The notes beneath the pieces were generated by a model, which saw only the letters and a program-made list of their open reading frames with translations, had not been told where the DNA came from and ran no database searches. This document shows, piece by piece, positions 1 to 52,830 of a DNA stretch of 52,830 nt. Both the position numbers and the translations under genes were made by a program. Source of the stretch: Oscillospiraceae bacterium (lineage in GTDB: Bacteria; Bacillota; Clostridia; Oscillospirales; CAG-272); the NCBI GenBank assembly GCA_015063485.1, contig SVUA01000002.1, positions 65,454 through 118,283 of the forward strand. Direction: 5' to 3'. Positions within the stretch are counted from its first letter, which is position 1, and each line of letters begins with the position of its first letter.

Positions 1-251
1 TTTATATGCTCATATCTGAAAATAGCTATCATTTGCTGTTTTCGGAATTTATTGCCCAGCTCGTCATTATTTAGCAAGCCATTCTTTTCGAGCTCCGCGG
101 CAAGTATTTGTACCAGATCGTGAGATTTCGATGTTTTGTATATTTGATACAAAGCTTCATTGTCGATATTTTTGACTTTTTCAATATCAAGCGTAGTCGT
201 GCCAAAAGCACTCTTGATAAATTCCATTAAAATATCGGTGTGTAAATTCAT
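1..251 (-). CDS. Nucleotidyltransferase-like protein, N-terminal part (cut by window edge)
   Basis: An open frame starts at ATG 251-249, seven bases after the thiolase stop on the same strand, and runs off the left edge, so only about 83 N-terminal residues are visible. The piece is helical and begins MNLHTDILMEFIKSAF. The later EALYQIYKTSKSHDLVQIL and a K-F-R-x-x-x-M-x-A-x-x-R-Y-E stretch resemble, from memory, the helical start of uncharacterised nucleotidyltransferases (PF14907-type), in which a catalytic GxS...DxD motif follows. That motif would lie outside the window, so the family call is inference. The close spacing suggests co-transcription with the thiolase and 3-hydroxyacyl-CoA dehydrogenase genes. 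Confidence 0.5.
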   Translation of the reverse strand, partial: MNLHTDILMEFIKSAFGTTTLDIEKVKNIDNEALYQIYKTSKSHDLVQILAAELEKNGLLNNDELGNKFRKQQMIAIFRYEHI

Positions 252-258
252 ATATTTA

Positions 259-1506
259 TCACTCTCTGCCAACTATAAATACGTAATTTGTAGTTGCGCT
301 TCCTCCAATATTAAGCATCATGGCGTTCTTTGCGCCCTCTACCTGATACGAGCCTGCCTCGCCCATGACCTGCTTATAAAGATCAAGGAACATTCTCGCG
401 CCCGTAGCTCCAACGGGGTGTCCGCAGCCTATAAGTCCTCCGCTTGGGTTTATCGGCTTTGCGCCATCAAACGCTATAAGACCCGACTCCACCGCCTCGT
501 ACTCTTTTCCGGGCTCGGTCAATCCAAAAGCCGAGATAGCCGCGTATTCGCTTGACGTAAAACAGTCGTGCGTTTCAAAAACGTCTATATCGTCAACGGT
601 AAGTCCGCTTCGTCTATATGCGTCAAGACACGCCTGTCTTGTCCACGGCAAAACGTACGCGGAACCCTTATTATCCGCCATTTTGGAACTGAATAGCATA
701 GGCGCGACTCTATGACCGTAGCCTTTAACTATTGGCTTATTATTCAAGCCTTTTTCTTTTACGTATCTTTCCGACGCAAGTACAACGACCGCCGCTCCGT
801 CTGTAACCTGTGAGCAATCCGAAACGGCAAGCTTTCCGCCGACGAAAGGATTCGTCTCTGTTCCGCGAGTCTTTGCCTGATCGTAGCTCATGAACCACTT
901 TTTCGTCTGCGCCATCGGATTTCTCTTTGCGTTTGCGTAATTATTTGCGGAAATTCTCGCCAAAGCGTTCATAAAACGCTCTTCCTCAACGTCGTACTTC
1001 TTTAGTATCTCATCAGCAAGTCTGCCGAAAAGCTTCGGGAACGGAAAATCTATTCCCTGTCCCTCTTTTTCGTAAAACGCCGCGCGTCCGAGGATATCTC
1101 CGCCGACCTTTGAGTCGACAGTCTTCATCAATTCCCAACCAAGAACGATAGCCACGTCGTAATCACCGTTCTGCACCTTGGTTATAGCCGCGTCAAGAGC
1201 GACCGAGCTTGAGGCGCAAGCCGCCTCGTATCTTGCCGAAGGCACACCGTAAAACGCGGGATTTATCTCGGTCAAAAATGCGCCGAGATGTCCTTGACTT
1301 ATATACTGTTCAGCAATAAAATTGCCAACGAAACACGCTACTCTGTTATCATTATTTAACGAAGCTACGTCATCAAACGTAATTCCGACATTCTCAAATC
1401 CGTCCTCTACGGCTTCCTTCATAAGCGCGATAAGATTTTTGCCTTCCTTTGTCCAGTTGCGCTCGAAATCAGTCTGCGCTCCTCCAAGAACATATACTTT
1501 TCCCAT
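259..1506 (-). CDS. Thiolase family protein (SCP-x-like acetyl-CoA acetyltransferase)
   Basis: A 415-residue thiolase-fold enzyme expected to make or cleave a 3-ketoacyl-CoA carbon-carbon bond using CoA. Cys97 in [12 protein letters not shown] is the acyl-accepting nucleophile position. ETHDCFT near residue 310 and [14 protein letters not shown] near the C-terminus supply the His and Cys/His positions of the thiolase active site. The NxxxHDCFT-like motif and overall layout are closer to the SCP-x/non-specific lipid-transfer thiolase group than to classical biosynthetic AtoB/ThlA. ATG 1506 is chosen because GAGGTGGT lies just upstream, although the frame stays open to 1587. It follows the 3-hydroxyacyl-CoA dehydrogenase gene by 10 bases, so the two probably act in succession on one acyl-CoA substrate, which the sequence does not identify. 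Confidence 0.88.
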
Positions 1507-1516
1507 GTTTACCACC

Positions 1517-2815
1517 TCAATTAGTTGACTTGAAATATAAACGGTAATCGTATTCAGATCTCTCCGCCGCGGAAAGCGATCTATCAATATCGACGTTTAC
1601 CAATATGTTTCTCGGCAAACGCTCTTTTATCAAAGCGTTTATATCTGCTACAGACGAGATCGCATCGATCATCGCAAGCGGAGGACACCAGTTAAAACCA
1701 GTAGCCATAGCCGCATCTGCCGCGTGGATATCATACGCCACCTTTTCAATAGTGACCAGAGAATATACTATATAATTCAAAAGGAAATACAAGCATATCT
1801 CCGCCTCTTGCGAACGGTTATTTACAAGCACCTCAAACGCATTCTTATAGTCTCCGACCTTGATATGCTTCTTCATTCCCTCCGCAAACGGAAATACGTA
1901 CTTCATCTTATTTCTGTATTTTCCCGTATTGATATCGTAGACCTTCAAAGTTTTAGTAGCGTTATCAAATTTATATAAGCCCTCTCCCGATTTGCGCCCC
2001 AATTTGCCGTCATCTATCAATTTCTGCGCAAAACTCGGCAAAATGAATGAATCATGGGCATAGTCGTCAGAGTTAAAATAGACGTTATCAACGATAGCCT
2101 TATGTACGTCAAGTCCGACGAAGTCCGCCGTTGAAAGCGGAGCCATAGCGCGCCCCGTGAAAGAACCTAGTATAGAATCGATATAGTCTATACCGCCGTT
2201 ATCCTTGTATCTCTCGGCGTATTTCATAGCCTCGTTTATAAATTGGAATCCTATCCTATTCGCCAAAAATGCGGGAGAATCCTTAGTCTCAACGACCGTT
2301 CTTATCAAGGTATTTTTGAGATACTCTGTAAGCTCTGCCAATACGTCCGCCGAGGTGTATTTTGTCGTTATCAACTCGCACAGAGTCATACTGTACGGGG
2401 GATTGAACATATGAACGCCAAAATAGCGGCCGCGCATACTGTCGGAGAAGCACTCCGAGAGCTGCGTAATAGAAAGTCCCGACGTTCCCGAACAAGCAAT
2501 AGCATCATCGCGAATAGCCGCGGCTATTTTTTTAGTAATATCCAACTTAACGTCGATATTTTCGGCAACGCTCTCAAAAACAAGATCGGACTCTGCCACA
2601 CACTCAGAGAGCGCGGAATAGTCCTTGGGTATCAAGTTACCCATAATACTTTCCGCGCGTACGGATTTAGCGGCCTTCAATACCGCTTCCTTGGATTTTT
2701 CGATATCTCGGCTTATCATATAGACCTTCGCGTTGCCGAAGGAGGCAAATATGGCCGATACGTTAGAGCCCATCGCACCGTTAGCTCCAACAACAGTTAC
2801 TGTTTTGATGTTCAT
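1517..2815 (-). CDS. 3-hydroxyacyl-CoA dehydrogenase, two C-terminal domains
   Basis: A 432-residue NAD-dependent enzyme that interconverts 3-hydroxyacyl-CoA and 3-ketoacyl-CoA. The N-terminus has the Rossmann dinucleotide motif GANGAMG at residues 10-16. HMFNPPYSM near 134-142 carries the conserved His of HFFNP, and [18 protein letters not shown] begins the first C-terminal domain. The protein is about 150 residues longer than the butyrate-pathway enzyme. Its end repeats a 3HCDH-like domain with [15 protein letters not shown] near 365-375, as in FadB/FadN-type proteins, but no enoyl-CoA hydratase domain is present. GCGAGG lies upstream of ATG 2815. It is first in an operon with the thiolase. 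Such pairing suggests beta-oxidation-like or reverse-beta-oxidation chemistry. No acyl-CoA dehydrogenase or crotonase is nearby. Confidence 0.9.
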
Positions 2816-2869
2816 TTTTTCCTCGCTAAAATTTTATGAAATGATCATGCTAAAAGCTAATGACTAAGT

Positions 2870-4984
2870 TTATTTTACAGATGATACATCGGCTGTTTCC
2901 AATATACTCTTCATCTGTCTGTCGTATTCTTCACCCTTGCTTTCGCAACCATTAGCGCCCGCGGGATGATAGGTCGTTACGACTTCGGCAACGAGATCGC
3001 GTATTTCATTCTCTTGTCCGTTATAAGCCGCCGTCATAAGCATTTTAAGTTGGCTCAAAAATACGTCTGCGTCAAAGGGTATCGGGCTTCCTATATGTAT
3101 CAAGTGATTCGGTGTTGTGCGCAAGCCCTCTTCCGACATGAGCTTTTCTTCGTACAACTTTTCCCCCGGACGAAGCCCCGTATAAGAAATTTTGATATCT
3201 ATATCGGGTTTAAGTCCCGAAAGTCTGATAAGATTTCTCGCAAGCGTATCTATCTTTACGGGAGAGCCCATATCCAAAACGAATATCTCTCCTCCCGCCG
3301 CATACGTACCTGCCTGTAAAACCAAGGAAGCTGCTTCGGGAATAGTCATAAAATATCTTATAATATCGGGGTGCGTAACCGTTACAGGACCACCGTTTGC
3401 TATCTGCTCCTTAAATCTCGGAATAACAGATCCGTTACTTCCAAGCACGTTTCCAAATCGGACTGCCACGAAATCGGTATCTACCTTCTTATCCGCGCGT
3501 CCCATATTGAGCATACTTCCGTCAGGATCCTCTGTATGAACGTGCATGGGTAAAAGCTCGTGCGCTTTTCCGTCCCGTATCTTTCGGTCAAACGACTGTA
3601 TTATCATTTCACAAAGACGCTTTGACGCGCCCATTATGTTAGTGGGATTGACCGCCTTGTCCGTAGAGATCAAAACGAACTTTTTGCAACCGTTCATCAT
3701 AGCCGCGTATGCGGTCTTATAAGTTCCAACGGCATTGTTCTTTATGGCTTCGCAAGGGCTGTACTCCATCAAGGGCACATGCTTATGCGCGGCGGCATGA
3801 TATACGACGTCGGGCTTGAATTTGCTGAACACCTGATTGATACGTCTGCTATCTCGTACCGAACCGATAAGGACCTCCAAATCCAAATTCGGATGCTTGT
3901 CCTTTAATTCCAACCCAATAGCATGAGCGTTATTTTCGTATATATCAAATACGATAAGCTTCTTGGGATTATGCTTCGCGATCTGTCGGCAAAGCTCGCT
4001 TCCGATAGAACCTCCGCCGCCTGTTACCATTATAGTCTTATCGGCAAGGAACGTATATATTTCATCCATATTTACTTTAACGGAATCCCGTCCGAGCAAG
4101 TCTTCCACGTCAACGTCCTTCATAGCCTTTACCGTTACGTTGTTCTCTATGCCTCCGTTAGTTGCTACGAATTCATATACGCTCGGTAATTTTCTCAATT
4201 CGCAGTTCGTTTCCTTGCAAATATTCAAAATATCCCTTATCTGCTCCGGCGTAGCACTTGGAATAGCAAAAAATATCTTTTCTATCTTGTACTTTTCTAC
4301 GTTGAGGAGAATATCGTCTCTGCCTCCGACAACGGGAACACCGTCTATAAAACGTCCCCATTTGTTACTGTTGTCGTCAATGATACAGCATACGTACTCT
4401 TTTATTTCTTTAGCGTTGTGAAGATCCCTAAGTATAAGCTGTCCCGCCATGCCCGCGCCAATAAGCATAACTCGACTTGCCAGAGCCTTTTGAACCATTC
4501 TTTCCTTTTTCTTTCGCTCAAGCAAAACGAAACGATATGCAAAACGCACTATCAAAACAACCATAAATTGAACAGCCGCGCCCACAATATAATACGTAAT
4601 AGGCATTCTGCGAAAGATCACGGTTATCAAAATAGCGTGAAGTACGCCTAATATCAACGATGCAAGGACTATTCTTTCAAATTCATCAAAGCTTGCGTAC
4701 TTCCAAATGCTTTTATACAAGCGAAAGAGGCATAGCACTGTAACACTTATCACAGCGTATATGGGAGCAAACCTGAGCCAAGCCATCAAATACTCCTCGG
4801 GTATCGTAGAAAAACGGCAATCAAATCTAAGCCAAAGAGCCAAAAAATATGAAGCATTAACGGCAACAAGATCGTAAATTGCCAAAACTATGGCAACCAT
4901 GTGCCATCTTTCCATAAACGAAAAAATTTTTCTATTATTAGTTTTATCCGGATTATCGGTATTCAGATTTTTATTATCTTGCAT
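2870..4984 (-). CDS. Membrane nucleotide-sugar 4,6-dehydratase/epimerase (CapD/WbpM/PglF family)
   Basis: 704 residues. About four membrane helices lie between residues 25 and 150. A CoA-binding/Rossmann-like domain (VMLIGAGMAGQLILRDL, about 171-187) follows, then an extended short-chain dehydrogenase domain starting at VTGGGGSIGSELC (about 318-330). The catalytic stretch STDKAVNPTNIMGASKR (about 437-453) has Met where most SDRs have Tyr. That is the known Ser-Met-Lys arrangement of the FlaA1/WbpM dehydratases, so the gene is probably functional. The family removes water from UDP-GlcNAc-type sugars at the inner membrane face for capsule, glycan or S-layer sugar synthesis. GGAGGT precedes ATG 4984. 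The exact product sugar cannot be told from sequence. Confidence 0.92.
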   Translation of the reverse strand: MQDNKNLNTDNPDKTNNRKIFSFMERWHMVAIVLAIYDLVAVNASYFLALWLRFDCRFSTIPEEYLMAWLRFAPIYAVISVTVLCLFRLYKSIWKYASFDEFERIVLASLILGVLHAILITVIFRRMPITYYIVGAAVQFMVVLIVRFAYRFVLLERKKKERMVQKALASRVMLIGAGMAGQLILRDLHNAKEIKEYVCCIIDDNSNKWGRFIDGVPVVGGRDDILLNVEKYKIEKIFFAIPSATPEQIRDILNICKETNCELRKLPSVYEFVATNGGIENNVTVKAMKDVDVEDLLGRDSVKVNMDEIYTFLADKTIMVTGGGGSIGSELCRQIAKHNPKKLIVFDIYENNAHAIGLELKDKHPNLDLEVLIGSVRDSRRINQVFSKFKPDVVYHAAAHKHVPLMEYSPCEAIKNNAVGTYKTAYAAMMNGCKKFVLISTDKAVNPTNIMGASKRLCEMIIQSFDRKIRDGKAHELLPMHVHTEDPDGSMLNMGRADKKVDTDFVAVRFGNVLGSNGSVIPRFKEQIANGGPVTVTHPDIIRYFMTIPEAASLVLQAGTYAAGGEIFVLDMGSPVKIDTLARNLIRLSGLKPDIDIKISYTGLRPGEKLYEEKLMSEEGLRTTPNHLIHIGSPIPFDADVFLSQLKMLMTAAYNGQENEIRDLVAEVVTTYHPAGANGCESKGEEYDRQMKSILETADVSSVK

Positions 4985-5004
4985 TTATACCTCCAACTTA
5001 TTAA

Positions 5005-5032
5005 AGCATATACCAAAAGTCAAAATTGTCAA
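5005..5032 (-). promoter_or_regulatory. Candidate promoter of the CapD-like gene
   Basis: On the minus strand TTGACA (5032-5027) is followed after 16 bases by TATGCT (5010-5005), upstream of the GGAGGT site of the 704-residue dehydratase gene. Confidence 0.5.
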
Positions 5033-5213
5033 AGCTTTCCACAATAATTTATTGTATATTTTATATAACCATAATTATATCATAACAAAACAAATTTGTC
5101 AATAATTTGTTAAACTAAAACTACATTAAATAAAGAATTTCAATGATTTTTGAGTGTTGCAAATATTAAAGAAACATGGTATAATAACTGTGGGTGTACA
5201 CTCGCTCTAGCGT

Positions 5214-5335
5214 CCTTACTTCTTCACTATTCACTATTACCTATTACCTTAAATTCCGTGTGCTGATTTAGTGAAAAGTAAAGAGTGAATAGGTAATAAG
5301 TAAAAATTCCGCACGCTATCGCGCACGGAATTTTT
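5214..5335. repeat. Nested AT-rich inverted repeats ending in a bidirectional terminator
   Basis: Blocks of ATTCACTATTACCTATTACC (around 5229-5248) face GAGTGAATAGGTAATAAG (5283-5300), forming imperfect arms. A second pairing joins AAATTCCGTGTGC (5250-5262) with GCGCACGGAATTT (5321-5333). The right part, AAAAATTCCG...CGGAATTTTT (5302-5335), is a perfect 10-bp stem ending in a T run on either strand and abuts the 3' end of the tRNA gene, so it is the likely tRNA terminator. The outer arms could form a competing structure. No protein is encoded here. Confidence 0.6.
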
Positions 5336-5409
5336 GGCACCCCCAACGGGAATCGAACCCATAACTAACCCTTAGGAGGGGTTTATTATATCCATTTAAC
5401 TATGGGAGC
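5335..5409 (-). tRNA. tRNA-Arg (anticodon CCT)
   Basis: The minus strand folds as a complete 75-nt cloverleaf: acceptor GCTCCCA/TGGGGGT, D arm GTTA...TAAT with GG in the loop, anticodon stem AACCC/GGGTT around loop CTCCTAA (anticodon CCT, reading AGG), four-base variable loop, and T arm ATGGG-TTCGATT-CCCGT. G73 is followed by an encoded CCA. It has its own promoter upstream and a T-rich hairpin immediately downstream. Confidence 0.93.
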
Positions 5410-5433
5410 AAATATTAAATTTATCCGCAGAAT

Positions 5434-5462
5434 ATTATAGCACACTTTTTTAAAAATTGCAA
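5434..5462 (-). promoter_or_regulatory. Promoter of tRNA-Arg
   Basis: TTGCAA (5462-5457), 17-base spacer, TATAAT (5439-5434) with a TGC just before the -10, 25 bases upstream of the tRNA 5' end. Confidence 0.7.
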
Positions 5463-5509
5463 GAGTTTTTTGCACTTACCTCGATCAAAGAATAAAGAAA
5501 GGAAAAACC

Positions 5510-6025
5510 ATGCCACGAAAGATATTAACAGTCATCTCAGCTTTATTATCCGTACTTCTTGTCGTTTTTATATTTTCCAATTCACTTGACAACGCAACGG
5601 AATCAACTAAAAAAAGTGATGCCGTCTACACGGCGATAAACCAAGTTGCAAAAGAGATCGGTATAAAAAAGGAGATAACAAAAGCATTTATACGTCAAAG
5701 CGCGCATTTTCTTGAATTCACAGCGCTCGGCATCTCGTCCGCCTTAACGCTTATATTTGCGTTTGCGCCCTCGCCAAAGCAAAAACTGTCTCAACGCCTT
5801 GCGTTTACCGTGCTTACGCTTCCCTTCTGCGCACTTATCGCTCTTATTGACGAATACATACAGACCTTCTCCGCAGGAAGAGTTTTTGACGTTGCCGACA
5901 TTCTGACCGACACGGCAGGCTCTTTTGTTGGTGTGATACTTACATTCTCCGTCTATCTTATTGTTCGTTTTTTCTATCACTCAAAGGAGAAAAGGAGCCA
6001 CAAAGCCTCCTCAAACTGCTCTTAA
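5510..6025 (+). CDS. VanZ family membrane protein
   Basis: 171 residues with about four membrane spans. The family hallmarks are present: an N-terminal helix ending in FSNS, then FIRQSAHFLEFTALG (about 63-77), and DEYIQTFSAGRVFDVADILTDT (about 115-136). VanZ proteins are small inner-membrane proteins. The founding member gives low-level teicoplanin resistance, but chromosomal homologues in Clostridia are mostly of unknown role, so no resistance is inferred. AGAAAGG precedes ATG 5510. The gene converges on the regulator gene and the two stop codons overlap within one TTAA. Confidence 0.88.
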   Translation: MPRKILTVISALLSVLLVVFIFSNSLDNATESTKKSDAVYTAINQVAKEIGIKKEITKAFIRQSAHFLEFTALGISSALTLIFAFAPSPKQKLSQRLAFTVLTLPFCALIALIDEYIQTFSAGRVFDVADILTDTAGSFVGVILTFSVYLIVRFFYHSKEKRSHKASSNCS

Positions 6026-6636
6026 TTACCATTTTGGGCGCGTATATTTCTTATCATTTCTATAACAAGCGCGGATATAACGCTCTCTGCGGATATATCT
6101 TGCGCTTTTTGCTTATCGGTCGTTAAAATCTCACCCTTGAAGGCAGAGCACGGTGCTTTATAAAAGATCTCTCTGCATACGCTCTCTTCTATACACGCTC
6201 CGTCCGACAGCACGAGCCTCGCAAGTGTTTTTTCCGATCTCGCTTGCGCGCACAAATTATCTAAAGTTCTTTTTATGTAGATAGCGTTATCCACGTTGCT
6301 CAACGACTCATTATACGGTAAAATTACGGAATATTCATATTTTGGCAAAAACGAAACGAGAGAGATCTCTACCGTATTCTTCCCTATTCTCACGACAGAA
6401 AAGTACACGTTTTTACAAAGCATCGCGCTTTTACCATGTCTGTAATTTTTATTTCTGACACGGGCTATTCCAGCCTTTTCAAGAATATTCGCATACCTTT
6501 TCGCCGTTGAAACGCTTACTCCCAGCGTCTTTGCAAGCTCACCTATATCCTTTTCCTTGTCGGTCAACGCGAAAAAGAATTTTAATATCCGTCTTTCGAC
6601 CGACGTCATATTTTTATTATCCGCAGTTTCTTTCAT
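6022..6636 (-). CDS. Winged-helix transcriptional regulator, unknown ligand domain
   Basis: 204 residues. Residues 12-60 form a helix-turn-helix (VERRILKFFFAL..., then IGELAKTLGVSVSTAKRYANIL) followed by the wing-like AGIARVRNKNYRHG. The remaining 140 residues hold alternating strands (VVRIGKNTVEISLVSF) and helices and match no family I can name. It may be a small-molecule or nucleotide-binding domain. It has a near-perfect promoter of its own. It is divergent from the tsaE operon across a 176-base gap, so autoregulation or control of tsaE is possible but not shown. Confidence 0.75.
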   Translation of the reverse strand: MKETADNKNMTSVERRILKFFFALTDKEKDIGELAKTLGVSVSTAKRYANILEKAGIARVRNKNYRHGKSAMLCKNVYFSVVRIGKNTVEISLVSFLPKYEYSVILPYNESLSNVDNAIYIKRTLDNLCAQARSEKTLARLVLSDGACIEESVCREIFYKAPCSAFKGEILTTDKQKAQDISAESVISALVIEMIRNIRAQNGN

Positions 6637-6670
6637 TTATCTTCACCTTTTTAACAGTACGATCTTGATT

Positions 6671-6699
6671 ATTATAGCAGACACTTTCGATTATGTCAA
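6671..6699 (-). promoter_or_regulatory. Consensus promoter of the winged-helix regulator
   Basis: TTGACA (6699-6694), 17 bases, TATAAT (6676-6671) on the minus strand. Both hexamers are perfect sigma-A consensus. Confidence 0.85.
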
Positions 6700-6740
6700 C
6701 AAAATAAAAGAATAAGGGGCAAATTATTCGTTTTCCCCCC

Positions 6741-6769
6741 TTTACATAAATGACATTTTGTGGTATACT
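6741..6769 (+). promoter_or_regulatory. Promoter of the tsaE operon
   Basis: TTTACA (6741-6746), 17-base spacer, TATACT (6764-6769) with TGG immediately before the -10 (extended -10). It lies 43 bases before the tsaE start. Confidence 0.82.
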
Positions 6770-6812
6770 AATATGAGAGAAACTATGCAAAGACTCGCGC
6801 GGAGGTGGTATT

Positions 6813-7283
6813 ATGCAAAAAATCGAATATGGCAAAGCTGCTTCCATTCATTCAAGCTCGGCTTTTGAGACCGAAGAACTTGGAAAAGAGTGCGCATTAT
6901 CGCTTCTTTCAAGCAAAAACGCTCCGCGATTCGTTGCTCTTTACGGTGATCTTGGTGTGGGAAAGACCGCCTTTATTCGCGGTTTTACATCGGTAATATC
7001 CCCCGATTCCAAGGTAAAATCCCCCACTTTCGCAATAGTGCACGAATACAAAGGCAAGCCGTTGTCGATCTTTCATTTTGATATGTACCGTATAACGAAC
7101 GAGGATGAGCTATGGTCTATCGGCTTTTACGATTACCTTGACAGAAATGGCATCTGTCTTGTCGAATGGAGTGAAAATATCCCGTTTGCTCTCCCCGACC
7201 GCTATCTTCGCGTAGAAATAATCAAGGACAACGAAAGCAACACCGACAGCCGACTGATAACTCTCTCTCCTATCGGTTATTGA
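6813..7283 (+). CDS. tsaE: tRNA threonylcarbamoyladenosine biosynthesis ATPase TsaE
   Basis: 156-residue P-loop ATPase that drives the TsaB-TsaD-TsaE complex which attaches the threonylcarbamoyl group to A37 of ANN-reading tRNAs. The Walker A motif GDLGVGKTAF sits at about 45-54 (Lys51, Thr52). SPTFAIVHEYKG and FHFDMYRITNEDEL give the typical TsaE switch and His/Asp region, and CLVEWSENI corresponds to the Walker B-like strand. GGAGGTGG precedes ATG 6813. tsaB follows 24 bases on. The partner tsaD is in a separate operon at 13.8-14.8 kb on the other strand. Confidence 0.95.
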   Translation: MQKIEYGKAASIHSSSAFETEELGKECALSLLSSKNAPRFVALYGDLGVGKTAFIRGFTSVISPDSKVKSPTFAIVHEYKGKPLSIFHFDMYRITNEDELWSIGFYDYLDRNGICLVEWSENIPFALPDRYLRVEIIKDNESNTDSRLITLSPIGY

Positions 7284-7307
7284 AATCAATCAAAAGGACG
7301 GTCTTTT

Positions 7308-8018
7308 ATGATAATTCTGTCACTTGACACCTCCGCGACCGTCGCCTCCGCCGCGCTTTGCGACGGCGAGCGTCTCCTTGCGGAATACACATTAAACAAT
7401 GGAAACACTCACAGCGAAACCCTCTTACCTATGGTAGAGTCGCTTCTCGCTCATTTCGGAATAACCACCGACGATATCGATATTTTTGCGGCATCTACGG
7501 GTCCAGGCTCTTTTACGGGAGTTCGTATCGGTGCGGCAACGCTCAAAGGTCTTGCCTTTGGCAAGAACAAGCCTTGCGTGAGCGTTTCAACGCTTGAGGC
7601 TATCGCAGAAAATCTCAACGTACACAAAGGACTTATCTGCCCCGTTATGAACGCAAGACGTTCGCAGGTCTACACCGCGCTTTTCCGTTCGGACGGAGAA
7701 AAGCTCACGCGCCTAATACCCGATTCGGCTATCAGTCTCTCGGAGCTTGACGAGCTTCTTTGCGAATACGGCGAGCCTGTCGCGTTTTGCGGTGACGGCT
7801 ACGGCATAACGGTATCGGCTATTGAAAAAACTACCGTCTATCACGTTCCCGAACGCCTTCGCCATCAGTCCGCTTACTCGGTAGCACAGGTAGCGCTTCG
7901 CAATTACCTTTCGGATGACTATACCGATGACGCAAAGCTCACCGTTACCTATCTGCGCCCCTCTCAAGCTGAACGTGAGCGTATGGAACGCGAAGGGACG
8001 CGTTCGACCCTTTCTTGA
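7308..8018 (+). CDS. tsaB: tRNA threonylcarbamoyladenosine biosynthesis protein TsaB
   Basis: 236-residue ASKHA-fold protein, the non-catalytic partner of TsaD in t6A synthesis. It opens with the expected LSLDTSATVASAAL, then has THSETLLPMVESLL (about 36-49) and ASTGPGSFTGVRIGAATLKGLA (about 63-84). The last eight residues (EGTRSTLS) and the stop codon lie inside an interspersed hairpin repeat (7993-8039), so the natural C-terminus has probably been replaced or extended by repeat insertion. The core fold is intact and activity is likely retained. Confidence 0.95.
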   Translation: MIILSLDTSATVASAALCDGERLLAEYTLNNGNTHSETLLPMVESLLAHFGITTDDIDIFAASTGPGSFTGVRIGAATLKGLAFGKNKPCVSVSTLEAIAENLNVHKGLICPVMNARRSQVYTALFRSDGEKLTRLIPDSAISLSELDELLCEYGEPVAFCGDGYGITVSAIEKTTVYHVPERLRHQSAYSVAQVALRNYLSDDYTDDAKLTVTYLRPSQAERERMEREGTRSTLS

Positions 8019-8039
8019 AAGAAAGTGCCGAGCCCAAAA
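7993..8039 (-). repeat. GGACGCG/CGACCCTTTC hairpin repeat at tsaB 3' end
   Basis: GGGACGCGTTCGACCCTTTC...GAAAG...CCGAGCCC here is the reverse complement of the elements at 36228-36275 and 39219-39264. The stem is slightly degraded compared with those copies. It supplies the tsaB stop codon, and a short CTTCCTTAAGGAAG palindrome follows. A terminator or attenuator role between tsaB and rpiB is inferred. Confidence 0.7.
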
Positions 8040-8126
8040 ACTTCCTTAAGGAAGGTACTATATAAATTCATATGTTAAAGTTACAACAGCAAAAACAAAT
8101 TATATATCGAAAAGAGGAAAATTATT

Positions 8127-8573
8127 ATGAAGATCGTTATTGGATGCGACCATGCAGGATATGCTATTAAAGGAGCGGTCAAGGATCACCTTATCGCAAA
8201 AGGTCATGAGGTAGTTGACGTTGGTACTAACTCCGCAGATAGCTGTCACTATCCCGTATACGCAAAAGCAGCTTGCAAAAAGATACTTGACGGCGAATGT
8301 GAGCTCGGCATACTTATCTGCGGAACAGGTATAGGTATGTCTATTGCGGCTAACAAGCACAACGGTATCCGCGCGGCTTGCTGCTCCGACACCTTCTCTG
8401 CCCGTCTTACAAGAGAGCACAACGATGCCAATATCCTCTGCTTTGGTGAGCGCGTAGTCGGTGCGGGACTTGCTCTTGAGCTTGTAGACGCATTCATAAA
8501 CGCAGAATATATGAATAGCGGCAACCACGTAACGCGCGTTGCTATGCTTTCTGAAATAGAAAAAGAAAACTGA
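8127..8573 (+). CDS. rpiB: Ribose-5-phosphate isomerase B (housekeeping copy)
   Basis: 148 residues of the RpiB/LacAB fold, interconverting ribose 5-phosphate and ribulose 5-phosphate in the pentose phosphate pathway. GCDHAG (6-11) holds the substrate-binding Asp8-His9, CGTGIGMSIAANK includes catalytic Cys65, and REHNDANILCFG is the other signature. It lies in a run with ispD, ispF and rpe. A second, more diverged RpiB-like gene is at 26.4-26.8 kb. This one has the classical ribose-phosphate features and sits with housekeeping genes. Confidence 0.95.
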   Translation: MKIVIGCDHAGYAIKGAVKDHLIAKGHEVVDVGTNSADSCHYPVYAKAACKKILDGECELGILICGTGIGMSIAANKHNGIRAACCSDTFSARLTREHNDANILCFGERVVGAGLALELVDAFINAEYMNSGNHVTRVAMLSEIEKEN

Positions 8574-8598
8574 TTTTTAAAAAAGGGAGGACACGACC

Positions 8599-9393
8599 TT
8601 GTGCATTAAAAAGATAGCAGGCGCGCTTCGCGCCATTTCAGGTTCACCTCATCCAAAGAATTATACAAGCGCGATCATAGCGGCGGCAGGGCTTTCCGAG
8701 CGCTTTGGCGGAACGACAACAAAGCAGATGACCGAGCTTTGCGGGGACCCTGTGCTTTTGCACACGCTCCGCGCTTATCAGAATACCGACTGCATCCACG
8801 AAATAGTTATCGTGGCAAAAAGAAACGAGATACCGTTTTGGGAAACGCTTTGCAAAAACCACGAAATGACCAAGGTGACTAAAATAATCCCTGGCGGTCT
8901 TACCCGTCAGGATTCGGTCATCAACGGACTTGACGCAGTTGACAAGGCCTCGAAATTCGTGGCTATCGCAGACGGCGCGCGTTGTCTTACCACGCCCGAA
9001 CAGATAGAAGCGGTCTGCCGCGCGGCTTACAAATACAAGGCAGCTACCGCCGCTCACAAAGCGACAGACACAGTAAAGATCGCTGACAAAAAGGGGTTTA
9101 TAGATTCAACTCCCGATAGAGAAACGGTCTGGCTTGCGCAAACGCCTCAGGTCTTTAAGACCAAGCTCTACCGCGCCGCCGCTTATACCGCTCTCAAAAA
9201 AGGATTCAAAGCGACCGACGACAACTCTCTTGTTGAAAACGTCAAACACCCCATTCGCCTTGTGGAATGTGGCTCGCAAAATATAAAAATAACCACGCCC
9301 GAGGACATGATAATAGCCGAAAGCATTATTATCTCAAGACGTGCCGAATCGGACGAGGTCATTATGGAATTCGAAAGAGAGGTAAACTCTTAA
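8599..9393 (+). CDS. ispD: 2-C-methyl-D-erythritol 4-phosphate cytidylyltransferase IspD
   Basis: 264 residues. It transfers CMP from CTP to MEP in the non-mevalonate isoprenoid pathway. Motifs in order: [14 protein letters not shown] (CTP loop), [70 protein letters not shown] and [13 protein letters not shown]. The best start is TTG 8599, with GGGAGG eight bases upstream. No ATG fits before the nucleotide-binding loop, and the GTG at 8601 is out of frame. This gives about 20 residues ahead of the fold. The stop overlaps the ispF start (TAATG), so the two are translationally coupled. Confidence 0.95.
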
Positions 9394-9866
9394 TGAGAAT
9401 CGGTCACGGCTATGATGTCCACCGTCTCGTTGAGGGAAGAGACCTTATACTCGGCGGTGTAAAGATAGAGCATGAAACGGGACTTCTCGGTCACTCGGAT
9501 GCCGACGTACTGTTACACGCCATTTCCGACGCGCTTCTCGGCGCGGCGGCGCTTGGCGATATCGGAAAGCTTTTTCCCGACAACGATGAGAAATACGCGG
9601 GGGCGGACAGTCTCGTGCTTCTCCGCAAGGTAGGCGTTCATCTTTTCAGCGCGGGTTATAAAATAGTAAATATCGATGCGACTGTCATCGCTCAAGCCCC
9701 AAAGCTCGCGCCGCATATCTGTCAAATGAGAAGAAACATTGCACATGCGCTCAATATTGACTTTTCCGATATAAGCGTAAAGGCAACGACAGAAGAGGGT
9801 CTTGGCTTTTCGGGCGAAAAAAAAGGCATAGCCGCCCACGCGGTATGCCTTATTGACAAATTATAA
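9393..9866 (+). CDS. ispF: 2-C-methyl-D-erythritol 2,4-cyclodiphosphate synthase IspF
   Basis: 157 residues. It cyclises CDP-ME 2-phosphate to MEcPP, two steps after IspD. Asp8 and His10 of GHGYDVHRL and the His of [21 protein letters not shown] are the metal ligands. [28 protein letters not shown] and [11 protein letters not shown] are the other signatures. The ATG at 9393 shares one base with the ispD stop. IspE is not in the window. Some bacteria fuse IspD and IspF, and here they are only overlapped. Confidence 0.96.
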
Positions 9867-10000
9867 TGTGCTCTGTACGGTTATCACCTTCACGTCCCTG
9901 ATCTTTAAAGTCCGATCCGTACTTCGCACATGAGGCTTCCTTGTCATTATATGCAAAAATACATTCAAAGTACTCTAAACTTTTTCGGAGGTAAATAAAA

Positions 10001-10645
10001 ATGATAATAGTTTCCCCATCGGTTTTAGCGGCTGATTTTTCAAAGCTTGGAGATGAGATCAAAAAGGTCGCCGACGCAGGCGCGGAATACATACATCTTG
10101 ACGTTATGGACGGCGCTTTCGTTCCTAATATGTCCTTCGGCGCGCCCGTTATCTCCTGTGTCCGCAAGGTAACGAACGCAAAATTTGACGTCCACCTTAT
10201 GATAAACGACCCTATCCGTTATATCGATGATTTTATAGCGGCAGGCGCGGATATAATTACTATCCATTATGAAAGCTGTGATGACCCCAAAGCAGTTCTC
10301 CGCTACATACGCGAAAAGGGCGCGCTCGCTTCCCTTTCGATAAAACCCGCAACGCCTGCAGAGGCAGTTTATCCGCTTATAAATGAACTTGACATGGTCC
10401 TCGTTATGACCGTTGAGCCGGGCTTTGGCGGTCAGAAGATGATTCCCGAAACGCTCGAAAAGGTTCGCGCTATCAGAGACTTCGCAACCTCTCGCGGCAT
10501 CGACCTTAATATCGAGGTCGACGGCGGTATTACTACCGATAATATCTCCCTCGTTAAAGAAGCAGGAGCAAACGTTATCGTCGCTGGCTCTGCCGTCTTT
10601 AAGGCGCAAGACCCCGCATCTGTAATTGCGGCTATTAAGAATTAA
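10001..10645 (+). CDS. rpe: Ribulose-phosphate 3-epimerase (housekeeping copy)
   Basis: 214-residue TIM barrel that interconverts ribulose 5-phosphate and xylulose 5-phosphate. SPSVLAADFSKL, YIHLDVMDGAFVPNMSFG (metal His and Asp), FDVHLMI, TVEPGFGGQKMIPETLEK and EVDGGITTDN are all typical, and the phosphate loop ends in VAGSAVF as in true Rpe. That contrasts with the GTSSIF ending of the paralogue at 24.7-25.4 kb. CGGAGGT precedes ATG 10001. Rpe and RpiB in one transcript supply the non-oxidative pentose phosphate branch. A GGACGCG box begins on the base after the stop codon. Confidence 0.95.
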   Translation: MIIVSPSVLAADFSKLGDEIKKVADAGAEYIHLDVMDGAFVPNMSFGAPVISCVRKVTNAKFDVHLMINDPIRYIDDFIAAGADIITIHYESCDDPKAVLRYIREKGALASLSIKPATPAEAVYPLINELDMVLVMTVEPGFGGQKMIPETLEKVRAIRDFATSRGIDLNIEVDGGITTDNISLVKEAGANVIVAGSAVFKAQDPASVIAAIKN

Positions 10646-10849
10646 GGACGCGACTTACTTTTTCTTTTAAAAAAGAAAAAGTAAGCAAAAAGAAAACAAA
10701 ACATGGGTTATTTATAATAGTCGTTTGTTTTGATTAAATCTATATAAAAAAAAGAAAACAGGAGTAACCTGCGGTAACTCCGCAAAAAGAAAACAAAACA
10801 CAGGGTTATTATAATAGCCGTTTGTTAAACTTGATTTGTTTGTTTTTCA
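10646..10849. repeat. Hairpin repeat plus a duplicated AAGAAAACAAAACA block
   Basis: GGACGCG (10646-10652) is followed by CTTACTTTTTCTTTT...AAAAGAAAAAGTAAG (10654-10685), a 15-bp perfect stem related to the palindrome at 32841-32870. Two direct copies of a block reading CAAAAAGAAAACAAAACA, then GGGTTATT, then ATAATAG, then CGTTTGTT follow (about 10686-10734 and 10783-10828). No coding potential is seen between rpe and dnaC. Confidence 0.65.
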
Positions 10850-10969
10850 GGACAGTCGAGGACGCCTGTCCCTACAAGATTTGAGAAAATCGTTCGCATA
10901 TGCCTCGCCGTAAGGCGACAAAAAACGATTTACTTTAAATCAACTCTGTAGGGACAGGCGTCCTCTGTA
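10850..10969. repeat. Palindromic element R1, copy 1 of 3
   Basis: Terminal arms read GGACAGTCGAGGACGCCTGT and CTACA at the left, and TGTAG then GGACAGGCGTCCTC at the right. A CGCCGTAAGGCG hairpin lies in the centre. It sits between the convergent ends of rpe and the DnaC-like gene. Copies 2 and 3 are at 36043-36167 and 45432-45551. No transposase is linked. It may act as a two-way terminator. Confidence 0.8.
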
Positions 10970-10975
10970 CATTTT

Positions 10976-11947
10976 TTATCTTATCTTCTTATATCTCATA
11001 TCCGTTCCCTTGAAAAGCAGGGCGGTATATTCTCCGAACAATCGGCTCGCGATCCGTTCTCCATATTTTTTTTCGATCTCATTTTTAGAAAGATTCGTAT
11101 TTATTATCGTGCTCAAGCCGTTATTTATACGGTTATTGATAACGTCGTACATACACGACACTGTAAACTGATTTAACAGCTCCGTTCCGAAATCGTCTAT
11201 TATGAGAAGCTGGGCGTCGTAATATCTTGACGTATCAACAATATCTTCCCTATCGTTTCTATGGAAATGCCGCTCCTCAAAGTCGTTCATCATCTTGACC
11301 GACGTAACGTAAGCCACATCGTAGCCGCGCTCGATAACAGTCTTCGCCACTGCCGTTGAAAGATGCGTCTTTCCAAGTCCCGTAGAGCCCGTAAGCAAGA
11401 AACTGAAATCGTCCTTTGCGCTAAAATTCTCGGCAAAGCGGCGAAGCACTCTTACGTTATGCTCCATCCATTCGCGATCTCTCGGATCACTGTAAGGCTC
11501 AAGCGAAAAATTATCAAAGCTCTGCTTATATATAAGCTTTCCGAGTCCAGAAGATTCATATCCCGCCATGATAAGCGCGCGTCTCATACAGTCGCACATC
11601 TTGGTATCAACGTAACCCGTATCTCCGCACTTTTCGCACTCATAGCGTATATCCGAGTAATTCTCATCATACCCATGAGCGCGAAGACAAGCGGCTCTTT
11701 CGGAAAGCAGCTTTTCGTTGCGTTTTTTAAGCTCGATCACCTTCTGCGCCGAAGTTTCGGCAGTTTCATTTGTCATTATGCCCATTATTTCAATGCCGGT
11801 CTTCGACAGAATATCGTCTATCGCTTTTATCTCCCAAAATTTTGAGTAAAGCTCCTGTTTGCGCATATCCGCGTCAAGTCTCGCCTTTATGTATTTTTCC
11901 GAATATTCTTTTTTTATGCGCGCATAGTCCTTTTTATTATATGCCAT
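10976..11947 (-). CDS. DnaC/DnaI-like AAA+ helicase loader
   Basis: 323 residues. The N-terminal helical part is followed by a small zinc-binding cluster CEKCGDTGYVDTKMCDC (about 108-124). Then comes an AAA+ core with Walker A LTGSTGLGKTHLS (about 186-198), Walker B LLIIDDFGTE (about 249-258), and sensor residues INTNLSKNEIEKKYGERIASRLFG. Such proteins load the replicative helicase at the origin. The Zn cluster is as in B. subtilis DnaI-type loaders. It is the last gene of a seven-gene operon, 17 bases after the DnaD-domain gene, its expected partner. It ends just before repeat R1. Confidence 0.92.
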   Translation of the reverse strand: MAYNKKDYARIKKEYSEKYIKARLDADMRKQELYSKFWEIKAIDDILSKTGIEIMGIMTNETAETSAQKVIELKKRNEKLLSERAACLRAHGYDENYSDIRYECEKCGDTGYVDTKMCDCMRRALIMAGYESSGLGKLIYKQSFDNFSLEPYSDPRDREWMEHNVRVLRRFAENFSAKDDFSFLLTGSTGLGKTHLSTAVAKTVIERGYDVAYVTSVKMMNDFEERHFHRNDREDIVDTSRYYDAQLLIIDDFGTELLNQFTVSCMYDVINNRINNGLSTIINTNLSKNEIEKKYGERIASRLFGEYTALLFKGTDMRYKKIR

Positions 11948-11964
11948 TTCGCACCTTCTTTAAA

Positions 11965-13002
11965 TTATTTTTCAGGGCCGTATTTTTTATCAAACTCCTC
12001 AAAGCTTCGCATGAGTGATGCCTCGAAAAATTCGTCGGTATCATAACTCTTTTCATGCCCCTTCGACACACTCGCCTTTTGCGACTTTATGTATTCCTCT
12101 ATATCCGCCGCCGTATGCAACCCCTCCGCGTTCCAGCGCTCAAGTATGCTATTGGTGTACTTCGGCGCGGGCTCGTGTATGGTATCGATAGTTATATCGT
12201 ACGCAAGCTTTATAACGTCGATGCCATATCCAAGCTTTTCGCTCCATGAGGTAAAAAGCTTTTTTTCGGCGGTCGAAAGTCCTCTGCTTCCCATTCCGAA
12301 AAGCGCGCGTATCTGCGTCAGCGTCTCTGCAGAAGCTTCGATACGGTTTATCTTTTGAACTATCGCCTCTGTATCTATTATTCCCTCGTCGTAAAAGCTT
12401 ATGGCTATCTTTTCGGCGTATCTCACCTGCGGATGCTTGAGTCTGACGGCATAAGCGAGTATATTAAGCACCGCTTCCTCGTCGAATCCAAGCTGATCTA
12501 TTATCCCTATGAGAATACCCGCGTCGTGATTATTCAATGTTTTTCCGAGAACTCTTTGCGCTTCGTTTACGAAAAGCGCGAGAGTTTTGCGGGTTTCAAG
12601 CAATTCGGCAAGTTCCGAGCTTTCATACGCACCTATCGACGTATGAGCCACAACGCCGCCGCGATGCGCGCTACGCACACCTTCGGCGGTCTCGGTATCC
12701 TTTTTCTTTTCGATCTTTTCAATCTTTTCCGATTTTTCGGTCTTTTTGCTCTCCTTACGTTTAGAAGATATAAGTCCCGCGCCTCTCCAGAATTTAAGCG
12801 ATGCGTTGATCTCTGCTATATCGGTCTCCAAAAGCGAGCTTATCTCGTTCTCCGAGCAAGTACATCCGTCCTCGTCTGCCGACATCATAAGCGTAACGAG
12901 TATTCGCAGATCGTTCTCGTCCGCGTTGGAGAGAATATCCGAAAGACGTTCGGGAAGATTGCCGTTTCGGTAAAGGATAACGGTTTTAGTCGTCTTTCCC
13001 AT
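11965..13002 (-). CDS. DnaD domain protein (replication initiation/helicase loading)
   Basis: 345 residues. A winged-helix N-terminal part (about 1-85) is followed by a lysine/glutamate-rich linker (SKRKESKKTEKSEKIEKIEK) and then two DnaB/DnaD-type helical domains. The first spans about 130-215 (LLETRKTLALFVNEAQRVLG...). The second spans about 245-320 and contains YTNSILERW, an exact YxxxIxxxW motif of the DNA-binding DDBH2 domain. The protein is expected to remodel DNA at the origin and help the adjacent DnaC/DnaI-like loader. It lies seven bases after rex, which suggests redox-regulated or at least co-expressed replication genes. Confidence 0.92.
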   Translation of the reverse strand: MGKTTKTVILYRNGNLPERLSDILSNADENDLRILVTLMMSADEDGCTCSENEISSLLETDIAEINASLKFWRGAGLISSKRKESKKTEKSEKIEKIEKKKDTETAEGVRSAHRGGVVAHTSIGAYESSELAELLETRKTLALFVNEAQRVLGKTLNNHDAGILIGIIDQLGFDEEAVLNILAYAVRLKHPQVRYAEKIAISFYDEGIIDTEAIVQKINRIEASAETLTQIRALFGMGSRGLSTAEKKLFTSWSEKLGYGIDVIKLAYDITIDTIHEPAPKYTNSILERWNAEGLHTAADIEEYIKSQKASVSKGHEKSYDTDEFFEASLMRSFEEFDKKYGPEK

Positions 13003-13009
13003 TTATATA

Positions 13010-13732
13010 TTACTTCCCATCTTTATCATTTTTTGTAATATTTTCGTTTTTAGCAAGCTCATAGCAAAGCGTCATAAGGGAATCTCCTATATGCACGTTT
13101 TCAACGACTATTCCGCTCTTGCTCATATCAAGCTCTTTTCCCGTAAAATTCCATATACCCTTTATATTCGTATCTTTAAGACGTTGCGCAATATCTATGG
13201 CATATTCCTTTGGAAGAGTCAAAACGGCTATATTGATATTAAGGTCTTTAAGTACGCTTTCCATATCGTCCATGGAATATACAAAAACGTCCCCTATATG
13301 ATTTCCGATAATCTTTTTGTCAATGTCAAATAAAGCTACGACCTCTACGCCGCGCTTTTCAAACATCGGACTGCGAACGAGTGCGCTTCCGAGATTTCCC
13401 GCACCTATAATAGCCGCGGAAAAATCATTCCCAACGCCGAGCAATTCGCATATCTTTCCGTAAAGATAATTTACGTTGTAGCCGTATCCCTGCTGACCGA
13501 ATCCGCCAAAGCAGTTAAGATCCTGTCTTATCTGCGAAGCTGTCACGTTCATCATACGCGAAAGCTCGGCGGAGCTTATCCTCGTCTTTCCCATTCGTAT
13601 AAGCTCGCGCAGATATCTAAAGTATCTTGGCAAACGCTTGATCACTGCGGGAGATACGTTAGAGTATCTTTCCTGAAGCGCCTCTCTTGAGTCTGAAAAA
13701 TCTTCTGAATTTTTATCATTGTTACGGTTCAT
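13010..13732 (-). CDS. rex: Redox-sensing transcriptional repressor Rex
   Basis: 240 residues. The winged helix (about 25-100: AVIKRLPRYFRYLREL, ISSAELSRMMNVTASQIRQDLNCFG, QQGYGYNV) is the Rex signature. A Rossmann domain follows (AAIIGAGNLGSALV, about 110-123, then VALFDIDKKIIG and FVYSMDDMESVL). Rex dimers leave DNA when NADH rises and so derepress fermentation genes in Firmicutes. It lies 33 bases after tsaD and before the DnaD gene. I did not see a clear TTGTGAA-N-TTCACAA-like Rex operator within the window, so its targets are probably elsewhere. Confidence 0.96.
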   Translation of the reverse strand: MNRNNDKNSEDFSDSREALQERYSNVSPAVIKRLPRYFRYLRELIRMGKTRISSAELSRMMNVTASQIRQDLNCFGGFGQQGYGYNVNYLYGKICELLGVGNDFSAAIIGAGNLGSALVRSPMFEKRGVEVVALFDIDKKIIGNHIGDVFVYSMDDMESVLKDLNINIAVLTLPKEYAIDIAQRLKDTNIKGIWNFTGKELDMSKSGIVVENVHIGDSLMTLCYELAKNENITKNDKDGK

Positions 13733-13765
13733 AGCTTATGACCGCCTTTCTAAATATTTTCAAGC

Positions 13766-14782
13766 TTAATTTCCGTCGTCGGATGCCGAAGCGTTGAGCG
13801 ACGTATCTGCAAAATTTCCTTTGAGATATTCAAAATATCCCGCCGCCGCTACCATGGCTGCATTATCCGAGCACAAAGATAATCTTGGTTTGCAGAATTT
13901 TACGTTTCTTTTTTCGCAAAGCGTATCGAGAGCTTTGCGAATATGCGAATTTGCGGCAACTCCGCCCGCAAGAACGAGAGTTTTTGCCCCTGTTTTAGAA
14001 ATAGATGCGTCTATCTTCTTGACTATCGCGTCAACTATCGTTGCCGTATAAGACGCCGTAAGATCGGCGGCGTTCGGCTCGTTTCCTTTTTGACGCTCCG
14101 AGTTTATATAATTAAGTGCCGCAGTCTTGAGTCCGCTGAATGAAAAATCAAGCGTATCGCCAAGAAGCGCGGGAGAGGGCAATTTTATCGCCTTTGCGTC
14201 TCCCTCATAAGCAAGCTTATCCATAGCCGCTCCGGCGGGATACGGCATACCTATCACGCGTCCTATCTTGTCAAACGCCTCGCCCGCCGCATCGTCGCGC
14301 GTTGCGCCTATCTCACAAAAATCGGTGTAATTCTCCACACTGTATATCGACGTATGACCGCCCGAAACGACGAGAGCCAGAAAAGGCGGCTCAAGCGCGG
14401 GGTCCTCAAGATACGCCGCCGCTACGTGCGCCTTTACGTGATTTACCGCCACGAGCGGTATCTTATTTGAAAACGCAAGTGATTTTGCGAAATTTACGCC
14501 TACAAGAAGCGCGCCTATAAGTCCCGGGTGCGATGTGACTGCCACGCAACCGATATCAAGAAGGCTTACACCCGCTTCAGAAAGAGCTTCATTCGTCACG
14601 TTGCTGATAGCTTCTATATGCGCGCGGCTTGCTATTTCGGGAACTACGCCGCCGTATAGACGATGTATCTCTATCTGCGACGCCACTATATTCGAAAGTA
14701 TCCTTCGCTCACCGTTCTCGTTCATGCTAACGACAGCAGCAGACGTTTCGTCACAGGAGCTTTCTATTCCGAGTATATACAT
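13766..14782 (-). CDS. tsaD: tRNA t6A threonylcarbamoyltransferase TsaD
   Basis: 338 residues of the Kae1/TsaD ASKHA family, catalysing transfer of threonylcarbamoyl to tRNA A37 together with TsaB and TsaE. GIESSCDETSAAVV (5-18) opens the fold. HVKAH (His115 and His119) are the metal ligands. VVSGGHTSIY, GEAFDKIGR, GGVAANSHIR and CSDNAAMVA complete the site. The frame is open to 14806, but ATG 14782 is preferred because AAAGGA lies upstream and the product begins as homologues do. It starts two bases after the rimI stop, a common rimI-tsaD arrangement. Confidence 0.96.
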   Translation of the reverse strand: MYILGIESSCDETSAAVVSMNENGERRILSNIVASQIEIHRLYGGVVPEIASRAHIEAISNVTNEALSEAGVSLLDIGCVAVTSHPGLIGALLVGVNFAKSLAFSNKIPLVAVNHVKAHVAAAYLEDPALEPPFLALVVSGGHTSIYSVENYTDFCEIGATRDDAAGEAFDKIGRVIGMPYPAGAAMDKLAYEGDAKAIKLPSPALLGDTLDFSFSGLKTAALNYINSERQKGNEPNAADLTASYTATIVDAIVKKIDASISKTGAKTLVLAGGVAANSHIRKALDTLCEKRNVKFCKPRLSLCSDNAAMVAAAGYFEYLKGNFADTSLNASASDDGN

Positions 14783-14784
14783 TT

Positions 14785-15246
14785 TTAAGTCCTTTCCTTT
14801 TCCCATACCATAACGATAGCCGCTTCGGCGGGGTCACGGTAAAAATTCTTGCGCAGACCGCGTCGGCTAAAGCCAAACGACTCGTAAAGAGCTATCGCCG
14901 CTTCGTTCGACTCTCGAACCTCAAGCGACACGGAAACGATACCGTTTTCCTCCGCGTAGCCTATAAGCGCACGTACGACCTCTCTGCCATAGCCTTTTCG
15001 TCTTGATAATGGGGCGACTGCAACGTTGGTTATCTGACCCTCGTCAAGAACTGTCAGCATTCCGCCGTATGCCAAAACCTCGTCTTTTTCCTCAATGGCA
15101 AAGCCGACAGCTCCAGCCGAAATAAGCATTTCAAGGCTTTTTTCAGACCAAGGCTCTGAAAAGCATAGCGCCTCAAGCCGCGCAGCTCCCCTTACGTGTT
15201 TCTTTTCAAAAAGTACGGCTTTTTTATCCATTAGATCCGTAAACAC
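14785..15246 (-). CDS. rimI: Ribosomal protein S18-alanine N-acetyltransferase RimI
   Basis: About 150 residues of the GNAT fold: an N-terminal helix pair (LEALCFSEPWSEKSLEMLI), ITNVAVAPLSRRKGYGREVVRALI with the acetyl-CoA loop RRKGYG (about 83-88), and LEVRESNEAAIALYESFGF. The family acetylates the S18 N-terminus. The start is uncertain. GTG 15246 has GAGGG further upstream and overlaps the lipoprotein gene, while ATG 15231 would shorten the protein by five residues. It is coupled to tsaD. Confidence 0.9.
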   Translation of the reverse strand: MFTDLMDKKAVLFEKKHVRGAARLEALCFSEPWSEKSLEMLISAGAVGFAIEEKDEVLAYGGMLTVLDEGQITNVAVAPLSRRKGYGREVVRALIGYAEENGIVSVSLEVRESNEAAIALYESFGFSRRGLRKNFYRDPAEAAIVMVWEKERT

Positions 15247-15880
15247 CCGCGGGAAGTCCCTCTACCGCAAGGCAGAGTCCCTCGGCGCGATTATATAAAA
15301 ACTTCTTGCCGAAATTTGTCTTTTTTCCGTTGTCGTCCTCATAGACGTAATCCTGCGCATACTCAAAATATGCGAGAACGTAATACAGTCCTAATTCGTT
15401 ATCGGCAAATTTAAGTCTTATATTCACATTCGGTACAAGTCCCGCGTTTCCGGGATACGGACACGGTGTTCCGTTCTCATAAAGCTCTTTGAGCGCGTTT
15501 ATCTTTTCAGCATCGGAGACCTGCTCAACTATCACATCGTCGTTCGTAATAGCAACGTAAGAAACATTCATTTCCTTAAGAGTCGGCATCGCTGTTCCCT
15601 TTGCGAAATAAATTATTCCAAAGGTATCAGTTATCAACTTTGACGTGTCAGCGCCCGTAATAGCGAAAAATTCTCTTTTACTCTGCTTTGCAAATACGTC
15701 CTCACTTACAGATATCGCCTCGTAGCAAAACGGGGCGATATCATAGGTAACACCGCTGTTTTTGTCTACGAAATATCCCTCTTCATCGATAGAAAATTTA
15801 TTCTTTCCGCAAGAACAAAGCAATAGCGTACAAAGGCAAAGAAGTGCTGAAAGAACTCTTATCATGTTTCTCTTTTTCAT
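15224..15880 (-). CDS. Lipoprotein of unknown function
   Basis: 218 residues. Signal peptide with lipobox LLLCSC near residues 19-24 (Cys as lipidation site), then a globular part with YFVDKNSGVTYDIAPFCYEAISVS and a C-terminal FGKKFLYNRAEGLCLAVEGLPAGVYGSNG. I recognise no domain. The product would be anchored to the outer face of the cytoplasmic membrane. It is embedded in a housekeeping operon, 16 bases after the dCMP deaminase gene, and its end overlaps rimI by 23 bases, so it is translated as part of that transcript. GAGGT precedes ATG 15880. Confidence 0.75.
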   Translation of the reverse strand: MKKRNMIRVLSALLCLCTLLLCSCGKNKFSIDEEGYFVDKNSGVTYDIAPFCYEAISVSEDVFAKQSKREFFAITGADTSKLITDTFGIIYFAKGTAMPTLKEMNVSYVAITNDDVIVEQVSDAEKINALKELYENGTPCPYPGNAGLVPNVNIRLKFADNELGLYYVLAYFEYAQDYVYEDDNGKKTNFGKKFLYNRAEGLCLAVEGLPAGVYGSNG

Positions 15881-15896
15881 ATGTATCTCTTACCTC

Positions 15897-16385
15897 TTAA
15901 TATCCGAACTTTCCGCTCAAAGAGTCGTCGTCCTCTATCCAATCGTTTACGATTATCTCTCTGTACTCGTCCTTCGTATCGCGCACGATGACCTTTTCGA
16001 TACCCGCGTTGATTATCTGACGCTTGCACATCATACAGCTTGACGTCCCCGCAACGAGCGAATTATCCGTAGGATCGACACAGACCATATACAGAGTCGC
16101 GCCGAGCATTCTCTCTCTTGCCGCAGCGATAATAGCGTTTGCCTCGGCGTGTACCGAACGGCAAAGCTCGTATCGCTCTCCGCGAGGGATATTGAGCTTG
16201 TCCCTCATACAGAAATTTAAGTCGTTACAGTTCTTTCTTCCTCTGGGTGCGCCGTTGTATCCCGTAGAAACGATAACATCATCCTTTACGATTATCGCGC
16301 CGAACATTCTGCGCAAACAGGTGCTTCGTTCTGCCACCGTTTGCGCTATATCAAGATAATAATTGTGCTTTGAAACTCTGCTCAT
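15897..16385 (-). CDS. Deoxycytidylate (dCMP) deaminase, ComEB-type
   Basis: 162-residue zinc cytidine/deoxycytidylate deaminase, converting dCMP to dUMP for thymidylate synthesis. Zn site: SVHAEANAI with His79 and Glu81, and SCMMC with Cys117 and Cys120 (Ser replaces the usual Pro of PCxxC). STGYNGAPRGRKNC and a second Cys-rich region near 53-59 match the allosteric dCMP deaminase subgroup. It is the first gene of the minus-strand operon that runs to the DnaC-like loader, with a consensus promoter upstream. Confidence 0.93.
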   Translation of the reverse strand: MSRVSKHNYYLDIAQTVAERSTCLRRMFGAIIVKDDVIVSTGYNGAPRGRKNCNDLNFCMRDKLNIPRGERYELCRSVHAEANAIIAAARERMLGATLYMVCVDPTDNSLVAGTSSCMMCKRQIINAGIEKVIVRDTKDEYREIIVNDWIEDDDSLSGKFGY

Positions 16386-16428
16386 TATTTTTTCCGCCTT
16401 TCAATTCTTATAAACCGCATTCAAAATT

Positions 16429-16457
16429 ATTATACTACAAATCAAACAATAAATCAA
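16429..16457 (-). promoter_or_regulatory. Promoter of the dCMP deaminase-to-dnaC operon
   Basis: TTGATT (16457-16452), 17 bases, TATAAT (16434-16429) on the minus strand, 44 bases before the first start codon. Short gaps or overlaps link all seven downstream genes. Confidence 0.75.
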
Positions 16458-16548
16458 GAGTTTTTTGAGTATAAATATATTTTTTCACTAATTTATTTAC
16501 AATTTTTATTACAACCACATCATTTTATCTGTTTTTTCGTTATAACTA

Positions 16549-16577
16549 TTGAAAAAAGCGATTTATTGTGATATAAT
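16549..16577 (+). promoter_or_regulatory. Promoter of the membrane glycosyltransferase pair
   Basis: TTGAAA (16549-16554), 17 bases, TATAAT (16572-16577) with a preceding TGA (extended -10), 45 bases upstream of the first start. Confidence 0.82.
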
Positions 16578-16621
16578 ATAAGTCACTTGTTGATATCAAA
16601 CAAAACACGTAGGAGAATTTA

Positions 16622-16954
16622 ATGAAAAAAAGCTCTAAAAAAATAAACCTAACGGACATAAACCAAAATCTGTTGCTCTGTATAAAGCTTTTATGTATAA
16701 TCCTTGTTCTTTGGATAGTCTTTTGCCTTTTCTTCTTCTCTGATATCGAATATTCATGTCATACGCGAGAATATTTTCCGCATAATATCATAATGTTTCT
16801 GATCATAGGCGTTTTGATATCAGCCATGGTCTTTTTCAAAAAAAGGTCTGATCTATCCCTCGGTAAAACGTCTTTCGGCTCTTTTATAAACAAATATTTT
16901 TTTCTCATATTGGCAATAGGCTCATTGATACTGTTCACGCTTCAGATATTTTGA
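16622..16954 (+). pseudogene. Multi-span glycosyltransferase, N-terminal fragment
   Basis: 110 residues with three hydrophobic helices (about 22-41, 53-70, 91-109), ending ILFTLQIF then TGA. The next frame begins at TTG 16951, sharing the bases TTGA with this stop. The helices resemble the N-terminal spans of large GT-C type membrane glycosyltransferases, but the loop that normally follows (catalytic-type Asp region and a PNN motif) is absent. I read this as the front part of one gene that lost roughly 50 codons and its frame. A genuine two-protein arrangement with coupled translation is the alternative. It has the strong promoter and the AGGAG site. Confidence 0.55.
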
Positions 16955-18090
16955 TCAAAGGAATATGCCATTTGTTTGGAGTCGACGCATACTTTGGCTT
17001 TATCGTAGGCTCTTGTATCTGTATGACGCTGGCATGCCTGTTTACCTCTGTCTGTGTAAGCAAGCTTACGAACAGCAAAAATATCGCTTTGCTCGTATGG
17101 ATAATATCGGTAATCGTTTGCGGTCTTTCTCCATGGATGGTAATACCGTATTCGGATTCCTACGGAATACTTTTTCCTGTTATGGCTCTATTCTTTTATC
17201 TGTCTATAAAGCGCGCACAAACATTGCGCTCACGTATCCTTTTCGGCGTAGCGCTCGGTCTTTCCGCGACCTTCGGATATCTGATAAAGCCTTCCGCTGT
17301 CGTGATCCTTATCGCAATATTTATTGTTGAAGCACTTGGCTTTATATTGTGTAAGGAAAACAGAAAAAAGATATTGATAAGTACTGCAGCAATAATATTG
17401 TCAGCAGGTACGGTCTTTTGCGGTAATGCTTTGGCTATGAATCATTTCGGTCTGAACGATTCAAATGAAAAATTTGGCATGACGCACTGGTTTATGATGG
17501 GACTCAATGACCGTACAAACGGCAATATAGCCGTAGAGGACGTCGACTTCTCAGCATCAATAGCAGATCCGGACGAACGTACAAAAGCCGAAATCAAGGT
17601 AGCTCTTGAAAGGATCAAGGAAAAAGGTGCTTCGGGAATGTTCAGACATACCATAAAAAAGACTCTTACCAATTTTAATGACGGTCGATTCGGCTGGGGC
17701 TTTGAAGGGCCTTTTTACAGAGTTCTTATGCCCGAAAAAAACGCTATGAGTACCTTTTTGAGAAATATTTATTATGATAACGGCAAATATTTTGTTATCG
17801 CAAACTCACCGTCTCACTTTTTCTGGCTCTTCTCTTGGAGCTTAGTCCTCGTCGTTTTATTCTGGAAGAAAAAAGGAGAGGCGCGCCGTATCGATACCGA
17901 ACACGCGGTTCTCTATCTTGCGCTCATAGGTCATATCCTGTTCGTTATGCTTTTCGAGGCAAGAGGACGGTATTCGTTCATATATTCCCCGCTCGTATTT
18001 ACGACAGCTTCGTTAGCGCTTCATAAAATATCTCAGTTAAAATCTAACAAAACGTTGAAAAAACAAGAAGGAGACAATGATGCAACCTAA
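16951..18090 (+). CDS. Multi-span membrane glycosyltransferase (GT39/TIGR03766-like), N-terminus missing
   Basis: 379 residues with about eight hydrophobic segments. GLSPWMVIPYSDSYGILFPVM (about 59-79) and LFEARGRYSFIYSPLVF (about 336-352) recall the large Gram-positive integral membrane transferases related to protein mannosyltransferases, which take sugars from polyprenyl phosphate carriers. The only starts are a TTG overlapping the previous stop or internal ATGs, and there is no good ribosome binding site, consistent with a 3' fragment of a broken gene. A GT2 polyprenol-phosphate glycosyltransferase follows with a short overlap and would make the donor lipid. Whether the pair is active is doubtful. 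Confidence 0.65.
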   Translation: MIKGICHLFGVDAYFGFIVGSCICMTLACLFTSVCVSKLTNSKNIALLVWIISVIVCGLSPWMVIPYSDSYGILFPVMALFFYLSIKRAQTLRSRILFGVALGLSATFGYLIKPSAVVILIAIFIVEALGFILCKENRKKILISTAAIILSAGTVFCGNALAMNHFGLNDSNEKFGMTHWFMMGLNDRTNGNIAVEDVDFSASIADPDERTKAEIKVALERIKEKGASGMFRHTIKKTLTNFNDGRFGWGFEGPFYRVLMPEKNAMSTFLRNIYYDNGKYFVIANSPSHFFWLFSWSLVLVVLFWKKKGEARRIDTEHAVLYLALIGHILFVMLFEARGRYSFIYSPLVFTTASLALHKISQLKSNKTLKKQEGDNDAT

Positions 18091-19039
18091 ACTTTATATC
18101 GTAATTCCCTGTTACAACGAAGAAGCTGTTCTTCCAACCACAGCTCCGCTTTTCCTCGGCAAGATAAACGAGCTCATCGAAAGCGGTGAGATAAGCGACT
18201 TGAGCCGAGTTATGTTCGTAAACGACGGCAGTAAAGATAAAACATGGGAAATAATTTCCTCTTTATCCGAATCGGACGAGCACTATATCGGTCTTTCATT
18301 GAGCAAGAACAGAGGACACCAAAACGCTCTCCTTTGCGGTCTTATGGAAGCCAAGGATATGTGCGACATAACAGTCAGCATTGACTGCGACGGACAGGAC
18401 GATATCAACGCCATAAACGAAATGGTACGCGAATACAAGGAAGGCGCGGACATAGTTTACGGCGTAAGAAATTCAAGAAAGACTGACACCTTCTTTAAGA
18501 GAAATTCCGCGCAGCTGTTTTATAAGCTGTTGAGCAAAATGGGCGCAAATACCGTCTATAACCATGCGGATTACCGCCTTATGTCAAGCAGAACTCTTAA
18601 TGAACTTGCAAAATTCAAGGAGGTCAATATCTACCTTCGCGGAATGGTTCCTATGATAGGCTTTAAGAGCACTTGCGTATATTACGAAAGAAACGAACGC
18701 ATCGCGGGAGAGAGCCATTACCCGCTTGGAAAGATGTTAAAGCTCGCTTTCGACGGTATAACGAGTCTTTCGATAAAGCCTATGCACTTTATCACGGGGT
18801 TCGGTATCTTTTGTATGCTTTTGAGCCTTGTTGGTATCGCTTGGTCGGTCATCGCCTTCTTCCTTGAGGCAAGCGTTACGGGCTGGGCTTCACTCATATC
18901 CGTCATCTGCTTCTTCGGAGGCGCGCAGATATTCTCCATAGGTATAATCGGAGAATATATCGGTAAAATTTACATGGAGACCAAGGCTCGTCCAAGATAT
19001 ATAGTAGGCGAGCGAACTTGGGAAAAGGATAATAAATAA
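18080..19039 (+). CDS. GT2 polyprenol-phosphate glycosyltransferase (GtrB/DPM1-like)
   Basis: About 319 residues. GT-A domain with VIPCYNEEAVLP (about 8-19), FVNDGSKDKTWE, and the metal motif SIDCDGQDD (about 111-119). KRNSAQLFYKLLS and NHADYRLMS are typical of bactoprenol glucosyl/mannosyl transferases. Two C-terminal membrane helices (about 232-255, 266-290) anchor it. It should load a sugar from a nucleotide donor onto undecaprenyl phosphate for the upstream GT-C protein. AAGGAG is six bases before ATG 18080 and three before ATG 18077, so the second is preferred. The frame overlaps the end of the preceding gene by about 11 bases. A strong terminator follows. Confidence 0.92.
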   Translation: MQPKLYIVIPCYNEEAVLPTTAPLFLGKINELIESGEISDLSRVMFVNDGSKDKTWEIISSLSESDEHYIGLSLSKNRGHQNALLCGLMEAKDMCDITVSIDCDGQDDINAINEMVREYKEGADIVYGVRNSRKTDTFFKRNSAQLFYKLLSKMGANTVYNHADYRLMSSRTLNELAKFKEVNIYLRGMVPMIGFKSTCVYYERNERIAGESHYPLGKMLKLAFDGITSLSIKPMHFITGFGIFCMLLSLVGIAWSVIAFFLEASVTGWASLISVICFFGGAQIFSIGIIGEYIGKIYMETKARPRYIVGERTWEKDNK

Positions 19040-19050
19040 TTTTAATATAA

Positions 19051-19093
19051 AAGAACACGCGGGATCGTTTTTTAATACCGCGTGTTCTTTTTG
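19051..19093. terminator. Bidirectional intrinsic terminator
   Basis: AAGAACACGCGG...CCGCGTGTTCTT, a 12-bp perfect stem flanked by A-rich and T-rich tracts, between the convergent GT2 and pyrophosphatase genes. Confidence 0.9.
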
Positions 19094-19101
19094 TCTCACC
19101 T

Positions 19102-19494
19102 TCACCGCTCCACTTCAGCCATAGAGCCGTCGAGAGCGCGTATCGTCGTGTGATAATATTTTTCTTGAAAACGTACCGCTTGCGCGATCTCCGTCGCACT
19201 AAATGTCATGCCTATCGGCGCCATAACGAGCTTGTCCTCTACGTCGTCCGCGCGATATACGATTCCGATCATCCTGCCCGTAAAGCATTCCACAGGCGTG
19301 TCAACTCCGAGCAAAAATACATCGAGCTCCTCGCCGTCGCCTCCCAATACATTCGGAATATATCCGTAATTTATCGGATACACCAAGGTCTTTTCGCCCT
19401 TGTGATGCACGTAGCCGATAGGACGGTCGATCTCGATATCCACCGTTTTCCCTAAATATGATTCTACCTGTGCGTGACGTTCGGATAGTGTCAT
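19102..19494 (-). CDS. Inorganic pyrophosphatase (short family I type)
   Basis: 130 residues. EIDRPIGYVHHKGEKTLVYPINYGYIPN matches the substrate strand of soluble PPases. GDGEELDVFLLG carries the DxxxxD metal site, and ADDVEDKLVMAP aligns with the third Asp region. It is much shorter than the 175-residue E. coli enzyme, as in a group of Clostridial proteins annotated as pyrophosphatase, so activity on PPi is likely rather than proven. AAGGAGA precedes ATG 19494. It is a single gene, convergent with GT2 and divergent from the XRE regulator. Confidence 0.82.
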   Translation of the reverse strand: MTLSERHAQVESYLGKTVDIEIDRPIGYVHHKGEKTLVYPINYGYIPNVLGGDGEELDVFLLGVDTPVECFTGRMIGIVYRADDVEDKLVMAPIGMTFSATEIAQAVRFQEKYYHTTIRALDGSMAEVER

Positions 19495-19617
19495 GATAGT
19501 TCTCCTTTTTTAAGACCGGGATCGTTCTGTACGAGACAATGACATTATAACGCCGAAACGGCAGTTTGTCAAGAAAAAACAACATTTTTGAACAAATATA
19601 AAAAAGTTTATTAATGA

Positions 19618-19650
19618 AACCGCAGGTTAACACTTTGTAAACCTGCGGTT
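19618..19650. promoter_or_regulatory. 11-bp perfect inverted repeat next to the XRE promoter
   Basis: AACCGCAGGTT (19618-19628) and AACCTGCGGTT (19640-19650) abut the -35 at 19652. There is no T run, so an operator is more likely than a terminator. Possible ligands are the XRE protein encoded downstream or a repressor of the pyrophosphatase gene. Confidence 0.45.
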
Positions 19651-19651
19651 G

Positions 19652-19681
19652 TTGACTTTCTTATCACGTGTATGCTATAAT
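19652..19681 (+). promoter_or_regulatory. Promoter of the XRE-membrane regulator
   Basis: TTGACT (19652-19657), 18 bases, TATAAT (19676-19681) with TGC before the -10. Confidence 0.65.
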
Positions 19682-19705
19682 ATTAAAAAATAAAGGAGAT
19701 TCTTT

Positions 19706-20809
19706 ATGATATTTTCAGAAAAATTAGTTGTTTTACGAAAGAGGGCGGGATTATCGCAAGAGGACCTTTCGGAAAAATTAGGTGTTACGCGGCAGGCTGT
19801 TCATAAATGGGAAACAGAGAAATCAATGCCAAACATTGAAATACTTAAAATGTTATCAAAACTGTTTGATGTGTCACTTGATAATTTGCTGAATGATAAG
19901 GAGGATATATCCTTCAAATCGGAAGAAACCGCAAAAAGCAAAAAACACGAGCTTGGAAAGGTATACGTTTCCGAAGAAAAAATTGAAAATATTGACGTTG
20001 AGAAGGATAATATCCAAAAAACCGAGTTGGAACAAAAGCAACAAAAGGAGAAAGACAAACGTGTTCGTTTTACCTTTAGAGTTGGAATCATTCTTTTTAT
20101 CGCCAGCTTGGTCTTTTGCGCTGTTTGTATGTATAATGGCTCGATTCCCGCTTCCACACAGAGCTTTGATTTTGATGCCGATCCCACCCCGCAAATGTAT
20201 TTGGTTTCTCTTTTGTTGCTTGCTGGCATTGTGTTTTTGGGCATTTGCCTTTTGACAAAGCTCTTTATGCATAAACATTTAAAAACGAGCAACGAGTATT
20301 TTAATCAAAAGGTTACCGCAACGGAGCAAAAGCTTGATGAGGCGGGCTATACTCACATAAGACTTCAACACGATCTTGCCGCGTGGTTCTTTTATTCTCC
20401 CGCAAAAAATTGCTTTGGCTTGTATTTTAACGAAAAGGAACAGTTTATCTGTCCCATTCAGAATTACATAAATTTCAATCATATGGTGTACGGCGACGGT
20501 ATAGTGAAAAAAAACAAATTGGGAGCATCATTTATGTTCGGCGCTATAAACGCGATAGGCGTTCATTCAACTCCCACGTATTCAAGCAGCGCGGGAAGTA
20601 TGATCTCATTTACCATAACGTATTTTGACGAAAACGGTTGCGATAAGGAATATTCTTATTCATTATCTTGTTTTCGTAATTACTTATTTAAAAAATACGG
20701 TAAAGATCTTGCGGAAATAATGATCTTGGAAAGCATACCGAAAGCAAGTATTGAAAATTATGAAAAAATAAAGGCAAAGCTTGACCTTGAAAAAAACAAA
20801 CTGGCATAA
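19706..20809 (+). CDS. XRE-family regulator with two membrane helices and a C-terminal sensor-like domain
   Basis: 367 residues. The helix-turn-helix occupies about 5-62 (LRKRAGLSQEDLSEKLGVTRQAVHKWETEKSMPNIEILKMLS). A charged, probably helical linker of about 55 residues follows. Two hydrophobic segments (about 124-146 and 163-187) place the DNA-binding part in the cytoplasm. The last 170 residues (ICPIQNYINFNHMVYGDGIVKKNKLG, ISFTITYFDENGCDKEYSYSLSCFRNYL) look PH-like and would also be cytosolic if both helices span the membrane. The protein may sense the membrane. A Cys/His-rich lipoprotein gene follows by 63 bases and is a plausible target. AAAGGAGA precedes ATG 19706. Confidence 0.8.
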   Translation: MIFSEKLVVLRKRAGLSQEDLSEKLGVTRQAVHKWETEKSMPNIEILKMLSKLFDVSLDNLLNDKEDISFKSEETAKSKKHELGKVYVSEEKIENIDVEKDNIQKTELEQKQQKEKDKRVRFTFRVGIILFIASLVFCAVCMYNGSIPASTQSFDFDADPTPQMYLVSLLLLAGIVFLGICLLTKLFMHKHLKTSNEYFNQKVTATEQKLDEAGYTHIRLQHDLAAWFFYSPAKNCFGLYFNEKEQFICPIQNYINFNHMVYGDGIVKKNKLGASFMFGAINAIGVHSTPTYSSSAGSMISFTITYFDENGCDKEYSYSLSCFRNYLFKKYGKDLAEIMILESIPKASIENYEKIKAKLDLEKNKLA

Positions 20810-20872
20810 GTTTTATACGGTATTGCCACTGTTTTTAATAATCTTAATAAAAAAGGAAAAGAGGAAAAGAAA

Positions 20873-21553
20873 ATGAAAAAAATTATTTGTCTATCTCTTT
20901 GCGTTTTAATGTTGATGCCAACTATAATATCATGTAATAGGACTTGTTCTCACGCATTTTCGCAAGGCGTGTGCGAGAAATGCGGTGAAAAATGCGCACA
21001 CACCTTTGATAACGGAATTTGTACCATATGCGAGCAGAAATGCGAGCATACATTTAACAATGATGGCATATGTTCGACGTGTGAATATAAATGCTCTCAT
21101 TCCTATGACAAAGGCGTATGTGTTACCTGCAACGCAGTCAGTCTTACTTACGATGATCTAAAAGGAAGAATTTTCAATTACGAATACTTTGAATTACAGT
21201 GGGCGGAAAACGCAACCGAAACACAAAAAGAAAATCTCAGAAAAAAATATAACAAGGACACCGACGAGGAGCTTTTTGACAAGCTTCACGATGAATATAT
21301 CAGCGCGGAGACGTATATTGCTTCGAGTTGGAGTTCAATTGATAAATACAAATTCAACTCGGTCAACGGAAATGAGGTAGCGATAACTGCCAACGGAAAA
21401 TATTTGACAGAAAATGCGAAATGCACCATTAACGGAGACTATATAAAAATCGGAAACTATAACTTATACTACACGAAAGACTGCATATATTTGGTGGCAA
21501 AATCCAAGGTAAACAGCGAAATAAGCTTAAAGGTGTTTTTTGTTGAAAAGTGA
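20873..21553 (+). CDS. Lipoprotein with four CxH...CxxC modules (putative zinc-binding)
   Basis: 226 residues. Signal peptide with lipobox TIISC (Cys at about 21). Between about 25 and 85 lie four tandem modules of the form C-x-H-x-[FY]-x(3-4)-G-[IV]-C-x-x-C: CSHAFSQGVCEKC, CAHTFDNGICTIC, CEHTFNNDGICSTC and CSHSYDKGVCVTC. Each offers three Cys and one His, a plausible Zn(II) or other soft-metal site. The remaining 140 residues form a beta-rich domain (NEVAITANGKYLTENAKCTINGDYIKIGNYNLYYT) resembling small lipoprotein domains that measure substitution of values, with no name I trust. It lies downstream of the XRE-membrane regulator and is followed by repeat hairpin R2. Confidence 0.82.
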   Translation: MKKIICLSLCVLMLMPTIISCNRTCSHAFSQGVCEKCGEKCAHTFDNGICTICEQKCEHTFNNDGICSTCEYKCSHSYDKGVCVTCNAVSLTYDDLKGRIFNYEYFELQWAENATETQKENLRKKYNKDTDEELFDKLHDEYISAETYIASSWSSIDKYKFNSVNGNEVAITANGKYLTENAKCTINGDYIKIGNYNLYYTKDCIYLVAKSKVNSEISLKVFFVEK

Positions 21554-21581
21554 GACCTTAACCCCGACGAAATAAAATATA

Positions 21582-21628
21582 GGACACATCACTAAGGCAA
21601 AAGCCCAAATGATGTGTCCAACTTTTTA
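21582..21628 (+). terminator. Repeat hairpin R2, copy 1 (terminator-like)
   Basis: GGACACATCA...TGATGTGTCC (10-bp perfect arms) followed by AACTTTTT. It stands 28 bases behind the Cys/His lipoprotein gene. The loop contains GGCAAAAGCCC. Confidence 0.85.
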
Positions 21629-21856
21629 TTTGAATTATTCATAGTATGCCGATATCCTTCGCTACGCCGCCCCACGATGTCATTCTTGAGCGAAGCGAAG
21701 AATCCCGTGAGACTACTCCACTCGAGAATGACACGGCGGAGATATAGTTTAAAGTTTTAGATGTTACTACACAGTGTTCGTAAGCGGGGATTCGCGAAGC
21801 TGCCCTACAACACAAAACTTATAACACAGAATACGGTCTTCTCACCTGTATTCTTG
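21629..21856. repeat. TGTCATTCT inverted-repeat element in a gene-free stretch
   Basis: CCGCCCC...TGTCATTCTTGAG (21666-21690) faces CTCGAGAATGACACGGCGG (21721-21739), with GCGAAGCGAAGAATCC in the loop. This resembles widely dispersed repeats seen in intergenic DNA of gut Clostridia. Nothing else is recognised up to the SIS gene. Confidence 0.5.
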
Positions 21857-22372
21857 TTACTCCAGATTCGCGTGCCGTGCGCGCATTTGCTCGGCATCCT
21901 CTCCGAGCGCCTCTACTGTTGCATCGCAAAACAGCAGCACCGACTGCTCAAAAAGCGTTCCCATGATCGAGGTCGTTGACGCGCTATCCTTTGTCGGTGA
22001 CGGCAGAACGACGACCGCATCCGACCGTGCCGCAAGCTCGGAATCGGAAGATGCTGTCAGAGCGTATATCGTCGCCCCTACCTCCTTTGCGGTTTGCGCG
22101 CATCGAAGCACACTCGGCGTTTTTCCCGAGGCGGAGGCAAGGATCAAAAGATCGTTTTCCTTGATCGCGGGCGTGACCGTTTCCCCGACTACGTATACAG
22201 TACGTCCCGTTTGAGACAGACGCATAGCGAATGCGCGAAGCATCAATCCCGAGCGACCCGCTCCGTACAAAAAAATTCGTTCGTGGCCGTTGACCGTTTG
22301 TACGGTTTTTTCCACACAAGACGCGGGTATCTGCTCGAAAATCACCTTTAGTGCATCAAAATCGTATATCAT
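21857..22372 (-). CDS. SIS-domain sugar-phosphate isomerase, 6-phospho-3-hexuloisomerase-like
   Basis: 171 residues, one SIS domain. IFLYGAGRSGLMLRAFAMRLSQ (about 33-54), VVGETVTPAI, NDLLILASASGKTPSVL (about 73-89) and a C-terminal SIMGTLFEQSVLLFCDATVEAL match HxlB/PHI proteins, which isomerise 3-hexulose 6-phosphate to fructose 6-phosphate. No HxlA (hexulose phosphate synthase) is adjacent, so a formaldehyde role is not supported. Here it follows a glycerol-1-phosphate-dehydrogenase-like gene by 15 bases with its own AGGAGG, and probably isomerises a keto-sugar phosphate in that pathway. Confidence 0.85.
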   Translation of the reverse strand: MIYDFDALKVIFEQIPASCVEKTVQTVNGHERIFLYGAGRSGLMLRAFAMRLSQTGRTVYVVGETVTPAIKENDLLILASASGKTPSVLRCAQTAKEVGATIYALTASSDSELAARSDAVVVLPSPTKDSASTTSIMGTLFEQSVLLFCDATVEALGEDAEQMRARHANLE

Positions 22373-22387
22373 ATTTCCTCCTGTACG

Positions 22388-23677
22388 TTAAAAAGCTTGA
22401 AAGCTTAGCTCTTCGGACTTTCCCGAAAACAGCGTATAGTAGAGCCAAAGTACGCTGTATCGGTTTTTCAGATCCTTTCCGTAAAACATCGCGTCGTGAA
22501 TTTTTTTCTCGCCGTATGTTTCCACACATTCCGAAAAATTCAGCCCTGCCGCCTTCATCATACGATCACATTCGAGCGCGGTAGGACACTCGGCAAGTAT
22601 CGCTTTGATCGCTTCCCACTTCTCTCTGTAGATCGGCTTCAGATCCTCGCGATAACTGTTTGCTTCCTCTTGAAGCTTCTCAACTTCATCCGCTACGGAT
22701 ACATAAATGCGTTTCCACGCCTGCTTACGACTATCGGCAGATTCTTCGCAAAACTCAATTTTTTCCAATTTGAGAATCTGCTCTCGCATAAACGCCGTCA
22801 GTATCGTGGTGTACGCCACGTCAGTTCCATGTATAAGATGCTTTTGATGATTTATCAGACCGACTATCTCAAAAAAATGCGACAGATGATGCTCGCTTCC
22901 AGATCCCGGACGTGTTGTTTCAACCAGAGTAAGCGTCATACCGATCAGAACCAACGCGCGCATCAATTTTTCGATTGCTTCGGGGTCTCGAGCCAAGATC
23001 CTCTCAACCGAATCTCTGATGTCCTCTGTTGTCTCCAGCACTATATCGTAAATATACTGACAAAAATGTTCGCCACGGATCAAATGCGACAATTTCCAAT
23101 CGTTAAGAGAGCTATATTTTCCAATAATATCGCCATAGCCCGAGCGTATCATACTCATAGGAGCATTTTTTATAATATCGATGTCTCCAATAATAATATC
23201 AGGCGCGTGCGTGGTATGTGTAACCTTCATACCGCAAAGGATCAACGCTGCTCCCGAGGAAGCATAGCCGTCCATTGAGGGCGCGGTCGCAATAATGCCG
23301 CTTTTTATACCGTGATCAAACGACACGTACTTACAAAGGTCATTAATTACTCCTGAGCCAATACCGAGTATCAGATCGACAGCGCAATTCAAATGTGTTT
23401 CAATTTTGGCGATAGCTTGCTCATCGGGAACGAGCGGTTCGGTCGTTTCAAATAAACATACAGCGCTCAACTTGTTGCCAAGTAAGCTTACAACACGTTC
23501 TCCGCAGATAGAATATGTATTGCCGTCAGCGACAAGAAGAATGCTTTTGTAAGCTTCAAGCGCATATGTGAGCTTATCGAGTACTCCCTCTCCAATTTCA
23601 AGCGTACTAATATCACAACGATGCGTACGCCCACATTCACAAACAATGTCACGGTTTAACAGATTTCTAATGTTCAT
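22388..23677 (-). CDS. sn-glycerol-1-phosphate dehydrogenase-like (AraM/EgsA family)
   Basis: 429 residues from ATG 23677 (AAAGGAGGAT just upstream; the frame is open to 23764 but without a site). The N-terminal Rossmann part has LLVADGNTYSICG and the dinucleotide loop ILGIGSGVINDLCKYVS (about 112-128). The metal site is formed by GYGDIIGKYSSLNDW, GSGSEHHLSHFFE and HGTDVAYTTI, as in iron/zinc/nickel polyol dehydrogenases. AraM reduces dihydroxyacetone phosphate to G1P, but related proteins may act on other sugar phosphates. It is divergent from a DeoR regulator and co-transcribed with the SIS isomerase, so a sugar-phosphate substrate is likely. Confidence 0.85.
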   Translation of the reverse strand: MNIRNLLNRDIVCECGRTHRCDISTLEIGEGVLDKLTYALEAYKSILLVADGNTYSICGERVVSLLGNKLSAVCLFETTEPLVPDEQAIAKIETHLNCAVDLILGIGSGVINDLCKYVSFDHGIKSGIIATAPSMDGYASSGAALILCGMKVTHTTHAPDIIIGDIDIIKNAPMSMIRSGYGDIIGKYSSLNDWKLSHLIRGEHFCQYIYDIVLETTEDIRDSVERILARDPEAIEKLMRALVLIGMTLTLVETTRPGSGSEHHLSHFFEIVGLINHQKHLIHGTDVAYTTILTAFMREQILKLEKIEFCEESADSRKQAWKRIYVSVADEVEKLQEEANSYREDLKPIYREKWEAIKAILAECPTALECDRMMKAAGLNFSECVETYGEKKIHDAMFYGKDLKNRYSVLWLYYTLFSGKSEELSFQAF

Positions 23678-23705
23678 AAAATCCTCCTTTGACTTCAATG
23701 CTTGT

Positions 23706-23734
23706 ATTTTATCAAAATGATCGATTTTTGTCAA
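23706..23734 (-). promoter_or_regulatory. Promoter of the dehydrogenase-isomerase pair
   Basis: TTGACA (23734-23729), 17 bases, TAAAAT (23711-23706) on the minus strand. The spacer contains ATCATTTTGAT, related to the downstream palindrome at 23792. Confidence 0.75.
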
Positions 23735-23749
23735 CGATACATAAAACTC

Positions 23750-23778
23750 TTGACATTTAATCACAAACGAGCTATAAT
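23750..23778 (+). promoter_or_regulatory. Promoter of the DeoR regulator
   Basis: TTGACA (23750-23755), 17 bases, TATAAT (23773-23778), perfect consensus. The -35 lies 15 bases from the -35 of the divergent promoter, so one bound repressor could affect both. Confidence 0.85.
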
Positions 23779-23791
23779 AAACGTATACTCA

Positions 23792-23803
23792 ATCAAATTT
23801 GAT
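23792..23803. promoter_or_regulatory. Candidate DeoR operator palindrome
   Basis: ATCAAATTTGAT, a perfect 12-bp palindrome between the DeoR -10 and its start codon. A near copy, ATCAAAATGAT, is at 23711-23721 in the opposite promoter. Confidence 0.5.
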
Positions 23804-23819
23804 CAACGGAGTTAGATAT

Positions 23820-24512
23820 ATGCTGCAATTACAACGTCAAAAGGATATTATGGATATCTTAAAAAGCAAAAAAGAACAAACAGTCAAAGAGCTTTGCTCT
23901 GCTCTCTATTGTAGTCCCGCAACCATCCGACGTGATCTTTGTGACTTAGAAAAACAAGGTCTTGTGAAGCGTAGTTTTGGCGGTGCTATTCTCAATGAGG
24001 GCTTTTTTGATCAACAACCTCTCCTTATTCGCGGTGTTAAAAATGTTCCCCAAAAGCAACGCATTTGTGCCAAGGCAGCTAAACTTATTAGCGCAGGACA
24101 AACAATTTTCATAGATTCATCTTCAACAACATATTTTTTAGCGCCGTATCTGCGTGATATCCCCGAATTAACTGTTATAACAAACAATCCGCATTTGAAC
24201 ATCGTTCTCTCGCAGATGAAAGTAAACAACTATTGCACCGGTGGAAAAATGCTGAATAGCTCGATCGCGCTTGTCGGTAGTGAAGCAGAACGATTCGTAC
24301 GCGGAATTCGTGCTAATGCCTTCTTTTTTTCTGCGCGCGGCATTTGCAATGGACAGATCTTCGATTCGTCAAAGGACGAACGCGATATTAAGATCTCAAT
24401 GCTGGAGCAATCAGACAAACTTTATTTCCTATGCGATTCTACGAAGTTTGACCAATCTTACCCATACAAGATCATCGATCAATCATTAATAGATACTACG
24501 ATTACAGAATGA
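23820..24512 (+). CDS. DeoR-family transcriptional regulator
   Basis: 230 residues. HTH_DeoR: MLQLQRQKDIMDILKSKKEQTVKELCSALYCSPATIRRDLCDLEKQGLVKRSFGGAIL (about 1-58). The C-terminal DeoRC sensor domain (ISAGQTIFIDSSSTTYFLAPYL, ITNNPHLN, FFFSARGI, DSSKDERDIKISMLEQSDKLYFLCDSTKF) binds sugar phosphates. ATG 23820 has CGGAG eight bases upstream and is preferred to TTG 23799. It is divergent from the G1P-dehydrogenase-like/SIS pair, the obvious targets. The effector would be a phosphorylated sugar intermediate. Confidence 0.92.
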   Translation: MLQLQRQKDIMDILKSKKEQTVKELCSALYCSPATIRRDLCDLEKQGLVKRSFGGAILNEGFFDQQPLLIRGVKNVPQKQRICAKAAKLISAGQTIFIDSSSTTYFLAPYLRDIPELTVITNNPHLNIVLSQMKVNNYCTGGKMLNSSIALVGSEAERFVRGIRANAFFFSARGICNGQIFDSSKDERDIKISMLEQSDKLYFLCDSTKFDQSYPYKIIDQSLIDTTITE

Positions 24513-24616
24513 TCCGAAGATAATATTCGAACTCTTTCCTTTATCTTTGTTAAAACTTATGATATTTAGAAAAAGTACTTAATCATCACTTTTTTCATTT
24601 TCATCTCAAAAATATT

Positions 24617-24664
24617 GGACACATCACGTGAGCAAAAGCCCAAAATGATGTGTCCGACTTTTTT
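24617..24664 (+). terminator. Repeat hairpin R2, copy 2 (terminator-like)
   Basis: GGACACATCA...TGATGTGTCC then GACTTTTTTG, about 100 bases behind the DeoR gene. The loop GTGAGCAAAAGCCCAAAA is nearly the same as in the other copies. Confidence 0.85.
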
Positions 24665-24678
24665 GTGTTTAATTTTGT

Positions 24679-24704
24679 AGAGGCGAACACTGTTCGCCTC
24701 TATT
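24679..24704. terminator. Hairpin behind the AlsE-like gene
   Basis: AGAGGCGAAC-ACT-GTTCGCCTCT, a 10-bp perfect stem between convergent genes. A-rich or T-rich flanks on both sides suit termination of the minus-strand sugar operon. Confidence 0.65.
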
Positions 24705-24722
24705 TGACCGCCAATTATTATA

Positions 24723-25397
24723 TTATTTTATTGCTTCCCTCAATTTTGCCACGGAGTCATCCATAGAAACGCCTGCTTTAAATATAGACGACGTTCCTGC
24801 AATGAAAATATCCGCTCCTGCGTCACTCATTCTGCGGGCGTTCTCGAAGCTTACGTTACCGTCAACCTCTATCTCCACATTCTCGCAGCCGTGACTGTCA
24901 AGGAAACTGCGTAGCTCTGTAATTTTCTCCAAGCACTGCTCAACCAGCTTCTGTCCCGCAAATCCGGGATTGACGGTCATAAGCAAAACCGCGTCTATAT
25001 CGGGCAGTATCCAACGAAGCACATCTATCGGCGTCGCAGGATTTATGGCAACCATTGGCTTTGCTCCCCGCTTGCGTATTTCGGATAGGACTCTTTGCAA
25101 ATGCTTGGTGCTTTCGTAATGAACCGATACGTAATCTCCCTCACCAAACTCGAACCATCCCAATTTTTCCTCAGGATTTTCTACCATAAGATGAATGTCA
25201 AGAGGGATATTCGTTGCTTTTTTTAGAGCTTTGCAAAAATCTGTGCCGAGCGTAAAATTAGGAACGAAGTGCCCGTCCATAATATCTACGTGTATGTACT
25301 CGATCCCATTTTTTTCGAAATCGCGTATGCACTTCTCTAAATTCATAAAATCCGCGCACATTATTGATGGTGATATCTGTTTTTTTCGTTCTGCCAT
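24723..25397 (-). CDS. Hexulose-6-phosphate 3-epimerase, AlsE-like paralogue of Rpe
   Basis: 224-residue TIM barrel from ATG 25397 (GGAG nine bases upstream; the frame is open to 25475). ISPSIMCADFMNL, YIHVDIMDGHFVPNFTLG, IDVLRWILPDIDAVLLMTVNPGFAGQ and EVDGNVSFENA show the Rpe superfamily. The SPSIMCAD start and VAGTSSIF-type phosphate loop (IAGTSSIF) are closer to D-allulose-6-phosphate 3-epimerase AlsE than to the housekeeping Rpe at 10.0-10.6 kb (SPSVLAAD, AGSAVF). It ends the operon with ROK kinase and RpiB-like genes, the same trio as alsK/alsI/alsE. It probably yields fructose 6-phosphate. Confidence 0.85.
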   Translation of the reverse strand: MAERKKQISPSIMCADFMNLEKCIRDFEKNGIEYIHVDIMDGHFVPNFTLGTDFCKALKKATNIPLDIHLMVENPEEKLGWFEFGEGDYVSVHYESTKHLQRVLSEIRKRGAKPMVAINPATPIDVLRWILPDIDAVLLMTVNPGFAGQKLVEQCLEKITELRSFLDSHGCENVEIEVDGNVSFENARRMSDAGADIFIAGTSSIFKAGVSMDDSVAKLREAIK

Positions 25398-25508
25398 TTT
25401 ATTGATCTCCGTTTTAATATACTTTACAAGCTTATCTGTATTACAAAAATCCATTCTGAAGTTCCTAAAAGCCAATCAACACTTACAAAAATCCACCCAA
25501 AACGCTCT

Positions 25509-26402
25509 TTATTGATACAATGCCGCGCCGACGAGAGGCGAAAGCGCGCCAAGCTCGGCTTTTTTCAATATAGGAAGCTCTCCCGATGAAGAATAACAAT
25601 GCTCCTTGACGTATTCGATAAGAGTCGAAAGATACTCGGTCTCGGCACTGAGCCCTCCGCTAAACAGTATGCAGTTGGGAGAAAGGAGATTCACCGCCGA
25701 GACTATCGCTCTGCCAAGCGTAACTACGGCGTCGTCGATAGCCTTTTTCGCATCAGCTCTGCCCTGTCTTGCCGCCTCGAAAAGCTCTTTTGCGGTATTG
25801 CCCTCGCCGAGCATCTCGCGAGCCGTGATATCAAATCCACCGCCCGCGCAATACTTTTCAAGGCAACCGCGCTTTCCGCAACCGCAGGGTCTGCCGCCCT
25901 CGACCACGGGAATATGTCCAAGCTCTCCTGCTCCAAGCAAAGCTCCGTTATATATCTTTCCGTTAATAACGATACCCGTACCGATACCCGTTCCAAGTGT
26001 CATGCAAATAACGGTATCAAGACCTTTTCCTCCGCCGCACTTGTATTCTCCCCACGCAGCCGCGCGGGAATCCTGAAGCATCTTTACGGGGATATCGAGA
26101 GCGGCTTCAAGTTCCTCCGCGAAATTCTCCGAAAGGATAGCAATGTTCGGAACTTTAAGTATCTTCTTTCCGTCGCGGCTGACAGTGCCGGGGATCCCCA
26201 CTCCGCAGGAAGCTATATCGGTATATTCCACGCCATTCTCTTTACAAAGAGCAACTACCGCGTTCTTTATCTCCGACGTCGCGTCCTTTACCGTCTTTAC
26301 CTCGACCTTTTTGCTGACGACTATGGATATGTCCTTGCCATTCTCCTTTATGATACCGATATTTATCTTCGTTCCGCCGATATCAATACCAAGTCTATAC
26401 AT
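25509..26402 (-). CDS. ROK-family sugar kinase (AlsK/glucokinase-like)
   Basis: 297 residues. The ATP motif DIGGTKINIGI is at about 5-15, GVGIPGTVS (about 67-75) follows, CMTLGTGIGTGIVING is the phosphate loop, and GAGELGHIPV supplies the catalytic region. The zinc motif CGCGKRGCLEKYCAGGG (about 173-189) is the ROK hallmark. There is no HTH, so it is an enzyme and not a repressor. It should phosphorylate a free aldohexose at C6. Its ATG overlaps the end of the RpiB-like gene by eight bases. With the neighbours it fits allose-type catabolism, but substrate specificity cannot be read from sequence. Confidence 0.9.
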   Translation of the reverse strand: MYRLGIDIGGTKINIGIIKENGKDISIVVSKKVEVKTVKDATSEIKNAVVALCKENGVEYTDIASCGVGIPGTVSRDGKKILKVPNIAILSENFAEELEAALDIPVKMLQDSRAAAWGEYKCGGGKGLDTVICMTLGTGIGTGIVINGKIYNGALLGAGELGHIPVVEGGRPCGCGKRGCLEKYCAGGGFDITAREMLGEGNTAKELFEAARQGRADAKKAIDDAVVTLGRAIVSAVNLLSPNCILFSGGLSAETEYLSTLIEYVKEHCYSSSGELPILKKAELGALSPLVGAALYQ

Positions 26403-26847
26403 TAAATTTTCCTTCCTCGATATCGCTTATCATATCGACGCGTCTTGCGTGTCTGCCTCCCTCGTATTCCGCATTGATAAACGCGTCAACGATAGTCTCG
26501 GCAGTAGCCGTGCCTATGACCTTTGCGCCAAAGGCGATGATATTCGCGTTATTGTGCTGTCTTGTAAGAGCGGCTGAGTACGGTTCGGAGCAAACTGCCG
26601 CGCGTATTCCCTTTACCTTATTAGCCGCTATGGAGATCCCTATTCCCGTACCGCAAATAAGTATTCCAAGCTCACACTCTTTGCTTACCACCGAGTCCGC
26701 GACTTTTTTTGCATAGATGGGGTAATCCGTTCTATCGGGAGTATCTGTTCCGAAATTTACAATAGTATGCCCCTTATCCTCAAGATATTTCTTAATGTGA
26801 TTCTTCATATCAACTGCCATATGGTCGTTTCCGATTGCTATTTTCAT
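26395..26847 (-). CDS. RpiB/LacAB-family sugar-phosphate isomerase (catabolic paralogue)
   Basis: 150 residues. GNDHMAVDMKNHIKKYL (6-22) replaces the GCDHAGYAIKGAV of the housekeeping RpiB at 8.1 kb. CGTGIGISIAANKVKGIRAAVC keeps the catalytic Cys, and RQHNNANIIAFG the second signature. Allose-6-phosphate isomerase AlsI and LacAB enzymes belong to this family, so aldohexose-6-phosphate to ketohexose-6-phosphate isomerisation is the best guess. Its own GGAGT precedes ATG 26847. It overlaps the ROK kinase gene, which suggests that stoichiometric expression matters. Confidence 0.88.
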   Translation of the reverse strand: MKIAIGNDHMAVDMKNHIKKYLEDKGHTIVNFGTDTPDRTDYPIYAKKVADSVVSKECELGILICGTGIGISIAANKVKGIRAAVCSEPYSAALTRQHNNANIIAFGAKVIGTATAETIVDAFINAEYEGGRHARRVDMISDIEEGKFNV

Positions 26848-26862
26848 ATTTAGACTCCTTTT

Positions 26863-27849
26863 TTAACTGCATTTTACCGCGCCCTTGATATATCCGTCCG
26901 CATGGGATTCCATATCACCGTTTGCTTTATCAAATTCTTCCATGGTATAAATATGCTTCGTAACGCCTTTGAAATCCCAGATACCTCTCGAGATCAGATC
27001 AAGACAACGCTTACAAAGTCCGAATTCGTACATGATACGGCGCTCATGACAGTTTATCATGGTTATTGCCTTATAATTCAAGAGCTTGAAATCAAGAGTA
27101 CGCATTCCGTCGTTGTGGTATCCGCCGATACCGAGTCTGCCGTGCGCGCATACCATTTCGGCAGCAAGCTTCAAGCCCTCTTCCGTTCCTGAAAATTCAA
27201 GAACGTTTTGAAAACCAAGCCCAAATATATTTCTTTGATATCCGTCCCGAGTCAAATTCGGCATACCCATAGTCTTCCAGTTTACTCTATATTCAAGAGG
27301 CAGCTCGTCTGGAGTGTAGATCTCGGTCGCGCCGAAACGCTTTGCGTTCTCCAAAGCCTCGCGGCGTATATCGACCGCTACGATATTTGAATATCCCATG
27401 GTTTTCAGAAGAGCTATCGAGCCAAGTCCCATGTATCCGCAGCCCACGACAGCGATAGTTTCTCCGACCGCCTCAGGCTTCATTTTGATACAAGCGCTCA
27501 TAATACAGGCAAGCGGTTCTACGATAGCGTCAATGTCATCAAGATTATCGGGAATATGGCAGACCTTTTCCTTTGACATAACTATGTATTCCTTGTAAGC
27601 TCCGCCACCAAGTCCCGTAACTCTGTCGCCAACCTTAAAGCCCTCGACGTTCTTACCAAAAGCCTCTACCACACCGACCGCCTCATGACCGAATCTCTGC
27701 CCCGCATTCGCCGTTGCCCACGGATAATATTCGGAATGGCATATGCCCGTATAGGTCACGCGAACGAGAAGCTGATCGTCATTGATCGACGGATCATCTA
27801 TCTCTATGACGTGTGACTTTCTCGGAGCAAGCATCTCTATGCATTTCAT
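26863..27849 (-). CDS. Zinc-dependent medium-chain alcohol/polyol dehydrogenase 1
   Basis: 328 residues from ATG 27849, whose TGAGGA site overlaps the stop of dehydrogenase 2 (an upstream ATG at 27867 would overlap instead). Catalytic zinc region GICHSEYYPW and GQRFGHEAVGVVEAFG, the Rossmann motif VVGCGYMGLGSIALL (about 147-161), and the NAD-type Asp in AVDIRREAL. The structural zinc lobe with four cysteines is missing, as in some sorbitol- and inositol-type members. The IVEPLACIMSA stretch after the GroES domain is typical of sugar alcohol dehydrogenases. Substrate unknown, probably a polyol or keto-sugar. Confidence 0.87.
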   Translation of the reverse strand: MKCIEMLAPRKSHVIEIDDPSINDDQLLVRVTYTGICHSEYYPWATANAGQRFGHEAVGVVEAFGKNVEGFKVGDRVTGLGGGAYKEYIVMSKEKVCHIPDNLDDIDAIVEPLACIMSACIKMKPEAVGETIAVVGCGYMGLGSIALLKTMGYSNIVAVDIRREALENAKRFGATEIYTPDELPLEYRVNWKTMGMPNLTRDGYQRNIFGLGFQNVLEFSGTEEGLKLAAEMVCAHGRLGIGGYHNDGMRTLDFKLLNYKAITMINCHERRIMYEFGLCKRCLDLISRGIWDFKGVTKHIYTMEEFDKANGDMESHADGYIKGAVKCS

Positions 27850-27859
27850 TTTTCGATCC

Positions 27860-28846
27860 TCAATCAATGATATACGGCTCGAAGTCCTCGTCGGTAAACT
27901 TAACCACAGACTTCAGATACTTGCCGAACTTCTCGGGAAGCTCCGCGTGTGCCTCGTCGAATCTCGAAATAGGCCATACCTTTGTGGGAACGTGCTTATA
28001 TACCCACTCACCTGCGGACATCATTCTGACAGCGTTCTTACAACCCGTTCTTGTCATTTCTCTTTCTCTGGGGTGAGTGCTGAGCATATCGATAGCCTTT
28101 ACGTTGAGCATCTGCATATTAACTACACGGTTAGGTCCTGTGTGATACGCGCCGATAGCAAGCTGACCGCACATTCTGGTCATCTTTATAGCAACGTCAA
28201 GAGACTCGTTGGTCTCGCCCCACTCCATAACGGTAGCAAATCCGCCGGGCTCACCGTCAAAGTTAAGTCCGTCACCTGGGATATAGTAATAATTTGCGGG
28301 AAGATCCTTTACAAGATATGCTTCGTCCGCACCGTACTTGAGAGCGTTTGCAACCGACTCGGGCTTGATGTCGACCGCTACTACGTACGCGCCTCTTTTC
28401 TTGAGAAGGCTGATAGCTCCGCAACCCATGTATCCGCATCCGACAACTGCAATTCTGTCACCGACAATACCTGTTCTCACCTTGCTGACAGCACTGTAAA
28501 GACAAGCGAGAGGCTCAAGGATACCCTCCTCATCGGTTATATTGTCGGCAAGCTTGAATACATTGCTCTCCTTAGTGACCGCATATTCAGCGCTTCCGTC
28601 AAACAGACCGCTGACTCTGTCGCCGACCTTTACTCTTGTAACCTTTTCTCCGACCTCAGCGACAACGCCCACGGGCTCGTGACCGAATTTGCGTCCTCTT
28701 TCGGCATGCTCCCAGTCGTAATGCTCGGACATACATACACCGCAGCCTGTAAGCTTTACTTTTACCTCGTCGGGATTGGTTATAACGGGTTCTTCAACCT
28801 CGCGAAGCTCGGTTTTGCAAGGACCTACTGAATACAATCTTTTCAT
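27860..28846 (-). CDS. Zinc-dependent medium-chain alcohol/polyol dehydrogenase 2
   Basis: 328 residues. CGVCMSEHYDWEHAERGRKFGHEPVGVVAEVG holds the catalytic zinc ligands, GILEPLACLYSAVS the hinge, VVGCGYMGCGAISLL (about 130-144) the dinucleotide loop and AVDIKPESV the NAD-discriminating Asp. Like its neighbour it lacks the structural zinc cysteines and is of the same length. The two genes are likely an ancient tandem duplication now specialised. It is the first gene of the operon, divergent from an AraC regulator, with AAAGGAGAA before ATG 28846. Two dehydrogenases in a row suggest coupled oxidation and reduction of one substrate. Confidence 0.88.
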   Translation of the reverse strand: MKRLYSVGPCKTELREVEEPVITNPDEVKVKLTGCGVCMSEHYDWEHAERGRKFGHEPVGVVAEVGEKVTRVKVGDRVSGLFDGSAEYAVTKESNVFKLADNITDEEGILEPLACLYSAVSKVRTGIVGDRIAVVGCGYMGCGAISLLKKRGAYVVAVDIKPESVANALKYGADEAYLVKDLPANYYYIPGDGLNFDGEPGGFATVMEWGETNESLDVAIKMTRMCGQLAIGAYHTGPNRVVNMQMLNVKAIDMLSTHPREREMTRTGCKNAVRMMSAGEWVYKHVPTKVWPISRFDEAHAELPEKFGKYLKSVVKFTDEDFEPYIID

Positions 28847-28958
28847 GATAAATTCTCCTTTTTATTGATTTTTTCATTTTTTGAGATGCAATTATCCCTT
28901 ATGCTTATATATTACCACATATCATAAATAAAATAAATATATAAAAACGATATAAATA

Positions 28959-28987
28959 TTGACAAAAACGACTTTTTAGGGTATTAT
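28959..28987 (+). promoter_or_regulatory. Promoter of the AraC regulator
   Basis: TTGACA (28959-28964), 17 bases, TATTAT (28982-28987), 33 bases before the start codon. The opposite strand of the same AT-rich gap must hold the operon promoter, but I see no strong match. Confidence 0.68.
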
Positions 28988-29019
28988 TTAAGTATGTACA
29001 TTTACAAAAAGGAGATATT

Positions 29020-29742
29020 ATGAGAAACATATGGTGTAAGCTAAGCGTTCCGATAAAACAGTACAATCTCCACTCACACGCGGAATGGGAAATAGTGTGT
29101 CAGTTAAACGGCGAGGTCTTGACATACATCGACGATAAAACAATCACCTTGAAACAAGGTGACATACTTCTTATTCCTCCTCACGCAAAGCACAAAGGTG
29201 TATCAAAAACAGAATTCCGAGATCTTTCCTTAAGAACAGACGGCATGGAGTTTTCCAAGCTTTGCGTTTTTCACTACACAAGAGGAGATATAATAACGCT
29301 CATATATATGATACACCGCCTCATGACCGAAAAGCAAGGAGATTACACAACGGTTGCCGACAGCCTTGCCGAATCGGTTATAAAAATGATAAAGTATGAG
29401 ATCGGCGTTGCAACAGACTCGCCTGCCATCGAGCTGATAAAAAAGGATATCTTTGAAAATTACGGCGATCCAAATTATTGTATTACCGAAAGCATAGCGA
29501 AAACAGGCTTTGATAAGGATTATTTCAGACGTTGTTTTAAGGACGCAACGGGCAAAACGCCGACACAATATCTTACCGAGCTTCGCATAAACAGAGCAAA
29601 GCAATTGCTCTCCGATAACAAAATATTCAGCGTATCAAGCATTGCGGAAAGCTGCGGCTTTGCCGACAGCCTTTACTTCTCAACCTGCTTTAAAAAACAC
29701 GTCGGAATGTCTCCCTTGAATTATCGAAAGAAACATCTTTGA
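29020..29742 (+). CDS. AraC-family regulator with cupin sensor domain
   Basis: 240 residues. The N-terminal cupin-like arm (YNLHSHAEWEIVCQLNGEVLTYIDDKTITLKQGDILLIPPHAKHKG, about 15-60) binds a small ligand. The C-terminal double HTH (about 140-238) contains ITESIAKTGFDKDYFRRCFKDATGKTPTQYLTELRINRAKQLL and IAESCGFADSLYFSTCFKKHVGMSPLNYRKK, the AraC signature. Divergent placement from the dehydrogenase-kinase-epimerase operon makes it the likely activator. The inducer would be the free sugar or polyol. Confidence 0.92.
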   Translation: MRNIWCKLSVPIKQYNLHSHAEWEIVCQLNGEVLTYIDDKTITLKQGDILLIPPHAKHKGVSKTEFRDLSLRTDGMEFSKLCVFHYTRGDIITLIYMIHRLMTEKQGDYTTVADSLAESVIKMIKYEIGVATDSPAIELIKKDIFENYGDPNYCITESIAKTGFDKDYFRRCFKDATGKTPTQYLTELRINRAKQLLSDNKIFSVSSIAESCGFADSLYFSTCFKKHVGMSPLNYRKKHL

Positions 29743-29817
29743 AACCTCTAAAACTTTTGAAAAAATGAATTTTGATTTCAACAAGCAAATACTTTCTTTT
29801 TTGTGTTTGTGAAGTTT

Positions 29818-29904
29818 TTATTTCGCACTATAATATTCAAGATACTTCTCATGGCCCTCTTCAAAGGTAAGTGTTGTTCCTCTCGCCATTTTGATCTTTT
29901 TCAT
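29818..29904 (-). pseudogene. Truncated tyrosine recombinase N-terminus
   Basis: A 28-codon frame with a very good AAGGAGGA site and ATG 29904. It reads KKIKMARGTTLTFEEGHEKYLEYYSAK and then stops. The LTFEEGxxKYLEY motif resembles the start of Firmicutes tyrosine recombinases (the core-binding SAM-like domain), which run to about 350 residues. The remainder is absent. It is probably a relic of an integrase, and expression as a small peptide is possible but unsupported. It lies 130 bases left of one copy of a 29-bp direct repeat. Confidence 0.5.
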
Positions 29905-29937
29905 TAAAAAAATCCTCCTTAAAAATAAAAAAATATT

Positions 29938-29985
29938 GGACACATCACATGGAGCAAAAGCCCAAAATGATGTGTTCAACTTTTT
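29938..29985 (+). terminator. Repeat hairpin R2, copy 3 (terminator-like)
   Basis: GGACACATCA...TGATGTGTTC with one arm mismatch, then AACTTTTTA. It is about 200 bases behind the AraC gene. Confidence 0.75.
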
Positions 29986-30032
29986 ATGAAAGTTTTTGCG
30001 GAGCTTTTTTCAAAAAGCGACACGCGTCCTTT

Positions 30033-30061
30033 TTACTTGCTCGCCTCTTCGATAGCAACTG
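30033..30061. repeat. 29-bp direct repeat, left copy (att-like; 3' end of GGGtGRT gene)
   Basis: Identical to 32882-32910. The repeat corresponds to the last nine codons and stop of the GGGtGRT gene, and similarity continues leftward through ACGCGTCC with two mismatches. Here no gene is attached. The two copies bracket the XRE repressor and the collagen-like lipoprotein. Confidence 0.75.
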
Positions 30062-30080
30062 ATTTCAATAATATAATAAA

Positions 30081-30125
30081 TGAAGCAGGTGATTCGAGAT
30101 ATTTCGTAACACCTGCTTCATTTAT
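30081..30125 (-). terminator. Hairpin overlapping the XRE repressor stop
   Basis: TGAAGCAGGTG...CACCTGCTTCA, 11-bp perfect arms. On the minus strand it is followed by a T-rich tract (TTTATTATATTATT). The right arm contains the XRE stop codon. Confidence 0.65.
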
Positions 30126-30339
30126 TCAGTTTATATGGTTTATCAACCAGACCGCAAAGATAATCCAATGAAATATTGTAATATTTTGCAAGAACGATAT
30201 ATTTGTCGATTCCCATTTTTTGAAAACCACGCTCATAACGGCTATATTGTGTTTGTTGAATTCCCAAAATTTCTGCGATTTCGGCTTGACTTTTATCCAA
30301 ATCCTCGCGAATATCGCGCAAACGCTGATAATAATTCAT
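30118..30339 (-). CDS. Small XRE-family repressor
   Basis: 73 residues, almost entirely a helix-turn-helix: LRDIREDLDKSQAEIAEILGIQQTQYSRYERGFQKMGIDKYIVLAKYYNISLDYLCGL. ATG 30339 has GGAG five bases upstream. The TTG before it is less likely. It is divergent from the collagen-like lipoprotein gene across 154 bases that hold a repeated ATTAGAACT and an AGTACTT palindrome. Such single-domain XRE proteins commonly repress their divergent neighbour. Confidence 0.85.
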   Translation of the reverse strand: MNYYQRLRDIREDLDKSQAEIAEILGIQQTQYSRYERGFQKMGIDKYIVLAKYYNISLDYLCGLVDKPYKLNK

Positions 30340-30378
30340 CAAAACTCCTTTATATTGTGTTAAAAAAATTCAATAGTT

Positions 30379-30435
30379 ATTAGAACTTTTTAGTAGTATA
30401 TCACAAATTTTTAAAAAATACTTGAAATTAGAACT
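30379..30435. promoter_or_regulatory. Paired ATTAGAACT motifs between XRE and lipoprotein genes
   Basis: ATTAGAACT occurs at 30379-30387 and again at 30427-30435, 48 bases (between four and five helical turns) apart. The second copy overlaps the spacer of the + strand promoter. Candidate repressor sites. Confidence 0.45.
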
Positions 30436-30450
30436 GATAAGTGCTATAAT
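30422..30450 (+). promoter_or_regulatory. Promoter of the collagen-like lipoprotein
   Basis: TTGAAA (30422-30427), 17 bases, TATAAT (30445-30450) preceded by TGC. A palindrome AGTACTTTTAAGTACT (30461-30476) lies over the expected start of transcription. Confidence 0.72.
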
Positions 30451-30493
30451 TATATATAAAAGTACTTTTAAGTACTAGAAAGGAGCAAAAAAA

Positions 30494-32662
30494 ATGAAAC
30501 AAATAAAAAAGATCGTTTCGATTATCATTATGCTATCCATGTTGTTGATGCTTACATCCTGTATGGGAAAAAGCGCTTACGAGGTAGCAGTGGAAAACGG
30601 ATATGTCGGTTCGGCAAGTGATTGGTTGGCATCTTTGAAAGGAGATGTCGGAGAACAGGGCGTCCAAGGTATTCAAGGTGTAAAAGGTGAAAAGGGTGAC
30701 CAAGGCATCCAAGGTATTCAAGGCGTTCAAGGTGAAAAAGGGGATCAAGGTATCCAAGGTATTCAAGGTGAAAAAGGCAACCAAGGTGAGCAGGGTCTCC
30801 AAGGCGAAAAGGGTAACAAGGGTGACAAAGGCGAGCAAGGTATCCAAGGAGAAAAGGGCGACAAAGGTGACAATGCAGCCCATGCCAATGAAAAGCATAC
30901 CATAACGTATGATGCAAACGGCGGCACGTTGCCGGAAGGTGTTGAGACGTCAGTTAAAGTCAATTATGGTGACGTGTTGACTTTGCCTGTGCCTGTGCGT
31001 GATAATTATACGTTTGAGGGTTGGTATACGGGTACGACGGTGAACGACGGCAAATTCACATCCGTTACTCCTGTGACAAAAACCATTACATTGATAGCAC
31101 GTTGGAAAGCAGATACACAATACCGTTTGACCTACGTAACCAACGGCGGAAATGGTTTATCTCCCGAATATTTTGATTTTGACGAGGTGATTACTGAGTT
31201 GCCTACTCCTGTAAAAGCAGGATTTACATTTGAGGGTTGGTATTTGGATGCGGAATTGTCCTCTCGCGTTGGATATCCGTTAACGCTAACACAAAATATA
31301 GAAATTTATGCGAAATGGTCAACCGCATACTATTATATCAATTTTCATACAGGATGCTCTGCTACGGTGGATGCTTTACACAATGTATCAGGAACTTCCT
31401 ACGATGCATTTACGGCTCCCGAAAACCCAGAACACAGTTTTATGGGTTGGTATCTGGATTCGGGCTTTACACAGGCAGTGACTTATCCGTTTGTTCCTAC
31501 GTCAGATGTAGATTTGTTTGCAAAATGGGATGATGTATACTTTACCTTCTCCTTCGTTTCCAACGGAGGAAGTTATGTTGGTTCAAAGAACTATCAATCA
31601 GGGCTTTATATTGATTCATTTCCCTCTCCCGAAAAAGCCAACCATCGCTTTGACGGTTGGTATACTGACGGAGAATTAACTAACAAAGCAACTCTTCCAT
31701 ATAAGGCGACAGAAGATATGATCCTGTATGCAAAATGGATCTGGGTCGATCCGTTTGCCGATTATACACGTATCAGCAATTATACACAACTTCAATCGAT
31801 TACCGATCTGAACGGTAAGTACCTGTTGACCGCCAACATCGATTGTAGGGGAATGGCGCTTCCTACCTTGGGTGCTAACAGTTCAACACCATTCCGAGGT
31901 GTATTTGAAGGTCAAGGATATACCATTAGCAATTTTGTTTTAGCCAATTCGCAGTACACAGGCTTATTTGGCTACAATATGGGTACGATCCGTAATTTGA
32001 ATCTTTCAAGCTTTACGCTATCGGTTCAAAGTATTACATCTACTACATATGTTGGTGGTATTGCGGGTTACAACGCAGGTGTGATACAAAAATGCTCAGT
32101 GACAGATGCTTCCATTTCCGTAAAATTAAACGTAGAAAGACGTGCAGGACTTATCTGCGGAGAAAACTCCGGAACGATTGAAAATTGTTTTGCGGACGGT
32201 GATGTTAGTGTTACACAATTAAAGGATGTTAATGAATGGGCTCTTGCCGGCGGTATTACCGCAACCAATCGCGGAACAATCAAAAATTGTTTAGTCAATG
32301 CTTATGTTTATTCATATGGCTATAAAAGTGCATACGGAGGAAAAGGCGAAGCAGCGTTGATTTCCGCCACTAATGAAAAGACCGGTAAGATAAGCAACTG
32401 TTTGGTTTTGGGCACGGTGGAAGGCGGTAATAACCGCAGAGGCGATATCTCCGGCAGAAATGACAGTACGATTGAAAATTGCTACAAGGATGCCAATTTG
32501 GTTTTGACAGATCCCACACATACCTATGCAACGGCGATGTCCAAGGCCAATCTCAGTAATGCCGTATTCTATTCATCATCATTGAAGTGGGATTCCACGG
32601 TTTGGGATTGGAATTTTATCAATCTCGACAACGGAACATTCCCAAAACTGATTCAAAAATAA
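30494..32662 (+). CDS. Surface lipoprotein: collagen-like repeats, four InlB-type repeats, GLUG repeats
   Basis: 722 residues. Lipobox LTSC (about 20-23) and an AYEVAVENGYVGSASDWLASLKG lead-in, then 26 uninterrupted Gly-X-Y triplets (about 50-127) rich in GIQ, GEK and GDQ. Four Listeria/Bacteroides-type B repeats follow (about 135-415), each with a central GGT or NGG and a [FY]xGWY...A[KR]W core. A beta-helical part with GLUG-like units (GLFGYNMGTIRNL, GGIAGYNAGVIQKC, GLICGENSGTIENC, GGITATNRGTIKNC) follows and then a C-terminal cap. It should be a trimeric, membrane-anchored stalk with an adhesive tip. Codon use is less biased to C-ending codons than in the neighbours. It is flanked by direct repeats, so acquisition is likely. 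Confidence 0.92.
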   Translation: MKQIKKIVSIIIMLSMLLMLTSCMGKSAYEVAVENGYVGSASDWLASLKGDVGEQGVQGIQGVKGEKGDQGIQGIQGVQGEKGDQGIQGIQGEKGNQGEQGLQGEKGNKGDKGEQGIQGEKGDKGDNAAHANEKHTITYDANGGTLPEGVETSVKVNYGDVLTLPVPVRDNYTFEGWYTGTTVNDGKFTSVTPVTKTITLIARWKADTQYRLTYVTNGGNGLSPEYFDFDEVITELPTPVKAGFTFEGWYLDAELSSRVGYPLTLTQNIEIYAKWSTAYYYINFHTGCSATVDALHNVSGTSYDAFTAPENPEHSFMGWYLDSGFTQAVTYPFVPTSDVDLFAKWDDVYFTFSFVSNGGSYVGSKNYQSGLYIDSFPSPEKANHRFDGWYTDGELTNKATLPYKATEDMILYAKWIWVDPFADYTRISNYTQLQSITDLNGKYLLTANIDCRGMALPTLGANSSTPFRGVFEGQGYTISNFVLANSQYTGLFGYNMGTIRNLNLSSFTLSVQSITSTTYVGGIAGYNAGVIQKCSVTDASISVKLNVERRAGLICGENSGTIENCFADGDVSVTQLKDVNEWALAGGITATNRGTIKNCLVNAYVYSYGYKSAYGGKGEAALISATNEKTGKISNCLVLGTVEGGNNRRGDISGRNDSTIENCYKDANLVLTDPTHTYATAMSKANLSNAVFYSSSLKWDSTVWDWNFINLDNGTFPKLIQK

Positions 32663-32694
32663 ATTAACAACATTTTATAATTTAGATTTTTTTG

Positions 32695-32735
32695 GCTGTC
32701 TCAAGTGCTTTTTATCGCCTTTGAGACAGCTTTTT
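32695..32735 (+). terminator. Intrinsic terminator of the collagen-like lipoprotein
   Basis: GCTGTCTCAA...TTGAGACAGC, a 10-bp perfect stem followed by TTTTTA, 33 bases after the stop codon. Confidence 0.9.
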
Positions 32736-32776
32736 ATAGTTCTAGTTACCGCCATTTTTTCTTTTTATAAAAAAAC

Positions 32777-32825
32777 GGACACATCACGTGAGCAAAGACC
32801 TCAAATGATGTGTCCAACTTTTTTA
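32777..32825 (+). terminator. Repeat hairpin R2, copy 4 (terminator-like)
   Basis: GGACACATCA...TGATGTGTCC then AACTTTTTTA, downstream of the lipoprotein terminator. Confidence 0.85.
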
Positions 32826-32840
32826 TTTTGCTTTCTTTTG

Positions 32841-32870
32841 CTTACTTTTCTTTCGCGAAAGAAAAGTAAG
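32841..32870. repeat. 30-bp perfect palindrome behind the GGGtGRT gene
   Basis: CTTACTTTTCTTTCG and its exact complement meet without a loop. Read with the adjacent GGGACGCG on the minus strand it matches the element behind rpe (10646-10685). Likely terminator of the minus-strand operon. Confidence 0.7.
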
Positions 32871-32881
32871 ACGCGTCCCTA

Positions 32882-32910
32882 TTACTTGCTCGCCTCTTCG
32901 ATAGCAACTG
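32882..32910. repeat. 29-bp direct repeat, right copy (within the GGGtGRT 3' end)
   Basis: Identical to 30033-30061. It begins exactly at the stop codon of the GGGtGRT gene and covers codons for VAIEEASK. Confidence 0.75.
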
Positions 32911-33880
32911 CAACGGCAACAGTCATACCAACCATGGGGTTGTTACCTGCTCCTATGAGTCCCATCATCTCTACGTGAGCGGGAACGGAGGAAGAGCCTG
33001 CGAACTGAGCGTCACCGTGCATTCTTCCGAGCGTATCGGTCATACCGTAGGAAGCAGGTCCTGCTGCCATGTTATCGGGGTGAAGCGTTCTACCTGTTCC
33101 GCCGCCCGAAGCAACCGAGAAGTACTTAACGCCGTTCTCCATAGCCCACTTCTTATAAGTTCCTGCAACGGGGTGCTGGAATCTTGTGGGGTTCGTTGAG
33201 TTACCTGTGATAGAAACGCCAACATTCTCAAGTCTCATTATAGCAACGCCCTCGGGAACGCTGTCAGAGCCGTAGCACTTGACCTTTGCTCTGTCGCCAG
33301 TGGAGTAAGCAACTTCCTTGATGACCTTAACTTCTTCGGTATAAGGATCAAACTCAGTCTGAACATAAGTAAAGCCGTTGATTCTCGAAATGATCATAGC
33401 TGCGTCCTTACCAAGACCGTTAAGGATTACGCGAAGGGGCTTAACTCTTACCTTGTTTGCGTTAAGAGCGATCTTAATTGCGCCCTCTGCAGCCGCGAAG
33501 GACTCGTGACCTGCGAGGAAGCAGAAGCACTCGGTCTCCTCGGAAAGAAGCATCGAGCCGAGGTTTCCGTGTCCAAGACCAACCTTTCTGTTCTCGGCAA
33601 CAGAGCCGGGGATACAGAAAGCCTGAAGTCCGATACCGATAGCGGCAGCCGCGTCAGCAGCCTTTGTGCAACCCTTCTTGATTGCGATAGCCGCGCCAAC
33701 TGTGTACGCCCACTTTGCGTTCTCGAACGCGATGGGCTGAGTCTCTTCTACGATCTTATAAGGGTCGATTCCCTTTGCGTCGCAGATCTCCTTGCACTCG
33801 TCGATAGAGGAGATACCATATTCCTTAAGTACGCCGAGGATCTTCGCCTCGCGTCTCTCATAACCTTCAAAATGTGCCAT
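32882..33880 (-). CDS. GGGtGRT protein (PF14057-type), unknown function
   Basis: 332 residues. The naming motif ASGGGTGRTLHPDNM lies at about 264-278. Other conserved parts are AKWAYTVGAAIAIKKGCTKAADAAAAIG, GHGNLGSMLLSEETECFCFLAGHESFAAAEG and GNSTNPTRFQHPVAGTYKKW. No catalytic activity is established for the family to my knowledge. It is found in anaerobic Firmicutes and Thermotogae-like bacteria next to an IscU-like scaffold, as here (17-base gap), which hints at a metal or Fe-S role. The 3' end is duplicated at 30.0 kb. TCAGGAGG precedes ATG 33880. Confidence 0.9.
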   Translation of the reverse strand: MAHFEGYERREAKILGVLKEYGISSIDECKEICDAKGIDPYKIVEETQPIAFENAKWAYTVGAAIAIKKGCTKAADAAAAIGIGLQAFCIPGSVAENRKVGLGHGNLGSMLLSEETECFCFLAGHESFAAAEGAIKIALNANKVRVKPLRVILNGLGKDAAMIISRINGFTYVQTEFDPYTEEVKVIKEVAYSTGDRAKVKCYGSDSVPEGVAIMRLENVGVSITGNSTNPTRFQHPVAGTYKKWAMENGVKYFSVASGGGTGRTLHPDNMAAGPASYGMTDTLGRMHGDAQFAGSSSVPAHVEMMGLIGAGNNPMVGMTVAVAVAIEEASK

Positions 33881-33897
33881 ATGTATATACCTCCTGA

Positions 33898-34614
33898 TTA
33901 TTCCTTACGGGGATCGATGTACTTAACAGCATCAGCAAATCTGCCGTATGTACCCTTGGACTTCTCATACGCTTCGTTAGGCTCCATGCCCTTCTTGATG
34001 AAGTCGGTCATCTTGCCAAGAGATACGAACTCGTATCCGATAACCTGATCATCAGCGTCAAGTGCCATTCTGGTGCAGTATCCCTCGGTCATCTCGAGGT
34101 AACGAACGCCCTTTGCCTTTGTACCGTACATAGTACCAACCATGGATCTCTCGCCCTTACCGAGATCTTCCATACCTGCGCCGATTACGAGACCGCCCTC
34201 AGAGAAAGCGGACTGGCTGCGGCCGTATACGATCTGGAGGAACAACTCTCTCATTGCGGTGTTGATAGCGTCGCAAACGAGGTCGGTGTTAAGAGCCTCA
34301 AGAAGAGTCTTGCCGGGGAGGATCTCAGCAGCCATAGCAGCGGAGTGAGTCATACCCGAGCAACCGATGGTCTCAACGAGTGCTTCCTCGATGATACCGT
34401 TCTTTACGTTAAGCGAAAGCTTGCACGCGCCCTGCTGAGGTGCGCACCAGCCTACTCCGTGTGTGTAAGCAGAAATATCGGTGATCTGCTTTGCCTGTAC
34501 CCATTTGCCCTCCTCGGGAATGGGAGCGGGTCCGTGATTGGGGCCCTTCGCAACCTTGCACATCTTTTGAACTTCAGTGCTCATTGCGTATTCGCAAGAA
34601 AATTCATTGCTCAT
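33898..34614 (-). CDS. IscU/NifU-like iron-sulfur scaffold protein (long form)
   Basis: 238 residues. The N-terminal half is IscU-like: CAPQQGACKLSLNVKNGIIEEALVETIGCSGMTHSAAMAAEIL (about 57-99) contains Cys57, Cys64 and Cys84, as potential cluster ligands. A C-terminal extension of about 110 residues includes GAGMEDLGKGERSMVGTMYGTKAKGVRY, a domain not present in IscU. No IscS cysteine desulfurase lies nearby. It is co-transcribed with the GGGtGRT gene and the two probably act together. GGAGA precedes ATG 34614. Confidence 0.87.
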   Translation of the reverse strand: MSNEFSCEYAMSTEVQKMCKVAKGPNHGPAPIPEEGKWVQAKQITDISAYTHGVGWCAPQQGACKLSLNVKNGIIEEALVETIGCSGMTHSAAMAAEILPGKTLLEALNTDLVCDAINTAMRELFLQIVYGRSQSAFSEGGLVIGAGMEDLGKGERSMVGTMYGTKAKGVRYLEMTEGYCTRMALDADDQVIGYEFVSLGKMTDFIKKGMEPNEAYEKSKGTYGRFADAVKYIDPRKE

Positions 34615-34650
34615 TTTTATATCTCCTTTTTTAAATTTAAACTTAGGTTA

Positions 34651-35220
34651 TTACTTTACGATCTCTCCGTAAACCTCGCCGAACGCGCAAGCCGCGTTGG
34701 ACTCGTCGGTATCGATATGCATAGCGAGCGCGTAGCTGTCGCTTACTCTTACTACAACATCTCCGAATACGAGTGCTCTGGGAGTCTCAAGCTTAACGCC
34801 TACGATCTCTTTGTCAACAACACCGAGAGCAGCAGCGTCTGCCTTTGTCATATGTATATGTCTCTTAGCCGCAATGACTCCCTCGGTAAGCTCGATAGAG
34901 CCGCAAGGTCCTTCAAGACGGCATGCGCCGCTTCCCTTGATATCACCCGACTCACGAACGGGAGCCGTTACTCCGATCGTACGGGCATCGGTAAGAGAAA
35001 GCTCTACCTGATTCTCAGGGCGAGTAGGTCCGAGTACGCTTGCCTTGAGCGAACCCTTAGGTCCTACAACAGTTACCTTTTCCTCGCAAGCGAACTGACC
35101 GGGCTGGCTGAGATCTTTCTTATTGGTAAGCTCATGTCCTGCTCCGAAGAGAGTCTCAACTGCCTCTTTGGTGAGGTGTACGTGTCTTGCAGATGTTTCA
35201 ACTATAAATTTGTTTGCCAT
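34651..35220 (-). CDS. pduL: Phosphate propanoyltransferase/phosphotransacetylase PduL
   Basis: 189 residues with the two PduL barrels. SARHVHLT (about 10-17) and AAKRHIHMT (about 117-125) hold the zinc-binding His residues. VTVVGPKGSLKASVLGPTRPENQVELS and PVRESGDIKGSGACRLEGPCGSI are typical. The family interconverts acyl-CoA and acyl phosphate, and outside microcompartment loci it serves as phosphotransacetylase for acetate formation. No encapsulation peptide is obvious at the N-terminus and no shell genes are nearby, so a cytosolic enzyme is likely. No acetate kinase in the window. First gene of the operon. Confidence 0.94.
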   Translation of the reverse strand: MANKFIVETSARHVHLTKEAVETLFGAGHELTNKKDLSQPGQFACEEKVTVVGPKGSLKASVLGPTRPENQVELSLTDARTIGVTAPVRESGDIKGSGACRLEGPCGSIELTEGVIAAKRHIHMTKADAAALGVVDKEIVGVKLETPRALVFGDVVVRVSDSYALAMHIDTDESNAACAFGEVYGEIVK

Positions 35221-35279
35221 GATTAAACTCCTTTTCTTAATATTAATATAGTTTGCATAGGCAAATTTTCACATTTATT

Positions 35280-35308
35280 ATTATAACATACTTTTTTTGA
35301 ATTGTAAA
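35280..35308 (-). promoter_or_regulatory. Promoter of the pduL-IscU-GGGtGRT operon
   Basis: TTTACA (35308-35303), 17 bases, TATAAT (35285-35280) with TGT upstream of the -10. Confidence 0.75.
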
Positions 35309-35376
35309 GATTTAAACAAGAGATTTCTGCAAATAATATTAAAAATTTACATTGTTTTTTTATTAAGGAGGGCTAT

Positions 35377-36030
35377 ATGCCGAACGAAAACAATCAAAAT
35401 AACGAAAACAAAGAGCTTGACGGCGCGATAATAACAGAAAATAAAAACAGCCGTATCCATTGCCTTTCGATAATAGGACAAATTGAAGGTCACTATATGC
35501 TCGGAGACGGACAAAAGGCTACTAAATACGAGCATATCATTCCCCTACTCGTCTCTATTGAGGAGGACGACGAAATTGACGGACTTCTCATGATCCTAAA
35601 CACAATGGGCGGTGACGTTGAAGCAGGTCTTGCTATTGCCGAAATGGTCGCCTCTATGTCAAAGCCTACCGTCTCACTCGTCCTCGGCGGAGGACATTCG
35701 ATAGGTGTCCCTCTCGCTACTTCAGCTAAAAGATCCTTTATAGTCCCCTCGGCTACGATGACTCTTCACCCCGTTCGTATCAACGGTCTTGTAGTGGGCG
35801 TCCCTCAAACATTCCGCTACTTTGAGGAAATGCAGAAACGTATTATTAAATTTATCTGCGATCATTCGCGCGCAAGTGAGCAAAAAGTGCGCGAGCTTAT
35901 GATGCGACCCGATGAGATCGCTACCGACGTCGGCTCTATAATCGACGGTGACGAAGCCGTCTCCTACGGTATAATCGACTCCGTCGGCGGTCTCTCCGAT
36001 GCTATGAAGGCTCTCAAAGAAATGATTTGA
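35377..36030 (+). CDS. ClpP-like serine protease, TepA/YmfB type
   Basis: 217 residues of the ClpP/crotonase fold. LNTMGGDVEAGLAIAEM (about 71-87), SLVLGGGHSIGVPLATSAKRSFIVPSATMTLHPVRI (about 100-135) with probable nucleophile Ser in GHSIG and His in TLHPVR, and ATDVGSIIDGDEAVSYGIID. It belongs to the TepA branch, usually adjacent to ftsK/spoIIIE in Firmicutes, though here no ftsK follows. Role as a Clp-like peptidase or translocation-enhancing factor is by family only. AAGGAGG precedes ATG 35377. Repeat R1 begins 13 bases after the stop. Confidence 0.88.
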   Translation: MPNENNQNNENKELDGAIITENKNSRIHCLSIIGQIEGHYMLGDGQKATKYEHIIPLLVSIEEDDEIDGLLMILNTMGGDVEAGLAIAEMVASMSKPTVSLVLGGGHSIGVPLATSAKRSFIVPSATMTLHPVRINGLVVGVPQTFRYFEEMQKRIIKFICDHSRASEQKVRELMMRPDEIATDVGSIIDGDEAVSYGIIDSVGGLSDAMKALKEMI

Positions 36031-36042
36031 GTAAGTGTTTTA

Positions 36043-36167
36043 GGACAGTCGAGGACGCCTGTCCCTACAAGGTCTGGTAAAAATCGTTTATATATCCCTC
36101 GCCGTAAGGCAATGGATAAACACTCGATTTAATTTAACTCCGTAGGGACAGGCGTCCTCGACTGTCC
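36043..36167. repeat. Palindromic element R1, copy 2 of 3
   Basis: The longest-armed copy: GGACAGTCGAGGACGCCTGT at the left and ACAGGCGTCCTCGACTGTCC at the right are exact complements, extended inward by CCCTAC/GTAGGG. The centre holds CTCGCCGTAAGGC. It lies between the convergent Clp-like and GT2 genes. Confidence 0.85.
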
Positions 36168-36227
36168 GTTCTATTCAATTAAAGCAAAACAAGATGGTTT
36201 TATATAAAATTTCTTTAGCGAAGTTCT

Positions 36228-36275
36228 TTGGGGCTCGACCCTTTCTCGAAAGAAAGGGTCGAACGCATCCCCCGC
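36228..36275 (-). repeat. CGACCCTTTC hairpin repeat behind a GT2 gene
   Basis: TCGACCCTTTCT...AGAAAGGGTCGA (36235-36262), 12-bp arms. On the minus strand it follows the GT2 stop codon via GGACGCG. Same family as 7993-8039 and 39219-39264. Probable terminator. Confidence 0.75.
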
Positions 36276-36279
36276 GTCC

Positions 36280-37197
36280 TTAATAATCCTTTCGATTAAG
36301 CATAAGCTCGAAGAGCATACGGTGTTTTTTAGCGACGACGTGAAGTATTATACCGCACACAAAGAGGAGGGCGGCAACGATAAACATGCCGATACACGCA
36401 AAGAGTGTCGGGAAGCGATCAACGTAACCCGTCTGAATATATTCAACGAGAACGGGAACGAAGAATCCGCCTCCTACAAGAAGGCTGAGGAGTCCCCAAA
36501 GGGAGAAGAACTTAAGCGGCTGATATTCCGAGAAGAGACGGAATATCGTCATAAGCACCTTCATGCCGTCGCTGACGGTATTCAGCTTCGAAACGCTTCC
36601 TTCGGGACGATCGCGATACTGAACGGGAACTTCTTGCAAGAGGAAGTTCTTATCAAGAGCATGGATAGTCATCTCGGTCTCTATCTCAAAGCCCTTTGAA
36701 AGCACGGGAAAATTCTTTACGAAGAGCTTACTGAACGCGCGGTATCCCGTCATGATATCCTTGACCTCGCTCTTAAAGATCTTATTGATAAGAAAGCGAA
36801 CACTCTTATTTCCGATATTGTGGAAAGGACGCTTATTTTCCGTAAAATACGTAGACGACAAGCGGTCGCCTATGACCATATCGACGCCCTTATTAAGCAC
36901 GAGGTCGCACATCTCTCTTGCGTTCTCTGCTGGATAGGTATCATCACCGTCTATCATAAGATAGCAATCGGCATCTATATCGCGGAACATGGAACGAATA
37001 ACGTTTCCCTTTCCCTGCCTGTACTCATAGCGAACGATAGCGCCTGCCGCCCTTGCGATCTCGTCCGTACCGTCCTTCGAGTTGTTATCGTAAACGTAGA
37101 TATCTGCTTCGGGAAGAGCCTCGTGATAGTCCTTTACCACCTTTTCAATGGTAAGCGCCTCGTTATAACAAGGTATCAAAACTGCTATCTTACCCAT
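36280..37197 (-). CDS. GT2 family glycosyltransferase, polyprenol-phosphate type
   Basis: 305 residues. GT-A fold with VLIPCYNEALTIEKVV (about 6-21), YDNNSKDGTDE (about 36-46), and MIDGDDTYP (about 80-88) as the DxD-like metal site. DIMTGYRAFSKLFVKNFPVLSKGFEIETEM is the acceptor-helix region typical of dolichol/undecaprenol-phosphate sugar transferases. Two C-terminal membrane helices (about 238-262, 272-292) anchor it. It likely makes a lipid-linked sugar for envelope glycans. It is distinct from the GT2 gene at 18.1 kb. Single gene with GGAGACAAA before ATG 37197. Confidence 0.9.
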   Translation of the reverse strand: MGKIAVLIPCYNEALTIEKVVKDYHEALPEADIYVYDNNSKDGTDEIARAAGAIVRYEYRQGKGNVIRSMFRDIDADCYLMIDGDDTYPAENAREMCDLVLNKGVDMVIGDRLSSTYFTENKRPFHNIGNKSVRFLINKIFKSEVKDIMTGYRAFSKLFVKNFPVLSKGFEIETEMTIHALDKNFLLQEVPVQYRDRPEGSVSKLNTVSDGMKVLMTIFRLFSEYQPLKFFSLWGLLSLLVGGGFFVPVLVEYIQTGYVDRFPTLFACIGMFIVAALLFVCGIILHVVAKKHRMLFELMLNRKDY

Positions 37198-37226
37198 TTT
37201 GTCTCCTTTTATAATTTATAATAAAA

Positions 37227-38585
37227 TCAGTTCTTAAGCGAATGTATAGGCGCGGGGATCCGTCCGCCTCTTGAAATGAAGTCGGCGCAGGAATACTCGC
37301 TGAGCTTCATTATCGGAGCGTATCCGAGCAGACCGCCGAACTCGACCGAGTCGCCAGCCTTCTTTCCGTACGCGGGAATAACGCGAACCGCCGTGGTCTT
37401 TGTATTTGCAACGCCGATGGATATCTCGTCTGCGATTATTCCGCAGATTATCTCCGCGGGAGTGTCACCTGGAATAGCTATCATGTCAAGTCCGACCGAG
37501 CATACCGCCGTCATAGCCTCAAGCTTTTCAAGCGAGAGCGCGCCGACCTTTACCGCGTCTATCATACCCGCGTCCTCGGACACGGGAATGAATGCGCCCG
37601 AAAGTCCGCCGACCTGCGAGGACGCCATTACTCCGCCCTTCTTTACGGCATCGTTAAGGAGAGCGAGAGCCGCCGTCGTTCCGTGTCCGCCGCACTTCTC
37701 GATTCCCATACCCTCAAGAATATGCGCCACCGAGTCGCCGACAGCGGGAGTAGGCGCGAGCGAGAGATCAACGATACCAAAGGGTACTCCAAGTCTCTTT
37801 GACGCTTCGGTAGCGACGAGCTGACCCATACGCGTTATCTTGAACGCCGTCTTTTTGATTATCTCGGCAAGTTCCGTGAAATCACAAAGTCCCGCTCTGC
37901 GAACGGCAGAGTTTACAACACCGGGACCCGATACGCCGACGTTTATAACAGTCTCGGCTTCGCCGACACCGTGGAAAGCTCCCGCCATAAAGGGATTATC
38001 CTCTGGAACGTTCGCGAACACGACAAGCTTCGCGCAGCCGATAGATTCCTTATCTCTTGTAAGATATGCGGTTTCCTTTATTATCTTACCCATCTTGGCA
38101 ACGGCGTCCATATTGATACCCGCCTTTGTAGACGCTACGTTTACAGACGAGCAAACGAGATTCGTCTCGGAAAGAGCCTGAGGAAGCGATTCGATAAGAT
38201 TTGCCGCGTTGTTGGTAAATCCCTTTTGAATGAGCGCGCTGTATCCTCCGATAAAGTTGATACCTAGCGTGCTTGCCGCTCTGTCGAGCGTATGCGCTAT
38301 CTTTACGTAATCCTCGGGAGAGTATTTCCCGCCGACGAGCGATATGGGAGTTACCGAAACGCGCTTGTTGATTATCGGTATTCCAAGCTCCTTTTCGATA
38401 TCGCAGCCCGTCGATACGAGCTTTTCGGCTCTCGTCGTTATCTTGTCGTAAATACGGTCGCAAACGACGTCCACGCTATCCGACGCGCAATCGTAAAGGG
38501 ATATACCCATCGTGATGGTTCGGATATCGAGATTTTCGTCCTTGATCATATTTATCGTTTCAAGTATATCGTGCATATTTATCAT
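37227..38585 (-). CDS. PFL family protein, UPF0210/DUF711
   Basis: 452 residues. [69 protein letters not shown] and [48 protein letters not shown] match the conserved UPF0210 family, with an overall similarity to pyruvate formate-lyase-type barrels. It lacks a recognisable C-terminal glycyl radical loop, so a radical mechanism is doubtful. Function unknown. Almost always paired with the small ACT protein upstream, as here. The GAGGT site overlaps the ACT stop codon (TGAGGT), showing coupling. Confidence 0.92.
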
Positions 38586-38594
38586 AGCGTTACC

Positions 38595-38864
38595 TCAAAT
38601 TCTGTGCATGGAGTTAAAGATATTCTCGTGCATAGCGCGGATATCGAGTCCGTTCTCCTCGCCAAGCTTCTGCATAGCATCGACCATGTCTGTAAAAGGA
38701 ATGGTGATATCTTGTATGTCTACCACCATTATCATGGCAAAGTACTCTTTAAGTACGCTTTGAGATATCTCTACGATATTTGCGCCAAGCTCCGCACATT
38801 TGGTGCTCACCTTGGCAATAATACCCTTGCTGTCGTGTCCGACGACCGTTATTACCGCTTTCAT
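38595..38864 (-). CDS. ACT domain protein, UPF0237 type
   Basis: 89 residues comprising a single ACT domain: AVITVVGHDSKGIIAKVSTKCAELGANIVEISQSVL (3-38), then FAMIMVVDIQ and a C-terminal helix. ACT domains bind amino acids or similar ligands and regulate partner enzymes, so this is a candidate ligand-sensing subunit of the UPF0210 protein encoded nine bases downstream. GAAAGGAT precedes ATG 38864. Confidence 0.92.
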   Translation of the reverse strand: MKAVITVVGHDSKGIIAKVSTKCAELGANIVEISQSVLKEYFAMIMVVDIQDITIPFTDMVDAMQKLGEENGLDIRAMHENIFNSMHRI

Positions 38865-39434
38865 TTTTATTATTATCCTTTCAAATTTTATATTGCATAA
38901 TTCTGCGTTTTATATTATAACAGATTTTCTTTCAAATTGCAATATTTTTAACGAAATACTTAAGATTCAATTTTATGATAATTAATTAAGACAGTTTTTT
39001 TATTTTGATTTCGCGAGTTGCTTTTTAACTTGCAGTTAAAAGACAACTCGGTCAACAAAGCGATTCGCGGTTGCGTCCCGCGAATTTACGAGTAACAAGT
39101 AACTCGGTAAAACCCGACTTGTTGCGCTATACCATGTTTGTTAAACTCCCCGACAAACCGAAATTTGTTTATCTGATAGCCGTTATGGCTATTTTAAAAC
39201 TTCTTTTAGGAAATTCTTTGGGGCTCGACCCTTTCTTTCAAGAAAGGGTCGAACGCGTCCCCCGCGCCCCCGACAAACCACAATTTATTTACATCAAACC
39301 GTCTGATTTGACATGCCTTTATCAAAAAAAACAAACTGCGCCAACCATTTACAGCCTTCGACCTATATCGTCCGAGCGTCTTAAAAAAAAGTGAAAAAAG
39401 AACTTATTTTTTCTCTGAACAATATTTACTTTTA
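38865..39434. other. Gene-free repeat-rich stretch
   Basis: No convincing gene. It holds TTAACTTGCAGTTAA (inverted repeat, about 39026-39040), two copies of a CCCGACAAACC...AATTT motif (about 39148 and 39269, a third at about 49055), and the CGACCCTTTC hairpin repeat at 39219-39264. An apparent reading frame of about 100 codons across it consists of these repeats. Confidence 0.6.
39219..39264 (+). repeat. CGACCCTTTC hairpin repeat, intergenic copy
   Basis: TCGACCCTTTCTT...AAGAAAGGGTCGA (39225-39252), 13-bp perfect arms, preceded by TTTGGGGC and followed by ACGCGTCCCCCGCG. Same unit and orientation on the + strand as 36228-36275, but not attached to a gene end. Confidence 0.75.
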
Positions 39435-39463
39435 TTGACTAAAATGGTATAAAATGGTATAAT
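39435..39463 (+). promoter_or_regulatory. Promoter of the L15-like membrane protein
   Basis: TTGACT (39435-39440), 17 bases, TATAAT (39458-39463) with TGG before the -10. A directly repeated AAAATGGTAT occupies spacer and -10. Confidence 0.75.
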
Positions 39464-39513
39464 ACTACCATATATTAAGCAATTTATAAACTTATTCCAT
39501 GGAGGTTCACATA

Positions 39514-42500
39514 ATGAACAACAAACGATCTTCCCTTATCATTTTAGCTCTTCTATGCATCACCCTGCTTTCGTCCGTAGGTATTTTGCCAATATCCGCC
39601 ACGGAATCGGTCAGCAACCAAAACTACGCAAAATACAAATCCGTCAGAGACGAGCTTGACGCCGAGATGGAAGCGTATCTCACGCTCGATACGACTAATG
39701 AAAATACCATAGCCCACAAAACGAACGCAATTATCGGAGAATACTCAAAACAGGCTATCGACCTGTATTCAACGCCCGAGGTACAAACGACCGACCTCAC
39801 AGAGAGCTTCGAGCTTATCTTGGCTAAAGGAAAGCTTGCGGGAAGGATATCGTGGATAGCAAACCTGCACACGAACGCTTCTCCCACCGAAAGCGTGCTT
39901 GCAAAACACGCGGAGCTTCGTGCCAAGCTCGATACAAAGACGGCGGTAAACGATCTTAATTTGAACGCCGAGTTTGCAACCACGGTATGCGTTGAGATGA
40001 ACCGCGCCGTTTTCCGCGAAAAGCTACGCGACGAAGCGCGTGAGGACGACAGCGAAAAGACCTCCGCCATTTTTCAGAACGGAGTGGCAAGGATAGAGCT
40101 TTGCTCATACGCGGAGATAGACGGAGCGGAATTTATATCTATTTATAACGAAGTTATGCGTGTCGTATCGCTCCAGCGCGTCAGAGACGGCGCGGCTAAC
40201 GAGTTGAAAAAAATTTACGTAATAATAAATGAGGGGGAGTCGGGCTTCCTTGAAAATCCCTTCGTAAAGGCTTTTTTTGATACTGTCGATGGAAATCTGC
40301 ACGTGGACGAAAGCCTTACTATAAAGGAGATCAACAATGCCCTTATAACCGCTTCAAACGGAATATTAGACGCTAAAATAGCATCGGGAGCAAAATACGT
40401 CTTTTCCTACCGTGAGACTATAAAAAGCAACTTTAAAAAGGACGCTTTATTGGCTACCGACACAGGTGTTTTTGCGCCTATATCAACAAATCTCTCAAAT
40501 TTCAAGGAAGATTTCTACCGCGCGCAGACAAAGGACAAGATCGCTTCTCTCGTATCTGCGAGTGAGACGAATACCGACCTTTTGGCTCTTATCTCCGAAT
40601 ACACCGACGATGGCGGTATCCTTGACAGATGCTCCGCTATATCCTCTATGGATACGGAATATAAGCGCGCCTCCTTCCGCGTATCATGGTATCGCGACTA
40701 CGCCTCTTGCAAACAGTCTATTGAGGATATCCTATATCTCCCTTCAAAAGAGATGTCGGACAAGCTTACTAAATACGCAAAAGACGAGATATATCTCGTT
40801 ATCGATTCCGAAATGAAGAACGCCGATATTTCGCAAGGTGAAGCAGACGATATCTTTCTTTCTCTGCAAAAGAAAGGTCGGCGCATGCTTGAGGATCTTT
40901 TATGCGACGCAAAGGCAGAACGCTTCTGCATAGATCACAAAGGAATATTAGCGGATACGTCCATTGAGCAAAACGACCGCGCGGCTTTAGAAAAAGCGAT
41001 GAGCGAATACGATTCTATTCTCAAAAGCGACGCGCTTACCGCAGAAAAGCTAAAGACACAAAAGAATTCGCTCAACGACAAATATAAAGCGCTTATAAAG
41101 CTTTGCATAAATTTAACGGCAACGGGAGATGATGCCGCGGTCCTTATAAACGCGCTTAATGCCATCTCTTCGGATCTGGCGCCATATTCCTTAAAAGCAC
41201 AGGCAGACGAATATATTATCCGCGCAGATGCGCTTGGCGTTTTACAGAAGATATACACATCTGTAACCAACACGTCAAGCTATCAAAACTACGATAGCGA
41301 ATCCAAGACCTCTCTTGCCGCAGCTTACAGAAGTGCTGCAAACGCTATTATCTACGCTTCCGCAGGACAAAGTTCTCTTTCCGATGTCCTATCTAAAATA
41401 AATTCCGATGCCGAGCTTTCCATAGAAAGACACGATTCCATAGCAAAGGTTCGCCTTGCGGCAAAGGATAGCGCTCTATCGGACGTAAAAAAGACGGTAG
41501 CAGATGCGGAAGCCGCAATAAATGCCGAAAGTGATATTGAAAAGATACGTCTGCTTTGTGAGAATGCCGTATTCAGAGTGGAATGTCAGATAAAGGGCGA
41601 TGAGATGCGTAAGCAGGTAAACAACCTAAAAGCAGATATAGACGGACTTCGCGCCCTTGACGCCGCATCAAAGACCGTCCTCAAGGGTGAGGCTGACCTT
41701 CTCTTCTCCTCCTGCAATCTTGCATCGGGAGCAACAGACAAAGCTACTCTTGATAATATAGTTTCCGATTTCGAATCAAAGCTTTCCGCTCTCGAAAAAA
41801 AGAGTGAAAGCGCTTCTCTGTCCGAGGGCAAACGGCAGTTTGTTGAGGAAATAAAGAAAAAAGTTACCGACGCGCGAACAACGGTAAACGGCTATTCCTT
41901 TATAAATTACACGGTACAGAATGCAAGCGAAGGATTTCTATCAAAGCTTGAGGCTATCGCAAAGAGCTTTGAAAATAACGTCTCGGATATCTCTACGGGC
42001 TGGAACGAGCTTGAATCGCTCAAGACTTTAGCTGTCGAGGATATAAACAAAACTCTTTCTGAGGCATACTCAGCAGAGCTTTTGGGGGCAAAAGAAAGCT
42101 CGAAAAATTCGATAACAGAGGCATTCAAATATCCTGACCGTTATTCGAACGGCAACCGAGAAAAAATAGAAAATATAATAAGCAACGCCCAAAACTCGCT
42201 TAACGGCGCAGATACGGTCGAACGTATCCTCGCGATTCGCGATGCCGCCATTTCGGATATAGGAAAAGTCTATACCCTTCTTGACGAAGCCAAAGAAGCC
42301 GCTATAAAAAAGATCGATGAGCTATACTCAAAGCTAAAAAAGGAAAAGGACTCATTCTCGGAGGCTGTATTTAAAGAGATAGACGAGCTTTATAGCCACA
42401 CCAAAGCCGAGATATCGCAGATATCCGTGTTTGAGGACAAGGATAGAGCCGACGTTATAGCAAACGAGCGCTGCGCTCTTATGCTCTCAAAAAAGAAGGA

Positions 42501-43797
42501 CAAGATAATAACCTCCGCGCAAAGTTCAATAGGACAAGTCAACGCATATCCAAGCGGATTTAACGTCTCGTTGAACGGATACGCCGCCACTCTGACGGCT
42601 AAAGGGCAGATATTCTCAGACTCATCGTTCTCGGTATTTCCATTCTCGAACGAAAATGCGGTGAAGCTGATAAGAAGCTCCGTAAAGGACGGAAAAGTTT
42701 TCCTGTCAAATGGTTCGGTGGCTAACAAAAGTATTATAAGCTCACTTCGCAACTGTAACGTTTTAGTTGGTCTTAATATGGATTACTCCGCATCCGAAAC
42801 GACGATAAACGGTATGTATTCAATATCTCTTCTATTGCCCGACCCAATAGATATGAATGGTATTCTCGGTATAGTCTATGTAAGATCGGGCGGCGGAATT
42901 GAGTATTTTGAATGTAACATCGACCAAAGAACTATCAGTTTTGATATTCCGCATTTTTCAAACTTTTATATCGTGACCGAAAGAACGGTGGATCTTTTGC
43001 CTCTTATAGTTATACTTTCGATAATTCTTTCGTTAGAAATAGCAATTATCGCGCTCCTTATGCTTCGCCGTAAAAAAGCAAATTCGGAGACAGTACTCGC
43101 TTCCTTTTTCCCGATGATCCCCATTTTTGCTCTTGCAAAGATAACTCCCTCAGGCGCGATGCCGACAGTAGCCATTCTCGGCATACTCGTTATTTGCGCG
43201 GGCGGAGTTATCGCATGGCTCGTATCGGAAGAGCTTAAGCAAAGAGCCAAAACTCAAAAGGAAAACAGATCGGGCAAAGCTTTGCCAAGCCCTGCTCCGA
43301 TCCCCGCTATATCTCTGCCCGAAGGCTTGAGAGCGGATCACTCTCGCCTTGCTTCCCCCGTACGCAACGAAAAAAACGATACGGAAAACACCTCGGAGGT
43401 CTCATTGTCGGAAATATTGCCCGATCCTGATACGGTCCTCGTGCTTGACACAGTATCGGTGGAAGAGGCTAACGACCTCATGAGCGATGCACAAGCAAAG
43501 GCTTCGCTTAAAGAGGCAAACGGCGAAGCCGTACCGTTCACGAGCTATTCAAGAACGGGAAAAAAGCATGAGGTCAATATAGACGTGATCTCCGCCGCCT
43601 TCTCTCCCAACGAGACGGTGTCGCTCCAATCCCTGAAGGAAAAGAGACTTATATCAAGGAACGCCAAAGCGGTAAAAATACTCGCGCGAGGAACGCTCGA
43701 CAAACCCTTGACAGTCATCGCGCAAGACTTTAGCACTGCGGCTATAAAAATGATAACACTAACGGGCGGTCACGCTATGATAGTCGAGCGTGAATAA
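39514..43797 (+). CDS. Giant secreted/membrane protein with ribosomal L15-like cytosolic tail
   Basis: 1,427 residues from ATG 39514 (GGAGG eight bases upstream; an ATG at 39499 precedes that site and is not used). A signal peptide (LLCITLLSSVGILPISA) is followed by about 1,000 residues of alpha-helical, Ala/Lys/Glu/Ser-rich repeats resembling FIVAR-type or spectrin-like stalks. Next comes a beta domain (about 1015-1155), a membrane helix near 1160-1183 with RRKK inside, and a hairpin of two more hydrophobic segments to about 1233. The last 75 residues (VNIDVISAAF, VSLQSLKEKRLISR, AVKILARGTLDKPLTV, ITLTGGHAMIVE) line up with the C-terminal half of ribosomal protein uL15. The helical stalk faces outward and the L15-like part should face the cytoplasm. 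Function unknown. Confidence 0.85.
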   Translation: MNNKRSSLIILALLCITLLSSVGILPISATESVSNQNYAKYKSVRDELDAEMEAYLTLDTTNENTIAHKTNAIIGEYSKQAIDLYSTPEVQTTDLTESFELILAKGKLAGRISWIANLHTNASPTESVLAKHAELRAKLDTKTAVNDLNLNAEFATTVCVEMNRAVFREKLRDEAREDDSEKTSAIFQNGVARIELCSYAEIDGAEFISIYNEVMRVVSLQRVRDGAANELKKIYVIINEGESGFLENPFVKAFFDTVDGNLHVDESLTIKEINNALITASNGILDAKIASGAKYVFSYRETIKSNFKKDALLATDTGVFAPISTNLSNFKEDFYRAQTKDKIASLVSASETNTDLLALISEYTDDGGILDRCSAISSMDTEYKRASFRVSWYRDYASCKQSIEDILYLPSKEMSDKLTKYAKDEIYLVIDSEMKNADISQGEADDIFLSLQKKGRRMLEDLLCDAKAERFCIDHKGILADTSIEQNDRAALEKAMSEYDSILKSDALTAEKLKTQKNSLNDKYKALIKLCINLTATGDDAAVLINALNAISSDLAPYSLKAQADEYIIRADALGVLQKIYTSVTNTSSYQNYDSESKTSLAAAYRSAANAIIYASAGQSSLSDVLSKINSDAELSIERHDSIAKVRLAAKDSALSDVKKTVADAEAAINAESDIEKIRLLCENAVFRVECQIKGDEMRKQVNNLKADIDGLRALDAASKTVLKGEADLLFSSCNLASGATDKATLDNIVSDFESKLSALEKKSESASLSEGKRQFVEEIKKKVTDARTTVNGYSFINYTVQNASEGFLSKLEAIAKSFENNVSDISTGWNELESLKTLAVEDINKTLSEAYSAELLGAKESSKNSITEAFKYPDRYSNGNREKIENIISNAQNSLNGADTVERILAIRDAAISDIGKVYTLLDEAKEAAIKKIDELYSKLKKEKDSFSEAVFKEIDELYSHTKAEISQISVFEDKDRADVIANERCALMLSKKKDKIITSAQSSIGQVNAYPSGFNVSLNGYAATLTAKGQIFSDSSFSVFPFSNENAVKLIRSSVKDGKVFLSNGSVANKSIISSLRNCNVLVGLNMDYSASETTINGMYSISLLLPDPIDMNGILGIVYVRSGGGIEYFECNIDQRTISFDIPHFSNFYIVTERTVDLLPLIVILSIILSLEIAIIALLMLRRKKANSETVLASFFPMIPIFALAKITPSGAMPTVAILGILVICAGGVIAWLVSEELKQRAKTQKENRSGKALPSPAPIPAISLPEGLRADHSRLASPVRNEKNDTENTSEVSLSEILPDPDTVLVLDTVSVEEANDLMSDAQAKASLKEANGEAVPFTSYSRTGKKHEVNIDVISAAFSPNETVSLQSLKEKRLISRNAKAVKILARGTLDKPLTVIAQDFSTAAIKMITLTGGHAMIVERE

Positions 43798-43819
43798 GCT
43801 CATTGAAAAATCCACTTAC

Positions 43820-43856
43820 AAAAGCACTTGCAACATTTTTGTTTCAAGTGCTTTTT
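43820..43856 (+). terminator. Intrinsic terminator of the L15-like protein gene
   Basis: AAAAGCACTTG...CAAGTGCTTTT then TCTCTTTT, an 11-bp stem 22 bases after the stop. Confidence 0.9.
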
Positions 43857-43927
43857 CTCTTTTAATGAAAAGAAAAATTTTTCTGCGGATAATGCCTTTT
43901 CTAAAGCGTATAATAAATATAACTGCT

Positions 43928-44065
43928 TCAAATTTTGATTTATCGGGGAGTTATGTTCGCATAAATTTAACCGAATGGTAACGGACCGTCGAGGTAGCGA
44001 AGCGACGACACGGTGGTGAATAACATCACAGTGTGCTGTTAGAGCCGTGGCGTGACCGAACCGCA
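43928..44065. repeat. 138-bp element R4, copy 1
   Basis: Matches 48865-49002 over 138 bp with one mismatch (C at 44036 region versus A). It contains ACCGTCG...CGACACGGT and TAACATCACAGTGTG(C)TGTTA hairpins. Same orientation in both copies, 4.9 kb apart. It precedes pfkA. Confidence 0.85.
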
Positions 44066-44197
44066 ATTTATTCAAATCTCTATATTGATCCTCACCGAAA
44101 ATTTGCACTTTCGCGCTCGTTTTCTTACAAAAAGTGTTTTCATTTTTAAATCTGTCATGAACAAAACTTAAATTTTTTACAAAATTCGATACACCTG

Positions 44198-44226
44198 TTG
44201 ATTTTAAATAAAACTTGTATTACAAT
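44198..44226 (+). promoter_or_regulatory. Candidate promoter of pfkA
   Basis: TTGATT (44198-44203), 17 bases, TACAAT (44221-44226), 84 bases upstream of the start. Confidence 0.6.
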
Positions 44227-44310
44227 ATATATTGAATATTTTTTTGCATTTGTTAAGAAATTAACCTAGCAAATTTTTATATTATTACAGTTTCAGAAAG
44301 GATGTTTACC

Positions 44311-45393
44311 ATGCAAAAATTCAAAAGGATCGGCGTTTTGACCTCAGGCGGCGATGCTCCCGGAATGAACGCCGCTATTCGCGCTATCACCTGTGCGGCA
44401 ATAAGACAAGGCGTAGAGGTTATGGGTATTATTGGAGGTTACAGCGGTCTTATTAACGAGAAGCTCAAGCCTCTTACCACCACGTCGGTTGCAAACATTA
44501 TCAGCCGCGGCGGTACCACTCTGTATTCTGACCGTTGCCTTGAATTCAAGACAGAGGAAGGTATGCAAAAGGCTATCGCCACCTGTAAAAAATATAATAT
44601 AGACGCCATCATCGCTATCGGCGGAGACGGCACGTTCCGCGGCGCTACCGATCTTTCCTTACACGGTATCCCCACTATCGGTGTTACGGGTACTATCGAC
44701 AACGATATCACCGCCACCGACTATACCGTCGGATTTGACACCGCTATGAATACAGTTGTAAATATTGCTGACCAGTTCAGAGACACTTGCCAGTCTCACG
44801 CTCGTTGCAATGTTATCGAGGTTATGGGCAGAGACTGCGGTTGGATAGCGCTTATGGCAGGTATCGCTTCGGGTGCGGTCGCTGTTGCTATTCCCGAAAT
44901 TCCCTTTGACGAGGCAAAGGCTATTGAAAAGATAAAGCTTGAAAAGGCAGAGGGTAACAGAGGTATGCTCGTTATCGTCAGCGAAGGTGTTTTCGAGGAA
45001 GTTGACGGCAAGAAAGTTCCCTACGGCAAGCTTCTCCGTGAAAGGATCGAAAAAGCAACAGGCATCGAAACAAAATTTGCACGTCTGGCGCACGTAGTGC
45101 GCGGCGGTTCACCCTCTCTCCGCGATAGATTTACCGCCTCTAAAATGGGTGTTAGGGCTGTTGAACTCCTTCTCGAAGGCAAGAGCGACCTTATCATAGC
45201 AGAGGAATACGGGAAGCTCGTTCCTATAGATACACACTTCGCGCTTACCGTTGACCGTATGTATAAAAACAAGCTCAAGGACGGCGATCTCGATGGATTC
45301 TCGCCCGAAGATATAGAAAAGATGAAGGAAATTTGTGATATACGTACAGCTAAAATACAAAGATATTATGACCTTATCTCTAAAACAAGCTGA
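44311..45393 (+). CDS. pfkA: ATP-dependent 6-phosphofructokinase
   Basis: 360 residues. It phosphorylates fructose 6-phosphate to the 1,6-bisphosphate. TSGGDAPGMNAAIRA (about 11-25), IGGDGTFRGA with Gly rather than Asp after GGD (ATP rather than PPi as donor), TGTIDNDI (catalytic Asp), EVMGRDCGWIAL and RGGSPSLRDR are diagnostic. ATG 44311 is chosen because AAAGGA lies eight bases before it, whereas ATG 44302 would overlap that site. It stands alone with its own promoter, preceded by element R4 and followed by R1. It consumes fructose 6-phosphate that the sugar module could supply. Confidence 0.96.
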   Translation: MQKFKRIGVLTSGGDAPGMNAAIRAITCAAIRQGVEVMGIIGGYSGLINEKLKPLTTTSVANIISRGGTTLYSDRCLEFKTEEGMQKAIATCKKYNIDAIIAIGGDGTFRGATDLSLHGIPTIGVTGTIDNDITATDYTVGFDTAMNTVVNIADQFRDTCQSHARCNVIEVMGRDCGWIALMAGIASGAVAVAIPEIPFDEAKAIEKIKLEKAEGNRGMLVIVSEGVFEEVDGKKVPYGKLLRERIEKATGIETKFARLAHVVRGGSPSLRDRFTASKMGVRAVELLLEGKSDLIIAEEYGKLVPIDTHFALTVDRMYKNKLKDGDLDGFSPEDIEKMKEICDIRTAKIQRYYDLISKTS

Positions 45394-45431
45394 TATATAT
45401 TAATTTTGTTTTTCATTAATTGAATAAAAAC

Positions 45432-45551
45432 GGACAGGACGCCTGTCCCTACAGAGAGTTGAAAGATATCGAATCGTTTTCCGTCGCCATACGGCGAGGT
45501 ATATGCAAACGGTTCTCTCAAACATTGTAGGGACAGGCGTCCTCTGTCTGT
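45432..45551. repeat. Palindromic element R1, copy 3 of 3
   Basis: Arms GGACAGGACGCCTGTCCCTAC and GTAGGGACAGGCGTCC, centre CGCCATACGGCG. It lies between the convergent pfkA and radical SAM genes. The left outer arm is shortened compared with copy 2. Confidence 0.8.
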
Positions 45552-45653
45552 TTTATTCGCAGATAACTATAAAAAGCAAGCCCTTTTTAATATCTGAATT
45601 GGTTCACTAAAAACTTCTGTCAAAAAAGTTATCGAACGCGTCCTCCGCGTCCC

Positions 45654-46535
45654 TTAAAAATCCGGGGTGTAGACGCTTGAAGCGGAATCGCGGGATTGAG
45701 TAAACCCCGAAAATCCAAGCCTTGAAGCGTATTCAACGACCGAATTATATTCAAATGAGGTAACGCGCCGATGCAGATTCTTATAAGGGCAATCAAGGGC
45801 AAATTCGGGCGTATACTGACTCATAACGCTAAGCAGTATCTTATCGGGCGGAACGGCTTTAGCGAGCTTATCGAGAGCGAGCATACTATCCTTTCTGTGC
45901 GAGGGCAAAACAAGATGGCGAACGAGCGTACCTCGCAAAAGCAGACCGTCCGAATCGAATTTCGGCTCGCCCGTTTGTCTTAACATTTCAGATATGGCAT
46001 CAACGGCGACCTCAACGTAATCGGGCGCTGAAGAATAAAGAGAAGCGCATTCCGACGAGCCGTACTTGAAATCGGGCATATAGATATCCACAAGTCCCCG
46101 AAGCATTTTCAAGGTCTCGACGCTCTCGTAGCCCGATGAATTGTAGACCACGGGTATGGAAAGTTCGGCTCTAACACGAAGAAGCGCTTCTGCTATTTTA
46201 TCAGCAAAATGCGTGGGGGTTACGAGATTTATATTGTGCGCTCCGCGCTCCTTAAGCGAGAAAAATATATCGCAAAGCTCATCAACGCTCACTTCCCTGC
46301 CGATGTCCTTTTCTTTTGCGCGGCTTATTGCGCGATTCTGACAAAAGACGCAACGCAAGGAGCACCCTGAAAAAAAAACCGTACCCGAGCCGCGCGTAGC
46401 GCTTATCGGAGGTTCTTCAAACATATGCAGGTCGGCTCGAGCAACGCGCATTTGCGCCCCCTGACCGCAAAAACCGTATTCCCCCGCTTCGCGATCCGCA
46501 CCGCAAAGACGGGGGCAAAGATAACATTTTGTCAT
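45654..46535 (-). CDS. Radical SAM protein, PflX/PflA-like (COG1313-type)
   Basis: 293 residues from ATG 46535. The frame is open to 46625, but that region overlaps the lipoprotein gene. The N-terminal Cys-rich part CYLCPRLC...GFCGQG (Cys4, Cys7, Cys11, Cys23) precedes the radical SAM cluster CSLRCVFC (Cys58, Cys62, Cys65). GTVFFSGC and a TIM-barrel-type remainder (NLVTPTHFADKIAEAL, YNSSGYESVETLKML, DIYMPDFKYGSSE) match the PflX group of pyruvate formate-lyase activase homologues. The substrate is unknown and no glycyl radical enzyme is adjacent. A GGGACGCG box starts on the base after the stop. Confidence 0.9.
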   Translation of the reverse strand: MTKCYLCPRLCGADREAGEYGFCGQGAQMRVARADLHMFEEPPISATRGSGTVFFSGCSLRCVFCQNRAISRAKEKDIGREVSVDELCDIFFSLKERGAHNINLVTPTHFADKIAEALLRVRAELSIPVVYNSSGYESVETLKMLRGLVDIYMPDFKYGSSECASLYSSAPDYVEVAVDAISEMLRQTGEPKFDSDGLLLRGTLVRHLVLPSHRKDSMLALDKLAKAVPPDKILLSVMSQYTPEFALDCPYKNLHRRVTSFEYNSVVEYASRLGFSGFTQSRDSASSVYTPDF

Positions 46536-46554
46536 TTTTTCTTTTCCGTAAATT

Positions 46555-47196
46555 TTATTGTGGTACAACGAACGTATTATTTTTAACAAGATACTCCGAA
46601 GTCTTATCGTAGAGCATAAGCTCAAAGACCTCTTCCTTCAGCGAATCCTTTACGTACGCAAGATTATAACCCCAATCGTACGCATACTTCTCGGCGTATT
46701 TATTAAAAAGCTTGTCCTTTTCGTCATCGGTCAAGATTATACCTGCGCTTTTGCGGATAGCTATTCCTAAAAGATCGGAAGCGACCAACGCCTTTGCCTC
46801 TTCCAGCATAGCTCCCTCATTGCTATATCCCAAAGCTTTAAGGGCTTCTTCATAGCTCACATTGTGAACAGACGAGTAATATTCCACTCTCGTACGAGTT
46901 TGCGAAAGGTAATAATCCACCTGCTCTTTTGGATATTCGAGTATTTCAGAAGACTCTCCTATCACACGCCAGATAGCCTGTGCCTCACTCTCTCCGTCAA
47001 GCAAGATGACGGTACGTCCTTTATATTCTCCAAGCCTTACGGCAATTGAAACGTCGACGTTTTCATAGTTCAGAATACTCGCGCCGTCGCTCTCCGCGTC
47101 CTTATCCGCGCATCCGACCGCGCAAAGCAAAAACAAAAGCGTAAGCAGTACGGCTGCTACCCGCCAAAGCTTTGCCTTTCTTGAATTTTTTATCAT
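46555..47196 (-). CDS. Lipoprotein with trigger-factor/SurA-like chaperone domain
   Basis: 213 residues. Lipobox CAVGC (Cys at about 29). After a short strand region (VDVSIAVRLGEYKGRTVILLDG), helices read YLSQTRTRVEYYSSVHNVSYEEALKALGYSNEGAMLEEAKALVASDLLGIAIRKSAGIILTDDEKDKLFNKYAEKYAYDW, the layout of the trigger factor C-terminal peptide-binding arms, including a LTDDEKDKLFNKYAEKYGY-like signature, but without an FKBP or ribosome-binding domain. It would be a membrane-anchored extracytoplasmic chaperone. It is followed 19 bases later by the radical SAM gene, a possible chance pairing. Confidence 0.72.
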   Translation of the reverse strand: MIKNSRKAKLWRVAAVLLTLLFLLCAVGCADKDAESDGASILNYENVDVSIAVRLGEYKGRTVILLDGESEAQAIWRVIGESSEILEYPKEQVDYYLSQTRTRVEYYSSVHNVSYEEALKALGYSNEGAMLEEAKALVASDLLGIAIRKSAGIILTDDEKDKLFNKYAEKYAYDWGYNLAYVKDSLKEEVFELMLYDKTSEYLVKNNTFVVPQ

Positions 47197-47297
47197 TAGC
47201 GTTCTCTCTTTCGATAACGTATTATTTCTATTATATCATAACATATTTTTTTACTTTTGAAAAGGGGAATGCGAAATTTTCTCTTGTTTTATACAAA

Positions 47298-48128
47298 TTA
47301 TAGCGGAACGGACGGAACAGAGCTATCATTTTTCATCTTTGCTCTGTAATCGCTTGGAGTAAGGCCCATTTGCTTAAAGAACGCTCTGTTAAACGTCCTC
47401 AAGGTATTGAAGCCAACGATATCGCTTATCTCGGTCACAGATTTATCTGTCCTTAACAGATATTTACAGGCGTTTGATATACGCAAGGAATTTATGTAAT
47501 CGTTAAATCCTATGTGAAGCTTGCTGCTCATAACGTGCGAAATATAATATTTACTTATGTGAAGCTCATTTTCAAGCACTGAAAGCGACAGATTCTTGTC
47601 GGAATTTTGTATACAGTAATTGAGTATCATTCCAAGCACGTGATAATCACAGGATTGCACGTCGCGAAGCTCTGTCTTTTGCAAAAGTTTGCCAAAAAAC
47701 GCAAGTAGATATCCGCGCAATATCATGTCCTTATACGACGCATTATCATAATACGTACTTGATATACTTTCGATAAGAGATAAAAGCTCTCCGTCAGCAG
47801 CCGCGCCCTTTATAAGATTAGACACGGGCACCGTGGTGGTAAACTGCTTTGAAAATTCGGGAAGCAGGTCGGGATTGATGAGCAAAAGTATATACTCCTC
47901 TCTCTCAAGAGTTTCAAAACGATGTATCTGGTTTGGGAAAACCACGATAACGTCGCCCGACTCAACGATATACTCGTCGCTGTCAACCAAAACGCGCGTT
48001 TTTCCGCTTTTTACGAATGCAAGCTCAATATGGTGATGAAGATGCGAGATATATCCAAGAGTTTTTCCCTTTTTTCGCGAATCCCTGCAATAAAGGTCGT
48101 CGTTTCTCTTTTCGTAAAGTGCTCTCAT
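47298..48128 (-). CDS. AraC-family regulator with cupin domain
   Basis: 276 residues. The cupin arm has HLHHHIELAFVKSGKTRVLVDSDEYIVESGDVIVVFPNQIHRFETLE (about 28-74) with clustered His. The C-terminal HTH pair (about 170-265) contains LSVLENELHISKYYISHVMSSKLHIGFNDYINSLRISNACKYL and VTEISDIVGFNTLRTFNRAFFKQMGLTPSDYRAK. It is a typical sugar-responsive activator. The divergent lipoprotein gene at 48.3 kb is the only close candidate target, and no catabolic operon is adjacent. Possible regulation of distant genes. ACTGGAGG precedes ATG 48128. Confidence 0.9.
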   Translation of the reverse strand: MRALYEKRNDDLYCRDSRKKGKTLGYISHLHHHIELAFVKSGKTRVLVDSDEYIVESGDVIVVFPNQIHRFETLEREEYILLLINPDLLPEFSKQFTTTVPVSNLIKGAAADGELLSLIESISSTYYDNASYKDMILRGYLLAFFGKLLQKTELRDVQSCDYHVLGMILNYCIQNSDKNLSLSVLENELHISKYYISHVMSSKLHIGFNDYINSLRISNACKYLLRTDKSVTEISDIVGFNTLRTFNRAFFKQMGLTPSDYRAKMKNDSSVPSVPL

Positions 48129-48163
48129 TAGACGCCTCCAGTTTATCTTTTTTATTCACTCTC

Positions 48164-48192
48164 ATTTTACCACAACATTTGTCTTAAATCAA
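48164..48192 (-). promoter_or_regulatory. Promoter of the second AraC regulator
   Basis: TTGATT (48192-48187), 17 bases, TAAAAT (48169-48164) with TGG before the -10. Confidence 0.65.
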
Positions 48193-48267
48193 CCCTTTTT
48201 TGAGTATTTTTACGCAATATTTTTCATATAAATATCAAGAATCAAAAACCGCTTTGGAGGGAATACT

Positions 48268-48780
48268 TTGAAAAACAGAAAAATTTCACTTATACTCGCG
48301 CTATTGTTGCTCGTTTTCACGTTTCCATCTTGCCGCGATACCCTGCCGCGCGACTACCGAGAGTATGCATTTTTTGCCGAAATACGCTATGAATACGGTG
48401 GCGATACGTTTTGTGCCGAGGTAAACGTCGGAGTACCGTCCAATGCCGAACAAACGCGCGATATAGAGCTGAGATTTACCGCTCCGCCCACTCTTGCGGG
48501 TCTTTGCGTCTCGCAAAAAAGCGGAATACAGCGCGTCACTCTCGGCTCTGCCGACATAAAAAGCGAAGCCGCCGCAAAAGGATTTTTGCGCGCAGCAAAT
48601 CTTTTGATACCCGACGGAAGCATGGAATTCATTGAAAGATTCGAGGAAAACGGACTCTTATTTTACAAAGCCGAAATTTCCTCCGCGGATAGATCCATCT
48701 CTCTATCGCTTGATAGCAACGGTAACCCAAAACGTGTATCCTGCGATGACATCACCGTTACCGTTATAAGATTTGAATAA
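48268..48780 (+). CDS. Small lipoprotein of unknown function
   Basis: 170 residues starting at TTG 48268 with GGAGG seven bases upstream. No ATG fits ahead of the signal peptide. Lipobox FPSC (Cys22), then beta-rich sequence (REYAFFAEIRYEYGGDTFCAEVNVGVP, YKAEISSADRSISLSLDSNGNPKRVSCDDITVTVIRF) of the kind seen in LolA-like lipoproteins, with no firm family. It would sit outside the membrane. It is transcribed away from the AraC gene. Repeat material begins immediately after the stop. Confidence 0.7.
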   Translation: MKNRKISLILALLLLVFTFPSCRDTLPRDYREYAFFAEIRYEYGGDTFCAEVNVGVPSNAEQTRDIELRFTAPPTLAGLCVSQKSGIQRVTLGSADIKSEAAAKGFLRAANLLIPDGSMEFIERFEENGLLFYKAEISSADRSISLSLDSNGNPKRVSCDDITVTVIRFE

Positions 48781-48864
48781 AAACGCGAGGACGCGAGGTA
48801 TGCGTTAGAGAACAATCTTTTCAAGAAAGTTATCGAGTTCTCAAAAAATTTTTCTAAAAATAAA

Positions 48865-49002
48865 TCAAATTTTGATTTATCGGGGAGTTATGTTCGCATA
48901 AATTTAACCGAATGGTAACGGACCGTCGAGGTAGCGAAGCGACGACACGGTGGTGAATAACATCACAGTGTGATGTTAGAGCCGTGGCGTGACCGAACCG
49001 CA
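48865..49002. repeat. 138-bp element R4, copy 2
   Basis: One mismatch to 43928-44065. The TAACATCACAGTGTGATGTTA hairpin is perfect here. About 70 bp are inserted after AACCGCA compared with copy 1, ending in a second AACCGCAATTTATTCAA at about 49067-49083. Between lipoprotein and CsaB-fusion genes. Confidence 0.85.
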
Positions 49003-49112
49003 GTAGACCGCCGGTCTTTAATACAAACGATTTAAACCAATCAAACGATATAACAACCTGCTCGACAAACCGCAATTTATTCAATTTTCAATTAGCAAAG
49101 GAAGTTCTAAAA

Positions 49113-51140
49113 ATGAGGATATTGATTCTTACAGACAACATGGATGCGGGCGGTGCGGAGACTCATATACTGACACTTACAAACGGACTTATATCGTACG
49201 GTCACACAGTTTTTATCGCATCTCGCGGCGGGCGCGCGGCACATAAAGCAAAAGAGCTCGGCGCGCGCCATGCAAGAATAGACCTCGTTTCACGATCTCC
49301 CAACTCTCTCGCAAAAGCGTATATAAAGTTATATGCTCTTTGCAAACACTACCGCATAGACATAATTCACGCCCATGCGAGAATGGCGGCAGTTTTAGGC
49401 GCGAGAGTCGCAGAGAGACTGCGTATTCCCCTCGTTACCACGGCACACGCGCGATTTTCCGTAACGCCCGCAAAAAAGCTCATATGTCGTTGGGGAACGC
49501 TTTGCGCGGCGGTAAGTGAGGATATAAAGCAGTCCGTCTGCAAAAACTACGGTATTTCTCCCGAAAACGTCCGAGTAATAGAAAACGGAATAGATACAGA
49601 TAATTTTTCACCCAATAAAAGCGCAAATGACGACTCTTTGCATATAGTTTTCATGAGCCGTATGGACTGCGATTGCTCAAAAGCGGCACGCTTACTTTGC
49701 GCCATTGCGCCAAAGCTTCACAGAAGATTCCCAAATTTAAAAATAACACTTGCAGGAGGCGGAAACGCGCTGAACACCGTGCGCGACCTCGCAACTGTCG
49801 CGATGCGTGAAAGCGATATCGCGATTCGCGTTATTGGACATATATCCGACCCCAAAAAGCTTTTGCAGAGTGCGGATATCTTCGTTGGAGTATCCCGTGC
49901 CGCCCTTGAGGCGATGTCTTGCGGAGCGGCTACCGTGATCGCAGGAGACGAAGGCTTTTTCGGAATAGTAGATAAAAACAACTTTTCTATTGCCAGTCTA
50001 GACAATTTTTGCGCGAGGATATGTGAAAAGCTTTCGGCGGACAAGCTTTGCGATTCCCTTTTCAGACTTTGTTCAATGGATAAAAAATCTCTTTGGAAGC
50101 TCGGACTTGATTTAAGAGAAGAGCTATTAAAAACACATCGAGCAGAACTTATGACTCAAAAAACACTTTCTATGTACCGAGATGCGCAAAAAAGAATACC
50201 TTGCGGACAAAGCGATATAGTTTTATGCGGATATTACGGCTTCTGCAATATAGGTGATGACGCGCTTTTAAGAAACGCTGTTTTGCGAGCCGAGAAAAGC
50301 TTTCCGAAATATAACGTTTGCGCTCTCACAGCGAGAGGTAAACGCGACGAGGATCGCTTTGGAGTAAGGTGTGTAAGGCGCAAGTCTCTTGCGGCTCTTC
50401 GCGAAATAAAAAGAGCTAAAACCTTCATTTTCGGAGGAGGTACGCTATTGCAGGATATAACGAGTAAACGTTCTCTTCTCTTTTACCTCTTTCTTTTGCG
50501 CTATGCGCAAAGAAACGGAGTGAGATGCGAGCTTTGGGCAAACGGTATAGGTCCTTTGCGCGTGAGATTTCTCCGTTTGCTCACGTCGCGCGCTCTTTGC
50601 GGTTGCTCGTATATCGGTACTCGCGATATTCGCTCTGCGTTTTTTGTACGCACACTCACTAATAATTCATGCGTTTTGCCCGTAGTTGAAAACGACCTCG
50701 CGGCGAATACTCCTCCCGCAAGCGAGACGCGCGTAAGCTTTCTGCTAAAATATTTCGGGATAGATGAAAACGCGCCATTTGCCGTAATAGCCGTAAAAGG
50801 CAGTCGGATAAAAAAGAGCGATACAGACGAGCTTTTGCGCCTTTGCCATGTCTTGAATATGCTTAGATCCTTAAAATATCAGCTTTTGTTCGTTGAATTT
50901 TTTCCGCGAGAGGATCACAGATTGATCGATGCCTTGGCAAAACGCTTTGACGGAAATATAGCTAAAAACCTCTGCGCATCAGATATCGTAGGAATTTTCT
51001 CACGCGCAAAATTGGTCTGCGCCTCAAGATTCCATGCGCTCGTTTTTGCGCGTGATGCGGATACTCCGTTTCTCGCATTTGGAACAGACCCGAAAATAAC
51101 GGCGTTTGCTTCCAAAAACTCTTTTTTGCCACAAAATTAA
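49113..51140 (+). CDS. csaB: GT4 glycosyltransferase fused to CsaB-type polysaccharide pyruvyl transferase
   Basis: 675 residues in two halves. Residues about 1-360: GT4 fold with [22 protein letters not shown] (donor-side N-terminal domain), [31 protein letters not shown] and the C-terminal EALAMSCG-like [18 protein letters not shown]. Residues about 368-675: CsaB-like pyruvyl transferase starting [18 protein letters not shown], with [22 protein letters not shown] and [11 protein letters not shown]. CsaB attaches pyruvate to secondary cell-wall polysaccharide so that SLH-domain proteins can bind. The fusion suggests that sugar addition and pyruvylation are coupled on one lipid-linked intermediate. 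There is no stop or frame break at the junction. AAAGGAAG precedes ATG 49113. Confidence 0.93.
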
Positions 51141-51179
51141 AAAATTCTCTGCTCTGCGCATTTAGACGACAAAAAGGAC

Positions 51180-51208
51180 TTGATTTTGCGCCGTGTTTGT
51201 GGTACAAT
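51180..51208 (+). promoter_or_regulatory. Promoter of smpB
   Basis: TTGATT (51180-51185), 17 bases, TACAAT (51203-51208) with TGG before the -10. Confidence 0.65.
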
Positions 51209-51226
51209 AGAAAGACGAGAGGAGTG

Positions 51227-51709
51227 ATGACTGTGGCAGATAAAAAAACGGGCTCGAGAACGATAGCTCAAAATAAAAAGGCTTGGCACGATTATTTCGT
51301 TGACGAGAAGTACGAAGCAGGCATCGCGCTCTTCGGCACGGAGGTCAAAAGCATACGTCAGGGCGCGGTAAATATGAAGGACTCGTTCTGCTCCTTTAAA
51401 AACGGTGAGCTTTTTATCCTCGGTATGCATATTAGCCCTTATGAGAAAGGAAATATTTTTAACCGCGAGCCGCTTCGCGACCGTAAATTGCTCATGCATA
51501 AACGGGAGCTTATGAAGTTGCAAGGACTCGTCACGCAAAAAGGATATACCCTAATTCCGCTTTCTCTTTACTTTTCAGGAAAGAACGTTAAGGCGGAGAT
51601 AGGTCTATGCCGTGGTAAAAAGCTTTACGATAAGCGAGACTCCGCGGCAGAAAGAGACGCAAGTCGCGAAATGGATAGACGCATGAGAGACCAATCGAAA
51701 TACGATTGA
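51227..51709 (+). CDS. smpB: SsrA-binding protein SmpB
   Basis: About 160 residues. SmpB escorts tmRNA to stalled ribosomes. [43 protein letters not shown] (beta-barrel start), [30 protein letters not shown] and the basic C-terminal tail [18 protein letters not shown] that inserts into the mRNA channel are all present. ATG 51227 has AGGAG only two bases upstream, while GTG 51233 has ideal spacing, so either start is possible. tmRNA itself follows 144 bases downstream, a common arrangement. Confidence 0.96.
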
Positions 51710-51770
51710 TTTATAAAAGTTTTCAGTAAATCCGAAAACTTTGCGTTTTTCATGAACTTGCCGAAGGTAA

Positions 51771-51845
51771 ATATCACTTTTCAAGCAAAGCTTGAAAAAT
51801 ATCACTCGCCGAAAGGCGAATATCACTGCAGATCCGATACGGATC
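51771..51845. repeat. Row of hairpins punctuated by ATATCAC
   Basis: ATATCAC occurs at 51771, 51799 and 51820. Between and after these lie TTTTCAAG-CAAAG-CTTGAAAA, TCGCC-GAAA-GGCGA and GCAGATCC-GATAC-GGATCTGC, three independent perfect stems. The last ends eight bases before the tmRNA 5' end. Confidence 0.7.
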
Positions 51846-51853
51846 TGCCACAC

Positions 51854-52221
51854 GGGCCCGTAAAGGTTTCGACGGGGATCTTGAGGTATGATAAGCGAGT
51901 AGAGCCGGACAATCTCTAAAAAGGTCCACATTAAAATTAAACGCTAACAATAAAACTGTAGCAATGGCTGCCTAAGGGCAGTGCCGCGGCATAAGCCGCC
52001 CGTTCCTCCGAGGAGTATCGCGGCCTCGGACTGAGCGTCAAGACAGCGGTGAACGTGCGTCGGTGTTTCGCCATTGAACCGACCACGCAGAAAATGGCTA
52101 CCCGCGCACGAAGTCTGTCTGTTGACGTCGTGCAAGGGGAAACTCAAATAACAGACTGCACTCGGAGAAGGTCATATCAAGAGGTTTTCGGACAGGGGTT
52201 CGATTCCCCTCGGGTCCACCA
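51854..52221 (+). ncRNA. ssrA: Transfer-messenger RNA (tmRNA, SsrA)
   Basis: 368 nt. The 5' GGGCCCG pairs with 3' CGGGTCC to form the alanine-type acceptor stem, followed by ACCA. The start shows GGTTTCGACGGGGAT and the 3' end GGGTTCGATTCCC (T arm), as in all tmRNAs. The tag frame is GCT at 51943 to TAA at 51975, encoding ANNKTVAMAA, giving AANNKTVAMAA after the charged Ala. The usual VALAA or YALAA ending is here VAMAA. Pairs with the upstream smpB. Confidence 0.97.
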
Positions 52222-52291
52222 AACGTGTATTGGACGAACACCTACTTCTTTAGCGGCGGCTTTGCCGTCAAGGTTTCGCTCTGATACGAAC

Positions 52292-52333
52292 AAAAAACGC
52301 CATCTTAGATGAAAGTCTAAGGTGGCGTTTTTC
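52292..52333. terminator. Bidirectional terminator between tmRNA and helicase gene
   Basis: AAAAACGCCATCTTAGA...TCTAAGGTGGCGTTTTT, a 17-bp stem with one T-G wobble and A/T tracts on both sides. Confidence 0.92.
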
Positions 52334-52349
52334 TGTTCGTGGAACCGTT

Positions 52350-52830
52350 TTAAACTGTTGGGGGTTCTTGCATTGGAAAGCCTTGAATCTCGAAACCTGT
52401 GGAAATCAATTTCGCCTTGAATTCATTCTCAAATTTGTTGATTTTGGTTTTATCAACGACAATAACAAGGTTCTTTCGAGCTCTTGAGCAGCCAACATAG
52501 AACAATTTATAAGCTGTTAGAATTCCTTCAATCTTTGAAATCTTAAATATGTTTTTAGCATTACTTACCGTGCTTTTAGCCAAATAAGCTGTAAAATCAT
52601 CTTTCAATAATGCCTCAAAGAGTTTGTTGTCTCGATATGTGTTCAAAACTTGGTTGCTATATTCGGCAAGAAGTTTTTTGTTCGCTTCATTCTTATTGTG
52701 AGTTTCAGCAGTAAGGTCACTTATTTTCATCCCCAACTTTGCTTCGACTTCCATTATTATTTTGCTATATGAATAAAACAAGTCCTCAAATTCCGGCAAC
52801 GAAAAAGTATTTTTTGACCACAGTTCAAAG
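52350..52830 (-). CDS. UvrD/REP-like helicase, C-terminal part (cut by window edge)
   Basis: About 160 C-terminal residues are visible and the frame stays open to the right edge. LFYVGCSRARKNLVIVVD (about 35 residues from the visible end) is the motif VI region of superfamily 1 helicases (normally YVAxTRAxxxL), with the arginine finger in SRAR. The upstream part is helical and rich in Lys, Asn and Leu. The A+T-rich codon use differs from the GC-leaning housekeeping genes to the left, suggesting an accessory gene, perhaps a defence- or repair-type helicase. Its partners lie outside the window. Confidence 0.8.
   Translation of the reverse strand, partial: FELWSKNTFSLPEFEDLFYSYSKIIMEVEAKLGMKISDLTAETHNKNEANKKLLAEYSNQVLNTYRDNKLFEALLKDDFTAYLAKSTVSNAKNIFKISKIEGILTAYKLFYVGCSRARKNLVIVVDKTKINKFENEFKAKLISTGFEIQGFPMQEPPTV

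Follow-up and report, generated by a model that had tools for sequence, protein, structure and literature searches.

The gene analysed here, from a gut bacterium of Clostridia type, lies on the forward strand at positions 39514–43797 of the window (the whole 52,830-nucleotide stretch of DNA under analysis) and encodes 1,427 residues. A longer open frame, of 1,432 residues, is possible from an ATG at 39499; reading the sequence directly, we found GGAGG at 39501–39505, 8 bases upstream of the ATG at 39514, and this placement supports the later start and with it the coordinates and length given by the initial sequence-only reading. The gene is flanked by DUF711 and PFK genes, with no SipW-type neighbour in the Pfam annotation. 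From its sequence and structural models, the product is a membrane-anchored surface protein with a non-ribosomal uL15 C-terminal domain, named L15C here, on its predicted cytosolic end. The features are as follows.

39501–39505, forward strand: ribosome-binding site GGAGG for the ATG at 39514, read directly.
39514–43797, forward strand: whole gene, 1,427 residues plus stop, from the open frame and the GGAGG position.
39514–39600, forward strand: signal peptide, with a hydrophobic segment at 12–30 of the frame; cleavage site placed by eye.
39601–42549, forward strand: helix-rich extracytoplasmic stalk, internal repeats not detected, alignable to relatives L037, L041, L060 and L061.
42550–42981, forward strand: juxtamembrane beta domain ending in HFSNFYIV, with a weak ZU5/GAIN-like lead (alignment, model, Foldseek).
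42994–43071, forward strand: transmembrane helix 1 (alignment, model).
43084–43137, forward strand: hydrophobic segment 2, bounds by eye, low-confidence model.
43141–43218, forward strand: hydrophobic segment 3, a transmembrane helix, bounds by eye (alignment, model), then SEELKQRAKTQKENR, presumed cytosolic.
43219–43437, forward strand: cytosolic linker, the modelled part mostly of low confidence.
43438–43533, forward strand: acidic amphipathic motif, consensus VxVEEADxLMSDExA (motif profile), modelled as two short helices with block pLDDT of 82–88.
43567–43794, forward strand: uL15 C-terminal-half domain, with the PF00828 match at 43573–43776 (profile, model, Foldseek).

The layout proposed from the sequence alone holds for the signal peptide, the helical ectodomain, the beta domain and the hydrophobic segments. 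The ectodomain is rich in helix, with a peak of hydrophobic periodicity at 100 degrees and only 7 prolines in 965 residues; the internal repeats that had been proposed for it were not found, there being no self-match at E 10. The protein resembles large Gram-positive surface proteins with helical DUF1542-type stalks in its signal peptide and long helical ectodomain and differs from them in being anchored by membrane segments and in its cytosolic uL15-like tail. Pfam scans for DUF1542 (cut-off 24.3) detected it in the L060 ectodomain at 28.5 bits, below the cut-off in that of L061 (17.5 bits) and not in the window protein. All three hydrophobic segments are present, the middle one modelled by AlphaFold at a pLDDT of only about 40. 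Among the 27 proteins having a last hydrophobic segment, its C-terminal flank is the more basic in 22, with 4 ties and 1 reversed. The window protein is one of the ties, the flank scan ending before the end of its helix; the stretch past the helix, SEELKQRAKTQKENR, is basic. The proposal that the protein links an outer stalk to a cytosolic module thus fits the sequence, the model and the relatives.

The beta domain was modelled with a mean pLDDT of 70.5 and a pTM of 0.57. Foldseek returned no row at E 0.001, and the top two rows were a GH66 enzyme; weaker rows included ankyrin ZU5 (E 0.018, probability 0.97) and GAIN (E 0.03, probability 0.69). GAIN domains self-cleave at H-[LF]-[ST], and the window protein has HFS, as do 4 of the 7 relatives aligned with it. 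The position before a membrane helix, the HFS motif and the weak Foldseek likeness recall ZU5/GAIN juxtamembrane domains, but the fold match is not significant and cleavage in the window protein would be hypothetical.

The tail matches PF00828 (Ribosomal_L27A) with 44.8 bits (E 1.8e-11, cut-off 21.5) over residues 1359–1426, numbered in the 1,432-residue frame rather than in the 1,427-residue protein. Against TIGR01071 (bacterial L15) it scores 39.5 bits, below the cut-off of 77.95 and so short of the equivalog score for full-length uL15/RplO, and covers only profile positions 71–142 of 144. A 20-row profile (A1), made from 20 of the 30 tails with the divergent ones omitted, found bacterial uL15 chains in the PDB at E values down to 9.9e-17. 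The AlphaFold model of the tail has a mean pLDDT of 75 and a pTM of 0.66, with blocks at 86–94 across most of the domain. All 50 rows listed by Foldseek for this model against the PDB were ribosome chains (best E 3.3e-6, probability 1.00); the rows give entries rather than proteins, and 20 of the 50 are chains named uL15 in the profile search against the PDB. The uL15 likeness first noticed by eye is therefore borne out, both the fold and the profile searches agreeing with it. A literature search gave no support to the accompanying statement that odd membrane proteins of Clostridia have been named as members of the uL15 family, and found no account of uL15-like tails on surface proteins.

We conclude from sequence and model that the tail is homologous to the second half of uL15. 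It shares with uL15 (RplO) the profile, the fold and the core K.L..G.L.K.L.V.A..FS..A...I...GG. It differs in being membrane-bound, in having an acidic linker and motif upstream, in several charged positions that are now hydrophobic and in the absence of the N-terminal arm, whose place is taken by membrane segments and an acidic stretch. In uL15 this basic arm enters the 23S rRNA. The genome's own uL15 lies elsewhere (a 150-residue frame at G000:C65), so the window tail is not its only uL15.

Frame positions 1416, 1418, 1420 and 1427 are each charged in 17 of 17 nearby uL15s and in 3, 1, 6 and 2 of 30 tails, respectively, position 1418 being Met in 23 of the 30. The uL15 set comprises only the rows matched by a script pattern (18 rows, 17 distinct); L071, a copy of L010, was omitted from this comparison, and L059, a uL15, from the tail set. 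Three uL15 sequences from the PDB all have Ala at 1418, and just one of them has a charged residue at 1416, so the change of charge holds in part only against near uL15s. K1393, G1398, K1402, F1411 and S1412 are mostly retained in the tails, and Gly-Gly 1423–1424 in all 30. The computed pI of the last 78 residues is above 9 in 21 of 30 tails, that of the window included, and 7.0 or less in 8; the 60 residues preceding the tail domain in the window protein carry a net charge of − 9.

In the host's family there are 28 non-ribosomal copies of L15C in 21 of 98 genomes. Restriction to this one family was overturned when a search of the class (threshold E 1e-24, which divergent tails may escape) recovered three genomes of another family, where L15C was then found in 8 of 41 genomes; 3 of these 8 tail proteins were read. 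L15C is C-terminal in all 33 proteins read, which range from about 170 to 3,000 residues, and it ends 3 to 24 residues from the protein end in 29 relatives and 6 in the window protein. Four short proteins of 171 to 211 residues (L040, L055, L057, L058) consist of a membrane segment, a linker, the tail and little else. The tail sits on unlike membrane proteins in two families, and the recurrence of like layouts in many assemblies rejects chance or artefact as its source. Sampling the phylum gave matches in 395 of 398 genomes, and no genome in the table except the window's own had more than one; in an order sample of 197 genomes, two matches were seen outside the family only in G616 and G630 (frames of 129 to 157 residues). 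As to a mobile-element origin, no relatives were found on viral contigs; there was one weak match (E 1e-3) in an unannotated phage record, and of 15 plasmid records matched, 14 had rplO under the match and one had no annotated feature.

A single branch with support of 99/96 divides the tree into 28 tails on one side and, on the other, 18 uL15 rows (two of which, L010 and L071, are one gene). When the second family was added, 5 of the 28 tails (L043, L044, L045, L049 and L053) shifted toward uL15 with weak support (84/54, 90/78). L047 and L050 were omitted from both trees and L071 from the second.

Computation shows that the tail is linked to the acidic motif and to the juxtamembrane beta/hydrophobic module. 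The motif, of ~ 30 residues, gave 16 matches at E 0.01, spread over 14 of 98 genomes. Each directly precedes an L15C; the motif profile itself was built with 11 of them as rows and without the other 5. The motif was not detected at this threshold in 12 of the 28 L15C copies. A motif acting in trans was considered and rejected, no match lying outside L15C frames (E 0.01, 98 genomes). The beta domain and hydrophobic segments together gave 6 profile matches above 80 bits in the 98 genomes, 4 sharing a frame with L15C and the other 2 encoded by the gene immediately 3' of an L15C gene; the profile was built from these same proteins, so the count means only that no unlinked strong match was seen. 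In the second family, two tail proteins of ~ 3,000 residues, neither a profile row, carry the same module (E 7.6e-24 and 6e-32).

The SipW signal peptidase is associated with TasA/camelysin-type fibre loci. A SipW-type peptidase gene adjoins 5 of the 28 L15C loci (L040, L043, L044, L045, L057), a likeness to such loci from which the window gene departs in lacking an adjoining SipW-type gene. When 30 frame sets were searched with a profile of the five peptidases, no additional peptidase lay directly next to an L15C frame; this search dropped overlapping frames, and the peptidase directly 3' of the L044 tail comes from a separate scan. By eye, a TasA-like precursor is also present at the L043, L044 and L045 loci. 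The L043 precursor, the only one scanned, had no Pfam or NCBIfam match, and comparison of the L043-type ectodomain with the precursors (probability 65%, 36 columns) is suggestive only. A second, YSRSF-type cytosolic domain occurs in 9 of 28 L15C proteins (open frames: 27 relatives, L060, L061 and the window) and was not found in the window protein. Pfam scans of 21 L15C proteins gave no kinase or regulator domain above its cut-off.

What might such a tail do? Its presence on such dissimilar membrane proteins suggests a plug or docking piece put to repeated use, and we tentatively favour, at somewhat below an even chance, a role for L15C in docking or assembling surface proteins from the cytosolic side, by binding a putative protein partner or itself. 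The domain would have been separated from the uL15 N-terminal arm, with several charged positions turning hydrophobic; L15C would then bind a putative partner or another L15C inside the cell, and the surface proteins would be docked or clustered, in some species beside SipW-type signal peptidases. Several observations weigh against this: 21 of 30 tails are basic and K1393, G1398, K1402, F1411 and S1412 are mostly retained, as RNA binding would also ask; the motif is undetected in 12 of 28 copies and the window gene has no SipW neighbour; the charge change is partly limited to near uL15s; and 5 of 28 tails shift, weakly, toward uL15 in the larger tree. These five mostly retained residues and the invariant Gly-Gly 1423–1424, the basic tails and the shared fold would suit a tail with affinity for rRNA, ribosomes or mRNA that keeps translation close to where surface proteins are made at the membrane. 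This we consider distinctly unlikely given the missing arm, the loss of charge at four positions, the acidic stretch upstream and the 8 of 30 tails with a pI of 7.0 or less. Of the RNA-, ribosome- or protein-binding roles first suggested, the missing arm and the lost charges weaken the former two, and docking on a putative protein is the likelier.

The tail may instead be a folded cap, the last part made, keeping the C-terminus cytosolic with no specific partner. Its extreme C-terminal position on unlike proteins fits, but a separate motif and invariant or near-invariant residues exceed the needs of a cap and the short proteins of 171 to 211 residues exist, making this unlikely. That the tail, with or without the YSRSF-type domain, serves as receptor to a signalling or motor factor in the cytosol, the stalk sensing load, would accord with the succession of stalk, weakly ZU5/GAIN-like beta domain, membrane segments and cytosolic module and with the 9 YSRSF-bearing proteins; it becomes very unlikely when set against the GH66 top rows and absence of a Foldseek row at E 0.001, the lack of kinase or regulator domains above cut-off in the 21 proteins scanned and a window protein without the YSRSF-type domain. 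The patchy spread (21 of 98 genomes) might suggest a functionless relic of a chance fusion with a uL15 fragment; the domain is conserved, stands apart from uL15 in the tree, occurs in two families and is linked to the motif, all of which make this highly improbable. An extension of the docking reading, in which a movable module of acidic motif and L15C, at times with the second cytosolic domain, would gather membrane-anchored stalks that carry a GAIN-like domain on the outside, together with fibre anchors and SipW-type peptidases, at common assembly sites, is rather doubtful.

Ribosomal proteins are an unusual source of membrane-protein modules, and here half of uL15 has become a tail in its own right, occurring in two families of one bacterial class and adjoining SipW-type genes at 5 of 28 loci. 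In annotation, a surface protein may be mislabelled as ribosomal through a profile such as PF00828. If the docking role is true, L15C would reveal how gut Clostridia-type bacteria handle surface-protein assembly from within the cytosol.

The open frame of the window gene runs from 39499 to 43797 on the + strand, and, judged by the position of the ribosome-binding site, translation starts at 39514, in agreement with the length of 1,427 residues stated in the sequence-only reading. Residue numbers here refer to the 1,432-aa frame; protein numbering is the frame number minus 5. At the C-terminus, residues 1359–1426 match PF00828 with 44.8 bits (cut-off 21.5), and TIGR01071 matches with 39.5 bits, below its cut-off of 77.95, over positions 71–142 of 144. 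A profile of 20 tails matched uL15 chains in the PDB with E values down to 9.9e-17. The AlphaFold model of the tail, built from a 3-row alignment, has a mean pLDDT of 75.2 and a pTM of 0.66; all 50 of the Foldseek matches listed for it belong to ribosome structures, and 20 are chains identified as uL15 by the profile search; the predicted structure points to the proposed uL15 fold. From these results together, the uL15-like tail claimed for this gene is real, and its domain (L15C) is a member of PF00828. The protein is not itself a uL15, since features that define uL15 fail. PF00828 is found at two places in this genome: in the window gene and, on contig C65, in a uL15 frame of 150 aa.

From the N-terminus, the protein consists of a signal peptide, a stalk, a beta domain ending in HFSNFYIV, a membrane helix, a weaker hydrophobic segment, a last membrane helix, a linker, the acidic motif and L15C. 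The first and last of the three hydrophobic segments seen originally are membrane helices, the middle one being weaker. The stalk of ~980 residues is rich in helix, as had been read, but the repeats were not borne out, none being detected within its sequence. It can be aligned with L037, L041 and the two MAG loci L060 and L061; DUF1542 scores 28.5 bits in L060, above the cut-off of 24.3, and 17.5 bits in L061, below it. The beta-domain model (mean pLDDT 70.5, pTM 0.57) has no significant PDB match in Foldseek; the top two rows are a GH66 enzyme, and ankyrin ZU5 and GAIN structures follow within the first six (E 0.018 to 0.03), a possible likeness that we treat as a lead only. The place of the L15C gene is syntenic in the window, L041 and L060, because a DUF711-type gene lies upstream in all three. 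Elsewhere in the window are two further frames of interest:

46555–47196, small protein, lipoprotein-like by eye and weakly similar to trigger factor (E 0.018)
49113–51140, GT4 glycosyltransferase joined in a single frame to a CsaB-like polysaccharide pyruvyl transferase, which scores 195.7 bits with the CsaB model, below the cut-off of 213.1

In the window's family, PF00828 occurs at 28 places apart from presumed uL15 frames, in 21 of 98 genomes; these proteins and those of the two MAG loci, 30 altogether, were read. L15C ends 6 residues from the C-terminus in the window protein and 3 to 24 in the other 29. A hydropathy scan located a membrane segment in 27 of the 30 and none in L047, L050 and L056, the 101-aa frame of L047 being probably a piece. 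The flank on the C-side of the last segment is the more basic in 22 of the 27, with a tie in 4 (window included) and the reverse in 1 (L032). The smallest form, 171 aa, comprises a membrane segment, linker, motif and L15C; the largest protein has 1,968 aa. Outside the family, no further tails were seen in samples of the phylum (398 genomes) and order (197 genomes), and the class sample (391 genomes, E 1e-24) gave three, in a second family where 8 of 41 genomes carry a tail. Three of these eight proteins were read. All three carry the motif followed by L15C, preceded in two of ~3,000 aa by a signal peptide, ectodomain and window-like beta and hydrophobic module, and in the third, of 374 aa, by a membrane segment and a YSRSF-type domain. 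With the tail profile, presumed uL15 frames of the second family (150 to 174 aa) score 29 to 62 bits and the tails 73 to 126. The first tree places the tails on one side of a branch with support of 99/96. A tree that includes the second family again keeps uL15 by itself (99/96) and intersperses the new tails with the earlier ones, but the earlier tails of L043, L044, L045, L049 and L053 lie closer to uL15 with weak support; the inner branching order is unsettled because of few columns and open forks. Twelve plasmid-filed Clostridioides difficile records (H3–H14, 97 to 150 kb) carry rplO and are perhaps chromosomal pieces.

The motif profile gave 16 hits in 14 of the 98 genomes (E 0.01), every one directly before an L15C; 11 of these sequences had gone into the profile and the other 5 had not. 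A profile of the beta and hydrophobic module found 18 places in 14 of the 98. Six exceed 80 bits, four within L15C frames and two in the gene directly after the L15C gene (L049, L053); one additional place, at 61.5 bits, is in an L15C frame, and the remaining 11, weak at 20 to 41 bits, are outside such frames. As the six are all profile rows, the result is an absence of unlinked strong hits in the 98 genomes rather than an independent test of linkage; independent instances of the combination come from the two ~3,000-aa proteins of the second family.

The YSRSF-type domain, which we regard as undescribed and cytosolic, has ~160 residues with the pattern YSRSF...SYKGVKSR.SW...GR..L.K...RGK.L.LYLALDP, and is present in 9 of the 28 L15C proteins and at 31 places in 16 of the 98 genomes. 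Pfam, NCBIfam and PHROGs gave no convincing family name. It occurs at:

L033, L034, L035, L038, L046, L049, L050, L051, L053
also L107–L115, L120

L107, L108 and L109 are SipW-locus proteins without L15C; frame 2439–3674 of L110 combines a SipW-type match (47.2 bits, below cut-off) with the domain in its tail, and in L112 and L113 the domain lies between genes resembling pilins by eye. In 5 of 28 loci the L15C gene itself has a SipW-type signal peptidase gene as its neighbour; the peptidases of L043, L044 and L045 pass the TIGR02228 cut-off, and those of L040 and L057 do not. A profile of these five, run on 30 frame sets with overlapping frames dropped, found no further SipW-type gene directly beside a tail; the peptidase directly after the L044 tail is known from a separate search. 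SipW-type genes are common in the family (found at E 0.001 in 85 of 98 genomes, and above cut-off in 52), and the link to L15C, with the five loci not all independent, is therefore suggestive. The window's own genome also has, at L116 on contig C45, a cluster without L15C that holds two SipW-type peptidases above cut-off and several precursors, TasA-like by eye.

The literature searched, from which most subscription journals are missing, yielded no report of tails of this kind. The tails mostly retain K1393, G1398, K1402 and FS 1411–1412, and all 30 retain GG 1423–1424. Positions 1416, 1418, 1420 and 1427 are charged in all 17 uL15s compared, taken from the family and order to which the window belongs, and in 3, 1, 6 and 2 of the 30 tails. 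In three PDB uL15 sequences 1418 is Ala throughout, 1416 is charged in one, and all three have an acidic residue at 1420; the change is thus clear when near uL15s are the reference and less clear for uL15s as a whole. A tail that binds RNA or the ribosome seems improbable to us, and one serving as a cap or anchor unlikely, if somewhat less so. Protein docking has against it that most tails are still basic (pI >9 in 21 of 30), that the motif was not detected in 12 of the 28 copies and that no SipW-type gene adjoins the window gene. The loss of the charged positions, the missing N-terminal arm relative to bacterial uL15 and the acidic approach ahead of L15C, which sets the tails apart from uL15, nevertheless favour protein docking as the likeliest use of the tail, an explanation that we put forward as a whole tentatively, at a little short of an even chance.
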